In this document: positions 1 to 64,000 of the stretch, piece after piece
Numbering within the stretch: the first letter of the stretch is position 1
How the letters are laid out: the number at the start of each line of letters is the position of its first letter
Source of the DNA: Rheinheimera sp. A13L
GTDB lineage: Bacteria; Pseudomonadota; Gammaproteobacteria; Enterobacterales; Alteromonadaceae
DNA length: 64,000 nucleotides
Reading direction: 5' to 3'
Assembly (NCBI RefSeq): GCF_000217935.1
Contig: NZ_AFHI01000007.1
Span: forward strand, 62,001 to 126,000
Notes under the pieces: generated by a model
Told to the model about the DNA's origin: nothing
The model's input: only the letters and a program-made list of their open reading frames with translations
The model's database searches: none
Made by a program: the position numbers and the translations under genes

Positions 1-617
1 GCGAACTGGTGTTGCCTGAAGTAAAGCTGCCATGGTGGAATAAAAAAACCAATTCAGTGCACTACGCTACCTTACCGGAAAAGCGTTTAACGGTAGAACT
101 AAACCCTGAACTGCCGCAACAAAGTAATGCAGCTGTGGTGGTTCCTGCTTCACAAGGAGCAGGGTCAGTCACAGAGATCACCGAAAACAATCCTTGGCAA
201 TGGAATTACACCAGTTCAGTGCTCAGTGCACTCTGGCTTTTTTCTGTGGTTGCATTGCTTTGGTTCAGACCAAAAAGAGCCCTGGCCGTAAAAACCAGAG
301 TGCAAAGTTCAGCTTCAGCCAAAGCCAATCCGAAAAAGCTACAACAAGCTTGTCATAACAACGATGCGGGCCCGGCAAGACAGTGGCTGATGTTGTGGGC
401 TCAGCAACAATTTGGCAAAGCCCCTGCCTCACTGACCGAATTAGCGCACTGGTGCAAAGATGAAAACTTCGCGGAGCAATTACAGTTGCTGAATCAGCAG
501 CTGTATCAAAAAGATCAACAAAACTGGCAAGGCAAAATGTTATGGATTTGCTGGTCAAAATTATCACTGGAAAAATCTGAGGACAAAAACGCTCTGCCTG
601 AATTGTATCCGGAATAA
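1..617 (+). CDS. BatD-like oxygen-tolerance/aerotolerance protein, C-terminal part (5' truncated by window)
   Basis: The reading frame is open from base 3 and the gene starts before the window. The visible 200 or so residues begin with a Leu-Pro-Glu-Val-x-Leu-Pro-Trp-Trp segment, as in the last beta domain of BatD proteins. A low-complexity linker and one hydrophobic membrane segment (about bases 213-267) follow, then a soluble cytoplasmic tail of about 110 residues. This tail architecture fits BatD, a membrane-anchored protein usually encoded at the end of a MoxR/BatA/BatB operon. The family assignment rests on the Trp-Trp motif and topology only, so it is moderately secure. The track-style GTG at base 9 is just an internal codon. 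Confidence 0.7.
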   Translation, partial: ELVLPEVKLPWWNKKTNSVHYATLPEKRLTVELNPELPQQSNAAVVVPASQGAGSVTEITENNPWQWNYTSSVLSALWLFSVVALLWFRPKRALAVKTRVQSSASAKANPKKLQQACHNNDAGPARQWLMLWAQQQFGKAPASLTELAHWCKDENFAEQLQLLNQQLYQKDQQNWQGKMLWICWSKLSLEKSEDKNALPELYPE

Positions 618-738
618 AAGTGAACCGTGATTGACAGCAGCACTCTGTTTATCTGACTAAAAAAACTGGCTGTAGTCCATGGCTATTGATAGCATGCGAC
701 CACTTTAAAACTACTATAAAAAAAACAGGAGAATCACA

Positions 739-2232
739 GTGGCCACGGCAACCATTTTAGCTTTATCCATTTATTTTTTATCTATGCTGGCAATAGGCCT
801 GTACGCCTACCGCCAATCCAGCAGTAACTTATCCGACTATATGTTAGGTGGCCGTAAACTGGGCCCGGGCGTTACTGCTTTATCCGCTGGTGCCTCTGAT
901 ATGAGTGGCTGGTTACTGATGGGTGTTCCAGGCGCTATGTATGTCGCTGGTATATCCCAAATCTGGATTGGTGTTGGTTTAGTCATAGGTGCTTACCTGA
1001 ACTACATACTGCTGGCACCTCGTTTTCGGGTTTACACTGAATTGGCAAAAGATTCCATCACCCTGCCCGACTATCTGGAAAATCGTTTCTCCGACCCGAC
1101 CCGGTTATTACGTCTGGTATCTGCCGTCGTCATAGTAGTGTTTTTTACCTTATACACCTCATCAGGTATGGTCGCTGGCGGTAAATTATTTGACGAAGTT
1201 TTTGGTCTGGATTACGAATTTGGTTTGTTCCTGACTGCTGGTGTGGTCATTACTTACACTTTATTAGGTGGTTTCCTGGCCGTCAGTATGACTGACTTCG
1301 TGCAGGGCATTATCATGTTCGTGGCTTTGGTTGCTGTTCCATTGGTCGCTTTTGGCGCTTTAGACCAACCCACTCAGCTGTTCACCACCATAGAGCAACT
1401 GAATCCAAAACATCTGGATTTATTCACCGGCACCAGTGCACTTGGTATTATTTCCTTATTGGCCTGGGGTTTAGGTTATTTTGGTCAGCCACATATTATT
1501 GTGCGTTTTATGGCAATACGTTCGGTAGCAGACTTTAAAGCAGCACGTCGTATTGGTATGTCCTGGATGATCATCTCCATTTTAGGCTCCATGGCGGTAG
1601 GTTTTGTCGGTATCGCTTATGTTCAGCAAACTAAAATACAGCTGGAAGACCCTGAAACCATTTTTATTCTGCTCTCCCAGGTGTTGTTCCATCCATTCGT
1701 AGGTGGTTTGTTATTAGCCGCTATTCTGGCGGCCATTATGAGTACCATCTCTTCTCAGCTTCTGGTCACCTCCAGCGCATTAACTCAGGATTTTTTCAAA
1801 ACCTTTTTACATAAAAACGCCAGTGACAAACTACAGGTATTGGTTGGACGTGCTTCGGTTTTTGCTGTGGCTCTTGTGGCCATCCTGCTTGCCCTGGACA
1901 GCAACAGCTCCATTTTAGGTTTAGTCGCCAACGCCTGGGCTGGTTTTGGTGCAGCTTTTGGTCCTGTGGTGCTAATGAGTCTTTACTGGAAGCGAATGAA
2001 TCACTGGGGTGCTTTGGCGGGGATCACAACAGGTGCTCTGACTGTACTGTTCTGGGCGTACAGCCCTTACCAGATTGATGGTAAACAGTTAAATGATTTC
2101 CTCTATGCCATGATCCCTGGTGTTTTTGTTTCTGCGCTGCTGACCTGGCTGGTGAGTCTGCTGACCTCTGCTCCAGCTGCTCATGTAAGCCAATTATTTC
2201 AGCAAGTATCTGATAAGTTAGAAAATAACTAA
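739..2232 (+). CDS. putP: Sodium/proline symporter PutP
   Basis: This is a 497-residue inner-membrane protein of the solute:sodium symporter family, with about 13 hydrophobic segments along its length. It matches PutP closely: the block SAGASDMSGWLLMG near residues 49-62 contains the Asp (D54) equivalent to the Na+-binding Asp55 of E. coli PutP. GWGLGYFGQPHI and AWAGFGAAFGPVVL blocks follow in the expected places. It imports proline with Na+ for use as nutrient or osmolyte. The start is GTG, preceded by AGGAG at 728-732. It appears monocistronic, and no putA is present in the window. Confidence 0.95.
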   Translation: MATATILALSIYFLSMLAIGLYAYRQSSSNLSDYMLGGRKLGPGVTALSAGASDMSGWLLMGVPGAMYVAGISQIWIGVGLVIGAYLNYILLAPRFRVYTELAKDSITLPDYLENRFSDPTRLLRLVSAVVIVVFFTLYTSSGMVAGGKLFDEVFGLDYEFGLFLTAGVVITYTLLGGFLAVSMTDFVQGIIMFVALVAVPLVAFGALDQPTQLFTTIEQLNPKHLDLFTGTSALGIISLLAWGLGYFGQPHIIVRFMAIRSVADFKAARRIGMSWMIISILGSMAVGFVGIAYVQQTKIQLEDPETIFILLSQVLFHPFVGGLLLAAILAAIMSTISSQLLVTSSALTQDFFKTFLHKNASDKLQVLVGRASVFAVALVAILLALDSNSSILGLVANAWAGFGAAFGPVVLMSLYWKRMNHWGALAGITTGALTVLFWAYSPYQIDGKQLNDFLYAMIPGVFVSALLTWLVSLLTSAPAAHVSQLFQQVSDKLENN

Positions 2233-2245
2233 GTGATCTATCTGT

Positions 2246-2270
2246 GGGCGACCTGCGGTTCGGGTCGCCC
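2246..2270 (+). terminator. Hairpin after putP, possible terminator
   Basis: An 8-bp GC-rich stem, GGGCGACC (2246-2253) and GGTCGCCC (2263-2270), with a 9-base loop, lies 14 bases after the putP stop. The following bases are only weakly T-rich, so termination efficiency is uncertain. Confidence 0.5.
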
Positions 2271-2376
2271 TGCTGCTTCCTTCTGCAATCTCTGAAAAAA
2301 TCTGTAAGACCATAGTCTTTTCCCACAGATCTTTGCTACATTGAAGCATGACTTCTGTTTAGCTGTTCAGGGACCT

Positions 2377-3600
2377 ATGTACTTTTACACTGCACGCCAA
2401 CCTATTCTGGATAAAGACAAAAACCTGTTTGCCTATGAATTGTTATTCAGGGATGGTGTGGAGAACGTATTTCCTGAAGTCGACAGCAACGAAGCCACCT
2501 CCCGTATGATTGAAGGCAGTCAGCTGAATTTAGGTCTGGATGAATTTCTGGGGGATAAGCCAGGCTTTATTAACTTCACCCTTGATTCTTTATTGAAAAA
2601 GTACCCTTCCATGTTGCCTTGTGAGCAGGTGGTGATCGAAATACTCGAAACAGTTCAGCCTGGTAAACGTTTATTAGCTGAGTGTGAACTACTTAAAGCT
2701 CAGGGTTATGTTCTGGCGTTGGACGACTATATTCACCAACCCGTCTGGCGACATTTTTACCCCTTGATCGACATTATCAAAATTGATTTTCGCGCCACCA
2801 GCATCGACACCATGCTACAAATTAAAGACGCCATTAAGGAATTTCCCCATATCAAACTGCTGGCGGAAAAAGTAGAAACCAATGAAGAATTTCAGCAGGC
2901 AGTGGATTTGGGTTTTGACTATTTTCAGGGCTATTTTTTCTCCCGTCCTGAGATGATGCAAAGCCGGGCTTTGTCACCCGCCCAAATGACGCTGGCTGAA
3001 TTATTGTACGAGACAGCAAAAACAGAAATGGACTTAAATACCATTACATCTGTATTTGAACGGGACGTGCATTTGTCTTACAAGCTGCTGCGTTATACCA
3101 ATTCAGCCGTATTTAAACGTCGTTCTGAAATAGCCACTATTAAACAAGCCATAGTGGTATTGGGGCAGGCTGAACTCAAGCGCTTTTTATCCGTGCTTTT
3201 TACCGCCCAAATCAGCAGCGACAAACCTGCAGAGCTAATGCGTCTGGCAATGACAAGAGCACGTTTTGCCGAAGATATTGCCAGACTGGCAGGGTTTTCT
3301 GACCGATCCAAAGCTTTTTTAACCGGTATGATGTCACTGATGGACGCGATACTGGATGAACCCATGAACTCAGTGATGAGCAAACTGCCACTGTCCAAAG
3401 ACATTAAAGATGCACTGATCGATGGTGTTGGCCCTATGGCGCAGTATCTGCAACTGATTAAATTTTATGAACAAGCAGCCTGGGATGATGCGAATGCACT
3501 GATCCAATCCCTGAAACTTGATAGTAAGTCTGTGCCTGATGCCTACCACACTGCAGTTCAATGGGCCAATGAACAAATGAAAGCGCTCGGCGACAACTGA
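2377..3600 (+). CDS. EAL-HDOD domain signalling protein (YuxH/CdgJ type)
   Basis: The product has 407 residues. Residues 1-200 form an EAL-like domain: the EAL motif reads ELL (AYELLFRDG), followed by VIEILETV, LALDDY, IIKIDFR and a FQGYFFSRP end block. Residues 210-400 form an HDOD domain with the usual LSYKLLRYTNSAVF and IKQAIVVLGQAELKRF blocks. Proteins of this architecture (VcCdgJ, YuxH) are cytoplasmic and act in motility and c-di-GMP-linked regulation, often without phosphodiesterase activity. The ATG at 2377 is chosen because homologues begin with the MYFYTARQPI-like segment. An upstream in-frame TTG at 2341 would add 12 unlikely residues. Whether it hydrolyses c-di-GMP cannot be read from sequence. 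Confidence 0.88.
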   Translation: MYFYTARQPILDKDKNLFAYELLFRDGVENVFPEVDSNEATSRMIEGSQLNLGLDEFLGDKPGFINFTLDSLLKKYPSMLPCEQVVIEILETVQPGKRLLAECELLKAQGYVLALDDYIHQPVWRHFYPLIDIIKIDFRATSIDTMLQIKDAIKEFPHIKLLAEKVETNEEFQQAVDLGFDYFQGYFFSRPEMMQSRALSPAQMTLAELLYETAKTEMDLNTITSVFERDVHLSYKLLRYTNSAVFKRRSEIATIKQAIVVLGQAELKRFLSVLFTAQISSDKPAELMRLAMTRARFAEDIARLAGFSDRSKAFLTGMMSLMDAILDEPMNSVMSKLPLSKDIKDALIDGVGPMAQYLQLIKFYEQAAWDDANALIQSLKLDSKSVPDAYHTAVQWANEQMKALGDN

Positions 3601-3652
3601 CGAGCGCGTAGTTCAGGACCCAGTGAAGGTTATAGTTTAGCGGCTAAGCTGT

Positions 3653-3967
3653 TTAAAAGCTGACATGCTCTGCAATCTGAGCTGCCATTTTCTCACCAAT
3701 ACCTTTGACTTCCGTCAACTGCTTTTGGTCTTTAATTGGACCATTGGCGCTGATGTAATCTTTGATGGCCTGAGCTTTTTTTTCGCCTATACCAGGCAAT
3801 GCGTCTAACTGCTCTACAGAAGCCTGATTAATATTCAGCTTGGCTTTATCAGCGACTTTGGCTGCAGCAGGGACGGATAAAGGGGCTTTCGCCAGTTCTT
3901 GTGCTACGGTTAAGTTAACTGCACAGGCCAGACTGGCCATGACTGCTGCAACGAGTGCGATTTTCAT
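3653..3967 (-). CDS. ComEA-like helix-hairpin-helix protein, secreted
   Basis: This 104-residue protein has an N-terminal signal peptide (MKIALVAAVMASLACAVNLTVA, cleavage likely near AQE). An Ala/Lys/Pro linker leads to one ComEA-type helix-hairpin-helix pair. The motifs NINQASVEQLDALPGIGEKK and LTEVKGIGEKMAAQIAEHV give the two GIG hairpins that bind DNA backbone. Such small periplasmic proteins are linked to DNA uptake or remain uncharacterised. The ATG at 3967 is preferred; a GTG sits one codon upstream and AAGGAGAG lies 8 bases before the ATG. It is monocistronic and convergent with the EAL-HDOD gene. Confidence 0.85.
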   Translation of the reverse strand: MKIALVAAVMASLACAVNLTVAQELAKAPLSVPAAAKVADKAKLNINQASVEQLDALPGIGEKKAQAIKDYISANGPIKDQKQLTEVKGIGEKMAAQIAEHVSF

Positions 3968-4346
3968 CACAGTTCTCTCCTTTTAACAGTTCTTTGCCTC
4001 TTCACTGTGTCGCTGAAGGTTGTTGCCAGCAACTACAATCCGGTAAGCAGAGACAAAAGAACCACTTTGAGTTGCAACCTCGTCAATAAAGATAGCCAAA
4101 ACACAATTTTTTGCATCAATATTTTTACATATTTAAAACAAAATAAACCTGACGAATTGGAAGTACCACAAGTAAAGCAGCCAACAAAGCTGCGGCTTCA
4201 AGTACGACGGGTAAAAGTGTTCAGCAGCAATTCAGACCTTAGTTCTTATACTTTCAACGATTTGTCTGATGTTAAGGATTGCCGCCGCAGACAGAGTGTT
4301 TTAGCATAACCCCACTTTGTTTGTACCAGTTTAAAAAGGAAGCCCC
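3968..4346. other. 379-bp divergent intergenic region
   Basis: This AT-rich stretch separates the minus-strand helix-hairpin-helix gene from the plus-strand response regulator. It should hold both promoters, but no -35/-10 pair is good enough to call. A 100-codon frame at 4007-4309 has no ribosome site and no recognisable domain, so it is not called a gene. Confidence 0.5.
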
Positions 4347-5024
4347 ATGCGTTTATTAGTTGTTGAAGACGAGACTTTATTGGCGGAACAAATCCGCGAG
4401 CATTTGGTGCAACAGCAATTTAGCGTAGACGTAGCCCATGATGGTGCAGACGGCTGGTTTAAGTTAAGCGAATACCCTTATGATCTGGCAATTATTGATA
4501 TAGGCCTGCCTAAAATGGATGGTCTGAGTCTTATTCGTAAAGCCCGTCAGAATGAAATTAAAACTCCTGTCATTGTATTAACAGCCCGTGGCAGCTGGCA
4601 GGAAAAAGTGGAAGGACTGGACGCCGGAGCAGATGATTACCTGACCAAACCCTTTCATACTGAAGAGCTGCTGGCACGTATTAATGCTTTAATTCGACGT
4701 GCTGCAGGGCAGCCCGACCCAATGCTGCATTCTGGTCCTGTGAAGCTGAACAGCAGAACTCAGCAAGTCTGGCTTGGTGAGGACGAAGTCAGCCTGACCG
4801 CTTATGAGTACAAAGTGCTGGAGTACTTTATGCACAACCCAAATAAAGTCATTTCCAAAACTGAGCTGACAGAACACATTTATGATCAGGATTTTGATCT
4901 GGACAGTAATGTGATTGAGGTCTTTGTATTGCGTCTGCGGAAAAAACTGGATCCGGAAGGCGAGTTAAAACCTATCGAAACACTGCGTGGACGTGGTTAC
5001 CGTTTCACCATGGTTGTCAGCTAA
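4347..5024 (+). CDS. OmpR/PhoP-family response regulator
   Basis: This is a 225-residue two-domain regulator. The receiver domain covers residues 1-120, with acidic residues E7/D8, the phospho-acceptor D51, T79 and K101 all in place. A winged-helix DNA-binding domain (about 130-225) ends in the typical RGRGYRF block. The sequence is closest in style to PhoP/QseB-type regulators. AAAAGGAAG precedes the ATG. The stop codon directly abuts the ATG of the following sensor kinase, so the two are translationally coupled and form one two-component system. The signal it responds to is not evident; PhoP-like is an inference from overall similarity. Confidence 0.92.
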   Translation: MRLLVVEDETLLAEQIREHLVQQQFSVDVAHDGADGWFKLSEYPYDLAIIDIGLPKMDGLSLIRKARQNEIKTPVIVLTARGSWQEKVEGLDAGADDYLTKPFHTEELLARINALIRRAAGQPDPMLHSGPVKLNSRTQQVWLGEDEVSLTAYEYKVLEYFMHNPNKVISKTELTEHIYDQDFDLDSNVIEVFVLRLRKKLDPEGELKPIETLRGRGYRFTMVVS

Positions 5025-6347
5025 ATGCAGTTATCGCTCAAGGTTCGTCAGGGTATTATCAGCCTGTTTTTGCTGTTCTTTTTATTACCCAGTTCATTTT
5101 TTGCGATAGAACAGGCTTTTTATACCCAACTGCTGACCAGTACTGAGCAAAAACTTGAAGTACATATGTACTCCATTTTAGCCGAAGTGCACCCAAATGA
5201 CGGCAAAGTGGAGCTGAGTAACAACCTGCTGCCACCGGACTTTTATCGGCCAGACTCAGGTTTGGCCGCTTTTATCACCAGCGAAAACGAATTGTTATGG
5301 CAGTCCGATTCTTCTATTAATCAGCAGTTTGACCCGCCCACTCATCAGATTTTGCCTGCCTCACATGAATTTGTATTGATGGAACAATACCAACAGAAAT
5401 ACTGGGTATTGTCTTTTTCTGTGCTGTTTGACTTAGGTGATAACACACTGCCGCTGACCATTCATGTAGTGCAAAATGATCAACTGTTGCAGGAGCCACT
5501 CGACACCTTTAGAAAAACCCTGAGCCAGTGGTTTATTGGTATAGCTTTGGTGCTGATAGGTTTAACTTTGTTAGCCTACTATTGGATCACTAAGCCTTTA
5601 ACTTCTTTAGATAAAGAAATCCACAAGCTCGAAAGTGGTCAACAGGAACAACTGCTGCACGACTACCCTTCTGAGCTAAACAAAATTAAAGAAGACTTAA
5701 ACCTGCTGCTGGCCAATCAGAACAGGCAAAAGCAGCGCTACCGTCATCACTTAAGTGACTTAGCCCATGCGCTAAAGACTCCTATAGCCGTGTTACGCAC
5801 CTCTAAGCTGTCTGAACAGCCTGAGCTGCGTGAACAGCTTGACCGTATTACCGGCATGATAGAGCATCAGTTAAAACGGGCTTCAAGTTCAGGCCAGGAT
5901 TTATGGCATAAGCAAATTAAAGTAAAACCCTTGATTGATAAACTGGAGCAAGCTTTAAGTAAAATTTATCGGGATAAAGGTTGCCTCATTGAAATTCAGT
6001 GCACCGATCAGGTGGTATTTCGTGGGGATGAAACCGATTTGATGGAGATATTAGGCAACCTGCTTGATAATGCCTGCAAAGCTTGTAACGGACGGGTAAA
6101 AATCAGTGCTTTTGGCAAACCGCTGCAACTGGATATTGAAGATGATGGCCCTGGAATACCCCAGGATAAAAGAGAAGAATTGTTTCAGCGCGGAACCCGG
6201 CTGGATACCTACAAAGAAGGGCATGGTGTAGGTCTTTCTATTGTCTCTGAGTTGGTGAAATCCTACTCAGGTGAACTCCAGGTTTCCCAGAGCCCTTTGG
6301 GTGGGGCGCGTTTTGTCATTCGTTTTCCGGAGTCAGGACTAAAATGA
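5025..6347 (+). CDS. PhoQ-like membrane sensor histidine kinase
   Basis: This 440-residue kinase is partner to the adjacent regulator. Membrane segments lie near residues 8-28 and 168-188 and enclose a periplasmic sensor of about 140 residues. A HAMP-like linker (190-240) follows, then the phospho-acceptor box LAHALKTP with H248. The ATP-binding domain has an N box (LDNACKAC), DDGPGIP and GHGVGLSIV. The LAHALKTP form of the H box is typical of PhoQ-type kinases. Its stop overlaps the ATG of the next small gene (ATGA). Confidence 0.9.
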   Translation: MQLSLKVRQGIISLFLLFFLLPSSFFAIEQAFYTQLLTSTEQKLEVHMYSILAEVHPNDGKVELSNNLLPPDFYRPDSGLAAFITSENELLWQSDSSINQQFDPPTHQILPASHEFVLMEQYQQKYWVLSFSVLFDLGDNTLPLTIHVVQNDQLLQEPLDTFRKTLSQWFIGIALVLIGLTLLAYYWITKPLTSLDKEIHKLESGQQEQLLHDYPSELNKIKEDLNLLLANQNRQKQRYRHHLSDLAHALKTPIAVLRTSKLSEQPELREQLDRITGMIEHQLKRASSSGQDLWHKQIKVKPLIDKLEQALSKIYRDKGCLIEIQCTDQVVFRGDETDLMEILGNLLDNACKACNGRVKISAFGKPLQLDIEDDGPGIPQDKREELFQRGTRLDTYKEGHGVGLSIVSELVKSYSGELQVSQSPLGGARFVIRFPESGLK

Positions 6348-6736
6348 TCAAACTACTGTTGCTCGTAACGACTTTCAGCGCATTTTCGCTTTCTGCTACA
6401 GAAGCCTGTGATCAAAAAACATTATCGAAAGTGGAGTATATGCAATGTCTGGATCAGCAGCTTGAACAGAGTAAACGAGAGTTAACCACCTGGGAAAACA
6501 ACCACTTATTTAAACTGGAAGAACAAGCAAGCAGTACAGGCCGTCAGGATGGTTTAAAGCTGTTTAATAAAGCCCGTCAAACCTTTGCCTTGTATACTGA
6601 GCAGGACTGCCGCTGGCAGTTTATTGGTCAATTACCCGATAGCAAAACTGCAGGTGCATACTACAAACAATGCCAGCTGTACCACATCAAGCAACGTATC
6701 GAACTATTAAAGCAAGTTCATGCCAAGCCACAATGA
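6344..6736 (+). CDS. Small periplasmic LprI/DUF1311-type protein
   Basis: This 130-residue protein has a signal peptide (residues 1-18, cleavage near SATEA) and a helical, charged mature region with four cysteines. The spacing C..D..L..Y.QCLDQQ and the later DCRWQ...YYKQCQ block resemble the LprI N-terminal/DUF1311 family, some members of which inhibit lysozyme. Its ATG overlaps the kinase stop by four bases, so it is probably the third gene of the two-component operon and may be part of the same envelope-stress output. The function is inferred by family resemblance only. Confidence 0.7.
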   Translation: MIKLLLLVTTFSAFSLSATEACDQKTLSKVEYMQCLDQQLEQSKRELTTWENNHLFKLEEQASSTGRQDGLKLFNKARQTFALYTEQDCRWQFIGQLPDSKTAGAYYKQCQLYHIKQRIELLKQVHAKPQ

Positions 6737-6817
6737 ACCATAATAAGCCTCGCGACCGTATTAATACGCTTATACTTGGCAGTGTATTCAATACTTTAGT
6801 TGTGGAGGCTTTTACTT

Positions 6818-7711
6818 ATGAAGATCCTGATCACCGGTGCCACCGGACTGATAGGCCGTGCGCTCATTGCAGGATGGCAAGGCCAGCATCAACTTTTTGT
6901 CCTTAGCCGCTCCTCAGCTAAAGCCAGAGAAACTCTTGGTATTGAGGCTGATTATCAGCAATCACTTGACGATTTTGACTTCAACCACATCGATGCAGTG
7001 ATCAATCTGGCCGGCGAGCCTATAGCGGATAAACGCTGGAGCGAATCGCAAAAACAAAACATTTGCCAAAGTCGCTGGCAATTAACAGAAGCACTGGCAG
7101 AGAAAATCCAGCACTCGACTACCCCACCTAAAGTCTTGATCAACGGCTCTGCCATAGGCTTTTATGGTCGTCAGGGCAGTGAAATAGTGACGGAAGAACA
7201 CAGTTCTTTTTACCCTGAATTCAGCCACGATATTTGTGCCCGTTGGGAAAACCTGGCTCAACGTGCTGCAAGTCCACAGACAAGAGTCTGTCTGCTACGC
7301 ACAGGCATAGTACTAAGCAGTCAAGGCGGAGCTTTAGCAAAAATGCTGCCGTTGTTTAAACTCGGTTTAGGTGGCCCTATAGGGGATGGCAAACAATTTA
7401 TGTCCTGGATCCATCTGGAAGATATGGTGCGTCTGATTGATTTCTTACTGCAACGGGATGACTTAAGCGGGCCCTTTAATGCAACTGCCCCCCGCCCTGT
7501 CAGCAACAAGCAATTCAGTCAGTTGCTGGCAGAACGTTTTGGCAAAAAGGCACCTTTTACAGTGCCTGCTTTTGTATTGCGTTTAGTTTTTGGCGAAATG
7601 GCGGATTTACTGTTATTTGGCCAGAATGTGCAACCCAAACGTTTACTGGACCATGGTTTTCAGTTTAACCACAGCCATCTTAAAGATGCCTTAAACGCCC
7701 TTCAGTTTTGA
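6818..7711 (+). CDS. NAD(P)-binding SDR-family epimerase, TIGR01777/YfcH type
   Basis: This 297-residue protein starts with the Rossmann motif ITGATGLIG (residues 5-13). The YfcH-type blocks NLAGEPIADKRW, INGSAIGFYG and LLRTGIVLS follow, and a DUF1731-like C-terminal segment ends in QPKRLLDHGFQF. This fixes it as the TIGR01777 family of nucleoside-diphosphate-sugar epimerase-like proteins, whose substrate is unknown. The ATG at 6818 follows a GTGGAGG ribosome site; a TTG at 6800 would add six unlikely residues. The last 10 bases overlap the 3' end of the convergent ybbP-like gene. Confidence 0.9.
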   Translation: MKILITGATGLIGRALIAGWQGQHQLFVLSRSSAKARETLGIEADYQQSLDDFDFNHIDAVINLAGEPIADKRWSESQKQNICQSRWQLTEALAEKIQHSTTPPKVLINGSAIGFYGRQGSEIVTEEHSSFYPEFSHDICARWENLAQRAASPQTRVCLLRTGIVLSSQGGALAKMLPLFKLGLGGPIGDGKQFMSWIHLEDMVRLIDFLLQRDDLSGPFNATAPRPVSNKQFSQLLAERFGKKAPFTVPAFVLRLVFGEMADLLLFGQNVQPKRLLDHGFQFNHSHLKDALNALQF

Positions 7712-10182
7712 AGGGCGCGTCGTAACAAGGTACTGCCTGACATTTTCAGCAGCTGCCTGACCTGCCATGCACCAAGCACTGTGACTAAAGCGACACCCAA
7801 TACAGGACCAAGCCACCACAAATTCCAGTGCGGCTGGTAAGGCAAATCAAAGAACTGCTGTTGTACTACAGCCAGCAGTACTTCTGCCAGAATAGTGGCA
7901 AAAAGCCCGGCTAAAGCCCCCAAAGCGGCAAACTCATACAAAAGCGCCGCTTTTAAAAAAGCCGATTTAGCACCTAAAGTCCGCAAAATAGCCAACTCCT
8001 GTTCCCTTTGCTCCAGCGTGGCCTGCACTTGCGCCACCAGCACAAGGACAGCGGAAGCAAAAACCAAAATCAGAATAAAGGTTAAAGCCACAGAGACCTG
8101 GCTGATGATATCGTTCACCTGTTTTAAAATGGTATCCACAGAAATCAGACTGACAGTCGGGAATTGCCGCACTATCTGGTTCAACAACTCCTGCTCTGAC
8201 ATATTCAGATAAAAAGCTGTGATATAAGTGGCAGGAAATCCTTGCATCAGATCAGGTGACAACACCATATAGAAATTCGGCTGTAAGCTGTTCCAGTCCA
8301 CTTTGCGAATACTGGTAATAGTGGCGTCAAATACCTGGCCCCCGACAGAAAATTGCAACTTATCGCCCAGTTTTAATGCCAGTCGTTCCGCCATTTGTGA
8401 TTCTACCGACACTTCAGCTTTGGAATCAGCGCTAAACCACTGGCCGCTTTCCACTTCGTTGTTGTCCGGAATACGGTTTAACCAGGTTAGATTCAGCTCG
8501 CGCCCAACACCCTGACGTTGTTCAGGTTTTTCTTTGGTGGCTTCATCGGCAAAGTTTTCACCGTTCACCGCCAGTACCCGGCCATTCACCATAGGGTAAA
8601 ACTCGGTCAGCTCTAAGTTATGCTGAATAGCCAGTTGTTGCAGTGAGGTTTTGTCCTGCTCTGTTAAATTCACCAAAAACTGATTTGGCGCTCCTTCAGG
8701 CACTTGCTGTTGCCATTGATCCAGCAACTCAGAGCGCAAGAAATACAACAGCAGAGTTAAAAACAAAGCCAGACTAAAAGTGATCAACTGAAAAGCATTT
8801 GGCCATAATCTGCGGCGTAAATTCGCCAGCGCCAGCCGTAAAGCACTGCTTTGACCTGCGGCCATCGGCTTAGCCACCCGGACCATGACAGCGGCAAACC
8901 CCATCAGCAGAGCAGCGAATACCAGGCACAAAACAAATAGCCAACTGCTGATCCATAAGTCACCACTAAAGAGCCACATCAATAACCAGATAGCTACTGA
9001 GCCGCTGATTAAATGCACGGGGTCAAATTTCATTTGGTCCGGTTTTTCGCGCAGCACATTAAGTGCCGGTACTGCAGCAAGACGCCACAAAGGCCGGGCT
9101 GAAAACAAGACAGCGCAAATGGCGGCGGTCAAAACTCCAAGGCCTAAAGGCCGGACACTGAATTCTGCTAAATAGTCAGGCATCCAGAGTGCAACACCCC
9201 ATTGGCTTAACTGCACCAATAACTGCCCGGCCACTAAACCAAAACCAACACTGAAAATCACCACAAACAACAGGTGACTGCCATAAATTTTCCGGCTTAA
9301 GGTCGTAGTAGCACCCAGAGCTTTCATCACAGCCACAGAGCGGGCATGACGCTGGCTATATCTGTTAGCGGCCACAGCAGCGGCACAGGCGGCCAGTACT
9401 ATACCCAACAGGCCTGATAGCAATAAAAACCGCTCCGATCTGTCCAGAGCGCCACCTATAGCGGATTCTCTGTCCATTTTTTGCCATCTGTCCTGCGGGC
9501 CTAACTGTTCTTTATTTTGCGTCTCTAATAACTCCAGATCTTGCTGGCTACCCGCAAACATTAAACGGTAGGTAATTCTGCTGCCAGGCTGAATAATACC
9601 AGTAGCAGCCACATCATCCAGATGCATCAAAATACGAGGTGAGCTGCCAAATACCGACAGCGGCGCATCAGGTTCAGCCACTATCACACCAGCCGCGATA
9701 AATTCCTTTTCACCCAGTTCAAGACTGTCGCCCACTTTAATATTCAGCAAACTATAAAGACGACTTTCCAGATAAAGCTGATTAGGCTGAAGTGCAGCCA
9801 CAAGGCTGGGATCGGCGACTGAAGAACTTAATTTCAGCTCGCCACGCAGTGGATAACCTCTCGAAACAGCTTTCACCGAAACCAGCTGCATTAAATCCTT
9901 GGCAAACAACATAGAGTTAAACTGCACCTGACGGGATGACTGCAGCTGCAACTCGTCAGCTTTTTGCTGGATCTGTTCGTTAAAACCTATGCTCGAGCGC
10001 AAAATTTTATCTGCGGCTATAAAATTGGCGCTGCGCTGATACAAAGCAGAACGCACAGATTCTGTGATACCGGACAAACTGACAACAGTTAATACAGCCA
10101 GGAATAATGAGAAAGCGATCACCCATAACTCGCCTCTGCTTAATTCGCGCCAGAACAGCCGCCAGGCGATTTTACCCCACAT
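7702..10182 (-). CDS. ybbP: FtsX-like ABC transporter permease (YbbP)
   Basis: This 826-residue membrane protein has one N-terminal membrane helix (around residues 20-40), a large periplasmic MacB-like domain, and three more helices around 255-365. A central pair of helices follows, then a second periplasmic domain and a final FtsX helix bundle (about 700-815, with TLEQREQELAILRTLGA). This duplicated FtsX layout is that of YbbP. It overlaps the ATPase gene ybbA by 11 bases, so the two are coupled. The YbbAP-TesA group is thought to act in envelope lipid or hydrophobic-molecule handling; that role is inferred from homologues. Confidence 0.9.
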   Translation of the reverse strand: MWGKIAWRLFWRELSRGELWVIAFSLFLAVLTVVSLSGITESVRSALYQRSANFIAADKILRSSIGFNEQIQQKADELQLQSSRQVQFNSMLFAKDLMQLVSVKAVSRGYPLRGELKLSSSVADPSLVAALQPNQLYLESRLYSLLNIKVGDSLELGEKEFIAAGVIVAEPDAPLSVFGSSPRILMHLDDVAATGIIQPGSRITYRLMFAGSQQDLELLETQNKEQLGPQDRWQKMDRESAIGGALDRSERFLLLSGLLGIVLAACAAAVAANRYSQRHARSVAVMKALGATTTLSRKIYGSHLLFVVIFSVGFGLVAGQLLVQLSQWGVALWMPDYLAEFSVRPLGLGVLTAAICAVLFSARPLWRLAAVPALNVLREKPDQMKFDPVHLISGSVAIWLLMWLFSGDLWISSWLFVLCLVFAALLMGFAAVMVRVAKPMAAGQSSALRLALANLRRRLWPNAFQLITFSLALFLTLLLYFLRSELLDQWQQQVPEGAPNQFLVNLTEQDKTSLQQLAIQHNLELTEFYPMVNGRVLAVNGENFADEATKEKPEQRQGVGRELNLTWLNRIPDNNEVESGQWFSADSKAEVSVESQMAERLALKLGDKLQFSVGGQVFDATITSIRKVDWNSLQPNFYMVLSPDLMQGFPATYITAFYLNMSEQELLNQIVRQFPTVSLISVDTILKQVNDIISQVSVALTFILILVFASAVLVLVAQVQATLEQREQELAILRTLGAKSAFLKAALLYEFAALGALAGLFATILAEVLLAVVQQQFFDLPYQPHWNLWWLGPVLGVALVTVLGAWQVRQLLKMSGSTLLRRALQN

Positions 10183-10888
10183 GGCGTTTATCCTCTGTCG
10201 TCTGAGTTAAATCGGCGGCTAAACGGCCTGCATGCATCTGGAATCTGTATTGGCAACGTTGTGCCAATTCATGATTGTGAGTCACCAGCACTAAGGTTGT
10301 GCCTTGTTGCTCATTTAATTCAAATAATAAATCTTCAATTTTTTCGCCTGTGGCGCTATCCAGATTAGCTGAGGGCTCATCTGCAAAAAGTACGGCAGGT
10401 TTGGTAATAAAGGCTCTGGCAATGGCAACTCGTTGCTGCTCGCCACCACTCATTTGATTGGGGAAAAAATCAGCTCTGTGGCTTAAGCCTACCTGCGCCA
10501 GCAGCTCGAGACCACGAGCCCTCGCGTCAGGCATACCTGCCAGCTCGGCAGGCAAAGTGACATTTTCCAGAGCAGTCAGGCTGGGTAACAGCAAAAATGA
10601 CTGAAACACAAAACCAACAGAACGGGCTCTTAATTCAGCGCGCTCGTCTTCAGACAATTTATGCAGCGGCTGGCCAGCCAGATAGACTTCACCGGAAGAC
10701 GCCAAATCCAAACCTGCCAATATACCTAACAGCGTGGATTTGCCTGAACCTGAAGCTCCCACTATGGCAACTGTCGCGCCCTGATTGATCGTAAGGTGGA
10801 TATCTTGCAGTATGGTAAGCTCAGATCCAGTGAGCTGAACAGTTTTCACAACATCTTTTGCAACAATATGAGGTATAGGTGTTTTCAT
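10172..10888 (-). CDS. ybbA: ABC transporter ATP-binding protein (YbbA)
   Basis: This 238-residue ATPase of the LolD/MacB type has a Walker A GASGSGKST (about residues 43-51), Q-loop VFQSF, signature MSGGEQQRVAIARA, Walker B VLFADEPSAN and an H-loop VTHNHE. It powers the adjacent YbbP permease. The start is an ATG whose three bases share two positions with the ATG of the divergent tesA gene. No clear ribosome site is visible upstream, as that sequence is tesA coding DNA. Both gene order and divergence match the E. coli ybbA/tesA locus. Confidence 0.93.
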   Translation of the reverse strand: MKTPIPHIVAKDVVKTVQLTGSELTILQDIHLTINQGATVAIVGASGSGKSTLLGILAGLDLASSGEVYLAGQPLHKLSEDERAELRARSVGFVFQSFLLLPSLTALENVTLPAELAGMPDARARGLELLAQVGLSHRADFFPNQMSGGEQQRVAIARAFITKPAVLFADEPSANLDSATGEKIEDLLFELNEQQGTTLVLVTHNHELAQRCQYRFQMHAGRLAADLTQTTEDKRHVG

Positions 10889-11492
10889 GATTCGATTGAT
10901 CTACGTTATGCTTTTGGTCCTGTCGTTCACTGCAGCTGCAGTGCAGGCCAAAACGCTGTTAATTCTTGGCGATAGTCTGAGCGCCGGTTATGGATTAAGC
11001 CAACAACAAAGTTGGGTCTATCTGCTGCAACAAAAGCTGGACCAACAAGCCAGTGACTGGACCTTAGTCAATGCCAGTATCAGTGGCGAAACCTCAGGCG
11101 GAGGTTTGGCCCGTTTACCCGCCTTGCTGGAACAACACCAACCCGATTATGTGTTGATCGAGTTAGGTGCAAATGACGGCCTGCGTGGCTTTCCAATACC
11201 ACAACTAGAAAGCAACCTGACTAAGATGGCAGAGCACATCAAACAACAGGACAGTAAGGCCGTATTAATGCAAATACGTATTCCACCGAACTATGGCCCA
11301 CGTTACACCACACAATTTACTAATTTATATCCGAAAGTCGCAGAAGAGCAGCAAATACCGCTTTGGCCTTTCTTTATGGAGACCATAGCGTTAAAACAGC
11401 ATTGGATGCAAGCAGATGGACTGCATCCGAACCTGGAAGCCCAACCTGTTATCGCAGATTTAATGCTGCCTTTGGTTTTGAGTCTAGAGTGA
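10887..11492 (+). CDS. tesA: Thioesterase I / lysophospholipase L1 (TesA)
   Basis: This 201-residue periplasmic SGNH hydrolase begins with a signal peptide (cleavage after VQA, near residue 21). Block I GDSLSAGYG holds the nucleophile Ser, block III is GANDG, and block V DGLHPN supplies the Asp and His. It hydrolyses acyl-CoA thioesters and lysophospholipids. The upstream ATG overlaps the ybbA start; an alternative ATG at 10908 would still leave a functional signal peptide. An intrinsic terminator follows the stop. Confidence 0.93.
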   Translation: MIRLIYVMLLVLSFTAAAVQAKTLLILGDSLSAGYGLSQQQSWVYLLQQKLDQQASDWTLVNASISGETSGGGLARLPALLEQHQPDYVLIELGANDGLRGFPIPQLESNLTKMAEHIKQQDSKAVLMQIRIPPNYGPRYTTQFTNLYPKVAEEQQIPLWPFFMETIALKQHWMQADGLHPNLEAQPVIADLMLPLVLSLE

Positions 11493-11520
11493 AAATGTAA
11501 CGAAATTTGAGGATTGTCAG

Positions 11521-11547
11521 AAAGCGGCTGCAAAGTCGCTTTTTTTA
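11521..11547 (+). terminator. Intrinsic terminator of tesA
   Basis: A 9-bp stem AAAGCGGCT (11521-11529) and AGTCGCTTT (11534-11542) has one G-T pair and a GCAA tetraloop. A run of T follows, 29 bases after the tesA stop. Confidence 0.85.
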
Positions 11548-11662
11548 TTGATGTGAAAGGGTAAAGATAAAATCTATGTAGCGCCTGAGCCTGGCTTGAT
11601 AATGAAGATAAATGGGATTAGGTATTTGAACATTATGAAGATGAAAATGACGCTGTAGAATT

Positions 11663-11738
<76 letters not shown>

Positions 11739-11760
11739 ACTTACAGATATAACGCTGAAG

Positions 11761-11836
11761 TGGCGTCCCTTAGGGGATTCGAACCCCTGTTACCGCCGTG
11801 AAAGGGCGGTGTCCTAGGCCTCTAGACGAAAGGGAC
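11761..11836 (-). tRNA. tRNA-Glu (anticodon TTC), copy 4 in transcription order
   Basis: This 76-base cloverleaf has acceptor GTCCCTT/AAGGGAC, anticodon loop CTTTCAC (TTC), T-loop GGTTCGAATCC and encoded CCA. Its sequence is identical to the other three Glu copies. Confidence 0.97.
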
Positions 11837-11860
11837 ACTGGATAAAACTTCATATGATGT

Positions 11861-11936
11861 TGGCGTCCCTTAGGGGATTCGAACCCCTGTTACCGCCGTG
11901 AAAGGGCGGTGTCCTAGGCCTCTAGACGAAAGGGAC
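11861..11936 (-). tRNA. tRNA-Glu (TTC), copy 3 in transcription order
   Basis: This gene is identical to the neighbouring tRNA-Glu genes, with encoded CCA. It is separated from the next copy by a unique 24-base spacer. Confidence 0.97.
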
Positions 11937-11970
11937 AGGCGCATAAACATCACATTTTGTACTGACTAAT

Positions 11971-12046
11971 TGGCGTCCCTTAGGGGATTCGAACCCCTGT
12001 TACCGCCGTGAAAGGGCGGTGTCCTAGGCCTCTAGACGAAAGGGAC
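11971..12046 (-). tRNA. tRNA-Glu (TTC), copy 2 in transcription order
   Basis: This gene is identical to the other tRNA-Glu copies. A 34-base unrelated spacer lies on its downstream side (11937-11970). Confidence 0.97.
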
Positions 12047-12072
12047 ACTACAGTCAGTTTGTCAGATTTTGT

Positions 12073-12148
12073 TGGCGTCCCTTAGGGGATTCGAACCCCT
12101 GTTACCGCCGTGAAAGGGCGGTGTCCTAGGCCTCTAGACGAAAGGGAC
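12073..12148 (-). tRNA. tRNA-Glu (TTC), copy 1 in transcription order
   Basis: This gene is identical to the other tRNA-Glu copies. A 16-base spacer separates it from the promoter-proximal tRNA-Ala. Confidence 0.97.
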
Positions 12149-12164
12149 ACTGGAACAAAATCTT

Positions 12165-12240
<76 letters not shown>

Positions 12241-12287
12241 ACACCAATTGTAGAAGTTGCTGAGCAATCCCCTACAAGACGAGGCGA

Positions 12288-12316
12288 ATTCTAGGGGCCG
12301 AGGCCAAAGGTGTCAA
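12288..12316 (-). promoter_or_regulatory. Sigma-70 promoter of the tRNA operon
   Basis: Read on the minus strand there is a perfect -35 TTGACA (12311-12316), exactly 17 bases of spacer, and -10 TAGAAT (12288-12293). A GC-rich discriminator (TCGCCTCG) follows, typical of stable-RNA promoters under stringent control. The remaining bases of this intergenic gap (12317-12510) show no gene. Confidence 0.88.
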
Positions 12317-12510
12317 CAGTTTTTTAGAAAGGCTTAACCGTTCGCGTATTTTTTAAACTAACTGTCGATTGAAGCAGCAATTCGCAGCAAAATAAATAAC
12401 ATAGACAACCCTGCCCTGCTGTACAAACAACAACAGCCAGTATCTGGAAGGAGGAAGAAATCAGACGAACAAAGAGAATAAAATGCGGATAAGTTACAAA
12501 TGACAGAAAG

Positions 12511-12538
12511 AAAAAACCCTGCCGAAGCAGGGTTTTTT
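12511..12538 (-). terminator. Intrinsic terminator of the TonB/TPR operon
   Basis: A perfect 12-bp palindromic arm pair (AAAAAACCCTGC / GCAGGGTTTTTT) with a CGAA loop lies 6 bases past the TPR gene stop. It is symmetric, so it would work in both directions. Confidence 0.9.
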
Positions 12539-12544
12539 AAAGAA

Positions 12545-13810
12545 TTAAAGCGTCACGTTATTTTTACTGGCGCGTTCTTTAATGTAGGTTTCCCAACTTG
12601 CAGCCTGACGGGCAAATTTAGGATCAGCTTTCGCTTTTTGCACAGCCTGGTAGGCATCTCTGAACTTGTTCTGATAGAAGTAAGCTTCAACCAGAGCCAA
12701 ATACACTGGGCCTTTGACTTTTACGCCAGCGTCCAATGACTTATTCAGAGCCACTACAGCGGCAGAGTATTTTTCAGCAAGGATCAGTGATGACCCCTGA
12801 CGACGATAAGCATCGGCATCATTGTCTAACTGAGCTGACTCACCGTAATACTGAGCGGCTTTATCCATTTCACGCGCTGCCTGGAACGAACTGGCCATAC
12901 TGTTCAGCATAGTTTTATCTTTAGGGATTAAACCAGACTTAATATGTTTTTCCAGCGTTGTGCCCGCTTTGTAAGGAATATTGGCATTTGAATACAGCTG
13001 AGATAACAATTTAAACTCGTTGGCTGTATCCAGCATACCTTGCCTTGCAGCAACTTCTAAGGTCACTAAAGCTTTTTCGTATTGCTCTTCAATACTGTAA
13101 AACTGAGCCAGATAAGTCCACCAGCGTTTTTCCGAAGGGAAAATCTGCACTGTAGTCTCTAACACTTCGATCGCTTTTTTGTTGTTTTTCATCTCGTAAT
13201 AAGCTGAAAACTTCAACGTATAAGGACCAGCGTTTGGCTTAGCTTTATCTTGCAGTGCAATAGCTTTATCAGCAGGTTCAATCACCTTCTGATACTGCTT
13301 GGTTTCCATATAAGCACTGGCAATACGCAGATAAAGGTTCGCATCCTGTTCACCCGTGAAATCAATCCACTGGTAATAGGTTTTGATCGCTTCATTGTAT
13401 TGCTTATCGCTTAACAACAAATCGGCTAACAAACGTAAAGAAGCAGCTTGATCGGTGAAACTCAATAAATCAGGTTTTATAGCCTGACGTAAATAGTTGA
13501 TCGACTTCTTCTCGTCTTTCGCAGCCCACATGTTGCCTAAAAAACGATTTACAAAAGCCTTATCAAACTCGTTGCTGGCATCAATGTCTGACAACACAGC
13601 AATAGCTTCATTCAGCTTTTCAGCACTATACAACTCGTAGGCTTTACCAATGGCTTTACCTACCCGTTCGCCAACAACAGTCGTCTTACGGTTTTTGCGT
13701 TCTTCAATTTTCGCCGGGTTCGGAGCTGCAACAGCATAAGAACTCAGAGTGGTCGCACCAAAGCTAGCCAATACGATCAACGCAGAAGTAAGTGAACTTA
13801 TTTTCTTCAT
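12545..13810 (-). CDS. TPR-repeat periplasmic protein of the TonB2 operon
   Basis: This 421-residue protein has a signal peptide (cleavage near AVAA, residue 29). The mature part is built of helical TPR-like repeats (for example NLYLRIASAYMETKQYQKVIEPADKA is one repeat pattern split over adjacent helices). It is the last gene of the DUF3450-TtpC-ExbB-ExbD-TonB operon and begins 4 bases after tonB stops. TPR proteins in this place are known in TonB2-type systems of marine gammaproteobacteria. It probably scaffolds or aids the TonB complex in the periplasm, which is an inference from position. Confidence 0.88.
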   Translation of the reverse strand: MKKISSLTSALIVLASFGATTLSSYAVAAPNPAKIEERKNRKTTVVGERVGKAIGKAYELYSAEKLNEAIAVLSDIDASNEFDKAFVNRFLGNMWAAKDEKKSINYLRQAIKPDLLSFTDQAASLRLLADLLLSDKQYNEAIKTYYQWIDFTGEQDANLYLRIASAYMETKQYQKVIEPADKAIALQDKAKPNAGPYTLKFSAYYEMKNNKKAIEVLETTVQIFPSEKRWWTYLAQFYSIEEQYEKALVTLEVAARQGMLDTANEFKLLSQLYSNANIPYKAGTTLEKHIKSGLIPKDKTMLNSMASSFQAAREMDKAAQYYGESAQLDNDADAYRRQGSSLILAEKYSAAVVALNKSLDAGVKVKGPVYLALVEAYFYQNKFRDAYQAVQKAKADPKFARQAASWETYIKERASKNNVTL

Positions 13811-13814
13811 AGTG

Positions 13815-14435
13815 TTAACCCCCAGCCTGATCTAAGGAGAAGTCCAGCTGAACCATAATACCTGGTTGCTGCACCGCTTTACCATCAACCACTTTTGGTG
13901 AATATTTCCAACGCTTCAGAGCACGAATTGCTTCACGGTCGAATACACGTTTAGGTTCAGCTTCTACAACAGTAACTTCGCCAACGCTGCCATCTTCCAG
14001 AATAGTAAAACGCATTTTCACCCACCCTTGCAGGCCATCACGAGCAGCTTGCACAGGGTATTTTGGTTCAATACGAACTATCGGAGTTGCATCGCCATCA
14101 CGCATCATTGCTGAAGAAGGATCGCCTAATCCTGAACTTGCACCACCTACATCAACAGTAGGCATGTTGAAGCCAATGACTCCCCCAGTGTCTGTTGACG
14201 CGGGTTCAGCAACCGGAGCCTTTGGTGGCTCTGGCGGCGGCGGTGGTGGTGGTGGCGGTACCCGAACACGAGTCTGAGCTTTAGACTCAGGCGGTGTCGA
14301 GTTTATTTCAATAACGATTTGTTCCTTTTTAGCATTGGTGAACGTATCATCCCCACCTATAAGGAATGCCATCAACACATACAGGAAAAACGTTATTACC
14401 GCACCAACTACCAGTGATAGTAATAACCTTACCAT
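13815..14435 (-). CDS. TonB-family energy transducer (TonB2 type)
   Basis: This 206-residue protein has an N-terminal membrane anchor (about residues 5-28) and a periplasmic linker with nine consecutive prolines near residues 60-68. The C-terminal TonB domain includes RIEPKYPVQAARDGLQGWVK and REAIRALKRWKYSPK. It is shorter than classical TonB, as expected for TonB2 proteins. It couples inner-membrane proton flow from ExbB/ExbD to outer-membrane receptors. The poly-Pro codons form a GGN-rich trinucleotide run on the plus strand at about 14231-14259. Confidence 0.93.
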   Translation of the reverse strand: MVRLLLSLVVGAVITFFLYVLMAFLIGGDDTFTNAKKEQIVIEINSTPPESKAQTRVRVPPPPPPPPPEPPKAPVAEPASTDTGGVIGFNMPTVDVGGASSGLGDPSSAMMRDGDATPIVRIEPKYPVQAARDGLQGWVKMRFTILEDGSVGEVTVVEAEPKRVFDREAIRALKRWKYSPKVVDGKAVQQPGIMVQLDFSLDQAGG

Positions 14436-14436
14436 A

Positions 14437-14838
14437 TTACTTGTTCTCCGCAGCGATCGAAATCTTATCGATACCAGCCAGCTTGATCTGATCCATTACA
14501 GAAACCACAACACCATGCTTAGCTTCTTTATCTGCCTGAATAATCACTGTATCAGTTGGCGATTCAGCCAACAGCTTTTCAACTGTTGCACCTACACGCT
14601 CAACGTCTACCGCACGTTTATCCATCCAGATTTCACCGTTTGCACGGATAGCAATAAAGATAGTGGCTGACGGCTTTTGTATAGCTTTTGTCGCTTTAGG
14701 GCGAAGTACATCTATACCTGCTTCTTTAACGAACGAGGTCGTTACGATAAAGAAGATCAGCATGATGAATACAACGTCCAACATTGGCGTTAAATCTACT
14801 GCGGCCTCTTCGCCTTCACGTCTAATTTTACGTGCCAT
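14437..14838 (-). CDS. exbD: ExbD biopolymer transport protein
   Basis: This 133-residue protein begins with a short basic cytoplasmic tail. A single membrane helix (about residues 16-38) follows, carrying the conserved Asp of the proton path in LTPMLDVVFIMLIFF. The rest is a periplasmic domain. It partners ExbB and energises TonB. One base separates it from tonB. Confidence 0.94.
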   Translation of the reverse strand: MARKIRREGEEAAVDLTPMLDVVFIMLIFFIVTTSFVKEAGIDVLRPKATKAIQKPSATIFIAIRANGEIWMDKRAVDVERVGATVEKLLAESPTDTVIIQADKEAKHGVVVSVMDQIKLAGIDKISIAAENK

Positions 14839-14851
14839 AAATTACTCTCTA

Positions 14852-15376
14852 TCAATGATGAGGCATGCTATCAGCTAATTCATGAACTGCTGATTTCACC
14901 TTACCTTCCAGTTTAGACGTTACAAATACACCTGATAAACATGCAACCATACCAGCCATAGTTGGAATTGTTGCCATTGAAATACCAGCTGCCATCAGTC
15001 TTGGGTTACCAGTACCTTGTACCGCCATAATTTCGAATACAGCGATCATACCGGTGACAGTACCTAACAAACCAACCATTGGACAAATAGCAACCAAAGT
15101 TTTGATTACATTGATCCGTTCATTCAGTTTGCTAGATGCCTCAGACACCCACGCGTCACGAATTTTATGCGCATACCATGAGGTTGTATCAACCCGGGCG
15201 TCCCAGTCTGCAATAATTTTATTACGCAGAACCGGATATTCCCGACTGATAAACCAGAAGCGCTCTATGATCAATACCCACATGAGGAAGAGCACTATGG
15301 CGACGATATAAAGTACATCACCGCCGGTTGCGATAAAATCCCTGACAGATTCCCAAAGCTCTATCAGGCTATGCAT
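14852..15376 (-). CDS. exbB: ExbB / MotA-TolQ-ExbB family proton channel
   Basis: This 174-residue protein has three membrane helices and the MotA/TolQ/ExbB signature: LVAICPMVGLLGTVTGMI and MAAGISMATIPTMAGMV. The short N-terminal region is typical of ExbB2. Its ATG overlaps the stop of the upstream TtpC-like gene (TAATG), so it is translationally coupled. It forms the proton channel with ExbD. Confidence 0.94.
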   Translation of the reverse strand: MHSLIELWESVRDFIATGGDVLYIVAIVLFLMWVLIIERFWFISREYPVLRNKIIADWDARVDTTSWYAHKIRDAWVSEASSKLNERINVIKTLVAICPMVGLLGTVTGMIAVFEIMAVQGTGNPRLMAAGISMATIPTMAGMVACLSGVFVTSKLEGKVKSAVHELADSMPHH

Positions 15377-16740
15377 TACGCTTTCTCCTTCTCCGCATGA
15401 GCAGCGATGATACCAGCGCTTTGCTCATCCAGGACATGCAGGATTGAGTTTGATTTTGTTTGTAACATTGCGTGCAGGAACAGTAATGGCAGAGCACATA
15501 ACAGGCCCATAACAGTTGTTACTAACGCCATTGAGATCTGGCCAGCCATGATTTTCGGGTCACCAGTACCGTGTAAGGTAATAACCTGGAACGCACCGAT
15601 CATACCGATAACTGTACCTAACAGACCTAATAAAGGACCAACAGCAGCAATCAGCTTGATAATACCGATACCTTTTTCGATATCCGGAGTTTCACGCATG
15701 ATAGCTTCGTCCAGTTTCAGCTCTAAGTTTTCAACGTCAACAGATTTGTTGTCATGGTAAACTTTCAGGATACGGCCCAGAGCATTTTTCTCTGAAGGGT
15801 TAGACAAGTTTTTCAGCTGAGCATTTACACCTGAAGATGCAGCCGTCAGAGATAAGAAACGTAATAAACCGATCAGCAAACCAATACCTAACAATGCTGT
15901 GATTACGTAACCAACGGTACCGCCCTGGTGGAATTGCTCTTCCAGAGTAGCTTCCTGAGTTTTCAGACGCAGTAAGTTACCACCAGTAGGGTCGATATAA
16001 ACTGGCTTCACTTCACCGGCAGAAGCATTTTTGAATGCAGAAGCAGCGCTTACTACAAAAGACTCTGGTTGTTTAACCAAAGGCTGCATTTCCTGAGTGT
16101 CAGCGTTAAATACTAAGTAACCACCGTCAGAAATCAGGTTGAATGCACCAATACGAGTTACGCTTGCCTGAGCAGAGTTACCGTCCAGAGAAACAACGTT
16201 ACCTTCAAACTTAGATACTTTAGCAGACTCAGTCATTTCAGTTTGCAACGCAATCCACAGTTCTTCCAGCTCTTTGATCTCTGGAATTTCTTTGGCTTCA
16301 GCCAGCTTTTGCAGCAGTTGTTCACGGCCTTTGTACTGAGCGCTGATGTTAGACATAGCGATACCACCGATAGTTTCGGTTGCGGCACCACGTACAATAC
16401 CAAACATCTCACCTAAGGTACCTTGAGCTGCAACTAACTCAGCTTCTTTAGCACCTAATTTGCCTTCGTTATCGGCAAATTGCTGAGTTAAAGAACGGCC
16501 ACGTGATTCTTCAGCAGAAAATTCAGCTTTTGCTCTGTTTAACAGGGCTTGCTTGTCTGCACGATCAGCTAAAAACTCTTTTTCACGCTGTTGGTTGATA
16601 CGACCTTCAGCAGTACGAGACTGTTTAACTTGTTCTAATAATTGATCCAGCTTGGCAGTATCTGCTGCTGCGTTTAAACACACGCCTGCAGACAAAGTGA
16701 CAGTAGCTGCAATTACTAAACCTTTAAAAACTTTCTTCAT
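15376..16740 (-). CDS. TtpC-like MotA/TolQ/ExbB protein with large periplasmic domain
   Basis: This 454-residue protein has a signal peptide (to about residue 26) and a long coiled-coil-rich periplasmic segment (about 30-260). A C-terminal MotA/TolQ/ExbB module has three helices with IAAVGPLLGLLGTVIGMI and ISMALVTTVMGLLCALP. This is the layout of TtpC, the extra component required by Vibrio-type TonB2 systems. It lies 6 bases after the DUF3450 gene. Its exact mechanical role is known only in outline from homologues. Confidence 0.9.
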   Translation of the reverse strand: MKKVFKGLVIAATVTLSAGVCLNAAADTAKLDQLLEQVKQSRTAEGRINQQREKEFLADRADKQALLNRAKAEFSAEESRGRSLTQQFADNEGKLGAKEAELVAAQGTLGEMFGIVRGAATETIGGIAMSNISAQYKGREQLLQKLAEAKEIPEIKELEELWIALQTEMTESAKVSKFEGNVVSLDGNSAQASVTRIGAFNLISDGGYLVFNADTQEMQPLVKQPESFVVSAASAFKNASAGEVKPVYIDPTGGNLLRLKTQEATLEEQFHQGGTVGYVITALLGIGLLIGLLRFLSLTAASSGVNAQLKNLSNPSEKNALGRILKVYHDNKSVDVENLELKLDEAIMRETPDIEKGIGIIKLIAAVGPLLGLLGTVIGMIGAFQVITLHGTGDPKIMAGQISMALVTTVMGLLCALPLLFLHAMLQTKSNSILHVLDEQSAGIIAAHAEKEKA

Positions 16741-16746
16741 TTATGC

Positions 16747-17520
16747 TTACTCCGCTGCTAACACTGGAAGTTTTAACAATTCTGGGGCAGCTTGTTTACC
16801 CGCAACACGAATAGCTAACCTGGTAGATTGAATGTATTCTTCACCCAGAGCTTGCCATTGACCTGTAGCTCTGTTGAACATCCAGGCTTGTTTTTCATCC
16901 AGAGATTGCGCCAGTAAGGCAACACGACCTACGTAAACGTAGTTCACTGTAATTTCGCTGCCATCCACTGCCAGTTTGTCAGTGTATGTCACTAAAGCTG
17001 TGCCTAAATCTTTTTCGATTTGGTAGGCTTCGATCACCAGACGGTACATTTCAGAAGTGTTTACCGCTGAGTTACCTAACACTGCGCGTAAACGGTCAAC
17101 ACGAGCTAAACGGTTCGTCAGATCGATTGGCATATCTGCTTTGATAAAGGCTTCCAAAGTATCAACCATACGATACATCAGAGGAACGATACCTTGTTTG
17201 GTACCTTCGATAGTACCAATTTGCTTATCAAAAGAGGCTAACTGCGCGTTTTGATCGGCAACCAACTTAGCAACGTGATCGTTGTAAACTTTTAAGTTTT
17301 CAGTTTGTTCAACTAATTGACGGTACTCAGCCAATAATTCCTGGCTTTGGTCAAAAATATTGTTGATCTTTTCCTGAGACTGTACTGAGGCGCGGATATT
17401 TTGCTGACCCACTTTATGAATTTCAGACAGTTGATTTGCTGCTACTGAAGTGCTGGCCAATGCGAATGCTCCAAACAGAGCAGAAGCAACCAGACTCTTA
17501 CGAATGTTATTGTTAGACAT
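16747..17520 (-). CDS. DUF3450 periplasmic protein, first gene of TonB2 operon
   Basis: This 257-residue protein has a signal peptide (cleavage after VAA, about residue 28) and a mostly helical, coiled-coil-forming mature part. DUF3450 proteins commonly precede the TtpC gene, as here. The ATG at 17520 is preferred over a more distant in-frame codon at 17583 because it is preceded by TTGGGAAC and begins directly with the signal peptide. Its function is unknown; a structural part in the TonB2 complex is inferred from constant linkage. Confidence 0.85.
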   Translation of the reverse strand: MSNNNIRKSLVASALFGAFALASTSVAANQLSEIHKVGQQNIRASVQSQEKINNIFDQSQELLAEYRQLVEQTENLKVYNDHVAKLVADQNAQLASFDKQIGTIEGTKQGIVPLMYRMVDTLEAFIKADMPIDLTNRLARVDRLRAVLGNSAVNTSEMYRLVIEAYQIEKDLGTALVTYTDKLAVDGSEITVNYVYVGRVALLAQSLDEKQAWMFNRATGQWQALGEEYIQSTRLAIRVAGKQAAPELLKLPVLAAE

Positions 17521-17642
17521 AGTTCCCAACCAATAATTGCTGATTAACGTAACCTGTTTTTGAAAGGTAATTTTTTGTAACAAAAAATAACCCGGTTAAA
17601 GGGTAAACCGCCCGCATCATTGCAGCAAACTCGCGGATTGTC

Positions 17643-17671
17643 AATATAACAACGACAGTCAACGATGACAG
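17643..17671 (-). promoter_or_regulatory. Candidate promoter of the TonB2 operon
   Basis: On the minus strand there is a -35 CTGTCA (17666-17671), a 17-base spacer and a -10 TATATT (17643-17648), lying 122 bases upstream of the DUF3450 start. The -35 matches only four of six consensus bases. No iron-box sequence was recognised. Confidence 0.45.
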
Positions 17672-17761
17672 TTTTGTTGCAATTTAAAGACGGCTTATAC
17701 CCTTTTAAACTTAAGCAAAATCAGGAGCTTTCCTGTATTAATAATTCATTAAATTTTTTGC

Positions 17762-18826
17762 TTATTTAATGTTCGGTGTTAGTTTTCCCGACTCATACAA
17801 CTTTACCATTTGCTCAAGAGAAATGGCTTTTATTTTTGACGCGTTACCAGCAGTGCCAAAGGCCTGATAACGGTCTTTACAAATTTCAGTCATAGCTTTG
17901 ACTGATTCCTGCAAATACTTACGAGGATCAAATTCTGCAGGGTTTTTCGCCATATAACGACGAATAGCTCCTGTTGAGGCTAAACGCAAGTCAGTATCTA
18001 TATTGATCTTACGTACGCCAAACTTGATCCCTTCCTGAATTTGTTCAACTGGCACACCATAAGTTTCAGGGATAGCACCACCATATTCATTAATAATAGC
18101 AAGCCATTCCTGAGGTACTGAAGATGAACCGTGCATCACCAGATGTGTATCCGGAATACGGGCATGAATATCTTTAATGCGGTCAATCGCCAGTATATCG
18201 CCTGTTGGCGGGCGACTGAACTTGTAAGCACCATGTGAAGTACCACAAGCGATAGCCAAAGCATCAACACCTGTAGCTTTAACAAACTGGGCAGCCTCTT
18301 CCGGATCCGTCAACATTTGATCATGACTTAAGATGCAATCTGCACCTATGCCATCTTCTTCACCTGCGGCTCCGGTTTCAAGCGAGCCTAAACAACCTAA
18401 TTCGCCTTCTACGGAAACACCACAAGCATGCGCCATTTCTACAACCCGACGCGTTATATCGGCATTGTAGTCATAATCCATCGGTGTTTTACCGTCAGTT
18501 CCTAATGAACCATCCATCATGACGGACGAGAACCCCAGTTGAATGGCCTGTTGGCATATAGCAGCTGAAGTGCCGTGATCCTGATGCATCACCACCGGAA
18601 TATGTGGAAATTCTTCAACAGCAGCCAGAATAAGATGACGCAAAAAAGGTGCGCCGGCATATTTACGGGCACCGGCGGAAGCCTGAACTATCACAGGACT
18701 GTCAGTCGCATCAGCAGCCAGCATAATGGCACGCATTTGTTCTAAGTTATTGACGTTAAAAGCCGGTACTGCATAACCAAACTCGGCGGCGTGGTCCAGC
18801 ATTTGACGCATTGAAATAAGAGCCAT
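17762..18826 (-). CDS. fba: Class II fructose-bisphosphate aldolase
   Basis: This 354-residue Zn-dependent aldolase splits fructose-1,6-bisphosphate into dihydroxyacetone phosphate and glyceraldehyde-3-phosphate. Zinc-ligand and substrate motifs are visible: VVMHQDHGT near residue 80, [10 protein letters not shown], the [11 protein letters not shown] block with its His, [10 protein letters not shown] and the INIDTDLR block. The length fits the longer Calvin-cycle/CbbA-like subclass. It is the last of the tkt-epd-pgk-fba cluster, 138 bases after pgk. Confidence 0.96.
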
Positions 18827-18869
18827 GAGATCCTCTCTTTTTGTGTAGGGTAAAGGTTGTGTTTTAAAA

Positions 18870-18920
18870 CCGCTGGCTCTGCTGTCACCTGAGGTGATCT
18901 TTAATGGACAGAAACAGCGG
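18870..18920 (-). other. Paired inverted repeats between pgk and fba (possible mRNA structure)
   Basis: CCGCTG (18870-18875) pairs with CAGCGG (18915-18920), enclosing a second palindrome TCACC/GGTGA. The structure lies about 45-95 bases before the fba start and lacks a T tract. It may stabilise or process the transcript rather than end it. Confidence 0.35.
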
Positions 18921-18964
18921 TCATCATTTTTCAGATTTTTGTAGTTATCGGTACTCTAACAGTT

Positions 18965-20149
18965 TTATGTTGCGGCTTTAGCACGTTGTTCCAGAATTTC
19001 CACTGCTGGTAAGGTTTTACCTTCAAGGAACTCCAGAAAGGCACCCCCACCGGTCGAAATATAAGAAATTTTGTCAGCTAATTCATACTTATCAATAGCA
19101 GCTAAGGTATCGCCACCACCAGCGATTGAAAACGCCTTGCTGTCCGCAATAGCCAAAGCCAAAGCTTTAGTGCCTTGCTCAAAAGAGGCGAATTCAAATA
19201 CCCCTACAGGACCATTCCAGACAATAGTGCCGGCGTTTTTCAGAATATCGACCAAAGCAGCACTGCTGTCAGGACCAATATCAAACACCATATCGTCTTC
19301 GTTGATATCAGCAACAGACTTAGTGGTCGCAGGAGTGTCTTCGGCAAAAGCTTTGCCTGTCACTACATCTGTTGGCACTGGAATAGAGCCGCCGTTCGCT
19401 TTGGCTTGTGCCATTAAACGTTTGGCTTCAGGAATCAAGTCAGTTTCGACCAGAGACTTCCCAACCTGATAACCCTGAGCGGCAATAAAAGTATTAGCAA
19501 TACCACCGCCGACGATCAACTGATCCACAATACCGGATAAAGACTCAAGCACTGTCAGTTTAGTGGACACTTTAGAGCCACCTACTATAGCAACCAGTGG
19601 ACGTTTAGGATTTTTCAGTGCTGCTGCCAATGCATCTAATTCAGCAGCCAGTAAAGGTCCTGCACAGGCCACAGGTGCAAATTTTGCCACGCCATGAGTG
19701 GTGGCCTGAGCGCGGTGTGCAGTGCCAAAAGCATCCATCACAAAGACATCACACAAAGCTGCCAGCTTTTTCGACAAGGTTTCGTCGTTTTTACCTTCGC
19801 CTTTATTAAAGCGTACGTTTTCAAAAACAACGACTTCACCGGTTTTGACTTCAACACCGTCCAGGTAATCTTTCACCAAACGCACAGGCACAGATAAAGC
19901 GGCGTTTAGATAATCCACCACAGGCGCCATAGAGAATTCGTCGCTGTAAACACCTTCCTCAGGACGGCCTAAGTGTGAACAGACCATCACTTTTCCGCCT
20001 TTTGACAGCGCCAGTTCAATGGTAGGGATCGCAGCTTTTAAACGTGCATCAGAGGTTACTTTGCCCTGTTTAACCGGCACGTTTAAATCTTCACGGATCA
20101 ATACCCGTTTTCCCGTTAGATCAACATCCGCCATTTTAATAACTGACAT
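18965..20149 (-). CDS. pgk: Phosphoglycerate kinase
   Basis: This 394-residue cytoplasmic enzyme transfers phosphate between 1,3-bisphosphoglycerate and ADP. Substrate motifs [12 protein letters not shown] and [11 protein letters not shown], the hinge block KLTVLESL and the nucleotide motif [14 protein letters not shown] are all present. The length is standard. It lies 50 bases after epd in the glycolytic cluster and has AGGAG before the ATG. Confidence 0.97.
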
Positions 20150-20199
20150 ACCAGACTCCTGTGATTTGATTAATTTTTTAGCATTAATTTAAAGAAAGC

Positions 20200-21213
20200 T
20201 CAGACAAAACGCATCATAGCGCGGGTTGTGTCGATCATTCTGTTCGCAAAGCCCCATTCGTTGTCACACCAGACTAAACATTTCACCAAACGTTTATGAC
20301 TAACCCGGGTCTGTGAACCGTCGACAATGCACGAATGCGCATCATGATTAAAATCTACTGAAACCAATGGCTCTTCGGTGTAATCCAGAATACCAGCCAA
20401 CTCCCCTGCCCTTGCACGCTTTAAAACCTGATTGACCTGTGTTAAATCAACGTCCTGATGCAAAGTCACACTTAAATCCATTGCAGTGACGTTCACAGTA
20501 GGCACACGCACAGCTATGGCTTCAAAACGGCCGGCCAGATGAGGCAGTATACGTTCTATGCCTCGGGCTAACTTGGTATCTACCGGAATAATAGACTGAC
20601 TGGCAGCGCGGGTGCGGCGTAAATCAGTGTGGTAAGCGTCAATCACCTGTTGATCATTCATCGAGGCGTGAATAGTGGTAATAGTGCCACTTTCAACACC
20701 AAAATGCTGATCCAGCACCTGGATCACCGGCACTATGCAGTTGGTGGTACAGGAACCGGCAGAGACCACTGTCATGTCATCTGTCAGCAAATGCTGGTTA
20801 ATGCCATAAATCACTGTGGCATCAATATCAGCGTCGGCCGGATGCGAAAACAATACTTTTTTGGCACCAGCATCTAAATGCAGCTGCGCATCTGAGCGGC
20901 TATGAAATACGCCAGTGCACTCAAGAACTACATCGACTTCTAATTCATTCCAGGGCAACTGCGCCGGATCGGCCTGACAAAATAAAGCAATTGGATCGCC
21001 ATTCACCAGTAAGCCCTTTGCAGTTAACTCCACAGGAAAACCAAAACGACCATGAGACGTATCGTATTTTAATAAGTGGGCTATCCCTTTGGCATCGGCC
21101 AACTCATTTATGGCCACTACCTGAACTTGCTCTGTTAAACCGCATTCGTATACGGCTCGCAGAATATTTCGACCTATACGGCCAAAGCCGTTAATTGCCA
21201 CTTTAATGGTCAT
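20200..21213 (-). CDS. epd: Erythrose-4-phosphate dehydrogenase (GAPDH family)
   Basis: This 337-residue NAD-binding enzyme carries the Rossmann motif INGFGRIGR and catalytic Cys155 in SAGSCTTNC. It matches Epd rather than glycolytic GAPDH: the segments [38 protein letters not shown] and [17 protein letters not shown] are characteristic. Epd oxidises erythrose-4-phosphate to 4-phosphoerythronate for pyridoxal-5-phosphate synthesis. The gene order epd-pgk-fba matches E. coli. Confidence 0.93.
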
Positions 21214-21249
21214 TGCTACTCAATTACCCGCTTGACACTTTTACTGATC

Positions 21250-21277
21250 AAAAAGAGGGGCCACAAGGCCCCTTTTC
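21250..21277 (-). terminator. Terminator between tkt and epd
   Basis: Stem GGGGCC/GGCCCC (21257-21262 and 21267-21272) with an ACAA loop lies 9 bases after the tkt stop. It is flanked by A on one side and T on the other, and a T-rich tail follows on the minus strand. It suggests epd-pgk-fba is expressed at least partly apart from tkt. Confidence 0.75.
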
Positions 21278-21281
21278 ATTT

Positions 21282-23279
21282 TTATGCAAACAACTCGTTG
21301 GCAGCTGCAACTACAGCGGCCGTGGTAATACCAAAATGTTCAAATAGCTGCTCAGCCGGAGCCGATTCACCAAAGCTGTCCATACCGATGATTTTACCTG
21401 TCAGGCCAACATATTTGTACCAGCAGTCTTTAATACCGGCTTCAACAGCCACACGTTTAGTGACGGCTGAAGGCAACACCAATTCGCGGTATGCAGCACT
21501 TTGGGCTTCAAATACATCAGTAGAAGGCACAGACACGACTCTGACCTTACGACCATCTGCTGTTAACTGATGATAGGCCTGCACCGCCAGTTCAACTTCA
21601 GAACCTGTTGCGATCAGAATAAGTTCCGGCGTACCAACAGAATCTAACAATACATAACCGCCTTTGCGTACGTCGGCCAGTTGCTGCGCTGTACGAGGTT
21701 GCTGTACTAAATTCTGACGGGTGAAAATCAAAGTGCTTGGGCCTTCGGTGCGTTCAATAGCAGCCTGCCAGGCCACAGCTGACTCTACTGCATCGCAAGG
21801 ACGCCAGTTCATCAGGTTAGGTGTCACACGTAATGAAGCCAACTGTTCCACCGGCTGGTGAGTTGGGCCATCTTCGCCTAAACCAATAGAGTCGTGGGTA
21901 TAAACAAAAATAACCCGCTGCTTCATCAGAGCGGCCATACGCACAGCGTTACGGGCATATTCCATAAACATCAGGAACGTAGCGCCGTAAGGGATAAAAC
22001 CACCGTGCAAAGCAATACCATTCATCATGGCGGACATACCGAACTCACGTACGCCGTAATACAGGTAGTTACCGCTGGCGTCTTCTGCTGTTACCCCTTT
22101 GGAGCCAGACCAAATCGTCAGGTTAGAACCTGCTAAGTCAGCTGAACCACCTAATAACTCAGGTAATAAAGGACCAAAGGCATTTAAGCTGTTCTGAGAG
22201 GCTTTACGGGTTGCAATCGACTGTGGATTGTCCTGCAAATGTTGAATATAAGCGGCCGATTTTTCTGCCCAATCTGCTGGTAAATCCCCCGCCATGCGAC
22301 GTGTAAATTCAGCGGCCAGTTCAGGATAAGCTTTGGCATAAGCTGCGAACTTGTCATTCCAGCTTTGCTGAGCAGATACACCTTTGGCTTTGCCATCCCA
22401 TTCTTGATAAATATCTTCTGGGATCACAAAAGGAGCATGCTGCCAGCCTAAATATTCACGGGATGCGGCAATTTCAGCATCACCTAAAGGCGCGCCGTGG
22501 CAATCGTGTGAACCGGATTTATTTGGTGAGCCGTAACCAATAATGGTTTTGCAGCAAATTAACGTAGGTTTGTTTGTAACAGCACGGCCTTGTTCAATGG
22601 CAGCAGCTATAGCAGCTGAGTCGTGTCCGTCAACACCAGCAATCACATGCCAGCCGTAGGACTCAAAGCGTGCAGGTGTATTGTCAGTGAACCAGCCTTC
22701 GACATGACCGTCGATAGAAATACCGTTGTCATCCCAGAAGGCAATTAATTTACCTAAACCTAAAGTACCGGCTAACGAACAGGCTTCGTGTGATACGCCT
22801 TCCATTAAACAGCCGTCGCCTAAAAAGGTATAAGTGTAGTGATCAACCACCTCGTGGCCAGGCTGGTTAAATTGAGCAGCAAGGGCTTTTTCAGCAATGG
22901 CCATACCCACAGCATTAGTAATACCCTGACCTAAAGGACCAGTGGTGGTTTCAACACCAGGTGCATAACCATATTCAGGGTGCCCCGGAGTTCTGGAATG
23001 CAGCTGACGGAATTGTTTTAAATCTTCAATGCCTAAATCATAACCAGAGAGATGCAGCAGAGAATACAACAACATAGAGCCGTGGCCATTAGACAACACA
23101 AAGCGGTCACGGTTGGCCCAGCTTGGGTCTTGTGGATTGTGAATTAAGTAATCGCGCCACAATACTTCAGCAATATCTGCCATGCCCATAGGGGCGCCCG
23201 GGTGACCTGATTTCGCTTTTTGCACTGCATCCATACTCAAAGCACGAATGGCGTTAGCGAGTTGTTTACGAGATGGCAT
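21282..23279 (-). CDS. tkt: Transketolase
   Basis: This 665-residue thiamine-diphosphate enzyme of the pentose phosphate pathway carries the expected motifs: [13 protein letters not shown] near the start, TPGHPEYG, the TPP/Mg motif GDGCLMEG, and [19 protein letters not shown] in the pyrimidine domain. The ATG at 23279 is chosen because it gives the family start ([20 protein letters not shown]) and follows GGAGAG. The open frame extends 57 codons further upstream without support. It is divergent from metK. Confidence 0.97.
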
Positions 23280-23627
23280 CTTCTCTCCTGCTTTATTGAC
23301 TTTATATGACTTTGATCCAAGGGGTGGGGTTACCCGTATGCACTGCTCTTTTCTGTCTTTATTGGATTGGCGGCTAAGCGGGTGAACGCTGTTTTTACAT
23401 GGATACGGCAAAGTTCGGCTCATTTTCACAGAGCATTGAGCAAATCGCAAATTTTAATCCATTCTAAAGCAAAGTTTTATCTACTCTGGCCGATACATTG
23501 ACCAGCTTTAGCATTAAAGACGTCCGGGCGGCAGAAAGTTCTGGCATTGACTTGCAGCTTTCACTAAAATAGCGGCCCCAAATTACAGCGCCCAGGCGCG
23601 ATAACAACCAACATGTGGAATACGTAA
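23280..23627. other. 348-bp divergent region between tkt and metK
   Basis: It must contain both promoters. TTGACT at 23547-23552 and TAAAAT at 23565-23570 lie upstream of metK but are only 12 bases apart, so no confident promoter is called. No small gene or riboswitch is recognisable. Confidence 0.5.
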
Positions 23628-24779
23628 ATGGCACAACACATTTTTACCTCTGAATCTGTTTCTGAAGGACATCCGGATAAAATCGCTGATCAGATCTCTG
23701 ATGCGGTATTGGATGCCATTTTAGAACAAGATCCAAAAGCCCGTGTTGCTTGCGAAACCTTCGTAAAAACAGGCATGGTGTTAGTAGGTGGTGAAATCAC
23801 TACCTCAGCCTGGGTTGACATCGAAGAGCTCACTCGCAACACGATCCGTGACATTGGTTATGTGCATTCAGACATGGGCTTTGATGCCAATTCTTGTGCC
23901 GTATTAAACGCCATTGGCAAACAATCTCCAGATATCAATCAGGGCGTGGATAAAAAAGATCCAAGTGATCAAGGCGCAGGTGATCAGGGTTTAATGTTTG
24001 GTTATGCCAGCAACGAAACTGATGTGTTAATGCCAGCTCCTATTACTTACTCTCACCGTTTGGTACAGCAACAAGCTAAAGTGCGTAAAGACGGTACTTT
24101 AAGCTGGTTGCGTCCTGATGCAAAATCTCAGTTGAGCTTTGTGTATGAAAACGGCAAACCTGTTGGTATTGATGCTGTGGTGTTATCCACTCAGCACTGT
24201 GACACCATTTCTACTGCAGACCTTCGCGAAGCTGTGATGGAACACATCATCAAGCCAGTATTGCCAGCAGAATGGCTGAGCGATAAAACCAAGTACTTCA
24301 TTAACCCAACAGGCCGTTTTGTCATCGGTGGCCCTATGGGCGACTGTGGTTTAACAGGCCGAAAAATCATTGTAGACAGCTACGGCGGTATGGCCCGTCA
24401 TGGTGGTGGTGCTTTCTCTGGTAAAGATCCATCCAAAGTGGACCGCTCAGCTGCTTATGCTGCTCGTTATGTAGCGAAAAACATAGTAGCTGCAGGTTTA
24501 GCTGAGCGTTGTGAGATTCAGGTGTCTTACGCCATAGGCGTTGCTGAACCTACTTCTATCAGCGTTGAAACTTTTGGAACCAGCCCATTGAGCGAAGATC
24601 AACTGATAGCTCTAATCCGCCGTCACTTCGATTTACGCCCTTATGGTCTGATCCAGATGTTGCAATTAGAGCGCCCGATTTACCGCGCTACTGCGGCTTA
24701 TGGTCACTTTGGCCGTAACGAATTCCCTTGGGAAAATACCGACAAAGCAGAACTTCTTCGTTCTGAAGCCAAGATTTAA
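23628..24779 (+). CDS. metK: S-adenosylmethionine synthetase
   Basis: This 383-residue enzyme makes S-adenosylmethionine from ATP and methionine. Visible motifs are [11 protein letters not shown] with the catalytic His, [12 protein letters not shown], and the phosphate loop [19 protein letters not shown]. The C-terminus [12 protein letters not shown] is typical. The length matches the family. It is followed by a strong terminator and the hairpin repeat array. Confidence 0.98.
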
Positions 24780-24806
24780 GTTTTTGTTTTAAAATATAGA
24801 AAATGT

Positions 24807-24834
24807 AAAAGGAGAGCTTAGCTCTCCTTTTTTA
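24807..24834 (+). terminator. Intrinsic terminator of metK
   Basis: An 11-bp stem AAAAGGAGAGC/GCTCTCCTTTT has a TTA loop and a T run, starting 27 bases after the metK stop. Confidence 0.9.
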
Positions 24835-24845
24835 CAGTATTCAGT

Positions 24846-24981
24846 CCATGGCGCATTCCGGCCAGTGGGCAGAGCCACTGGCGTTCAGCCGGGCATTACC
24901 AAACTGTTGGCAATGCTGTTTCCGGCTTCACCCTTTGGGCCAATGCTTCGCATTGTTAAAAATCGTTCCTGACGATTTTTT
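24846..24981. repeat. Degenerate first unit of hairpin repeat array
   Basis: It shares CCATGGCGC at its start and CCAATGCTTCGCATTG plus AAAAATCG/CGATTTTTT at its end with the units that follow. It also contains a unique perfect palindrome GCCAGTGG (24861-24868) / CCACTGGC (24875-24882). It is longer than the other units and looks diverged or composite. Confidence 0.6.
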
Positions 24982-25054
24982 ATGCGCCGCCATCCATGGC
25001 GCTTACCCTTTAGGGCCAGCTAAAGCTGTTAAAAATCGTTCCTGACGATTTTTT
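24982..25054. repeat. Hairpin repeat unit 2 (73 bp)
   Basis: This unit contains three palindromes in order: GCGCC/GGCGC around CCATGG, CAGCT-AA-AGCTG, and AAAAATCG-loop-CGATTTTTT (25031-25054). The last resembles a bidirectional intrinsic terminator. The next unit is identical over all 73 bases. Confidence 0.85.
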
Positions 25055-25127
25055 ATGCGCCGCCATCCATGGCGCTTACCCTTTAGGGCCAGCTAAAGCT
25101 GTTAAAAATCGTTCCTGACGATTTTTT
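25055..25127. repeat. Hairpin repeat unit 3 (73 bp)
   Basis: This is an exact tandem copy of the preceding 73-bp unit, with terminator-like stem at 25104-25127. Confidence 0.85.
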
Positions 25128-25202
25128 ATGCGCCGCTGTCCATGGCGCTTACCCTTTGGGCCAATGCTTCGCATTGTTAAAAATCGTTCCTGACGATTTT
25201 TT
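25128..25202. repeat. Hairpin repeat unit 4 (75 bp variant)
   Basis: It has the same layout as units 2 and 3, but the middle hairpin CAGCT-AA-AGCTG is replaced by CAATGC-TTC-GCATTG. The sequence changes while pairing is kept. The terminator-like stem is at 25179-25202. The bases from 25203 to the next gene (25288) hold only its leader. Confidence 0.85.
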
Positions 25203-25288
25203 TAATTTACGGTTTTATCAAAGCAGGATAAGGTAAAACCACAAAAAACAGTCACAGCAGATGACTAAAACAACAACACGGAGTATCC

Positions 25289-26851
25289 ATGACATCCAGT
25301 GCCGTAAAAACCTCCTGGCTCAATCGCAGCCTCAATGCCATAGAACGAATTGGTAACAAACTGCCCGACCCCGCCATCTTATTCGCTTTATTAATGTTTT
25401 TAGTCTGGGGCTTGTCCTGGGCTTTATCAGGCGTGACTTTCACTGATATAGACCCACGCACAGGTCAGCCATTTCAGGTAAAGAACCTGTTGGAAGGTGC
25501 AGCTTTTGCTGACTTCATGGCAAAAATGGTCAGCACCTTTGTCAACTTCCCACCTTTGGGTGTGGTACTGGTTGCGATGTTAGGTTTAGGTGTAGCTGAG
25601 TACACAGGCTTTATCAACGCAGGTCTTCGCAGTATTTTAGCTGTTACCTCGAAAAGTTTACTGACTCCGGTGTTGATTGCAGTAGGTATTTTAAGCCACG
25701 TTGCAGTAGATGCCGGTTATGTACTGGTTATTCCTTTAGGCGCAGTGATTTTTTATGCTGCTGGTCGTCATCCGCTTGCAGGCATTGCAGCGGCTTTCGC
25801 TGGTGTGTCCGGTGGTTTTGCTGCCACTTTGTTTGTACCTTCAAGTTTAGACCCACTACTGGCTGGTTTAACTCAGGCTTCAGCCCGTTTATCTGCTGAT
25901 CCTGCTGCTGCCAGTCTGGTGATCAACCCTTTAAATAACTACTACTTCACTACAGCTTCTGTGGTGTTGATTGTGATTGTGGGTTGGATATTAACCGATA
26001 AGTTTGTTGAGCCTCGTTTGCAACAAACCAAAGTCGATGGCGATCCTGAACAGTTGCCTTCGATGGAGCCATTAAATGACAGCGAGCGCAAGGGTTTACG
26101 TTATGCCTTACTTTCCATGCTGGTCGCTGCAGCAGTGCTAGTAGCAGCTGTCTGGCCGGAAAACTCTGCATGGCGCTCAGGCACAGGCGATCTGACTGCT
26201 GCTTCAGCCCCTTTAATGCAATCGATAGTCGGACTTATTTTTGTATTTTTCCTGCTGCCGGGCATAGTGTACGGCTATGTTTCAGGCAAAGTAAAAACCC
26301 ACAGAGACGTAGTGCAAGGTATGAGCAAAGCCATGAGCGGTATGGGCTATTACATAGTGATGGCATTTTTCTGTGCTCAGTTTATTTTTGCTTTTGGTCA
26401 GTCGAATTTAGGTGCTTTGCTTGCCATTAAAGGAGCTAATTATCTGCAGGAGATGGCCTTTCCTATGGCAGTAAACCTGGTCGGTCTGGTGTTGCTGACG
26501 GGCTTGGTGAATCTGGTGATAGGTTCAGCTTCGGCAAAATGGGCACTTATTGGCGCCATACTGGTACCTATGTTGATGCAATTGGGTGTGTCACCGGACT
26601 TAACACAAGCCGCTTACCGTGTTGGTGATTCGTCGACTAACATCATCACCCCTTTAATGCCTTATTTTCCGCTGATCGTAGTGTTTTGCCAGAAGTATGT
26701 GAAATCAACAGGTATTGGTACTTTAGTGGCGCTGATGCTGCCTTATTCCATCACCTTACTGGTATGCTGGACCGCCTTTTTAATACTGTTCTGGATGCTG
26801 GGTATACCTTTGGGTATTGGTGCCAGTTACCAGTATCCGGCTGTACCTTAA
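25289..26851 (+). CDS. AbgT-family transporter (p-aminobenzoyl-glutamate transporter/antimetabolite efflux type)
   Basis: This 520-residue inner-membrane protein has about 12-13 hydrophobic segments. The AbgT hallmarks are present: IGNKLPDPAILFAL at the N-terminus, PPLGVVLVAMLGLGVAEYTG, SHVAVDAGYVLVIPLGA, a re-entrant-loop block SGGFAATLFVPSSLDPLLAG, and VGDSSTNIITPLMPYFPL near the end. Family members import p-aminobenzoyl-glutamate or export sulfonamides; which applies here cannot be told. CACGGAG precedes the ATG. It is monocistronic and bracketed by the repeat array and a terminator. Confidence 0.9.
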   Translation: MTSSAVKTSWLNRSLNAIERIGNKLPDPAILFALLMFLVWGLSWALSGVTFTDIDPRTGQPFQVKNLLEGAAFADFMAKMVSTFVNFPPLGVVLVAMLGLGVAEYTGFINAGLRSILAVTSKSLLTPVLIAVGILSHVAVDAGYVLVIPLGAVIFYAAGRHPLAGIAAAFAGVSGGFAATLFVPSSLDPLLAGLTQASARLSADPAAASLVINPLNNYYFTTASVVLIVIVGWILTDKFVEPRLQQTKVDGDPEQLPSMEPLNDSERKGLRYALLSMLVAAAVLVAAVWPENSAWRSGTGDLTAASAPLMQSIVGLIFVFFLLPGIVYGYVSGKVKTHRDVVQGMSKAMSGMGYYIVMAFFCAQFIFAFGQSNLGALLAIKGANYLQEMAFPMAVNLVGLVLLTGLVNLVIGSASAKWALIGAILVPMLMQLGVSPDLTQAAYRVGDSSTNIITPLMPYFPLIVVFCQKYVKSTGIGTLVALMLPYSITLLVCWTAFLILFWMLGIPLGIGASYQYPAVP

Positions 26852-26855
26852 ACAC

Positions 26856-26889
26856 AAATCAGGGTTATTGTTCACAATAACCCTGATTT
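26856..26889 (+). terminator. Terminator of the AbgT-type gene
   Basis: A perfect 15-bp stem AAATCAGGGTTATTG/CAATAACCCTGATTT with a TTCA loop starts 5 bases after the stop codon. A short CTTTCT tail follows. Confidence 0.85.
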
Positions 26890-26962
26890 CTTTCTGGTAA
26901 AAACTGTAATTTCATGGTTAAACTCAGGCAATACAAACAGATAACGGGTAGCCAACATAGTA

Positions 26963-27877
26963 ATGGGCAAATTGTTGTATAAACAACTCTGTCTTATTTC
27001 TGTTTTGCTGAGCAGTCCGACGCTCCTGGCAGCAGAAGTGCTGTCAGTTATTTATCCTGAAGTGAAAGCACCTTACGATGAGATATTTAAGCAAATCGTC
27101 CAAGGTATTGAGGATGAATATCAGGGTCCGATAAAACTGTACCCGCTCAAATCAACTTTCTCAGTCACAGAAACAGTGCAACAGCTTGATCAAAACAATG
27201 AGCAAATGGTTATCGCGCTTGGAAAAAGTGGTTATCAGGTTGCAAAAGAAGTCTATCAGCGTAAATCTGTGGCCGTGGGCGCTTTGCCTATCCAACCCAA
27301 CGGTATTTCAGGTGTCAGTTTATTGGCCGAACCTAAAGTATTGTTTGATTCACTTCGTTTGCTGGCTCCTTCCGTCAAACGTGTGGCTGTTTTGCACACC
27401 CCCGCGAATAAGTGGTTGATTGGCAGAGCTAAAGCTCAGGCAGATCAGTTAGGGTTAACCTTGTTACATATCGAAGTATCCGATCTGAAAAATGCGGTAG
27501 CAGAATATGACACTTTGCTCAAAGAATTAGATCCACAAACAGACGCCATTTGGTTGCCACTGGATCCAGTGACTGCTAATGAGCAGGTCATTTTACCCAA
27601 ACTGCTTGAATATGCCTGGGAACACAATCTGGTGTTATTTTCCAGCAAACCAGAGCATGCCAAAAGAGGCGCTTTGTTTTCCATGTTCCCGAATCACTAT
27701 GAATTGGGTAAAGGCCTGGTCTTTATGGTGGAAAGACTTCGCAGTAAAGAAATAGCCTCATCCGTATTGCCTATGGATAAAATGCAATTAGCTGTCAATC
27801 TGCGAACAGCGGCGCATCTTGGATTTGCGTACAACACCCAGCTGCGTAATAACTTCTCTATTGTGTTCAACAAATAA
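26963..27877 (+). CDS. ABC-type substrate-binding-like periplasmic protein
   Basis: This 304-residue protein has a signal peptide (cleavage after LLA, near residue 23). The periplasmic-binding fold resembles the PF04392 group: alternating beta/alpha segments with QMVIALGKSGYQVAKEV, GISGVSLLAEP, SVKRVAVLHTP and DAIWLPLDP. No permease or ATPase gene accompanies it. It ends 5 bases before the histidine kinase gene. An input role is therefore likely, binding a ligand and presenting it to the kinase. That role is inferred from context. Confidence 0.78.
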   Translation: MGKLLYKQLCLISVLLSSPTLLAAEVLSVIYPEVKAPYDEIFKQIVQGIEDEYQGPIKLYPLKSTFSVTETVQQLDQNNEQMVIALGKSGYQVAKEVYQRKSVAVGALPIQPNGISGVSLLAEPKVLFDSLRLLAPSVKRVAVLHTPANKWLIGRAKAQADQLGLTLLHIEVSDLKNAVAEYDTLLKELDPQTDAIWLPLDPVTANEQVILPKLLEYAWEHNLVLFSSKPEHAKRGALFSMFPNHYELGKGLVFMVERLRSKEIASSVLPMDKMQLAVNLRTAAHLGFAYNTQLRNNFSIVFNK

Positions 27878-27882
27878 TACTG

Positions 27883-29418
27883 ATGCCTCATCACTCCCCT
27901 ACTCTCAGGCGACAACTTCTTAAACTTCTGGTCCCTGGTCTGGTTTTTATGATGAGTTGTTTCAGTGTGTTGCTGGTCTGGATGACCACCAGCCACACCA
28001 GTACCATGGTATTTTCCAATGCACAGCAGGTCGTACGCTCCTTAGCTAATCAGTCGGTGTTGGCCTTACTGACAGAAAGCGCTGAAAACGCTGAAAACGC
28101 ATTAGGACAAATCAGCAGCTTCCCTGACGTGACCGGGGTGGGTTTGCTCACTGCAAGCCATGAATTTTTGGTCTGGCATGGGTCAGAGGAAAATAAGCAA
28201 AAGTTCATACAACATACATGGCCTGAAGTACCGGATCAAAGTCTGAATTGGCAGGATCAGCACTACTGGTATCTGGCTGCTGCAGTTGTATTAGAACAAA
28301 ACGACAATGCAGCAGAGCTATCCTTTGACAGTGACGGGCGCCAACATATTGGTTATGCGCTGGTCAGTTTCAGTAAAGAACGTTTGAGTGACTACAGTAA
28401 CTCTATTATGTTGGCGATGCTGGCGGTCACTACCGCAGCCTTATTGCTGCTTCTGCTTGTCATAAACCATAGTGTCAAAAAGATCACTCAGCCATTGAAT
28501 ACCTTATCGAAAAGTATGTCAGAGGCAGATTTGACACAGCAGCATCAACAGGTAAGGGTTGCCGGAACATCTGAAATACAGCAAATAGCCCTGTCGTACA
28601 ACGCAATGATGAGCGCCTTAAATGAACGGGACGAACAATTGCGTCAGCACAGAAACGAGCTAGAAGCTCTGGTGCAGATCCGTACCATAGAACTTACCAG
28701 CGCCCGTGATGCGGCCTTAACATCCAGCCGCCATAAATCAGAATTTCTGGCGAATATGAGCCATGAATTACGCACCCCTATTCAGTCGATCATTGGCTAC
28801 ATTGATTTGGTAAAAGAACAGCTGGAACTGCAAAATCAGTTTGATCTGCAGGATGATCTGAACCGGGTGCTTAAAAATGCAGATCGCTTGCTACAAATGA
28901 TCAACAGCCTGCTGGATTTAGCAAAAATTGAAGCCGGTCGTATGGAATTGCATCCGCGCGACTGCAGTCTTTATGAGCTGATACAACAGAGTCAGGATCT
29001 GATCAACCCCTTGTTAGCCGGGCAACAAAACAGCCTGACAGTGCAACAACCTGCTCAGGATCAGCGTTTGCGGCTCGACGCAGAAAAGCTGCTGCAAATT
29101 TTAGTAAATTTACTGAGCAACGCGATAAAGTTTACGCAACAAGGAGAAATTCAATTATCAGCAGAGATAGACGGCCGTTATTGCGTATTCACAGTAAGTG
29201 ATTCGGGCATAGGTCTGACCGATCAGCAAATGACCCAGGTTTTTATGCCTTTTTATCAGGCCGACGGCAGTCAAAGCCGTAAAACAGGCGGAACAGGACT
29301 GGGGTTGGCTATTACTAAACAGTTTGTCGAATTGATGTCCGGTACTATAGAAGTCAGACATGCAAAAGCGGGTGGCGCAGAATTTATAGTAAGGCTTCCG
29401 GTTGCTTTGCCGATATAA
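27883..29418 (+). CDS. Membrane sensor histidine kinase paired with the substrate-binding protein
   Basis: This 511-residue kinase has membrane helices at about residues 15-36 and 174-195 flanking a periplasmic sensor of about 135 residues. A HAMP domain (195-248) and a coiled coil follow. The HisKA box FLANMSHELRTP has H294, and the ATPase domain has N box LLSNAIKFTQ, DSGIGL and GGTGLGLAI. No receiver is fused and no response-regulator gene sits next to it on this strand. The closest candidate partner is the REC-containing GGDEF-EAL protein at 35178-37655. Confidence 0.9.
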   Translation: MPHHSPTLRRQLLKLLVPGLVFMMSCFSVLLVWMTTSHTSTMVFSNAQQVVRSLANQSVLALLTESAENAENALGQISSFPDVTGVGLLTASHEFLVWHGSEENKQKFIQHTWPEVPDQSLNWQDQHYWYLAAAVVLEQNDNAAELSFDSDGRQHIGYALVSFSKERLSDYSNSIMLAMLAVTTAALLLLLLVINHSVKKITQPLNTLSKSMSEADLTQQHQQVRVAGTSEIQQIALSYNAMMSALNERDEQLRQHRNELEALVQIRTIELTSARDAALTSSRHKSEFLANMSHELRTPIQSIIGYIDLVKEQLELQNQFDLQDDLNRVLKNADRLLQMINSLLDLAKIEAGRMELHPRDCSLYELIQQSQDLINPLLAGQQNSLTVQQPAQDQRLRLDAEKLLQILVNLLSNAIKFTQQGEIQLSAEIDGRYCVFTVSDSGIGLTDQQMTQVFMPFYQADGSQSRKTGGTGLGLAITKQFVELMSGTIEVRHAKAGGAEFIVRLPVALPI

Positions 29419-29430
29419 AAAATATATCTG

Positions 29431-29465
29431 CCTGTATGACTGGAGTTTCAGTCATCAGGTTTTAC
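29431..29465 (+). terminator. Hairpin after the histidine kinase gene
   Basis: An 11-bp stem with one bulge (CCTG, then ATGACTG, pairing with CAGTCAT and CAGG) has a GAGTTT loop and a short TTTT tail. It separates the kinase pair from the receptor operon. Confidence 0.6.
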
Positions 29466-29541
29466 ACTGAATAACAGAAATGGCTGATACAGGTAAGTTC
29501 CAGCATAACAATAAGAATAAGGACGCCTAACGGGGATTGAT

Positions 29542-31689
29542 ATGACGCAGTTACCAGCCGCTCGTTTAAATTTACTGAGTCTATGCATGTTCAGCTTGTT
29601 TTGCTCTGCTGTGGTTCAGGCAGACAATCAATTTGTCGCAGAAGATTTAGAAGACTTTTATGGTGCAACTGACTTTGTCAGTATTGCAACAGGCACCACC
29701 AAACGTATTGATAAAGCACCAGCCATTACCACTTTAATCACTGCTCAGGATATAGCCCGCAGTGGAGCAACACATCTTGATGAAGTACTGGAACAGGTTC
29801 CTGGTTTACATGTCACCCCCTCCACCATCAGCAGGTTGGATTCTGTTTACTCCATCCGGGGTATTCAGACCGGTTTTAACCCACAAGTGCTGGTACTTTT
29901 AAATGGCACTGAATTTAAAAACAGCTTTTCAGGGGGGTTGCCCTACACCTTCAGATTTCCGGCCACCATCATCGAACGTATTGAGGTGATCCGGGGGCCA
30001 GGCACAGCCGTGTATGGCGCCGACGCCTATTCCGGAGTCATTAACATAGTCACCAAAGATCTCAGTAAATCCAAATCATCGATTGGCAGCAGATTTGGCT
30101 CTTTTGACAGCAATGATCATTGGTTGCATCTGGGACATCAGTGGCAGGACTGGTCTGTGGGTCTGGCTATAGAGCAACAAAAATCGGACGGTGATAAAGA
30201 CCGTATCGCTGCTACGGATCAACAATCTGTGTTTGATCGGGTCTTTGGTACTCAGGCATCAGAAGCTCCTGGCCCTTTAAGTACTGGCTATGACATTCTG
30301 GATGTACACGGCACAGTGCAAAACGGCAATCTGAAATGGGAACACTGGTGGTGGCAACAACACAAAGGTGGTTTAGGACCAGGTGGCGCCCAGTCACTTG
30401 ACAGCACCGGCTATCAGAACTTCCGCGACTACAGAACTAAACTCAGCTACCTGTATCAACTCAGTCCGGAGTTAAGCTGGACCAATGATTTGTCTTATCT
30501 TGATGCCAAAAGCGAAACTTATTTTGTCCTGTTCCCGGCAGGAACCAGATTACCTATAGGAGCGGACGGTAATATTAGTTTCGCCGCTCCTGTCGGCATG
30601 GTGTCTTTCCCGGATGGATACATTGGCAGCCCGCGCGGCAATCACAAAGACAGCCGGTTGAATAGCATCTTTCATTACACCGCTTTTACCGGGCACCAGT
30701 TACGTTTAGAGTTAGGCTGGTTTGAACAAAAACTGACGCCCAGAGAACTGAAGAACTTTGGACCAGGCATTCTCGATGGCACTCAAACTGTAGTGACAGG
30801 AGAGCTGACTGACGTCACTGGTACTGATTATATCTACGTCACTCCGGTGCAGCGCAGTAACAGGCATATTAGCCTGCAGGACAGCTGGCGCTTTCAAAGT
30901 GACTGGGAACTGACGATTGGCCTGAGATACGATGATTTCTCTGACTTTGGCAGCACGCTCAATCCTCGTTTTGCTCTGGTATGGGACACAGCACATAACC
31001 TGACCACTAAATTGCTGTATGGCAGTGCTTTCCGTGCTCCCTCATTTAACGAGCTGTTTTTACAAAACAATCCGGCAGCTTTAGGTAACCCGGATTTAGA
31101 ACCTGAAACCATAGACACCCTCGAACTGGCCTTTGACTATCAATTGAATTTTAACAACAGGCTGGCCCTGAATTTATATAGCTACAAAGCAAAAGATTTG
31201 ATCGACAAAGCACCTATCCCAGGGACCAGTTTTCTACAAACGGCCAATCTGCAGGACTTAGATGGCCATGGCGCCGAGTTTGAATGGACCTGGCGCGCCG
31301 GAGATCAATGGAAACTGGATAGCAACATCGCCTTTCACAGCACCAAAAACAGTCTGACAGAACAGCAAATCGCTCTGGCTCCCCGCTGGACAGGTGCTAT
31401 ACGAGCTTATTACACCTTCAATGATCAATGGCAAGGCAGTGTCTGGGGGTACTGGGTTGCGGATAGAGCCAGAGCAGCAACAGACACAAGAAAAGCCATC
31501 AGCGACTATCAATTGTTTAACCTGAGCCTGAGCTATCAACCCGCTCAAAGCGACTGGCAGTTCAAAGGCACCCTGCGGAATCTGTTTGATAAAAAGGCCT
31601 ATGAGCCCAGTACCGGCGCTGTGCAAAATGATTATCAGCTTGAAGGCCTGAGTATCGCCTTGCAAGCCAGCTATCACTGGGAGTGGTGA
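29542..31689 (+). CDS. TonB-dependent outer-membrane receptor
   Basis: This 715-residue protein has a signal peptide (cleavage after VVQA, about residue 27). The plug domain (about 50-170) has ARSGATHLDEVLEQVPGLHV, YSIRGIQTG and VIRGPGTAVYGADAYSGVINI. A 22-strand barrel ends in aromatic YHWEW. The barrel contains the family blocks ALVWDTAHNLTTKLLYGSAFRAPSFNELF and LEPETIDTLELAFDY. The ligand is unknown. GGGG lies before the ATG. The stop is 4 bases from the next ATG, so it is co-translated with the citrate-synthase-like genes. Confidence 0.92.
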   Translation: MTQLPAARLNLLSLCMFSLFCSAVVQADNQFVAEDLEDFYGATDFVSIATGTTKRIDKAPAITTLITAQDIARSGATHLDEVLEQVPGLHVTPSTISRLDSVYSIRGIQTGFNPQVLVLLNGTEFKNSFSGGLPYTFRFPATIIERIEVIRGPGTAVYGADAYSGVINIVTKDLSKSKSSIGSRFGSFDSNDHWLHLGHQWQDWSVGLAIEQQKSDGDKDRIAATDQQSVFDRVFGTQASEAPGPLSTGYDILDVHGTVQNGNLKWEHWWWQQHKGGLGPGGAQSLDSTGYQNFRDYRTKLSYLYQLSPELSWTNDLSYLDAKSETYFVLFPAGTRLPIGADGNISFAAPVGMVSFPDGYIGSPRGNHKDSRLNSIFHYTAFTGHQLRLELGWFEQKLTPRELKNFGPGILDGTQTVVTGELTDVTGTDYIYVTPVQRSNRHISLQDSWRFQSDWELTIGLRYDDFSDFGSTLNPRFALVWDTAHNLTTKLLYGSAFRAPSFNELFLQNNPAALGNPDLEPETIDTLELAFDYQLNFNNRLALNLYSYKAKDLIDKAPIPGTSFLQTANLQDLDGHGAEFEWTWRAGDQWKLDSNIAFHSTKNSLTEQQIALAPRWTGAIRAYYTFNDQWQGSVWGYWVADRARAATDTRKAISDYQLFNLSLSYQPAQSDWQFKGTLRNLFDKKAYEPSTGAVQNDYQLEGLSIALQASYHWEW

Positions 31690-31693
31690 TCAG

Positions 31694-32476
31694 ATGTCTG
31701 AAGCTGAAGACTTTGGTTTTTCAGACAAAGCCAGAACCCGGCTTTGTCTGGAGCAACCCAGCCCAACAAATCCCTATCTGACAGAAACCTTGTATCTGGC
31801 AGGTTATGATCTGCAGCAACTGGTGCAAAAACGCAGTTTCAGTGACACTTTGTATTTATTGTTTTGTCACCAACTCCCCAATGCCGCTCAGTCAGAGCTG
31901 CTGGAAAAACTGATGACAGGCCTGATTTGTGCATCCCCACGCCATGCCGCCAGCAGGGCTGTGATGAGTGCAGGCATCAGCAAAACCAATCCGGAACATC
32001 TGTTGCCTATAGGTTTATTAACCTTAGGAGGCAAGCAGGGAGGAGCGGCCGAAGTGCAGCTGGCATATCAGTTTTTACAACAACACCTCAATACGACTGC
32101 GGAGCTGGCACTGCAGCAGAACCCCGCCAGATCCAGGCATCAGCATCCGGTCCCCGGATTTGGTGCATTATTTGGTGACGTCGATCCATTGATGCAAAAG
32201 CTTGCTGAATACTTACTCAGTCTTGAGGGTGCCGGTCCTCATTTACGCTTTGCTCAGCAACTAGCCACACTGATGGCCAAAGATGGTTATGGTTTACTCG
32301 ATACCGGACTTTGCGCCGCGGTCTGCGCCGATCTGGCCTTAGGAGCGCGGGAAAGTGTGGCCTTGTACCAGTTATTCCGTGCCCCAGGTCTTATCGCTTT
32401 AGGTATGGAACAAAGTCATTTGCCCATTCACGCTTTACCTTTACTGGAGGACGAACATTATGTCTTCCAGCCCTGA
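31694..32476 (+). CDS. Atypical citrate-synthase-fold protein 1
   Basis: This 260-residue protein aligns by eye with the citrate synthase/citryl-CoA lyase family. GYDLQQLVQKRSFSDTLYLL corresponds to the family N-terminal block, LTLGGKQGGAAEV (about 110-121) to the HGGA block, and GFGALFGDVDP (155-165) to the GHxV...DP block. The two catalytic histidines of those blocks are replaced (Gln and Ala), so ordinary citrate synthesis is unlikely. It follows the TonB receptor by 4 bases and overlaps the next gene by 17 bases. The function is unknown. Confidence 0.7.
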   Translation: MSEAEDFGFSDKARTRLCLEQPSPTNPYLTETLYLAGYDLQQLVQKRSFSDTLYLLFCHQLPNAAQSELLEKLMTGLICASPRHAASRAVMSAGISKTNPEHLLPIGLLTLGGKQGGAAEVQLAYQFLQQHLNTTAELALQQNPARSRHQHPVPGFGALFGDVDPLMQKLAEYLLSLEGAGPHLRFAQQLATLMAKDGYGLLDTGLCAAVCADLALGARESVALYQLFRAPGLIALGMEQSHLPIHALPLLEDEHYVFQP

Positions 32477-33284
32477 CAACTATTTTCTGTGGCAACAAAA
32501 GCGCGGCAACATAGTCACCAGCATAGGCAAATGGGTGGGCGGGGACGACGTGCAAGTACGGCAATACTCGTTGTTAAAAGACTTATTTCAACAGGTCAGT
32601 TATATGCAACTTCAGGTGCTAAACGCCACAGGCAAACTCGTCTCCCCGGAGTTAGGCCGCTGGCTGGAAAATAATTTTATGGTGATGAGTTACCCGGACG
32701 CCCGGATCTGGTGTAATCAGGTGGGAGCCTTTGCCGGTACATTAAAAACCAGTCCCACAGCAGCTACTGTAGCAGGCTGTCTTGCTGCCGACTCCAGAGT
32801 GTATGGCGGCAGTCAGACCTCTGAACATGCGATGCGTTTTATTCAGCAAACGCTTTTAAAATACAAAGCGGGTCAAAGTATCGAAGCGCTTGTTGCTGCA
32901 GCCCCTGTCAAGCAAGGCAAACCCGCCATCATCGGATTTGCCAGACCTGTAGCCCGCACTGACGAGCGGATTGCTCCGCACCAACAGATGACTGAAGCTC
33001 TGGGTTTTGCCAAAGGCGAGCATATGCAGCTGGCTGACTTGATCGCAGACTATATGCAACAGCATTATGGTATGGGTATTAATATTGGTGGCTACACTGC
33101 GGCTTTTATGTCTGATCAGGGCTTTTCTCCGGAAGAGGTATACAGGATCAAAAACCTCTGCGTCGCCAGTGGTGTGACTGCTTGTTATCAGGATCAACTG
33201 ACAGAGCCTGAGCATAGTTTTTTACCCTGGCGCTGCGATGATATTGACTATCAAGGCCAGGCACCCCGCATGTTACCTGACTAA
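32460..33284 (+). CDS. Atypical citrate-synthase-fold protein 2
   Basis: This 274-residue second relative of citrate synthase lies directly after the first. The blocks NQVGAFAGTLKTSPTAATVAG, RVYGGSQTSEHA (HGGA equivalent), GFARPVARTDER (GHxV...DPR equivalent) and a GMGINIGGYTAAFM...LPWRCDDIDYQG C-terminus follow the family order. The catalytic histidines again appear substituted. GGAGGA before the ATG gives a good ribosome site inside the previous gene. It probably forms a complex with protein 1, an inference from coupling and kinship. A convergent TPP enzyme follows. Confidence 0.65.
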   Translation: MSSSPDNYFLWQQKRGNIVTSIGKWVGGDDVQVRQYSLLKDLFQQVSYMQLQVLNATGKLVSPELGRWLENNFMVMSYPDARIWCNQVGAFAGTLKTSPTAATVAGCLAADSRVYGGSQTSEHAMRFIQQTLLKYKAGQSIEALVAAAPVKQGKPAIIGFARPVARTDERIAPHQQMTEALGFAKGEHMQLADLIADYMQQHYGMGINIGGYTAAFMSDQGFSPEEVYRIKNLCVASGVTACYQDQLTEPEHSFLPWRCDDIDYQGQAPRMLPD

Positions 33285-33285
33285 G

Positions 33286-33313
33286 CAAAACAAAAGGGCG
33301 GAATTAACCGCCC
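33286..33313 (-). terminator. Terminator overlapping the end of the TPP-enzyme gene
   Basis: Stem GGGCGG (33296-33301)/CCGCCC (33308-33313) has an AATTAA loop that includes the stop codon. On the minus strand it is followed by TTTTGTTTTG. Confidence 0.75.
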
Positions 33314-35085
33314 GGTGTTGCCGACCCTTTTAAACCTTTCACCCGATCTGCCATAGGCGGCACTTCTTCCGCATCGATACGTACATCCAGCAAAGTGGGA
33401 CCTTTTTTGCGAAACAGTGCAGCAAAATCTACAGCCTCCAGTTGCAACGGCGTTTCAATACTAATGGCATCCACCCCCAGTGCATTGGCAAGTGCAGCAT
33501 AGTTCACCCTGCCCAGTTGATAACCTGTCTGTTCTGCCCCGCCCAGGCGCTGTCCATGCATCACCATGCCCAGTACCCCATCGTTGAGTACAATCAGCAC
33601 CAGCGGCAACTGCTGCTGTAAAGCAACTGTGATCTCCTGTGCGCTCATCAGGTAACTGCCATCACCTGTGACACAGACATGAGGCTGGGCGCCTTTGCTG
33701 GCCAAAGCAGAGCCTATAGCCGCTGAAATAGCCCATGCCATAGCGCCCAACCCCATAGCGATATGATAATGGCCCTGATACTCGGGTCTTTGGTAATAAT
33801 GCACAGACCAGGACCAGGCATTGCCTGCATCCACAAACAATCGGGTGCCTTGCGGCAGTGCTTTGCTCAGGTAAGTGAATAAACGTTGTGGTTTTAACGG
33901 GATCGAATTATTAGTCGCAGCCTCCGGATCCTGCAACAGGCTAAAAGAGCCATTACAATTGGCTGAAACTTCAGCAGCAAAAGCGGGCCAGTCTTTACCC
34001 CATTTCCTTTTGGCTTCACTGATTTCGTCGATCAGCTTTTGGAAGATCACAGGTAAATAACCGCAGACATGCAACTTTGCCATAGGTGATCGGGTGAAAT
34101 GTTCAACACTGGAATCTATGTGGATCAGTTTGTGGTTAATTAAATCATCATCCCACCCACTGGTGCCCAGTTCGCCTAAGGCCGCACCCACAGCTAATAC
34201 CAGATCCAGCTTACCTTCATTATCCTGTAACAGCTCTCTGGCGCTTTGATGCCCGGCAAAACCAAAAACCCCACGGTACAAAGGATGAGTTTCATTGACC
34301 CAGCGTTTGCCCATAGGACCAGTAACAAAAGGGGCGTTTAATAGTTCTGCCAGCTTCATAATCTGCTCTGAAGCTTCTTTGCAGCCATCTCCCAGAAAAA
34401 ACGCCACCCGCTTTGCCTGGGATAATTCCTGCAACAAACGTTGCAATGCAGTTTTATCTGACAATGAAAATTGCTGGGTTAAAAGTTCAGTCCTCACATT
34501 GGGTAAAAAACCGGCTTCGGCTCGTAATACATCGGAAGGAATAGAAATATGGGACGGACCAGCAGGCACTCTGCTGGTCGCCATAATGGCAGCTATCAAT
34601 TTGTTCTCAAGCTGCTCATGGTGACTGACCAGAGAATTGTATCGGGTGCAATGACGAAACATTCCCACTATGTCGATGGCAGAGCAGGACGAGTCCTGCA
34701 GCGCTCTGCGACCAAACTTGGGTAACGGAGTTTGTGCTGTGATCACCAGCATAGGCACGTTGTCGGCATAGGCGCTGGCGACTCCGGTCAACAGATTGGT
34801 GGCTCCCGGCCCTGTGGTTGCACAGCAGACTCCGGGCCGCCCTGTTTCTCTGGCATAGCCATCCGCCATAAAAGCAGCGCCAGCCTCGTGCCTGGCAACT
34901 ATGGCTCTGACGCCCCCTCTTCGCTCGCTACGAGCCAGGGCATCAAATAAAGGCTCAATAGCACCACCAGGCACACCAAAGACATAATCAACCTTAAGTT
35001 GATTCAGATAAGCGACCAGAAGGTCGGCATAGGTCAGAACGTCCTTGTCAATCGGCTCTTCCATGTTAAGAGCGTCTTGAATCAT
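33304..35085 (-). CDS. Thiamine-diphosphate enzyme, acetolactate-synthase-like
   Basis: This 593-residue enzyme has the three-domain TPP fold. The pyrimidine domain has the catalytic Glu in ARHEAGAAFMADGYAR and TGPGATN. A central domain follows, and the PP domain has the Mg/TPP motif GDGSYLMSAQE...LND. It resembles acetolactate synthase large subunits, but no small regulatory subunit lies nearby, so it may be catabolic or act on another 2-oxo acid. The ATG at 35085 follows AGGTAA; a TTG 13 codons upstream is less likely. It is convergent with the citrate-synthase-like pair. Confidence 0.85.
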   Translation of the reverse strand: MIQDALNMEEPIDKDVLTYADLLVAYLNQLKVDYVFGVPGGAIEPLFDALARSERRGGVRAIVARHEAGAAFMADGYARETGRPGVCCATTGPGATNLLTGVASAYADNVPMLVITAQTPLPKFGRRALQDSSCSAIDIVGMFRHCTRYNSLVSHHEQLENKLIAAIMATSRVPAGPSHISIPSDVLRAEAGFLPNVRTELLTQQFSLSDKTALQRLLQELSQAKRVAFFLGDGCKEASEQIMKLAELLNAPFVTGPMGKRWVNETHPLYRGVFGFAGHQSARELLQDNEGKLDLVLAVGAALGELGTSGWDDDLINHKLIHIDSSVEHFTRSPMAKLHVCGYLPVIFQKLIDEISEAKRKWGKDWPAFAAEVSANCNGSFSLLQDPEAATNNSIPLKPQRLFTYLSKALPQGTRLFVDAGNAWSWSVHYYQRPEYQGHYHIAMGLGAMAWAISAAIGSALASKGAQPHVCVTGDGSYLMSAQEITVALQQQLPLVLIVLNDGVLGMVMHGQRLGGAEQTGYQLGRVNYAALANALGVDAISIETPLQLEAVDFAALFRKKGPTLLDVRIDAEEVPPMADRVKGLKGSATPGG

Positions 35086-35177
35086 CACTGCATTACCTGT
35101 TTCATTTGTTGTTAAATAAACCAAAGAAGATGCAGTTTAGCCGATAAAGCCTGAACAAGTGGAGATTTTTTAAACAG

Positions 35178-37655
35178 TTAAGTTGTTGTTTCCAAAATGT
35201 ATTTTTTTAGATTGTCGATGTCCATGGGTTTGCTGATATGGTAGCCCTGAGCATAATCCACGCCCAGTTCTTTTAGCAGATCAAGAATACGTTCATTTTC
35301 GACAAATTCCGCCACAGATTTACGATTTAACACTCTGGCTATCTCAGCTATAGACTTCACCAGTGCATAATCAATCTGATCCACATCCATTTCTCTGACA
35401 AAAGAACCATCAATTTTAATGCTGTGTGCAGGCAGTTGTTTCAGATAACTAAAAGTGCTGAAACCAGTGCCAAAATCATCAATTGAAAACTCACAGCCCA
35501 GTTGTGTCAAAGATTCAATCATCAGCCGTGTTGCCTGAATATTACTTAAACTGGCACTCTCCGTCAGCTCAAAAATAATACGGGTGGCATCTACCTGATA
35601 TTGTTCCAGTTTCTGCTTAATCAAAGGCAACAATCGTGCGTCACTAAAAGCCTGAGCCGACAGATTAATAGCGACCTTATGCAATTCTGAATGTTGATGC
35701 ATCATAGCAATGGCTTTAGATATCACCTGATGATCCAAAAGATTGATATCCTCAGCACGTTCCAATGCCGGAATAAACTCTCCCGGATACACCAGTCTGT
35801 CTTCGAGCTGTAATCGCACCAGTGCTTCAAAATAGCCGACTTCACCGTTGCTGACTTTGACTATAGGTTGAAAGTGCAAGGTGATTTGATCGTTAACTAT
35901 GGCTTCCTGTAACTGATGGGACCATTGCAAAGACAGTTGCAGCTCACCACTGTCCTGATCGTCATCTGTATAACAATGCACCAGATTACGCCCTTTACGT
36001 TTGGCAACGTACAAAGCGATGTCTGCTTGCTGTAAATACTGTTGAGCCTCACTGGCAGAGCCATCTATTTTACTTAAACCTATACTGCAACTGATTTTAT
36101 AAACCCGGTCAGCAATACGGTAATGCCCTTGTTGCAACGAAGCGCAAAGCCGTTGTGCCCGCTGTTCTGCAGAACTCAGCTCGCAATGAGTCAACAGCAA
36201 AGCAAACTCATCCCCCCCAACCCGGCACAGCACATCATCTTTTCCTAAACCAGCACTGAGCAGGCTGGCTACTTCACGTAAAATAGCATCACCTTGCGAA
36301 TGACCTTGTGAGTCATTAATCACTTTAAAATGATCCAGATCCAAATACAGCAGCGCATGTTGTTCCTGGTTGTTGCGGGCAGATGCCGCCAGCCTGTTTA
36401 ATTCCTGATCAAAAAAGTAGCGGTTATACAAACCCGTCAAAGTGTCATGCAGCGCCAGATGTTTGAGTTCCTGCTCTGCCTTTTTGCGCTCGTCTATGTT
36501 TTCCAGCGTGACTGTTAAACCTGCTTTCCCTTCACCGGAAAGCAGGGTCAAGTCAGCAATGACCCAGTGCAACTCGCCTTGATAATCAAAAAGTTGCAGC
36601 TCATGACGCCAGTGTGATTTACGCCCTGAAAATAGAAAATTCAGTTGTTGCTGCCACAGGAGTTTGTCCTGCTCAGCCAGATAATGACTCATCGGAAAAT
36701 TTAAACCCGCAGCCCCTGCAAACCTGGACCATGCCTTGTTGGCAAACTGGATCTGCCCCCTGTTGTCCAGTTCCATCACCACAGTAGAGACGTGATCAAG
36801 TACCCGCTGATGTGTCATTGACAGGGCTTTGTACCGGGATTCGCTGCTGGCTAGAGCCTGAACTTTATGACCAAACTGTTGGTTACTAACCATAAAGTCT
36901 TCGCGTTGTGCTGCTACTTCCATCACTTTACGCAGTTGATCAGCCCGAAAGGGTTTGCTGATAAAATCAGCAGCACCTTGCAACAACATCTCTTCTGCCA
37001 GTTCAACTCCGGCGTGAGCCGTCATAACAACCACAGATTGCGATTGTTGTATCTCCATAATATGTCGCAGCACCTGCTGACCCGTCATACCGGGCAGCAT
37101 CACATCCAGCAACACCAGAGTAAAGGTATCAGGTTTATAGAGTTCGACCGCTTCAAAGCCCGTGCTGGCGAGGGTGATTTTATAAAAAGGCTGCAGAATA
37201 CGCCGCGCCAGTTCAGCTATATCCGGATCGTCTTCAACTAACAATATCTCTGGTTTTTTCTGCTGATTGATGGGGTGTTCAGCGTACTGCTGCAGATATT
37301 CAGGTAATTTCTGATACTGATCGAGCGGCAACACTAAATCTATACCATAGGCTCGCGCTGTAGTTTCAGTAATTCGCTCACAATAGGTAGAACTTAATAA
37401 AATAAAGGGGGTGGAAGCTGCAGATTGCAGCACATTCGATCGCAGTAGTCTGGCTAAACGCCAGCCGTCAATGTTGCCAATTTCTATTTCAGAAATCACT
37501 AATTCAAAAGCTTTGCTTTTTAACTGCACTATCGCTTCAGTGCTGTTTGCAACAGCAGTCACAGCCCAGCCGATTTGTGACCTCAACAACTGTGCAACAG
37601 AGCCTCGAATCTGCTCTTCAGCAACAACTAATAATAAAGACAGAGGTTGCGCCAT
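35178..37655 (-). CDS. REC-REC-PAS-GGDEF-EAL signalling protein
   Basis: This 825-residue cytoplasmic protein begins with a first receiver (about 5-125) carrying Glu (E56) in place of the phospho-acceptor Asp. The second receiver (136-252) is complete, with D184 and K234. A PAS domain (about 275-392) leads to a GGDEF domain with intact GGDEF at 480-484 and an EAL domain with EAL at 610-612. The EAL domain also has NLSA, FELTES, IDDFGTGFS, KIDGSF and QGYHISKP. All catalytic motifs for c-di-GMP synthesis and breakdown look intact. It may be the output partner of the orphan kinase at 27883-29418. Confidence 0.93.
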   Translation of the reverse strand: MAQPLSLLLVVAEEQIRGSVAQLLRSQIGWAVTAVANSTEAIVQLKSKAFELVISEIEIGNIDGWRLARLLRSNVLQSAASTPFILLSSTYCERITETTARAYGIDLVLPLDQYQKLPEYLQQYAEHPINQQKKPEILLVEDDPDIAELARRILQPFYKITLASTGFEAVELYKPDTFTLVLLDVMLPGMTGQQVLRHIMEIQQSQSVVVMTAHAGVELAEEMLLQGAADFISKPFRADQLRKVMEVAAQREDFMVSNQQFGHKVQALASSESRYKALSMTHQRVLDHVSTVVMELDNRGQIQFANKAWSRFAGAAGLNFPMSHYLAEQDKLLWQQQLNFLFSGRKSHWRHELQLFDYQGELHWVIADLTLLSGEGKAGLTVTLENIDERKKAEQELKHLALHDTLTGLYNRYFFDQELNRLAASARNNQEQHALLYLDLDHFKVINDSQGHSQGDAILREVASLLSAGLGKDDVLCRVGGDEFALLLTHCELSSAEQRAQRLCASLQQGHYRIADRVYKISCSIGLSKIDGSASEAQQYLQQADIALYVAKRKGRNLVHCYTDDDQDSGELQLSLQWSHQLQEAIVNDQITLHFQPIVKVSNGEVGYFEALVRLQLEDRLVYPGEFIPALERAEDINLLDHQVISKAIAMMHQHSELHKVAINLSAQAFSDARLLPLIKQKLEQYQVDATRIIFELTESASLSNIQATRLMIESLTQLGCEFSIDDFGTGFSTFSYLKQLPAHSIKIDGSFVREMDVDQIDYALVKSIAEIARVLNRKSVAEFVENERILDLLKELGVDYAQGYHISKPMDIDNLKKYILETTT

Positions 37656-37851
37656 CCAGAACCTAATTTAAAATTATGAGGGCTACACTGAGCACCGTAC
37701 TAGTGATTTCACCATATCTGCTGCCTGCAACAGGCGCAAGATTTATTTGGTTATGGCAGCTCTATCGAGCAACGTAACTCAGGCTGTACCTTAGAGGCTT
37801 CAGCCTGCTACCATAGCCACTTTCAGAATAGATGTGAAACAGTAAAAAAAC

Positions 37852-38580
37852 ATGCGTATTCCCAGAATTTATCAGCCTGGTGCCATTGTATTGCAGCAGG
37901 ATTTTTCCTTAGCCGAAGACGGCGCTAATCATATTGGCCGCGTGTTACGTATGCAGGCTGGTGACGAGTTATGTTTATTTAATGGCGACGGTTTAAATTA
38001 TCAGGCTGTTATTACCTCTGTTGAAAAAAAACAGCTGTGGGTCAAAGCCATCAGTTCAGGTGACAATCCGGTGGAATCCCCTCTTAAACTGCATTTAGGT
38101 CAGGGCATTTCCCGTGGTGATCGGATGGATTTTGTCATTCAAAAAGCGGTCGAGCTGGGTGTCACTGAAATCACTCCATTGTTTACAGAGCGTTGTGGTG
38201 TGAAGCTGGATGCAGAACGTCTGGCAAAACGTACAGAACAATGGCAAAAAATTGCGATAGCCGCTTGTGAACAATCTGGCCGTAGTGTAGTTCCGCTCGT
38301 GCATACCGCCGTCCAGCTTACTAAATGGCTGGTGCAAGAAACAAAAGATTTAAAGCTGACCTTGGATCCATGGACTTCTGACTCCATTAAGACCATAGCA
38401 GGTAGCCAGACTATTCGTTTAGTCATAGGCCCCGAAGGCGGTTTTACCGATGCGGAAGTCGCTCAAACTAAAGACGCTGGTTTTATGGCTGTTCGTTTAG
38501 GCCCACGCGTATTACGTACCGAAACGGCGGCTTTAACCGCCATCAGCGCATTACAGTTACAATTTGGTGATCTGGCCTGA
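37852..38580 (+). CDS. rsmE: 16S rRNA m3U1498 methyltransferase RsmE
   Basis: This 242-residue SPOUT methyltransferase uses S-adenosylmethionine to methylate U1498 of 16S rRNA. The PUA-like N-terminal domain has HIGRVLRMQAGDEL. The knot region has LVIGPEGGFTDAEV and RLGPRVLRTETAALTA. It starts the conserved rsmE-gshB-yqgE-ruvX set. Confidence 0.96.
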   Translation: MRIPRIYQPGAIVLQQDFSLAEDGANHIGRVLRMQAGDELCLFNGDGLNYQAVITSVEKKQLWVKAISSGDNPVESPLKLHLGQGISRGDRMDFVIQKAVELGVTEITPLFTERCGVKLDAERLAKRTEQWQKIAIAACEQSGRSVVPLVHTAVQLTKWLVQETKDLKLTLDPWTSDSIKTIAGSQTIRLVIGPEGGFTDAEVAQTKDAGFMAVRLGPRVLRTETAALTAISALQLQFGDLA

Positions 38581-38603
38581 ACAGAGCCCATACAGGAGTG
38601 AAG

Positions 38604-39584
38604 ATGATTAAATTAGGCATAGTGATGGACCCTATTGCGGACATCAATATCAAAAAAGACTCCAGTTTTGCCATGTTATTGCAGGCACAGTCCCGTGGTT
38701 ATCAGTTGCATTACATGGAAATGAATGACCTGTATTTAATTGAAGGTCAGGCCCGCGCCCGCACTCGTTTGCTCTCTGTGCAACCAAATGGCGAACACTG
38801 GTATGACTTTGGTGGCACACAAGACATAGCTTTATCCGATTTAGATGTGATCTTAATGCGCAAAGATCCACCTTTTGATACTGAATTTATTTACGCCACT
38901 TACATTCTGGAACGAGCCGAAGACGAAGGCACCTTGATTGTCAATAAACCTCAAAGCCTCCGTGACGCCAATGAAAAGCTGTACACCAGCTGGTTTGCTG
39001 AACATACACCAAAAACGCTGGTCACCCGTGACGCAGCGCGTTTAAAGGCTTTTTACCAGCAAGAACAGGATGTGATTTTAAAACCTCTGGATGGTATGGG
39101 TGGCGCTTCAATTTTCCGTTTAAAACCGGACGATGCCAACGTCAGCGTCATTATTGAAACCCTGACAGAACATGGCAGTCGTTATGCCATGGCGCAAAAG
39201 TTTATTGCTGAAATTAAAGACGGTGATAAACGAGTGTTGGTGGTCAACGGTGAACCTGTGCCTTATTGTTTAGCCCGTATTCCGGCCAGTGGTGAAACCC
39301 GTGGTAATTTAGCAGCTGGGGGTCGTGGCGAAGCTCGTCCTTTAACAGAAAGTGACTGGGCCATCGCCCGCGCTGTTGGCCCTACTCTGAAAGCCAAAGG
39401 CTTGATTTTTGTAGGCCTGGATATTATTGGTGACCGATTGACTGAAATTAACGTCACAAGCCCAACCTGTATCCGTGAAATTGAAGCGGCTTTTCCGGTG
39501 AATATCACCGGCATGCTATTTGACCAGATTGAACTACTGTTAAAGCAGAACCAATTAGTAAAACAAAATCAGACTGAGTCCTAA
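38604..39584 (+). CDS. gshB: Glutathione synthetase
   Basis: This 326-residue ATP-grasp enzyme joins gamma-glutamylcysteine and glycine. The N-terminus IKLGIVMDPI, the NKPQSLRDANEKLY block, the ATP-grasp ILKPLDGMGGASIFR and the metal-site EINVTSPTCIREIE are characteristic. The ATG at 38604 is chosen because AGGAG (38594-38598) lies at proper spacing; an in-frame GTG at 38598 overlaps that site. Confidence 0.97.
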   Translation: MIKLGIVMDPIADINIKKDSSFAMLLQAQSRGYQLHYMEMNDLYLIEGQARARTRLLSVQPNGEHWYDFGGTQDIALSDLDVILMRKDPPFDTEFIYATYILERAEDEGTLIVNKPQSLRDANEKLYTSWFAEHTPKTLVTRDAARLKAFYQQEQDVILKPLDGMGGASIFRLKPDDANVSVIIETLTEHGSRYAMAQKFIAEIKDGDKRVLVVNGEPVPYCLARIPASGETRGNLAAGGRGEARPLTESDWAIARAVGPTLKAKGLIFVGLDIIGDRLTEINVTSPTCIREIEAAFPVNITGMLFDQIELLLKQNQLVKQNQTES

Positions 39585-39593
39585 GGCGGTTAT

Positions 39594-40151
39594 ATGGACA
39601 ATTTTCAGAATCATTTATTGATTGCGATGCCGGGTCTTGACGATCCTATGTTTAAACGCAGTGTGACTTACATTTGTGAGCACAATGCTGAAGGTGCCAT
39701 GGGCATTGTGATTAATCACCCTATGCCGGTCAAAGTAACTGAGTTATTAAGTCAGCTGCAAATTGAACACGATAGTGAAAGCCAGGCGGCTAAAGCTCAT
39801 GTCTGTGCTGGTGGCCCTGTGCAAAGTGATCGGGGTTTTGTGTTGCATACCCCGAAAGACGGCTACACCAGCAGTATGCGGCTGAATAACGATCTGATGG
39901 TAACCACTTCACGCGATATTTTAGAAAAGCTCACCACAGAAGAGGCGCCGGACAAATTTATTCTGGCGTTAGGCTATGCTGGCTGGAGCGCTGGCCAACT
40001 GGAAAAAGAAATGGCAGAAAACAGCTGGCTGATGATCCCGGCCGACAACAACATTATTTTTGAATTGAGCCATGCCGAAAAATGGCAAGGCGCCGCTCAT
40101 GCGATGGGCATTGAAGTCTGGCAATTAAGCCCAGAAGCAGGTCACGCCTGA
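39594..40151 (+). CDS. yqgE: YqgE/AlgH family protein (UPF0301)
   Basis: This 185-residue cytoplasmic protein of the DUF179 family has the N-terminal block [30 protein letters not shown], and the middle block [13 protein letters not shown]. The biochemical function is unknown; the neighbour gene ruvX is almost universally linked. The stop and the next ATG overlap by one base. Confidence 0.94.
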
Positions 40152-40585
40152 TGAGTAGTAGCGTCACCGTATTGGCTTTTGACTATGGTTTAAAAAGTAT
40201 TGGCGTGGCTGTAGGTCAAAGCATGACAGGCACAGCCACTATGCTCAAAGCCTTAAAAGCTCAGGATGGCATTCCAAATTGGGACCAGATTGAAGCGCTC
40301 ATCAAAGAATGGCAGCCTAAGTTGCTGGTGGTAGGTTTACCTCTGAATATGGATGGCACAGAGCAGCCTTTTACGGCCCGGGTGCATAAGTTTGTCAATC
40401 GCCTGCATGGCCGTTACGGCTTACAGGTCAAAACTCAGGATGAGCGTTTAACCACAGTAGACGCCCGCTCGCAGCTGTTTGCTGAAGGTGGGTTTAAAAA
40501 GCTCAGCAAAGAATTGGTTGATAGTTTGTCGGCCAAACTGATTTTAGAAAGCTGGTTTGAAAACGGTGGCGCTTATGGCGATTAA
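40151..40585 (+). CDS. ruvX: Holliday-junction-resolvase-like RuvX/YqgF
   Basis: This 144-residue RNase H-fold protein has the first catalytic Asp in [22 protein letters not shown], and the DERLTTVDA block. It is implicated in 16S rRNA 5' processing and possibly junction resolution. It is translationally coupled to yqgE and overlaps the next gene by 11 bases. Confidence 0.95.
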
Positions 40586-40829
40586 AACCGGCTTCTACCG
40601 CCACTACAAAGGCCCTTTTTATCAGGTACTGGCACTGGCTCACCACAGTGAAACCAATGAAGAATTGGTGCTGTACAGGGCGTTATACGGCGATTTTGGC
40701 TTATGGGTGCGACCGCTGGACATGTTTGTCAGCAATGTCGAAGTGGCAGGCGAACTGGTGCCACGTTTTAGTTTTGTTTCAGAACAAGCCCCTGCGGAAT
40801 TACCCGAGCTGCCACAACTGCCCTTTTAA
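40575..40829 (+). CDS. DUF1653 small protein
   Basis: This 84-residue protein has the DUF1653 pattern: [20 protein letters not shown]-like [18 protein letters not shown] and LWVRPLDMF. Its function is unknown. The ATG at 40575 lies inside the end of ruvX; the earlier TTG in frame is unlikely. Its stop overlaps the 3' end of the convergent ArsR-type gene by four bases. Confidence 0.82.
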
Positions 40830-41533
40830 TCTGAGCCAGTCAAAGCCTCGCTGCTGGTTCTGAACCTGTAGCGTTTGCAAAAACTGGCCATTCCCTTCAA
40901 ATGAAAATGTAAAACTCTGCTGTCGTTGTCTCTGACAGCCCAACCTTTGTTTAAAATATCCTGTAAAACCCATTGCCCTAAAGCTCCGGCCAAATGAGTC
41001 CGTCGCTCACTCCAATCCAGACAGGCTTTACACAAAGGTCGTTTTTGCTTCTCCAGCTCGGCCAGATTAACTCCAAGGGCAGTAAAAAAATCAACGCCCA
41101 GCTTTGTAAGCATCACCTGATCTGAGTGTTCAGCCAGCAATTGTTGTTCAAGCAAGCTGTGGTACAAGCCTACTCCTAGTTCCCCGGCCAGATGGTCATA
41201 ACAAACTCTGGATTTACGTAACAGAGGATCTGCTGGTCCGGTTCTGGCTTTTGGATGGGTCAATACCGAACTTAGATTCAACAAGGATTCCAGCAGCTGT
41301 GCCACTTCAAGCGATTGCAACTGAAAATACTTATGTCGCCCTTGTTTTCTGACCACTAACAGCTGACCTTCAACCAATTTGCTCAAATGACTACTGGCGG
41401 TCTGAGCGGTAATGTCTGCCTCCAGTGCCAGTTCTGTTGCTGTCAAAGCTTTGCCGGATAAAAGCGCCAGTAACATGCGGGAACGAGCCTGATCCGCCAT
41501 TAAGGCAGCGACAAAAGTAATATCAGGGGACAT
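40826..41533 (-). CDS. ArsR-family winged-helix regulator with long C-terminal domain
   Basis: This 235-residue protein has an N-terminal ArsR helix-turn-helix (about residues 5-90, with ADQARSRMLLALLSGKALTATELA and ADITAQTASSHLSKLVEGQLL). A C-terminal domain of about 140 residues contains CKACLDWSERRTHLAGALG. That is about twice the length of a plain ArsR repressor. The ATG at 41533 fits the family start. It is divergent from the NIPSNAP gene, and inverted repeats lie between the two, so it likely controls that operon. Confidence 0.88.
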   Translation of the reverse strand: MSPDITFVAALMADQARSRMLLALLSGKALTATELALEADITAQTASSHLSKLVEGQLLVVRKQGRHKYFQLQSLEVAQLLESLLNLSSVLTHPKARTGPADPLLRKSRVCYDHLAGELGVGLYHSLLEQQLLAEHSDQVMLTKLGVDFFTALGVNLAELEKQKRPLCKACLDWSERRTHLAGALGQWVLQDILNKGWAVRDNDSRVLHFHLKGMASFCKRYRFRTSSEALTGSD

Positions 41534-41548
41534 AGAGGGTTCCGGATA

Positions 41549-41604
41549 CTTCGATGGCGGTCGAAGCAAAGTTATTTTCAGCCATTAGACTGACCGAAAA
41601 TAAC
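41549..41604. promoter_or_regulatory. Inverted repeats, likely ArsR-type operator
   Basis: A perfect 9-bp inverted repeat, GTTATTTTC (41571-41579) and GAAAATAAC (41596-41604), and a smaller one, CTTCGA/TCGAAG (41549-41566), lie in the 87-bp gap between the divergent regulator and NIPSNAP genes. The position suits autoregulation and control of both. Confidence 0.55.
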
Positions 41605-41620
41605 CAAGGAGACAAGTACC

Positions 41621-41959
41621 ATGAAAATTACCTGCTTTATTCAATACCGGATCGATCCCTTTAAATCAGAACAATTTGCTCTTTATGCGGATAACTGGGG
41701 CAGTATCATCCCTGCCTGTGGAGGCGAATTGGTGGGTTATTTTTTGCCTCATGAAGGTAGCAATAACACAGCTTTTGGCCTGATCAGTTTTAACAGCCTG
41801 GCAGATTATGAGCAGTACAGAACACGATTAAAACAAGACCCGGCTGGCCAGGCTAATTTCGCTTTTGCACAACGTGAAAAGTTTATTCTGGAAGAAAAGC
41901 GTTCCTTTCTGACAGTGGTGCCTAAAACCTACCAAAAAGCTGCACAGGAGCTTTTATGA
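41621..41959 (+). CDS. NIPSNAP family protein
   Basis: This 112-residue ferredoxin-like alpha/beta barrel protein has the family start [24 protein letters not shown] and a [24 protein letters not shown] block. Biochemical roles of bacterial members are unknown; they are often linked to ArsR regulators and monooxygenases, as here. AAGGAG precedes the ATG. The stop overlaps the ATG of the following monooxygenase gene (ATGA). Confidence 0.9.
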
Positions 41960-42294
41960 TTGCCGTTATTTTTGAAGTCATCCCTCAACAAGGACAAATG
42001 CAGAGTTATCAAAAGTTGGCTGCAGAGCTTGCACAGACCCTTGCCACACAAGCTGGCTTTATTTCAGTAGAACGATTTCAAAGCTTGAGCGATCCGGAAA
42101 AGCTGCTGTCTTTGTCCTTTTGGCAAGACGAATAGTATGTCAATGCATGGCGTAATCAGCCAGATCATCGTCAGGCACAACAAAAGGGCAAAGAACAACT
42201 ATTCAGACACTACCGCTTGCGAGTCGCTTTGGTCTGCAGAGAATATGATTTAAGCAGCAGCAATCCGGCACCAAAAGCCGACCTGAGCAGATAG
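41956..42294 (+). pseudogene. Antibiotic-biosynthesis-monooxygenase (ABM) domain gene with in-frame amber codon
   Basis: The frame begins with ATG inside the stop of the NIPSNAP gene and encodes [20 protein letters not shown] and later GFISVERFQSLSDPEKLLSLSFWQDE. Then TAG occurs at 42133-42135 (codon 60), and the same frame continues with YVNAWRNQPDHRQAQQKGK...YRLRVALVCREYD to a second TAG at 42292-42294. The two halves together make a complete ABM-fold protein of 112 codons. Coding character is kept after the stop, so the mutation is recent, a sequencing error, or read through. Confidence 0.85.
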
Positions 42295-42296
42295 AC

Positions 42297-42340
42297 AGAA
42301 AGATGTGTAACAGAGCGAATGCCTGATTACACATCTTTCT
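42297..42340 (+). terminator. 14-bp inverted repeat after the ABM gene
   Basis: AGAAAGATGTGTAA (42297-42310) and TTACACATCTTTCT (42327-42340) pair perfectly around a 16-base loop. The structure starts 3 bases after the final stop and has no long T tract. It probably ends the NIPSNAP-ABM transcript. Confidence 0.6.
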
Positions 42341-42485
42341 CCAAAGCCCCCCTTAGTTTGACTTCATTAGGGGCCGCACTTTTCATTCTCTAGCACTGCA
42401 TCCAATATCTTTGTTTCGACAGTCTGCCTTGATAAAACAACCACTTGTGTCTAAGTTGAGAACATGGAATTTAAGGCGCACCGAC

Positions 42486-44291
42486 ATGGAATCAAGTTCT
42501 GAATTAAAAGCTCTGGCGCTGGATGCGCTCAGTCAAGTCCTGCCTACGGGCATTGCCATACTGGATACCTCCTTTTGTTATGTCAGCATCAACTCCATTC
42601 TGGCTGAATTTAATGGTGTACCTATAGAGCAGCATTTGGGTCGCAATGTCGCAGAGGTGCTGCCCGAACTGGCGAAAACTGTTATGCCGTTGCTGAAACA
42701 AGTACGGGATACAGGCAAGGCTATATTAAATTTCAAAGTCACAGAAGATAGCAGCGACGCAGAGCAGTCACACTGGTCTGGCTCTTACATTCCGCTGTTT
42801 AACGCAGAGCAACAACTCTGCGGTATAGCTGTAGTGGCTCTGAACAGCACTATGGACTGGTTTGTACAGCAGACGCGCAAAGACGATTTGGAACGTTTGC
42901 GGAAAATTCTCGATAATATGTTTAGTTTTGTTGGCATCCTGTCACCGGATGGCACTTTACTGGACGCAAACAAACCGCCACTGGAACTGGCTGGGATCAG
43001 TCTGGAGCATGTTCGACGTAAAAAATTCTGGGACTGCTTCTGGTGGCAACACGATATAAACTCAGCCAAACGTATCAAAAAAGCAGTGGAGGATGCCAGA
43101 GCAGGTATCATTAGCCGCTTTGATATTACAGCTCAAATGAAAAATGAAGTTGTGATTATCGATTTTATGCTTGCTCCGGTGTACGACGACAACGAGCAAC
43201 TGAGTTTTCTGGTGCCTTCAGCCATAGAAATCACCAGCAGGAAACGTAGCGAGCAGGAACTACAGGATAGCGAAACCCGATTTCGCCGGGTGTTCGACAG
43301 TACGGCCGATGGTCTTGTTTCTATTGATGACCAGGGCCTAATCACCTTAGCCAACACCACAGCCTTGCAGATGTTTGGTTATGAAGCAGGCGAGCTGACA
43401 GGGCAACCTATAGAGGTCCTGCTGCCAGAGCGTTATCAGCAGCATCACCCCGCATTGCGGCAAGGCTTTATGCTAGCCCCCACCACCAGACCCATGGGAC
43501 AACACCGGGAGCTGCATGCAAAACGTAAAAACAATACTGAGTTTCCGGTCGAAATAGGGTTAACTTACCTTGAAGGCGACAAAAAAGCTGCTGTGCTGGC
43601 AACGATCACCGACGTATCAGCTGCCAAAGCTGCACAGCAGCATCTGCAAGGCATCATTGATGAGAAAACAGCCTTACTGGCTGAACGCACTTTATTGCTG
43701 AACGAAGTTCACCACAGAGTGAAAAACAATTTGCAGATTGTATCCAGCCTGCTCAGTTTAAAGTCGCGCGGCGCAACACCTGAATTAAAACAAGTACTGC
43801 TGGAAAGTCAGTTGCGGGTCCGTACCATGGCCCTGACCCACCAGTTACTTTATGAAAAACGTGATTTCTCCTCAGTGCCACTGGCCAGTTACTTACGACA
43901 ACTTTGCCAGTTAGTCAGACAGACCCTGACCAACACCGATTTCATCAGCTTCGAATTTGACCAGATGGACGAGCAGATCGTATTGGTGCTGGAACAGGCT
44001 ATACCTTGTGGCTTATTAGCCACTGAAATTTTGACCAATAGTATTAAACACGCCTTCCCTGAACAACAAAAAGGCCAGGTGAAACTGGCGTTGACTCAGG
44101 AAAATCAGCGAATAACACTGAAAATTGGCGACAACGGTATAGGTTTGCCCGAAAGTGTTGAGTTGGGCCAGGGCAATTCTTTGGGGATGCAACTGATCCC
44201 TGCTTTTATTGCACAATTAGGCGCGCAGATCGAACTGAACCGACAGCAGGGCACCCTGTATTGCATTCATTTTTCATCAACCAGGGAATAA
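42486..44291 (+). CDS. PAS-PAS-PAS HisKA_2 sensor kinase (cytoplasmic)
   Basis: This 601-residue protein has no membrane segments. Three PAS-like domains (about 12-125, 135-250 and 262-380) precede a HisKA_2 dimerisation box LLNEVHHRVKNNLQIVSSLL (His at 409/410) and an ATPase domain with LLATEILTNSIKHAF and DNGIGLP. The ATG at 42486 is preferred, after an AAGG site; a TTG 25 codons upstream lacks support. It is followed 4 bases later by a response regulator with GGDEF-EAL output, so the pair forms a c-di-GMP two-component system. Confidence 0.9.
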   Translation: MESSSELKALALDALSQVLPTGIAILDTSFCYVSINSILAEFNGVPIEQHLGRNVAEVLPELAKTVMPLLKQVRDTGKAILNFKVTEDSSDAEQSHWSGSYIPLFNAEQQLCGIAVVALNSTMDWFVQQTRKDDLERLRKILDNMFSFVGILSPDGTLLDANKPPLELAGISLEHVRRKKFWDCFWWQHDINSAKRIKKAVEDARAGIISRFDITAQMKNEVVIIDFMLAPVYDDNEQLSFLVPSAIEITSRKRSEQELQDSETRFRRVFDSTADGLVSIDDQGLITLANTTALQMFGYEAGELTGQPIEVLLPERYQQHHPALRQGFMLAPTTRPMGQHRELHAKRKNNTEFPVEIGLTYLEGDKKAAVLATITDVSAAKAAQQHLQGIIDEKTALLAERTLLLNEVHHRVKNNLQIVSSLLSLKSRGATPELKQVLLESQLRVRTMALTHQLLYEKRDFSSVPLASYLRQLCQLVRQTLTNTDFISFEFDQMDEQIVLVLEQAIPCGLLATEILTNSIKHAFPEQQKGQVKLALTQENQRITLKIGDNGIGLPESVELGQGNSLGMQLIPAFIAQLGAQIELNRQQGTLYCIHFSSTRE

Positions 44292-44295
44292 GGTT

Positions 44296-46671
44296 ATGCA
44301 GACTAACATTCTGATTGTCGAAGACGAGTATATCGTCTCTCTGGACCTGAAAAGCGCGCTGGAAGATTTAGGTCACAAGGTCACTGGTACTATTGCCAGA
44401 GGGGAAGACGTGCTGGCAAAAGCGATCGAGTTCCCGCCCGATTTGGTACTGATGGATATTCAGCTAGCCGATAAAATGCGCGGCACTGAAGCGGCTGAGA
44501 TACTCAAAAAGCAAATGGATGTGCCAGTTATTTTTTTAACCGCCTGCTGTGATGAAAATGTCTTAAAGCAGGCAGAAAAGTCTTTCCCTCATGGTTATCT
44601 GATCAAACCTTTTGACCGAAGAGAACTGGAAGCCAGCATCCGTATGGCGGTAGTTCGGCATCAGGCAGAACTAAAAGTACGTATCTCTGAGCAGCGACTG
44701 CAACAAACGCTAAACGCGGCAAAAATGAGCCACTGGCAGTTGAACTTAACCACAGACCAACTGGACATCGACTATAGCTTTTACGACAACCTGCAACAGC
44801 CTGACATCAGAACAGGGGGGCTTTCGCAGTTAAAATCTATTCTGGCTGTTGATGAGCACCAACGTCTGTCACAATTTTTCGCCCGTAAAACAGATTTTAA
44901 TGCAGTCTTTACCGCTGCCCGGAAAAAGCCGCTGCAATACCTTGAATTATTTGGACATTTTCAGAGTTCACAGGATCAGCATCTGATCAGCGGAATACTT
45001 CGTGATGTCACAGATAAACAAAAAGAAGAACTACAACTTCGACAGGCCAATACGGTATTTAAAACCACATCAGAAGCTATTTTAGTGCTGGATGACGCAG
45101 GTGAAGTGATCTCAGTCAACCCGGCTTTTAGTCTGGTCACGGGCTACAGCGAAGCAGATGTCAGAGGAATGCAACCGGACAACTTTTTGTATCCGAAGCA
45201 ACAAACATCCCCTGTCTCTGTCCGTTTACAAGAGCTTAGCTCCAGCCACTGGAGCGGCGAAGTCGAATGTAAACGCAAAGATGGTTCCCTTTTCCCAGCC
45301 TGGCAACACTTATGTAAAGTGCGAGCCCCTATGACTCAGGGGACAATCAGCCATTACGTGGTGATGTTCTCGGATATCTCAGCATTGCGACGCGCCGAAG
45401 AACATTTGGCTACCTTGGCCTTCAGCGACCATCTGACCGGGCTGGGTAACAGGGTAAAACTTGAAAAAATGTTGCGGACTGAGCTGGTCAGAGCCAACAG
45501 AAATCAAAGTATGTTGGGTATTTTATATCTGGATTTGGATGGCTTTAAGCTGGTAAACGATACCCTGGGGCATCATGCAGGAGATTTATTGCTGCAGGAA
45601 GTAGCCAAACGTATCAGTGACTTGACCAGAGCCGGAGACGTCGCCACCCGGGTTGGAGGCGATGAGTTTGTATTGGTCGTACCGGATATCCATCATCCGT
45701 CCGATTGCCTGCGAGTTGCGGAAAAAATATTACATATTATAGGGCAGGATATTTCGCTGCAGGACAATATTGTCAATGTTTCCGCCAGTATAGGAATAGC
45801 CTGCTATCCGGACGATGCAACCAGTTACGAGGAACTGCTTAAATGTGCTGATTTAGCCATGTTTGCCGCTAAAGATGAAGGCAGAAACCGGTTTACTTTT
45901 TTTAATCCTTTGATGGCAGAAAAAACCAGACAAAGGGTGCAAATTGAAAAAGACCTCAAAACTGCCTTGTGTAAAGCCGATGAACTTATCATGTACTACC
46001 AGCCTATAGTACGTATCTCGGATCAGGAGCTAAGAGGTTTTGAAGCACTGATCCGCTGGGATCACCCGACTATGGGCTTTATTCCACCAGACCGTTTTAT
46101 CAAAGTAGCAGAACAAAGCAACCTGATTAACGAAGTAGGCGACTGGGTGCTGCAACAGGTGTTTAAAGATGTAGCAGAACTAATTCAGCGTTATGGCAAA
46201 GACATCACAGTGTCGATTAACCTGTCAGTGCGCCAATTAGAAGATCAGCAACTCGCGGCTAAAATTAACCAGCTATCTTCAGAACACCATGTGCCCTTAT
46301 CGCTGATTTATTTCGAAATTACAGAAACCGCCCTGAGCCAAAGCCATAGCTTGTTAAACACCCTTGACCAGTTACGCTGCCTGGGTGCCCGTATTTCCGT
46401 TGACGACTTTGGAACCGGTTACTCCTCCTTAAGTCGCTTGCGGGAATTGCCTATAGATTGTTTAAAAATAGACAGAGCTTTTGTGATTAGTCTGGGTAAA
46501 GATCGCAGCAGTGCCGAAATAGTCCGCGCTATCTGCGCTTTAGGCAAAGCCTTAGAGTTGATTATTATTGCGGAAGGAGTTGAAACCCAGGCTCAATATC
46601 AAATTTTAAAAGAAATAGGCTGTGATAAAGCCCAGGGTTACTTATTTGGCAGGCCAGGGCCGCTGGGTTGA
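44296..46671 (+). CDS. REC-PAS-GGDEF-EAL response regulator
   Basis: This 791-residue protein has a receiver (about 1-118) with phospho-acceptor D54 and K104. A PAS-like linker segment (about 130-245) and a clear PAS (250-365) follow. The GGDEF domain has intact GGDEF at 454-458 and the EAL domain has EAL at 583-585 plus NLSV, FEITET, DDFGTGYS and KIDRAF. Both catalytic sites look active. It is the natural partner of the adjacent HisKA_2 kinase. The receiver is of the type with an alpha-4 insertion (LADKMRGTEAA), common with HisKA_2 kinases. Confidence 0.94.
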   Translation: MQTNILIVEDEYIVSLDLKSALEDLGHKVTGTIARGEDVLAKAIEFPPDLVLMDIQLADKMRGTEAAEILKKQMDVPVIFLTACCDENVLKQAEKSFPHGYLIKPFDRRELEASIRMAVVRHQAELKVRISEQRLQQTLNAAKMSHWQLNLTTDQLDIDYSFYDNLQQPDIRTGGLSQLKSILAVDEHQRLSQFFARKTDFNAVFTAARKKPLQYLELFGHFQSSQDQHLISGILRDVTDKQKEELQLRQANTVFKTTSEAILVLDDAGEVISVNPAFSLVTGYSEADVRGMQPDNFLYPKQQTSPVSVRLQELSSSHWSGEVECKRKDGSLFPAWQHLCKVRAPMTQGTISHYVVMFSDISALRRAEEHLATLAFSDHLTGLGNRVKLEKMLRTELVRANRNQSMLGILYLDLDGFKLVNDTLGHHAGDLLLQEVAKRISDLTRAGDVATRVGGDEFVLVVPDIHHPSDCLRVAEKILHIIGQDISLQDNIVNVSASIGIACYPDDATSYEELLKCADLAMFAAKDEGRNRFTFFNPLMAEKTRQRVQIEKDLKTALCKADELIMYYQPIVRISDQELRGFEALIRWDHPTMGFIPPDRFIKVAEQSNLINEVGDWVLQQVFKDVAELIQRYGKDITVSINLSVRQLEDQQLAAKINQLSSEHHVPLSLIYFEITETALSQSHSLLNTLDQLRCLGARISVDDFGTGYSSLSRLRELPIDCLKIDRAFVISLGKDRSSAEIVRAICALGKALELIIIAEGVETQAQYQILKEIGCDKAQGYLFGRPGPLG

Positions 46672-46679
46672 GATGATAA

Positions 46680-46699
46680 GGACGGGGTAAACCCCGTCC
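46680..46699. repeat. GC-rich palindrome between convergent genes (REP-like)
   Basis: GGACGGGGT and ACCCCGTCC pair around two bases, in the 62-bp gap between convergent genes. It lacks T tracts and looks like a dispersed REP-type palindrome. It may also protect or end both transcripts. Confidence 0.5.
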
Positions 46700-46733
46700 C
46701 TACAACCTAAAAACAATTACGACTAATCAAGAC

Positions 46734-47852
46734 TTAATCATTATCCGTTAACCCAGCCACAGTCACACCAGACAATAACCCTGCGCCTGTAGTGCCTTCT
46801 TTCAGCTTCATCATCAAACGTAAATCGTTTGGTGAGTCGGCGTAATGCAGCGCGTCGGCGTGGCTGATTTGGCCTGATTTATATAAATCGTACAACGCCT
46901 GATCGAAGGTTTGCATGCCCAATTCACGGGATTTGCTCATTACAGCTTTAATTTCACCTATCTCGCCACGTTTAATTAAATCAGCAATAAGCGGCGAATT
47001 CAGCAGTACTTCAATAGCAGCTACCCGTTTTTTACCATCCACAGTAGGCACCAGTTGCTGGGCCACTATGGCACGTAAATTCAGCGATAAATCAAAGAGT
47101 AGCTTGCCGTGTTTTTCTTTGGGCACCAGATGCATAATACGATCTATACCCTGGTTGGCGTTGTTGGCGTGCAAAGTAGCGATACATAAGTGGCCTGTTT
47201 CGGCAAAAGACAAGGCATATTCCATGGTGTCCTGACTACGGATTTCACCGATAAGAATCACATCAGGTGCCTGACGTAACGAGCTTTTCAGCGCCGCCTC
47301 AAAGGACTCAGTATCTATCCCCACTTCACGCTGCGTCACCAGGCTTTTTTGGTGATCGTGCACAAATTCAATAGGATCTTCGATGGTTAAAATATGACCA
47401 CGGGCATTTTGATTGCGATAACCCAGCAATGCGGCTAAGGAAGTCGATTTACCAGCGCCGGTGCCACCAACAAACAACACCAAACCACGTTTGGACATAA
47501 TAATGTCTTTGAGTACAGTCGGCAGGCCTAAGTCATCCGCTTTAGGGATAGTGGTGACAATACGACGTACCACCATGCCCGCCTGATCTCGTTGCCAGAA
47601 AGCGGATACCCGAAAGCGCCCTGCTTCATTAGCAATAGCGAAGTTACATTCTTTCTCCTGCTGAAACTGCGCCTGTTGTTTTGCTGTCATGGCCGATAAC
47701 ACCAGCGCCAGCGATTGCTCAGGGTCCAGCACTTGTTCAGCTATAGGCAACATTTCGCCATTAATTTTGGCGGATGCAGCCAGTCCTGCGGTAATAAACA
47801 AATCCGAAGCACCAGCGGCCACCATTTTGTGTAAATAATCCACTAAAGTCAT
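46734..47852 (-). CDS. pilU: Type IV pilus retraction ATPase PilU
   Basis: This 372-residue hexameric ATPase has Walker A GGTGAGKST, the Asp box LTIEDPIEFVHD, Walker B APDVILIGEIRS and the His box ETGHLCIATLHANNA. The C-terminal ISHADALHYADSPNDLRLMMKL identifies PilU rather than PilT. It aids twitching and pilus retraction with PilT. It follows pilT by 5 bases in one operon. Confidence 0.95.
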   Translation of the reverse strand: MTLVDYLHKMVAAGASDLFITAGLAASAKINGEMLPIAEQVLDPEQSLALVLSAMTAKQQAQFQQEKECNFAIANEAGRFRVSAFWQRDQAGMVVRRIVTTIPKADDLGLPTVLKDIIMSKRGLVLFVGGTGAGKSTSLAALLGYRNQNARGHILTIEDPIEFVHDHQKSLVTQREVGIDTESFEAALKSSLRQAPDVILIGEIRSQDTMEYALSFAETGHLCIATLHANNANQGIDRIMHLVPKEKHGKLLFDLSLNLRAIVAQQLVPTVDGKKRVAAIEVLLNSPLIADLIKRGEIGEIKAVMSKSRELGMQTFDQALYDLYKSGQISHADALHYADSPNDLRLMMKLKEGTTGAGLLSGVTVAGLTDND

Positions 47853-47857
47853 AGCAG

Positions 47858-48922
47858 TTACCCCATCCGGCCCATATTGCCCATGCTGTTAAAGGAGTTT
47901 TTGTCCTGAGCTTTAGCCAAAGCATCTTTCTGGTTAATGGTTCCCCTGTTCACCAGATTGATCAGGCATTGATCCATGGTCTGCATGCCATGAGAGGCAC
48001 CGGTTTGGATCACTGAGTACATCTGAGCAATTTTATCTTCACGGATCAGGTTTCGAATGGCCGGAACACCCAACATAATTTCGTGTGCAGCCACCCTGCC
48101 ACCGCCGTTTTTCTTCAGCAAGGTTTGTGAAATAACAGCTCTCAGCGATTCAGACAACATAGAACGTACCATGGCTTTTTCTTCGCCAGGGAAAACGTCA
48201 ATAATCCTGTCTATAGTTTTTGGCGCTGAGGTGGTGTGCAAAGTACCAAACACCAAATGACCTGTTTCAGCTGCTGTCATCGCCAGACGAATGGTTTCCA
48301 AATCCCGCAGCTCACCCACCAGTATTACATCAGGATCTTCACGCAGCGCTGAGCGCAAGGCGTTGCTGAAACTATGGGTGTCGCGGTGCACTTCACGCTG
48401 GTTAATTAAACTCAGTTTATTCTGGTGCACAAATTCAATAGGATCTTCTATCGTCAGAATATGGTGATTTTTGGTGCTGTTGATGTAATCAATCATAGCC
48501 GCCAACGTAGTCGACTTACCCGAACCTGTAGGACCAGTCACCAGCACCAGCCCGCGTGGGTTGTCAGAAATACTGCGAAACACATCCGGCGCATGTAAGT
48601 CTTCCAGGCTTAATACTTCGCTTGGGATGGTACGAAACACAGCAGCAGCGCCGCGGTTTTGTACAAAAGCATTGACACGAAAACGTGCTAAACCCGGCAC
48701 TTCAAAAGAAAAGTCGGATTCAAGCTTTTCTTCGTATTCTTTACGCTGACGGTCATTCATAATGTCGTACACCAAAGAGTGCACTGCTTTGTGGTCTAAA
48801 GCCGGAATATTTAAACGTCGCACATCACCATCAACCCGAATGAGGGGTGGTACACCGGCTGATAAATGTAGATCCGAGGCTTTATGTTGCACACTAAAGG
48901 CGAGTAATTCGGTAATATCCAT
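47858..48922 (-). CDS. pilT: Type IV pilus retraction ATPase PilT
   Basis: This 354-residue ATPase powers pilus retraction. The family start MDITELLAFSVQHKASDLHLSAG is split across the N-terminal domain. Walker A GPTGSGKST, LTIEDPIEFVH, DPDVILVGELRD and the AIRNLIREDKIAQMYS motif near the C-terminus are present. The ATG at 48922 is chosen over a GTG four codons upstream that overlaps the likely ribosome site. It is divergent from yggS. Confidence 0.96.
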   Translation of the reverse strand: MDITELLAFSVQHKASDLHLSAGVPPLIRVDGDVRRLNIPALDHKAVHSLVYDIMNDRQRKEYEEKLESDFSFEVPGLARFRVNAFVQNRGAAAVFRTIPSEVLSLEDLHAPDVFRSISDNPRGLVLVTGPTGSGKSTTLAAMIDYINSTKNHHILTIEDPIEFVHQNKLSLINQREVHRDTHSFSNALRSALREDPDVILVGELRDLETIRLAMTAAETGHLVFGTLHTTSAPKTIDRIIDVFPGEEKAMVRSMLSESLRAVISQTLLKKNGGGRVAAHEIMLGVPAIRNLIREDKIAQMYSVIQTGASHGMQTMDQCLINLVNRGTINQKDALAKAQDKNSFNSMGNMGRMG

Positions 48923-48964
48923 GGTGAAAAGCACTCCAAAGCAAGGGCCAAAAACAGAGTTGAT

Positions 48965-49657
48965 ATGACAAACAACATAGCAGAAGCGTTGAAATCAGCC
49001 TACAACGCCATCACAGAATTTCAGATAAAACAGCAATTAACCCAACAAAGCCGTCTGATTGCTGTCAGTAAAACCAAACCAGCCTCCTCTGTTGCAGCTG
49101 CTTATCAGGCAGACCAACGCGCTTTTGGTGAAAACTATGTGCAGGAACTGGTCAGTAAAGCGACAGAATTAAACAGCCTTGAGGGGATAGAATGGCATTT
49201 TATTGGCCCTATTCAATCCAATAAAACCAAAGACATAGCGCTTTACGCCGACTGGGTGCACAGCATAGACAGACTAAAAATTGCGGAGCGTTTATCTGCA
49301 CAGCGCCCTTTGGATAAAACACCACTTCAGGTGCTGCTGCAGGTGAATATCAGCGGCGAAGAGTCTAAGTCGGGTATTGAACCTGCGGATTTAATGAATT
49401 TAGCAGCACAAGTCGCTAAATTACCGCAGCTTACACTCAAAGGTTTAATGGCCATTCCAGAGCCCGGCAAAGGCGCTGAAGCTTTTGCTCAGATGCAACA
49501 GCTGTCACTGCAATTGCAACAGCAACATCCTGATGCAAAAGAACTTTCAATGGGCATGTCCGACGACTGGCAAGAGGCTCTGCGCTTTGGCTCTACTATG
49601 ATAAGATTAGGCACGGCCATTTTCGGAGCCAGGGAAACAAATTCTGATGATAGATAA
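48965..49657 (+). CDS. yggS: PLP homeostasis protein YggS (PLPBP)
   Basis: This 230-residue pyridoxal-5-phosphate-binding protein has an alanine-racemase-like barrel. The PLP-lysine lies in LIAVSKTKP, with FGENYVQEL, WHFIGPIQSNK, LQVNISGEESKSG and SMGMSDDW-phosphate-site RLGTAIFG. It buffers PLP and affects amino-acid metabolism. It overlaps proC by 11 bases. Confidence 0.96.
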   Translation: MTNNIAEALKSAYNAITEFQIKQQLTQQSRLIAVSKTKPASSVAAAYQADQRAFGENYVQELVSKATELNSLEGIEWHFIGPIQSNKTKDIALYADWVHSIDRLKIAERLSAQRPLDKTPLQVLLQVNISGEESKSGIEPADLMNLAAQVAKLPQLTLKGLMAIPEPGKGAEAFAQMQQLSLQLQQQHPDAKELSMGMSDDWQEALRFGSTMIRLGTAIFGARETNSDDR

Positions 49658-50462
49658 CACGGTAGCTTTTATAGGCGCTGGCAATATGGCTCAGTGTATT
49701 ATCGGAGGCATGATTCAGCAGGGTTATCCGGCTGAAAATATTATTGCTGCCAACCGTAATGCTGAAAAATTAAAAGTTTTAAAAGACCAGTACAAGATTG
49801 AAACCACCACAGACAATATCGAAGCGGTCACCAAAGCCGATGTGATAGTACTGGCGGTGAAACCTCAGATGATGGCTGAAGTCTGTCAGCAACTGATAGA
49901 ACAGGCTCCGGAATGTCAGGAGAAGCTGTTTATCTCGGTTGCCGCTGGTATTTCTGTTGAGCGTTTTGAGCAAATGTTAGGTCAGGTTCGTATTATCCGC
50001 GCTATGCCAAATACACCGGCTTTAGTGGGGTTAGGGGTCACAGGTTTATTCCCAAGCCGCTGCTCTGTGTATGAGCAGTCCTTTACCGAAAAGCTGTTTG
50101 CGGGCACAGGTAAAACTGTCTGGCTGGAAAAAGAGCAGGACATTAACGCTATTATTGCCGTGACCGGCAGCGCCCCTGCGTACTTTTTCTATTTTATGCA
50201 GGCCATGCAGCAAGTAGCGCAGGAACTGGGTTTTGATGAAAACCAGGCCAAAGCTATGGTGGCGCAAACTGCTTTAGGTGCAGCCACTATGGCCAGTCAG
50301 TCTGATTTATCTTTTGAAGCATTACGCGCTCAGGTCACCTCTAAAGGCGGCACCACACACGAAGCTATTGAAACTTTTAAACAACATAAGCTTGAAACCA
50401 TGGTCAAAGACGCCATGTATGCAGCGATACGCCGTGCTGAAGAAATGGCAAAAACTCTTTAA
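49647..50462 (+). CDS. proC: Pyrroline-5-carboxylate reductase
   Basis: This 271-residue enzyme performs the last step of proline synthesis, reducing P5C with NAD(P)H. The Rossmann motif FIGAGNMAQCIIGG, RAMPNTPALVG, and AVTGSAPAYFFYFMQAM in the substrate-binding domain are all present. It is coupled to yggS by overlap. Confidence 0.96.
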   Translation: MIDNTVAFIGAGNMAQCIIGGMIQQGYPAENIIAANRNAEKLKVLKDQYKIETTTDNIEAVTKADVIVLAVKPQMMAEVCQQLIEQAPECQEKLFISVAAGISVERFEQMLGQVRIIRAMPNTPALVGLGVTGLFPSRCSVYEQSFTEKLFAGTGKTVWLEKEQDINAIIAVTGSAPAYFFYFMQAMQQVAQELGFDENQAKAMVAQTALGAATMASQSDLSFEALRAQVTSKGGTTHEAIETFKQHKLETMVKDAMYAAIRRAEEMAKTL

Positions 50463-50471
50463 GGACCCATA

Positions 50472-51014
50472 ATGACCGAAGCATTCTTTTTTCTGTTAAG
50501 TAGCCTGATCAAACTTTATCTGATGGTTGTGCTGCTGCGCATCTGGCTGCAAAGCGCCAAAGCTGATTTTTACAACCCATTCAGCCAGTTTGTTGTCAAA
50601 GCGACGAATCCGGCTATTATCCCGCTGCGCCGTTTTCTGCCAAGCATGGGCCCTGTTGATACCGCCAGTTGGATCTTTGCTTTTGCTATTTGTGTACTGC
50701 ATGTAGCTATAGTTCAACTACTGCAATTAGGTCAGGTACTTTATATGTATTTGCCTTTAAGTGCTTTGGTATTGCTGATCACCGAAGCGCTGCAACTGGC
50801 ATTCTGGATTTTAGTGATCCGCGCTTTACTAAGCTGGTTCAGTCAGGGCCGTAACCCGGTTGAGCTGGTGATGCACCAGTTAACTGAACCTTTATTACGC
50901 CCTGTACGTAAAGTGATCCCAGCTATGGGTGGTTTGGATCTGTCTTTGCTGGTGGTACTTTTAGGTATTCAGTTTATTCAGATTTTATTGACCAATATGT
51001 TACGCGGTTTCTAA
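50472..51014 (+). CDS. yggT: YggT family membrane protein
   Basis: This 180-residue protein has two repeats of the YGGT module, each with membrane helices around a LRIWLQSAKADFYNPFSQF or IRALLSWFSQGRNPVE block. Homologues are linked to osmotic-shock resistance. The exact role is unknown. It sits 9 bases after proC and abuts the next gene. Confidence 0.93.
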   Translation: MTEAFFFLLSSLIKLYLMVVLLRIWLQSAKADFYNPFSQFVVKATNPAIIPLRRFLPSMGPVDTASWIFAFAICVLHVAIVQLLQLGQVLYMYLPLSALVLLITEALQLAFWILVIRALLSWFSQGRNPVELVMHQLTEPLLRPVRKVIPAMGGLDLSLLVVLLGIQFIQILLTNMLRGF

Positions 51015-51308
51015 ATGTTAACCCGACTGGCCAATGGCGATATTCTGCTGCAATTGCATGTGCAGCCTGGTGCCAGTCGGGATCAGTTTTTAGGTCTGCA
51101 TGGTGATGCTATCAAGGTGGCTATTAAAGCGCCGCCTGTAGATGGTAAAGCCAATGCCCATTTACAACAATTTCTGGCCCACAGTTTTGACGTGGCCAAA
51201 CGTCAGGTACTGCTGGAAAAAGGCGAACTGAGCCGACAGAAAAAATGGCGAATTCTGGCGCCCTGCTCTGTTCCTGAAGCCTTACAACCTTATCTGGAGT
51301 CGACATGA
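51015..51308 (+). CDS. yggU: YggU / DUF167 family protein
   Basis: This 97-residue small protein has the DUF167 blocks LQLHVQPGASRDQFLG, IKVAIKAPPVDGKANAHLQQFLA and VLLEKGELSRQKKW. Its function is unknown. The ATG directly follows the yggT stop, and the end overlaps the next gene by four bases. Confidence 0.93.
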   Translation: MLTRLANGDILLQLHVQPGASRDQFLGLHGDAIKVAIKAPPVDGKANAHLQQFLAHSFDVAKRQVLLEKGELSRQKKWRILAPCSVPEALQPYLEST

Positions 51309-51730
51309 AAAACTATCTGATGGCAGCAAGCTTGGTTCTTGCCTTGTTTCTAAGCCCACTTCAGGCGGAGCAAAAAAAAGTACTGGGGCCATGGGATGTG
51401 CATTACATTGCCTTTGACAGCACTATTATTGACGCCAAAATAGCGCAAAGTTATCAACTGCAGCGCAGTAAATATCAGGCCGTACTGAATATATCAGTGC
51501 TCAATAGCAGCGATCAAAAAGCACAACAAGTGCGGATTTCCGGCACTGCCACAGATCTGACGCAAAAGCAGATCGAGCTGAGCTTTCGTGAAGTAAAAGA
51601 AGGTGATGCCATTTATTATCTGGCACAAGTACCTGTGCACGACCAAAAACACCTGAAGTTTAAACTGGATATCTGGCAAGGCACAGAAAACCAGAAGTTA
51701 GAGTTTTCCCAGATGTTTTATACCGAATAA
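51305..51730 (+). CDS. DUF4426 secreted protein
   Basis: This 141-residue protein has a signal peptide (cleavage after LQA, about residue 21). Its beta-rich mature part includes [19 protein letters not shown] and [22 protein letters not shown]4426 genes follow yggU in many gammaproteobacteria, as here. The function is unknown. A strong terminator follows. Confidence 0.85.
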
Positions 51731-51743
51731 CCCTCTTTTATCC

Positions 51744-51769
51744 GGCTCAGTATCCACTGAGCCTTTTTT
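51744..51769 (+). terminator. Intrinsic terminator after the yggS-DUF4426 operon
   Basis: Stem GGCTCAGT/ACTGAGCC with an ATCC loop and six T lies 14 bases after the DUF4426 stop. Confidence 0.9.
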
Positions 51770-51786
51770 GTTTCAAAGGTTTCCTT

Positions 51787-52404
51787 ATGCATAAACTTGT
51801 TTTAGCCACCGGTAATAAAGGTAAATTAGCCGAGTTGTCTGCCTTGCTTGCACCTTTTGACTGGCAGGTGTTGCCGCAGTCCGATTTTCAGGTGCCTGAC
51901 GCTATTGAAGATGGTTTAAGTTTTATTGAAAACGCGCTGATTAAAGCCCGTCATGCCAGCCGTTTAACTGGCCTGCCCGCTATTGCCGACGACTCAGGTT
52001 TAGCTGTAGATGCTTTAGGTGGCGCACCCGGTATTTATTCGGCCCGTTATGCGGGTGAGCATGGCAATGATTTAAAAAACCTGCAAAAGCTGCTGGTCGA
52101 TTTACAGGCTGTACCACAAGGCCAACGCGCCGCTCAGTTTCATTGTGTATTGGCTTTTGTGCGTCATGCCGACGATCCTGTGCCTGTGATCGCGCATGGC
52201 ATCTGGCATGGTCAGATTGCCTTTGAAGCTGCTGGTTCAGGTGGTTTTGGTTACGACCCGATATTTATTCCGAATGATGCCCAAAGCGCAGCGTCAACTC
52301 AGTGCACTGCGGCTGAACTAAGCTCAGATCAGAAAAAACAACTGAGTCACAGAGGCAAAGCCTTACGCTTATTGGTGTCTTTGCTGAAAGGCGAACACGC
52401 CTGA
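51787..52404 (+). CDS. rdgB: dITP/XTP pyrophosphatase RdgB
   Basis: This 205-residue nucleotide-sanitising enzyme of the HAM1 family has [24 protein letters not shown], the metal-binding [20 protein letters not shown] and [10 protein letters not shown]. It removes deaminated purine triphosphates. Its stop overlaps the ATG of hemW by one base. Confidence 0.96.
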
Positions 52405-53567
52405 TGAGTCTGGCATCAACCACACAGCTGCAACTGCCGCCGCTAGCGCTTTATATCCATATTCCCTGGTGCATTCAAAAGTGCCCTTATTGCGACTTTA
52501 ACTCTCATGCCGTCAAACAAGGCATACCAGAGCAGGAATATATCAGCCATTTATTGGCCGATTTACGCCAGGATTTAAGTTATGTGCAAGGCCGCGCTAT
52601 CAGCTCCATTTTTATTGGCGGCGGTACACCCAGCACTTTTAGTGGCGAAGGCATTCAGGCTATTTTAGATGGGGTACGCAAAGAGCTACAGTTAACAGAC
52701 GACTGCGAAATCACTATGGAAGCCAACCCAGGCACTGTGGAAGCAGCTCGTTTTGCCGCTTATGTGGCCGCTGGCGTCACCCGTTTTTCTATTGGTGTGC
52801 AAAGTTTTCAAACCGAACAACTGAAAGCTCTGGGCCGTATTCACGATTGCGATGAAGCCATTAAAGCAGCCCAACTGGCGGCCACCTTACCACTACAAAG
52901 TTTTAATCTGGATTTAATGCATGGGTTGCCGGATCAGGATGTTGCAGGTGCTTTGGCCGACTTACAACAAGCTATAGACCTGAAACCACCGCATTTATCC
53001 TGGTATCAGTTGACGATAGAACCTAATACCGCTTTTGCGTCGCGCCCTCCTGTGCTACCTGAAGACGAAGCCTTGTGGGATATTCAGGAGCAAGGCCATA
53101 TGCTGTTACAACAATATGGCTACACTCAGTACGAAATCTCAGCCTATAGTCAGCCAGGCCTGCAATGCAGACATAACCTGAACTACTGGCGTTATGGCGA
53201 CTACTTAGGCATAGGTTGTGGCGCTCATGGCAAAATCACTGTGCCAGAGACTGGCAAAATTATCCGGCCTGTGAAAATTAAACACCCCAAAGGTTATATG
53301 GATATCAGCAAAGGTTATCTGGATGAAAGCACTGAAGTAGCGCCTGAAGACAGAGCTTTTGAATTTTTTATGAACCGCTTTCGTTTGCTCGAAGCTTGCC
53401 CCAAACAGGATTTCAGCGCTTATACCGGCTTGCCCGTCACATCTGTAGAAGATGCGCTTGCCAAAGCAGAGCAACTGGGGTTAATTAACAGTACAGAATT
53501 ACACTGGCAAATCAGCCCAAAAGGCGCTAGGTATTTGAATGATTTGCTGTCCTTATTTATCGACTAA
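52404..53567 (+). CDS. hemW: Radical SAM protein HemW (heme chaperone)
   Basis: This 387-residue cytoplasmic protein has the radical-SAM CxxxCxxC in PWCIQKCPYCDFNSH (about residues 22-36), where the extra Cys-Asp-Phe is typical of HemW. FIGGGTPS, TMEANPGT, and the HemW-type C-terminal domain follow. It binds heme and is not a coproporphyrinogen oxidase despite older names. It is coupled to rdgB. Confidence 0.95.
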   Translation: MSLASTTQLQLPPLALYIHIPWCIQKCPYCDFNSHAVKQGIPEQEYISHLLADLRQDLSYVQGRAISSIFIGGGTPSTFSGEGIQAILDGVRKELQLTDDCEITMEANPGTVEAARFAAYVAAGVTRFSIGVQSFQTEQLKALGRIHDCDEAIKAAQLAATLPLQSFNLDLMHGLPDQDVAGALADLQQAIDLKPPHLSWYQLTIEPNTAFASRPPVLPEDEALWDIQEQGHMLLQQYGYTQYEISAYSQPGLQCRHNLNYWRYGDYLGIGCGAHGKITVPETGKIIRPVKIKHPKGYMDISKGYLDESTEVAPEDRAFEFFMNRFRLLEACPKQDFSAYTGLPVTSVEDALAKAEQLGLINSTELHWQISPKGARYLNDLLSLFID

Positions 53568-53592
53568 CCATTCATATAACAAAGGTCCATTT

Positions 53593-55434
53593 ATGTATTT
53601 ACGATATTCAGCACTGGCGCTTGCCGTCAGCTTAGCAACAGTGGCAGGCTGTAAACCGGCCTCTACTCCTATCGATCAAAGCAAAATCATTGAAGCTACT
53701 GTGGTTCTGACTGAAAACCAAAAAGCCGACGCCCTGTTCGAGAAGATTTTCCAGCAGTCTGTCGATAACAGCCCGGAAACACAAACAGCTTTAGGTTTAA
53801 AAACCAATTACGATCAGTGGGATGATTTATCTGAAGCTCACACGCAAAAAGAGCTGGAACAAGCCAAAGAGCAACTGGCGCAGGTGCAAGCCTTGAATAT
53901 GCAAAGCCTCGACACTGGCCGTCAATTGAGCGTGAAGCTTTTAACAGCGCGTTTGCAGGCCCGTTTAGATGACGCCAAGTGGGACTTGTACAGCTACCCA
54001 GTCAATCAGATGTATGGAACCCACTCTAATGTGCCTTCCTTGCTGATTAACCAGCACAGCATCAGCGATGAAGCTGATGCCAAGGCCTATATTGGCCGCT
54101 TAAAAGGCGTAACCACCTATTTCAAACAACTGGAACAACAACTGCAGGCCCGCGCAGATATTGGCGTTTTACCACCCAAGTTTGTGTTTGGTCATGTGAT
54201 TGGTGCCAGCCGTAACATCATCAGCGGCGCACCTTTTGACGGTGGCAACGACAGCACTTTATTGGCAGATTTCCGTGGCAAAGTACAAGAACTGAAGCTG
54301 GAACAGGCTGAAAAAGATTTACTGCTCAAAGAAGCTGAACTGGCTTTAGTGGGCAGCGTAAAACCAGCTTATGAAAACCTGATCAAGTTGCTGACCACTT
54401 TAGAAGAAAAAGCCGGTACTGAAGATGGTGTATGGCGCTTTAAAGACGGCGATGAGTTTTACGCCAACCGCTTAGCCCGCATTACGACCACAGATTACAG
54501 CGCAGAAAAAATCCATCAGCTGGGTTTGTCTGAAGTCGCCCGTATTCACGAAGAAATGAAAGGCATTATGAAAAAAGTCGGCTTTAAAGGCGACTTACAG
54601 CAGTTTTTTGCCTTTATGCGTGACGATCCGCAGTTTTATTACCCGGACACAGCCGAAGGCAAAGCAGAGTATTTAGCCGAAGCCACCCGTCTTATCGATA
54701 CCATGAAATCGCGTTTAGACGAGCTCTTTATCGTTAAACCTAAAGCCGATATGGTGGTAAAAGCGGTAGAACCTTTCCGTGAGCAATCTGCGGGTAAAGC
54801 CTTTTACGAGCAACCTTCTATGGATGGCAGCCGCCCAGGTATTTATTACGCCAACCTGTACCGTATGAGTGGTATGCCAAAGTATCAGATGGAGGCTTTG
54901 GCTTACCATGAAGGTATTCCGGGCCATCATATGCAAATTGCGATAGCCCAGGAGCTGGACAATGTGCCTAAGTTCCGTAAGTTTGGTGGTTACACCGCTT
55001 ATATCGAAGGCTGGGGTTTATACACTGAGTTCCTGCCAAAAGAGATTGGCATGTATCAGGACCCCTACTCCGACTTTGGCCGTTTAGCCATGGAACTATG
55101 GCGCGCCTGCCGTTTGGTGGTCGACACAGGTTTACACAATAAAAAATGGACCCGCGAACAGGCCATTCAATATTTGGTAGACACCACACCAAACTCCAAA
55201 GGAGAAGCCGTCAACGCCATAGAGCGTTACATCGTAATGCCAGGCCAGGCAACTGCTTACACTGTAGGTATGCTGAAAATGCTGGAACTGCGCGAAAAAG
55301 CCAAAACAGCACTGGGCGATAAATTCGACATCCGCCAATTCCACGACGTAGTACTGAAAAACGGCGCAGTGCCATTGGACGTGCTGGAGCAGTTAGTGGA
55401 TCAGTATATTCAATCGGCTAAGGCTGCTGCTTAA
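53593..55434 (+). CDS. DUF885 family lipoprotein, putative metallopeptidase
   Basis: This 613-residue protein has a lipobox signal (LATVAGC, Cys about residue 21). The DUF885 domain contains the metal-binding-like motif ALAYHEGIPGHHMQIA and a downstream YIEGWGLYTEFL with Glu. These suggest a zinc-dependent peptidase anchored in the outer or inner membrane; the substrate is unknown. The ATG at 53593 follows AAAGGT; the upstream in-frame start would lie inside hemW. Confidence 0.9.
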   Translation: MYLRYSALALAVSLATVAGCKPASTPIDQSKIIEATVVLTENQKADALFEKIFQQSVDNSPETQTALGLKTNYDQWDDLSEAHTQKELEQAKEQLAQVQALNMQSLDTGRQLSVKLLTARLQARLDDAKWDLYSYPVNQMYGTHSNVPSLLINQHSISDEADAKAYIGRLKGVTTYFKQLEQQLQARADIGVLPPKFVFGHVIGASRNIISGAPFDGGNDSTLLADFRGKVQELKLEQAEKDLLLKEAELALVGSVKPAYENLIKLLTTLEEKAGTEDGVWRFKDGDEFYANRLARITTTDYSAEKIHQLGLSEVARIHEEMKGIMKKVGFKGDLQQFFAFMRDDPQFYYPDTAEGKAEYLAEATRLIDTMKSRLDELFIVKPKADMVVKAVEPFREQSAGKAFYEQPSMDGSRPGIYYANLYRMSGMPKYQMEALAYHEGIPGHHMQIAIAQELDNVPKFRKFGGYTAYIEGWGLYTEFLPKEIGMYQDPYSDFGRLAMELWRACRLVVDTGLHNKKWTREQAIQYLVDTTPNSKGEAVNAIERYIVMPGQATAYTVGMLKMLELREKAKTALGDKFDIRQFHDVVLKNGAVPLDVLEQLVDQYIQSAKAAA

Positions 55435-55462
55435 CTGGTATTTGTTCAATTAGTACTGTAGA

Positions 55463-55488
55463 GGCGCCACTAATGGGCGCCCTTTTTT
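55463..55488 (+). terminator. Intrinsic terminator after the DUF885 gene
   Basis: GGCGCC (55463-55468) and GGCGCC (55476-55481) pair around a 7-base loop, followed by C and six T. Confidence 0.85.
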
Positions 55489-55797
55489 GTACCCTTAACT
55501 CGTTCTAATCACACAGATATTGTTTCCTGCTGTACCCCTTGAAGTACTACTGTCCATGGAGTTTTCTGAATACATCAGAACCGTTGAGAATGACATTAAA
55601 CACTTCAATCGCTACCGAGTGATCTTCAGCTATACTCGAACGCCACAACGCAGAAGCATTTGAAAAATGCTACTCTGAAGTTGTTATAGCTCCTACCAGA
55701 ACTATCATTGGATAAACAGGAAGTTGTCACTTATAAAAGCGGACAGAACTTATGTTTTTCGAAATAATACAAAGACATGAAACTATAATTGAACTTT
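55489..55797. other. 309-bp convergent gap
   Basis: This gap lies between the DUF885 terminator and the end of the minus-strand kinase gene. It contains a weak palindrome AGCATTT-GAA-AAATGCT (55655-55671) and a 35-codon frame (55556-55663) without ribosome site or recognisable domain. No gene is called. Confidence 0.5.
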
Positions 55798-57279
55798 CTA
55801 TTGAGCGGTAAGCAGACTAAACCAAAACACTGCTCCGCCAGTTTCGCGAGCTCTATAGCCGATATTTCCTCGCATTGATTCGACCAGGCCCTTGCTGATC
55901 GCCAATCCTAGTCCTGAGCCTTCAAAAGCTCGATTTGTTGCACCGTCTTGTTGACTAAATTGAGTGAATAAATAAGGTAAAAATTCTGTTTTAATACCTG
56001 GGCCCTGATCCTCTATGGATATGATAACGACTTTATCTTCATGTTTTACATCCACCCTTACTATAGTGTTGGGCGCAGAGAACTTAATGGCGTTAGATAA
56101 CAAATTTGAGATGACTTGCATAAAACGCAATTGATCGACCAAGACCTTAATTGGCTGTTTCGGGATACTCAACTTCAGGGAGATCCGTTTGTCTGGCAGA
56201 TAAAGTTGATTTTCTGCAATCGCCTCTTCAAGTAAGGGCTGTAATAATAAAGATTGCATGTTAACTGACAGCTTGTTTGTTTTTAGTTTTGAAAAGTCCA
56301 ATACCTCAGTGACCAGGCTTTTTAGCCTGTTCGCGTTGTTGACCGTTATGCCTATCAGTTTTTTCGCTTTTTCAGGAATGTCACCCAACTTACCTGAGCT
56401 TAATAAATGCAGACTCCCCAGAATAGAAGTCAGTGGTGTCCTCAGTTCATGACTGATTGTCGCAATAAAGTCGTTCTGCAGTTTTTCATAGTTCTTTCGC
56501 TTGCTGATATCGCTGATTAGCAAAATAAACTGCATGTTACCCAAGACAAGGGATGAATTAAGTTGTCTGATTTGCAGCTGAACATCAATGTTTTCGCCAG
56601 TATCTCTGAGCAACTGAGTTTCGAATGTCGCGGGCAATAAAGTGCATTGTGAAGAATCAGAGTCAGTGCGAAGTACTTCATGAATGCTCTGGTCAGAAGC
56701 CAGATCCTGACTAAAAAAATTCAACACTGATTTATTCACTAAATCTGAAACCGGTTGTGCAAATAAGATCTCAGCTCCAGAATTGGCAAAACAAATGTCG
56801 CCATGTTTTGATATAGCTAAAATAGCAACGTCCTGGGCGCCATCAAGCACGGTTTGAAGCATATATTTGTTAGCTTCAGTTTCTTTTATAAGGAGCTGCA
56901 TCTGCTGTCTGGTATGGATTAACTCTTGTTCAAAGCTTGCCCTTTGCTCCGCCGGAAGAATAACCCAGCGATAACAGGATTGTTGCTCAAAAGTACCCTC
57001 TTGGACGTTAAGTAATACCGGCAAAGGTGCTAATGGCTCTCGCTTAATTTTCAGATACAGTTCGCTCACAGCTCCATTTTTTCGTAACAAAGGCCATAAA
57101 TGTGTTTGGAGAAAGATAGTGGCTGCAGGTGGAAAAAGTTGCTCAATTTGTAGATGGCGAGTCTGATCTGAAATAGAAAAAGTAGCTAACGCATATTGGT
57201 TAATAAATAAAATCGCTCCATGCAGGTCTGTCACCACCACAGAGCATGGCAAAGCATCCAGCTCAGGTGACCCACTCAA
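55798..57279 (-). CDS. PAS-PAS histidine kinase partnered with RsbQ-like hydrolase
   Basis: This 493-residue cytoplasmic kinase has a PAS domain at about 8-110 and a second PAS at 140-260. The HisKA box FIATISHELRTPLTSILGSL has H277, and the ATPase domain has LLSNAIKFSA, EDQGPGI and GSGLGLAIS. No membrane segment or receiver is present. It begins inside the last codons of the RsbQ-like gene (4-base overlap), so the hydrolase and kinase are made together. The arrangement parallels Bacillus RsbQ-RsbP, with a kinase in place of the PP2C phosphatase. Confidence 0.9.
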   Translation of the reverse strand: MSGSPELDALPCSVVVTDLHGAILFINQYALATFSISDQTRHLQIEQLFPPAATIFLQTHLWPLLRKNGAVSELYLKIKREPLAPLPVLLNVQEGTFEQQSCYRWVILPAEQRASFEQELIHTRQQMQLLIKETEANKYMLQTVLDGAQDVAILAISKHGDICFANSGAEILFAQPVSDLVNKSVLNFFSQDLASDQSIHEVLRTDSDSSQCTLLPATFETQLLRDTGENIDVQLQIRQLNSSLVLGNMQFILLISDISKRKNYEKLQNDFIATISHELRTPLTSILGSLHLLSSGKLGDIPEKAKKLIGITVNNANRLKSLVTEVLDFSKLKTNKLSVNMQSLLLQPLLEEAIAENQLYLPDKRISLKLSIPKQPIKVLVDQLRFMQVISNLLSNAIKFSAPNTIVRVDVKHEDKVVIISIEDQGPGIKTEFLPYLFTQFSQQDGATNRAFEGSGLGLAISKGLVESMRGNIGYRARETGGAVFWFSLLTAQ

Positions 57280-58091
57280 GAGTTTAACTCCGTCTTGAGG
57301 TACTGATTGATTGCATCAATCACTAAATGCGGATGACTCATATGAGCAGCGTGACCCGATACATCCAAGACTTGTAAGCGACTATCTTTAATCTGTTGCT
57401 GGACATAACGACCAACCTCCAGAGGAGCGAGCAGATCGCGCTGATGCTGCAAAATAAGACTCGGGACAGATAGTTTGGCAAAATCCGCTCTATTGTCCGC
57501 AAAAAAAGTGGCTTGTGCAAAGTGCCGGGTGATCACCGGGTCGGTGGAACAAAAACTATCGGAGAGCTGGCCTGATACTTTTGGATCGTTTTCCGCCCCA
57601 GCCACTATAGGGCCCAAATAACTCGCCCAGCCTAAGTAATTCTGATCCATCAATTCAAGCAGACCGTCAAGATCTGCTTTGTCAAAACCCCCATGATAAT
57701 CCGGAGGCATGTTTATAAAACAAGGAGATGGCCCAAGCAGAATCATTTTATGAAAGAGCCCTGGTTTTGCGTTGGCGGCCAGAATTCCTATGCTACAACT
57801 GACAGAATGCCCAATGAAAATGACATCACGTTCAAGTTTTAACGCATCGCATATTTCGAGAAGGTCCTGAGCATAACCATGAAGCGTGGAATAGCGTTTA
57901 AAACTATAGTTATTAATTTCTGACTGACCGCTACCAACAAAATCAAACACTATCTGGCAGGTGTTTTCCCTAAAAGCGGGTGTAATTGCCTCCCACATCG
58001 TTTGACTGCAGCCAAATCCGTGTGCGTAAATGAGTACAGGCTTGTTCATATCTCCGATGATCTGAACGTTATTACGGCGCAAAATAGTCAT
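57276..58091 (-). CDS. RsbQ-like alpha/beta hydrolase, signal-sensing partner
   Basis: This 271-residue alpha/beta hydrolase is very close in layout to Bacillus subtilis RsbQ: HGFGCSQTMWEAITPAF, IVFDFVGSGQS, LHGYAQDLLEICDALKL, FIGHSVSCSIGILAA, LLGPSPCFIN and CSTDPVI all match by eye. The catalytic triad falls at S96, D219 and H247, the same numbers as in RsbQ. RsbQ and plant KAI2/D14 relatives bind and hydrolyse small ligands for signalling. The ATG at 58091 follows CCGGAG; the longer in-frame start at 58166 is unlikely. Confidence 0.88.
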   Translation of the reverse strand: MTILRRNNVQIIGDMNKPVLIYAHGFGCSQTMWEAITPAFRENTCQIVFDFVGSGQSEINNYSFKRYSTLHGYAQDLLEICDALKLERDVIFIGHSVSCSIGILAANAKPGLFHKMILLGPSPCFINMPPDYHGGFDKADLDGLLELMDQNYLGWASYLGPIVAGAENDPKVSGQLSDSFCSTDPVITRHFAQATFFADNRADFAKLSVPSLILQHQRDLLAPLEVGRYVQQQIKDSRLQVLDVSGHAAHMSHPHLVIDAINQYLKTELNS

Positions 58092-58404
58092 ACAAAACTC
58101 CGGATTTCGCTGAAATATGGCTCTGTTCAATCTAAGCTGACTTGTCAGTTTAATGAACTGAGCCAATCTTTTCTCTCACTATTTGGCTTAATTGATTAAG
58201 CTATTATCAAATATATCGTTTTTTTTGATTTTAGGCTAAGACTTCATCACATAAATATAGGTTGAAGTGGTAGATGTCATTGACTTAGAAGAGATTAAGT
58301 CAATGCTTGCACTAAAGCTTTAAACAAAGCTATTGTGCATTAAATAAGTTCATTGTCTGTAGAGACTTTGCCGCAGGTGAGCAATTTAAGGAGCGAGATC
58401 GACC
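58092..58404. other. 313-bp divergent region between rsbQ-like and hybrid kinase genes
   Basis: This AT-rich gap with divergent promoters should drive both signalling units. AAGGAG at 58388-58393 serves the plus-strand kinase. No promoter pair is strong enough to call and no small gene was seen. Confidence 0.5.
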
Positions 58405-61296
58405 ATGGAGTCATTTACAAACCGCACACCCAAGTTCTGGACTTACTTAATATGTTCTCTATTTGCATCAGTAATTATCAGTGCGGCATTCGTCACTAAT
58501 GCGCTGCGCAATACTCAGTATCAAAGCCGATATGATCATATATATGCTGAAGAACTCAATACTCTGGAAAAAACTAAAGCAGAATTAATGCAACAGGCAT
58601 TAATGACGGCGCAGCTGATAGAGAAAAATCGGTTGGTTACAGAGTTATTGGTTCAGGCCTCCAGTTCTTATCAGAATTCTGCGCCTGAGCAAGAGTTACG
58701 TCCTATCAGAGAACAACTGCATCAGATAGTTTCTCCCTATTGGCAATACCTTCAACAGTATGGAGCTAAGCAACTGCACTTTCATTTGGCGCCTCAGGCA
58801 TTTACTTTATACCGAGCACACAAACCAGAGTTTCATAGTGATGTGTTGGCTGATGTTCGGCCTTTGGTCGTTGAAGTATTGAAAACAGGACAAGCTTTTA
58901 GCGGATTGGAGATTGGTCGTAACGGTTTGGGCTTAAGAGCTGTTGTACCTGTGAGCCAAAATAATAAAGTGATCGCAGCCATCGAGGTTGGTTACGGCTT
59001 ATCAGGCGCTTTAAGTTTAAAGCAAAGCTCTCTACCAGATAAAAGCTCTCAAAATTCTGGTATAGCATTTGTTATCAATAAAACCTTACTTGAGGTTATG
59101 ACTGATGACCAGCGAGCTAAATTCAGTGCAGGCAGCACGCTGTTCTGGAGTACTGAAGATAGCGCCTTACAAGAAACAGCGCTTCTTCAGCATATCCCGG
59201 AAAGGGTCAACAGCTCTGCATTTTTATCCGTTCAACAAGACGGCAGGACTTTCCTTTTAACGTTGATGCCGTGGCCTGAATTTAAACAATCCGGCTCTGA
59301 AGCAGGTGTTGTATTGGTAAATTGGTTAGATATCACGTCAATGCAGCATGAAAAATCACGTGATGATTGGATTCTAAATATAATCTGGCTTATTGCACTT
59401 TTGATGGGGCTGGCATCTGTGTATACGATCAGTACTAAACTGCAAAAAAGTACTGCACGGTTCACCGAGCAAAGACAAAAAGAGCTGTTGTGGTCAGAGA
59501 AAAAACTACGGGCTCTGTTTGATTTATCTCCCGACTCTATTGCACTCAATAGACTATCTGACGGAGTCTATCTGGAAATTAATCCGGCTCTGGAAAAACT
59601 AACAGGATACAATTTTGAAGAGCTTCAGCAACTCAGTTACTTTGATTTAACACCTGAAACTTTTGCAGCCCAGGAACAAGAACAATTGCGCCTGCTTAAT
59701 GAAACAGGTCGATATGGCCCGTATCGTAAACAATACCGTCATAAGAACGGCCATCTTGTTGATATAGAGCTTCGCGGCGTTAAATTTGTCAGCCCGTCGG
59801 GTGAAGAAATGATTTGGTCTACCATTACTGATTTGACAGAAACCTTAAAATTGGATCGCTTAAAGCAGGATTTTATATCGACTGTTAGCCATGAGTTGCG
59901 AACTCCGTTGACTTCGATCAATGGTTCATTGGATTTACTCCTCAGTGGTGCCGCAGGTGAATTACCTGCAAAAGCCGAAAAGCTTTTAGGCATAGCGGTT
60001 AAAAATAACAAGAGATTGATTGCATTAGTCAATGACCTACTTGATATGGAAAAGCTTTCGCAAGGCAAACTCGCTTTTCATACAGAGTTTGTCAGCAGTG
60101 CACTGTTGCTACAAAGTGCAATAGAGCATAACCAGCCTTTTGCCCAGCAACATAAAGTAGAACTGAAGTTAGGTCAGACAGATGATGTTCTTCTGCATGT
60201 AGACCCTGCAAGGATACAGCAGGTGTTAGCAAATCTGATTTCTAACGCTGCCAAGTTTTCTCCCCAAGGATCCATTGTCTCTGTCTATAGTGTGTTAAAA
60301 CCACACCTGTTACGTATTGCCGTTGCTGATCAGGGGCGTGGCCTGACTGCAGAGCAAATTTCAAGGCTTTTCCAGCGTTTCTCTCAATTAGATAATGTTA
60401 ATAACAGAGAGACCGCAGGCTCAGGACTTGGACTTGCCATTAGCCGGGATATCATATCGCAAAGCAACGGACAGATAGGCGTCGACTCCGAATATGGTGC
60501 CGGCAGTACATTTTGGATTGAATTACCTCTGGTAGATAAGGCAGAACAACCTATTCTTACCAAAAAAATTCTGGTCGTTGAAGATGATGCGGATACTGCT
60601 TTTACCATTCAGGAATTACTTGCTGCGAATGGCTACACTGCAGATGTTGCCCATACACTGGAGCAAGCCTGGTTATTATTACAACAACGCACCTATGATC
60701 TTATTACTTTGGATCTGAACTTAAATGGTGAAAGTGGCAGTGACTTTTTTCTACGATTACGAGACTCCTCAGACTATGCGCACTTACCCGTTCTGGTCAT
60801 TTCTGCTTATATCCATCAGGGAAAGTTGGCACTTAATGCGATAGCAAATACGGTAGATTGGTTGGAGAAGCCTGTTAATTCAGAAGTACTGAGCCAGAAA
60901 ATAGAGTACTTACTATCCCAGGGTAACTCATCGGGTTCGGCTTCACGTATTCTTCATGTTGAAGATGATGAAGACATTGTATCTATTTTGAAAATGCAAC
61001 TGGAACCCATCTATCATTACCATCATGCAGCCAGCCTCGCAGAAGCACGACTAAAGCTCAGAACAAATCAGTATGATCTGGTGTTATTGGATATAGGATT
61101 ACCTGATGGCGAGGGCTGGCAGCTGTTTCCGGATCTGGAGCTATTGCATGGAAAAGTTCCTGTGATTATTTTCTCAGCTCAGGATATTAGTGTGAATCAA
61201 CGAAATCAGGCGACAGCTGTGTTTGGCAAAACCAAAGTACAGCCTTCGGCATTAGTCCAACATATAGCGCAGATGCTAAACGCTGTACATCCTTGA
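58405..61296 (+). CDS. dCache-PAS hybrid histidine kinase with two receivers
   Basis: This 963-residue membrane kinase has helices at about 12-34 and 322-344, flanking a periplasmic double-Cache (dCache_3-like) sensor. The sensor blocks are LHFHLAPQAFTLYRAHKPE and SGLEIGRNGLGLRAVVPV. A PAS domain (365-480), HisKA with H496 and an ATPase domain with GSGLGLAIS follow. Receiver 1 has D770 and K822; receiver 2 has D896 and a degenerate Lys region (GKTKV). The adjacent stand-alone receiver gene, 12 bases downstream, is a likely phosphorelay partner. Confidence 0.93.
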   Translation: MESFTNRTPKFWTYLICSLFASVIISAAFVTNALRNTQYQSRYDHIYAEELNTLEKTKAELMQQALMTAQLIEKNRLVTELLVQASSSYQNSAPEQELRPIREQLHQIVSPYWQYLQQYGAKQLHFHLAPQAFTLYRAHKPEFHSDVLADVRPLVVEVLKTGQAFSGLEIGRNGLGLRAVVPVSQNNKVIAAIEVGYGLSGALSLKQSSLPDKSSQNSGIAFVINKTLLEVMTDDQRAKFSAGSTLFWSTEDSALQETALLQHIPERVNSSAFLSVQQDGRTFLLTLMPWPEFKQSGSEAGVVLVNWLDITSMQHEKSRDDWILNIIWLIALLMGLASVYTISTKLQKSTARFTEQRQKELLWSEKKLRALFDLSPDSIALNRLSDGVYLEINPALEKLTGYNFEELQQLSYFDLTPETFAAQEQEQLRLLNETGRYGPYRKQYRHKNGHLVDIELRGVKFVSPSGEEMIWSTITDLTETLKLDRLKQDFISTVSHELRTPLTSINGSLDLLLSGAAGELPAKAEKLLGIAVKNNKRLIALVNDLLDMEKLSQGKLAFHTEFVSSALLLQSAIEHNQPFAQQHKVELKLGQTDDVLLHVDPARIQQVLANLISNAAKFSPQGSIVSVYSVLKPHLLRIAVADQGRGLTAEQISRLFQRFSQLDNVNNRETAGSGLGLAISRDIISQSNGQIGVDSEYGAGSTFWIELPLVDKAEQPILTKKILVVEDDADTAFTIQELLAANGYTADVAHTLEQAWLLLQQRTYDLITLDLNLNGESGSDFFLRLRDSSDYAHLPVLVISAYIHQGKLALNAIANTVDWLEKPVNSEVLSQKIEYLLSQGNSSGSASRILHVEDDEDIVSILKMQLEPIYHYHHAASLAEARLKLRTNQYDLVLLDIGLPDGEGWQLFPDLELLHGKVPVIIFSAQDISVNQRNQATAVFGKTKVQPSALVQHIAQMLNAVHP

Positions 61297-61308
61297 AGTG
61301 GAGACCTT

Positions 61309-61695
61309 ATGCAATTAGAAAAAGTTTTACATGTCGAAGATGATGAATCAATTCGAATGATTGTCGAAATGGCATTGGTGGATTTATCTGGCTTGACTTT
61401 GGTCAGCTGCGAAAGTGGATTTGATGCTCTTGCCCAAGCTTTGCATTTTGAACCAGACTTGGTGTTGTTGGATGCGATGATGCCTGGGATGGATGGCCTT
61501 CAAACCTTGATTGAGCTCAGAAAACTGCACGGCTATGCTAAGGTTCCTGTCGTGTTTATGACTGCACGTATCCAGCAAGCTGAAAAACAACAATATATAG
61601 ATGCTGGCGCTGCTGCTGTGATAGAAAAACCTTTTGAAGCGACTCAGCTAGGCGATCAACTCGAAGCCATTTATCAAAGTTTCAGTGTGTCTTAA
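61309..61695 (+). CDS. Stand-alone receiver-domain response regulator
   Basis: This 128-residue protein is only a receiver domain: acidic E10/D11/D12, phospho-acceptor D55, T84-region MTARIQ and K107-region IEKPF. It has no output domain, so it acts as a CheY-like relay or adaptor. GTGGAG precedes the ATG. It follows the hybrid kinase by 12 bases and is probably in its operon. Confidence 0.92.
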   Translation: MQLEKVLHVEDDESIRMIVEMALVDLSGLTLVSCESGFDALAQALHFEPDLVLLDAMMPGMDGLQTLIELRKLHGYAKVPVVFMTARIQQAEKQQYIDAGAAAVIEKPFEATQLGDQLEAIYQSFSVS

Positions 61696-61719
61696 TAACT
61701 ATTAACACTGGAGTCGTTC

Positions 61720-61815
61720 ATGCAAATACCAGCGTTGCCGTTTACAGAACAAGAAAGATGTGTGGCGCTCCTTCATAGGATTTATGAAGGCAGTACAGCT
61801 ATTAACGGATGGTAA
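61720..61815 (+). pseudogene. 31-codon remnant resembling the start of a GAF-domain protein
   Basis: ATG with GGAG upstream opens a frame encoding MQIPALPFTEQERCVALLHR and about 11 more residues before TAA. The pattern IPALP-x-x-EQER-x-x-ALL matches the usual N-terminus of GAF-GGDEF or GAF-kinase proteins, but the GAF domain itself is missing. It may be a deletion remnant, or less likely a small peptide gene. About 170 bases without a gene follow before the next kinase. Confidence 0.45.
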
Positions 61816-61986
61816 GCTCATAGCAAGGATTTGTTTTAATAATAGTTAGCCCGTTACTTTTTGAATGTCGTTTCAGGCAATTTGCGACTATATTCGATAA
61901 GCAACAGGCCAGCCATACAGCAGTACTTTTTCCATTACTTCCAGTGTGTTGCTGCGCTATCTGCTGATAAATACAAGGAATAGGCA

Positions 61987-64000
61987 TTGAATAAGCAGGC
62001 TGAAGCTTTATTGAAGTACCGATGGTCTTTGCTGGTCTTTCTGGTAGGCATCACGCTTAGTGTGTTACTGGGATACCAAACCCAGAGCAACAATATGCTG
62101 CGTATTAATCAGGCGATGCAAGGGGCGCTTGATCTCGTCTCAGAGGACATCTTAACCAAAGTAAAGCTATACCAGTATGGTTTACGCGGTGCCAGAGGTT
62201 CAGTATTAACCGCAGGTGAGCATGGCATCAGTCGGGCACTATTTTACCGCTATAGTCTAACTCGTGATGTTGATCTGGAATTCCCCGGGGCTCGCGGTTT
62301 TGGTTTTATCCGTAGAGTGCCTGTCAGTGAGACGCCACAGTTTTTAGCAAATGCGCGTGCAGACGGCTGGCCTGAGTTTAGTATCAGGGAATTATCGCCG
62401 AACTCAAAAGAGCGCTATGTAATTCAGTACATTGAGCCTGTTGAACGAAACAAAGCCGCAGTGGGTTTGGACATCGCCTCAGAGCATAATAGATATGCTG
62501 CCGCAAAATCGGCCATGCTGAGTGGTGAAGTCAGATTAACCGGTCCCATTACTCTGGTGCAGGCGTCAGGTTTACCTGCACAATCATTTTTAATACTGAT
62601 GCCTCTGTATCGGAGCGTGAAAACACCAGAGACAGCTGCAGAGAGGGAAAAACAAGCTTTTGGCTGGAGTTATGCGCCCCTGATCATGACCGAGGTATTA
62701 GCTCATGTCAGAGTAGATGCCAATAAATTTATACTTAGCCTGGATGATGTGACTGAAACAGAAACTCCGGTTCGTTTTTTTAATAATGCTGTGGATGCAA
62801 CGGGCTTGTACCCTTTAAACGCCGTACAAACTATCTATGGGCGCAGCTGGCGCTTTAATATGGCGGCTCAACCTGCATTTATTCACAGCATGCATTTACA
62901 ATCGCCTGTTCAACTCGGCTTGTTTGGCGCCATGGCTTCTTTGCTACTTGCACTGCTTGCTGGCTTAGTTGAGACTAATCGAAGAAATAGAGAACGATTG
63001 TTTGCGCAACAAGCCAAGCTGGTTTCATTAGTGGAGAGCTCAGCGGACGGTATTATTTCTTGCACTCTGGATGGCAGAGTTTTAAGTTGGAACAAAGGTG
63101 CCGAATCACTCTTTGGTTACACCAGTGAAGAAGCTATAAACACAGAGCTACAAAGTTTGATCGCTCAGCCGTTGCTGGCCAACGAATTGTCAGCCAGACT
63201 GCAGCGCGTGGCGCAAGGTCAATCAATCACCAATTATCACACTGTGCATAAAACAAAAAGCGGCTCACTGATTGATGTTTCTGTCACTTTATCGCCTATT
63301 TATGCTGAAAACGACAAGGTTGTAGCAGCATCAAAAACCGTAAGGGATATTTCTGCGCAAAAATTAGCTGAAGCTGAAGTTCGCGAATTAAATACGAGTT
63401 TAGAAGCCAAGGTAGCTCAACGAACGGCGGAGATCGCCAGTCTCAATCTATTATTCAAAAATGTACTTGCTTCAGCATCCGACTTTGCCATCATGGCCAC
63501 AGATATGCAGGGGACGATCCAGTTATTTAATCGGGGCGCTGAGCTTTTATTAGGCTACAGTGCGGATGAAATCATGGGACAAGCAACGCCTTTGCTGTTC
63601 CATTCTGCAGAAGAGCTTGCTCGTCGTCTTGGTGCTGTTGATGAAAAGCATCCGCTTTTATCTTCACCTGATTTTCAGAGCCTCATTGAGCTTTCAGAGC
63701 ACAATGAGGGTTTCAGGGAATGGTGTTATCTGCACAAAGAGGGCCTAAAGATAGATGTCAATCTGGTCATCACTGTAATGCGTGATGATAAGCATCAGCT
63801 GGTTGGTTATCTCTTTATTGCTACAGATATTACCCTGCAAAAACAAAAACAAAACCAGCTGATATCCACACAACAACAGCTAAGCAGTCAGACTGAACAG
63901 TTGACCTTAGCTTACAAAGTTGCAGAATTAGGTATTTGGGAATGGCGAATAGCAGACAATTCCCTGGTATGGAATGACAAAATGTTCGAATTTTACGAGC
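61987..64000 (+). CDS. CHASE-PAS multi-PAS sensor kinase/cyclase (3' truncated by window)
   Basis: The open frame runs from TTG at 61987 (after AAGGA at proper spacing) to the window end, at least 671 codons. A membrane helix (about 12-30) leads to a CHASE domain (about 50-290) with LYQYGLRGARGSVL and FPGARGFGFIRRVP blocks. A second helix (about 309-328) and PAS domains near 343-460 and 488-620 follow. A third PAS starts at about 650 (AELGIWEWRIADNSLVW). The output domain is beyond the window, so kinase or GGDEF cannot be decided. It follows the receiver gene on the same strand. Confidence 0.85.
   Translation, partial: MNKQAEALLKYRWSLLVFLVGITLSVLLGYQTQSNNMLRINQAMQGALDLVSEDILTKVKLYQYGLRGARGSVLTAGEHGISRALFYRYSLTRDVDLEFPGARGFGFIRRVPVSETPQFLANARADGWPEFSIRELSPNSKERYVIQYIEPVERNKAAVGLDIASEHNRYAAAKSAMLSGEVRLTGPITLVQASGLPAQSFLILMPLYRSVKTPETAAEREKQAFGWSYAPLIMTEVLAHVRVDANKFILSLDDVTETETPVRFFNNAVDATGLYPLNAVQTIYGRSWRFNMAAQPAFIHSMHLQSPVQLGLFGAMASLLLALLAGLVETNRRNRERLFAQQAKLVSLVESSADGIISCTLDGRVLSWNKGAESLFGYTSEEAINTELQSLIAQPLLANELSARLQRVAQGQSITNYHTVHKTKSGSLIDVSVTLSPIYAENDKVVAASKTVRDISAQKLAEAEVRELNTSLEAKVAQRTAEIASLNLLFKNVLASASDFAIMATDMQGTIQLFNRGAELLLGYSADEIMGQATPLLFHSAEELARRLGAVDEKHPLLSSPDFQSLIELSEHNEGFREWCYLHKEGLKIDVNLVITVMRDDKHQLVGYLFIATDITLQKQKQNQLISTQQQLSSQTEQLTLAYKVAELGIWEWRIADNSLVWNDKMFEFYE

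Follow-up and report, generated by a model that had tools for sequence, protein, structure and literature searches.

An RsbQ-type hydrolase paired with a PAS histidine kinase beside phosphorelay genes in Rheinheimera sp. A13L

In the window (the whole stretch of 64,000 nucleotides analysed here), the gene for an RsbQ-like alpha/beta hydrolase overlaps the gene for a PAS-containing histidine kinase, and the question is whether the two form one sensory module and, if so, where its signal would go. Our overall reading, to which we give a probability of roughly 0.6, is that an RsbQ-PAS sensor acts through the kinase and a local phosphorelay on c-di-GMP. The features of the pair and of its parts are the following.

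57276..58091, minus strand: RsbQ-family alpha/beta hydrolase, 271 aa, triad S96/D219/H247 (homology to PDB sequences, triad)
55798..57279, minus strand: histidine kinase, 493 aa, PAS(RsbP class)-PAS-HisKA-HATPase_c (Pfam, AlphaFold model)
56953..57267, minus strand: PAS1 of the kinase, RsbP class, about residues 5-109 (class residues, AlphaFold model)
56509..56859, minus strand: PAS2, an ordinary PAS with a terminal DIS motif, about residues 141-257 (Pfam, motif, AlphaFold model)
56281..56478, minus strand: HisKA (DHp), HELRTP motif at His277 (Pfam, motif)
55810..56136, minus strand: HATPase_c (Pfam)

The start of the hydrolase was placed at the ATG at 58091, giving 271 aa, because homologues (for example, that of locus L087, 271 aa) begin at the equivalent position; an alternative TTG at 58166, upstream of this ATG, would give 296 aa. 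The initial annotation had taken the protein for a true RsbQ homologue, and this was borne out: in a phmmer search of PDB sequences the best match was RsbQ (1wom/1wpr, E = 8.5e-87), with 126 of the 266 aligned columns identical to 1wom (B. subtilis RsbQ), and the triad has exactly the numbering of the B. subtilis protein. The second-best match was Olei00960 (3qvm; E = 2e-76), a solved structure that carries no functional name in its listing, and matches to the plant receptors KAI2/D14 began at an E value of about 1e-50. Plant receptors are thus not the closest relatives among PDB sequences, RsbQ and Olei00960 scoring far higher. The suggestion that the ligand might be energy-related or similar to karrikin or strigolactone found no support; as for energy, the authors of PMC3183031, in its accessible part, state that this link is without experimental support.

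The 4-nt overlap of the two genes was also as first described; it reads TTGA, the kinase starts with TTG, and the identical overlap recurs in the window-type relatives (defined below). The coupling of RsbQ to a PAS histidine kinase likewise stands, as a PAS-PAS-HisKA-HATPase_c gene lies directly downstream and PAS is its most N-terminal domain. With Pfam, PAS1 was detected weakly (PAS_8 at 21.8 bits, equal to its cut-off), and a comparison of PAS1 with PDB sequences gave 0 matches at an E value of 1 or better. When compared with the RsbP class, C12, F56, P63, E73, and P87 of PAS1 are identical to class C10, F55, P62, E72, and P86, respectively; V15, F49, and L57, at class L13, L48, and C56, are all hydrophobic; H60 sits at the neutral-aromatic class site Y59; and T54 departs from class Q53, a site with R or K in 73 of the 116 partner rows aligned. 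Over these 116 rows, the class residue was kept at P62 in 113, at E72 in 108, at P86 in 99, at F55 in 84, and at C10 in 65. The DIT motif is absent from the end of PAS1, which terminates CYRWVILPAEQR; a DIT-like match in this stretch was found in 4 of the 116 partner rows. In the AlphaFold model of the kinase (12 rows; mean pLDDT, 72; pTM, 0.39), residues 13-109 follow the normal succession of strands and helices of a PAS fold, and, in this same low-depth model, a helix is predicted at residues 110-147 between PAS1 and the output, followed by PAS2. The fold search with the kinase gave, among the 50 matches listed, mostly PAS/LOV-type proteins, other histidine kinases, and phytochromes.

Modules of RsbQ and an RsbP-type PAS were described in 2011 by Nadezhdin, Brody and Price (PMC3183031), whose accessible text gives the outputs as a PPM phosphatase, a histidine kinase (in Gram-negatives), or a diguanylate cyclase, catalogues 45 RsbP-PAS homologues adjoining RsbQ, and reports extra PAS domains in 5 of the 45 proteins. 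Kinase-coupled RsbQ in Gram-negatives, put forward initially as a novelty, had therefore already been catalogued there. The window pair is a regular member of this published class, its gene content, class residues, linkage, and recurring neighbourhood being directly observed, and we regard its identity as an RsbQ-PAS bipartite module with histidine-kinase output as practically certain. No follow-up on Gram-negative RsbQ modules was recognised among titles and the beginnings of abstracts, a search in which most subscription journals lay outside the coverage. The neighbouring phosphorelay genes and a second module in the same genome (see below) are what this example adds to the published class.

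RsbQ genes were collected from a contig scan (29 loci), the genus, a class sample, and a family sample. RsbQ was found in 12 of the 22 genus genomes, in 3 of the 369 class-sample genomes (the window genome among them), and in 99 of the 395 family-sample genomes (18 of 52 genera); 148 RsbQ ORFs above 150 bits were gathered, of which 120 were distinct, and six family-sample matches (G398, G723, G619, G595, G695, and G728) lie outside the 120. A class PAS is encoded at most 1.5 kb downstream in 117 of the 120 distinct genes. Of the other three, L145 is fused to its PAS, L033 has its partner upstream, and L099, on a contig of 6 kb, showed none. With the class HMM, the partner PAS domains scored 19.8 to 177 bits (median, 129), whereas PAS domains unlinked to RsbQ reached at most 14.7 bits, 11 higher rows having been set aside as RsbQ-linked (duplicate loci, overlapping starts, the fusion, and the upstream partner). 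Since the weakest partners (L057, at a contig end, and L158 and L154, both 1.3 kb away) scored just 19.8-25.3 bits, near the unlinked maximum, the strict linkage count is 114 of 120. The relatives are accordingly not the lone esterases that the initial annotation had named as the outcome against it, though their partners are mostly cyclases (76, against 33 kinases). That an ordinary metabolic esterase overlaps the kinase gene by chance is extremely improbable: the fold is indeed a generic alpha/beta hydrolase, and NCBIfam gave just sub-threshold matches, to enol-lactonase and similar families, but the PAS linkage in 117 of the 120 genes, the fusion in L145, and the class-specific PAS residues all argue against it. 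As a general explanation, a chance esterase neighbour is rejected by that linkage.

Outputs of the 117 partners were tallied with HMMs built from Pfam-confirmed domains, Pfam itself being run on 23 chosen proteins. The 76 cyclases comprise GGDEF (74) and GGDEF-EAL (2) proteins, and the 33 kinases comprise HisKA-HATPase (13), HisKA-HATPase-REC (10), HisKA-HATPase-REC-Hpt (2), HATPase lacking a HisKA match (7), and HisKA only (1). In the two inspected of the seven HATPase-only kinases (L148 and L154) the motif HEINNP is found, which we take to be the DHp of another kinase type. Eight partners have no output domain, including one at a contig end (L057) and two kinase ORFs that are interrupted or end early (L092 and L029); those truly lacking an output are L095, L096, L097, L032, and L160. 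One RsbQ partner contains BLUF. On a tree of RsbQ, four output labels required 6 changes, compared with 28.0 in shuffles; this tree was based on 102 of the 120 rows (17 in which the elbow is not of the GHS type but, e.g., AHS, CHS, or GNS, and L057, at a contig end, were left out), with L092, L029, and L033 labelled by hand as kinases and L145 as a cyclase.

The window genome (4.52 Mb, 71 contigs) has a second module on another contig, in which an RsbQ gene overlaps a PAS-GGDEF gene by 4 nt (L002/L100); the RsbQ proteins of the two modules are 46% identical. The kinase-type module occurs in 4 of the 22 genus genomes, and both types solely in the window genome; two family-sample genomes, G440 and G654, likewise pair a kinase-type with a cyclase-type module. 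L145 is a natural fusion, hydrolase-PAS-GGDEF in a single ORF of 582 aa; its genome, a single contig, carries an unfused module (L119) besides. In L095-L097, which come from three species of one genus with one genome each, RsbQ is accompanied by a PAS-PAS protein that ends before HisKA. The dN/dS of this PAS-PAS gene was 0.11-0.15 (NG86) or 0.16-0.28 (YN00), and that of its second half 0.15-0.17 (NG86), values that amount effectively to one deep and one shallow comparison, L096 and L097 being closely related; because dN/dS is low, the output-less gene is taken to be under purifying selection.

For the mechanism of the window pair, RsbQ would bind, and perhaps hydrolyse, a small molecule, and would dock on the kinase, a cytoplasmic protein translated together with it. 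The contact would be with PAS1, around its F-alpha helix and where the next helix begins; the docked RsbQ would then change kinase activity. Direct contact of RsbQ and PAS was demonstrated for the B. subtilis proteins, in which mutation of PAS Y59 disrupted the interaction in two-hybrid tests (accessible part of PMC3183031), and the part consulted of a 2025 paper that cites this work (PMC12143880) presents an AF2 model of 2RsbP/2RsbQ in which RsbQ sits between the PAS domain and the linker. Such contact is published for B. subtilis alone; for the window pair, we consider the corresponding RsbQ-PAS1 contact highly probable. Covariation was calculated with 114 of the 120 rows; L033, L099, and L145 (no separate downstream PAS) and L057, L154, and L158 were left out. 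In the 73 cyclase-type rows, the covariation of RsbQ is mainly with PAS and not with the GGDEF domain of the same proteins: PAS accounts for 19 of the 20 strongest pairs and for 81 of the strongest 100 (expected share, 0.47), although the largest single value belongs to an RsbQ-GGDEF pair (0.437 vs 0.400 for RsbQ-PAS). The PAS columns frequent in the top 100 RsbQ-PAS pairs are W105, Y75, F116, H60, E117, T59, A114, and Q58, of which H60 is the position of B. subtilis Y59, and the covarying RsbQ positions include G120, L147, and Q150 as well as H216, A249, and S252, the last three being next to D219 and H247 in the sequence. A simple shuffle null ignores shared descent, and we relied on the GGDEF control and on within-clade shuffles (25 shuffles, 9 or 12 groups), in which the maxima of the top-20 mean were 0.357 and 0.358 (observed, 0.377) and the single-pair maxima, 0.480 and 0.450, exceeded the observed 0.434. 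The excess is modest and is seen in the top-20 and top-100 means alone; to a large extent, the covariation of RsbQ with PAS tracks the deep clades. As sequence evidence, it is consistent with RsbQ-PAS contact and is support, not proof.

Two models of sensing are offered in the accessible part of PMC3183031, product delivery to PAS and receptor occupancy; note that both concern the mode of sensing and not the identity of the module. The kinase gated by ligand hydrolysis that the initial annotation suggested corresponds to one of these two. In catalytic delivery (Model 1), RsbQ would act as an enzyme that cleaves a precursor hydrolytically and passes the product to the pocket of PAS, PAS being the real sensor in this case. 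The Ser and Asp of the triad are kept in all 120 RsbQ proteins and the His in 117, and triad mutants of B. subtilis RsbQ are stated to be null in the same source, all of which fits delivery; against it, the His is replaced in L038 (by P), L079 (by N), and L155 (by Q), in regions otherwise aligned, and yet all three have PAS-GGDEF partners. These variants, each known from one assembly, could be sequencing errors or decay, and we consider delivery possible, with odds somewhat on the unfavourable side. In occupancy (Model 2), RsbQ would work as a receptor in the manner of KAI2/D14, with binding relayed by contact and hydrolysis serving just to reset the receptor; the sequence kinship to KAI2/D14, the natural His variants, and the PAS-covarying positions adjoining D219 and H247 may point this way, but covariation does not discriminate between the two, and occupancy has in our view nearly an even chance.

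As to the destination of the signal, three genes of the plus strand lie next to the pair.

58405..61296, plus strand: divergent hybrid kinase, dCache_3-PAS-HisKA-HATPase-REC-REC, 963 aa (Pfam; relatives beside some other modules)
61309..61695, plus strand: CheY-like single-domain response regulator (REC), 128 aa, candidate phosphotransfer partner (Pfam, ortholog search)
61987..64000, plus strand: CHASE-PAS-HisKA-HATPase-REC-REC-Hpt kinase, extending beyond the window; in L086 it has 1547 aa (Pfam)

Beyond the window end follow a GAF-PAS-HK and then a 546-aa Hpt-REC-GGDEF protein. The kinase would feed this neighbouring phosphorelay (the CheY-like REC, the hybrid kinases, and the Hpt-REC-GGDEF protein), and the input would change c-di-GMP; the phosphotransfer partner is inferred from the neighbourhood, and the relay and c-di-GMP output is a tentative proposal, slightly short of an even bet. 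Fourteen distinct window-type modules were compared (the window, L087-L094, L020, L023, L024, L027, and L029; L021, a near copy of L020, was not counted); the kinase ORF of L092 is interrupted, and that of L029 stops early. The REC gene is near 13 of the 14, the exception being L094, where it is on another contig. The gene order is divergent in the window, L087-L089, L020, L023, L024, L027, and L029, and same-strand downstream in L090-L093. A gene for Hpt-REC-GGDEF lies within about 12 kb of 9 of the 14 (the window, L087-L093, and L020); Pfam confirmed Hpt, REC, and GGDEF in all nine, with Hpt of L020 below the cut-off and GGDEF of L088 cut by the locus end. In L090 the copy has EAL added, shows no match to GG[DE]EF, and is possibly a phosphodiesterase. 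Hpt-REC-GGDEF was not found in the stretch covered of L024, L029, and L094 (L024 and L029 do show REC), and the stretches of L023 and L027 end before it could appear.

Orthologs of the REC protein (at least 149 bits) were separated from paralogs (at most 109 bits) in 34 genomes searched. In the genus, REC is present in 4 of the 4 genomes with the kinase module and in 1 of the 18 lacking it. This one, G013 (L161), gave no RsbQ match but keeps the cluster, its genes for the hybrid kinase, REC, CHASE, and GAF proteins showing 95-97% identity in the pieces that were compared; the neighbours thus have a function of their own, and proximity may not mean phosphotransfer. In a second genus (g288; its 12 RsbQ-positive genomes only), REC is present in 5 of 5 genomes of the kinase type, in 0 of 3 of the output-less PAS-PAS type, and in all four of the remainder (cyclase type in G449 and G745, PAS-only in G730, and G619, which lies outside the 120), and because of these four it is not exclusive to the kinase type there. 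The phosphorelay thus seems to be the older part, with the RsbQ-kinase pair an accessory input next to it. We consider it unlikely that the same module instead addresses an unlinked DNA-binding response regulator, governing a stress regulon analogous to sigma-B control, with the phosphorelay independent of it: the cluster does occur away from any RsbQ in L161-L166, module and cluster are on different contigs in L094, and other partners abound, as the kinase query matches 45 places in the window genome (its own gene counted), but REC recurs near 13 of the 14 window-type modules in differing gene orders.

Our preferred reading, the route through the kinase and the local phosphorelay to c-di-GMP, would be joined by the second module of the window genome, which would make c-di-GMP directly via its fused GGDEF domain; both modules may act on c-di-GMP, as the gene content suggests but does not prove. 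More speculatively, RsbQ-PAS might be a portable receptor: in this lineage, its outputs would converge on c-di-GMP, by a fused GGDEF or by a kinase feeding a recurring REC/Hpt-REC-GGDEF relay, and it would serve too as an output-less PAS-PAS adaptor that has to work in trans on some target; we would give this distinctly less than an even chance. In practice, the two modules (a cyclase, and a kinase beside a cyclase relay) offer a simple c-di-GMP read-out for finding the ligand, and the same read-out could separate RsbQ binding from hydrolysis.

Among known systems, the plant receptors KAI2/D14 belong in sequence to the same branch of the hydrolase family as the window RsbQ; they are more distant from it than bacterial RsbQ, and the partner here is a PAS kinase. 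The RsbQ-RsbP pair of B. subtilis (the energy-stress branch of sigma-B control) has the same triad numbering and the main PAS class residues, while the output of RsbP is a PPM phosphatase and that of the window protein is HisKA-HATPase_c. LuxP of LuxPQ is periplasmic, and this binder comes from another protein family. As an analogy of working, LuxPQ was brought in by PMC3183031 (accessible part), a separate ligand binder docking in it on the PAS domains of a kinase. Closest is the RsbQ-PAS-kinase module of that same 2011 paper, which has in common with the window an RsbQ gene directly upstream, an N-terminal RsbP-class PAS, a kinase output, and a Gram-negative host. The phosphorelay neighbourhood and the fused, output-less, and BLUF variants were not found in its accessible part; and whereas the three two-module organisms given there have the same kind of output twice, the window genome has two modules with different output classes.

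Among the loci with RsbQ homologues from related genomes, the hydrolase and its partner formed a natural RsbQ-PAS-GGDEF fusion at L145, and the one-contig genome carrying it (G390) also carried an unfused module (L119).

L145:3678-5426, (-), RsbQ-PAS-GGDEF fusion, single ORF, 582 aa

PAS-GGDEF proteins were also the partners of the RsbQ ORFs in which the catalytic His was replaced by P (L038), N (L079) or Q (L155), each found in one assembly. Partners without an output domain, and broken or short kinase ORFs adjoining RsbQ, were as follows.

L095:8118-9735, L096:7791-9402, L097:8508-10119, (-), RsbQ with a PAS-PAS protein, no output domain
L032:5767-6621, (+), PAS-PAS partner, 284 aa, no output domain
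L160:3883-4233, (-), PAS-only partner, 116 aa, no output domain
L092:7609-9099, interrupted kinase ORF
L029:5813-6337, kinase ORF stopping early close to the contig edge

The output-less PAS-PAS proteins of L095, L096 and L097 were under purifying selection; the ortholog search of these three genomes found no ortholog of the CheY-like response regulator (REC). At L161 (G013:C71:84000-101000), a phosphorelay cluster almost identical to that of the window lacked the RsbQ-kinase pair. The next loci have an RsbQ-like ORF lacking PAS (L099) or an RsbQ set apart from its PAS-kinase (L154, L158).

L099:2727-3551, (+), RsbQ-like ORF, no PAS, 6-kb contig of unsure origin
L154:4333-5163, RsbQ ~1.3 kb from its PAS-kinase
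L158:4230-5060, RsbQ ~1.3 kb from its PAS-kinase

The neighbouring ORF at L099 has a short-chain dehydrogenase-like motif. The ~1.3-kb gap of L154 and L158, where PAS scores were weak (25.3 and 21.7 bits, respectively), was occupied by a 432-aa ORF, which we take to be membrane transporter-like. At L033, the partner gene was located upstream of RsbQ, and its domain make-up suggests that blue-light input is coupled to the RsbQ module.

L033:2702-4963, (+), BLUF-PAS(RsbP class)-PAS-HisKA-HATPase partner
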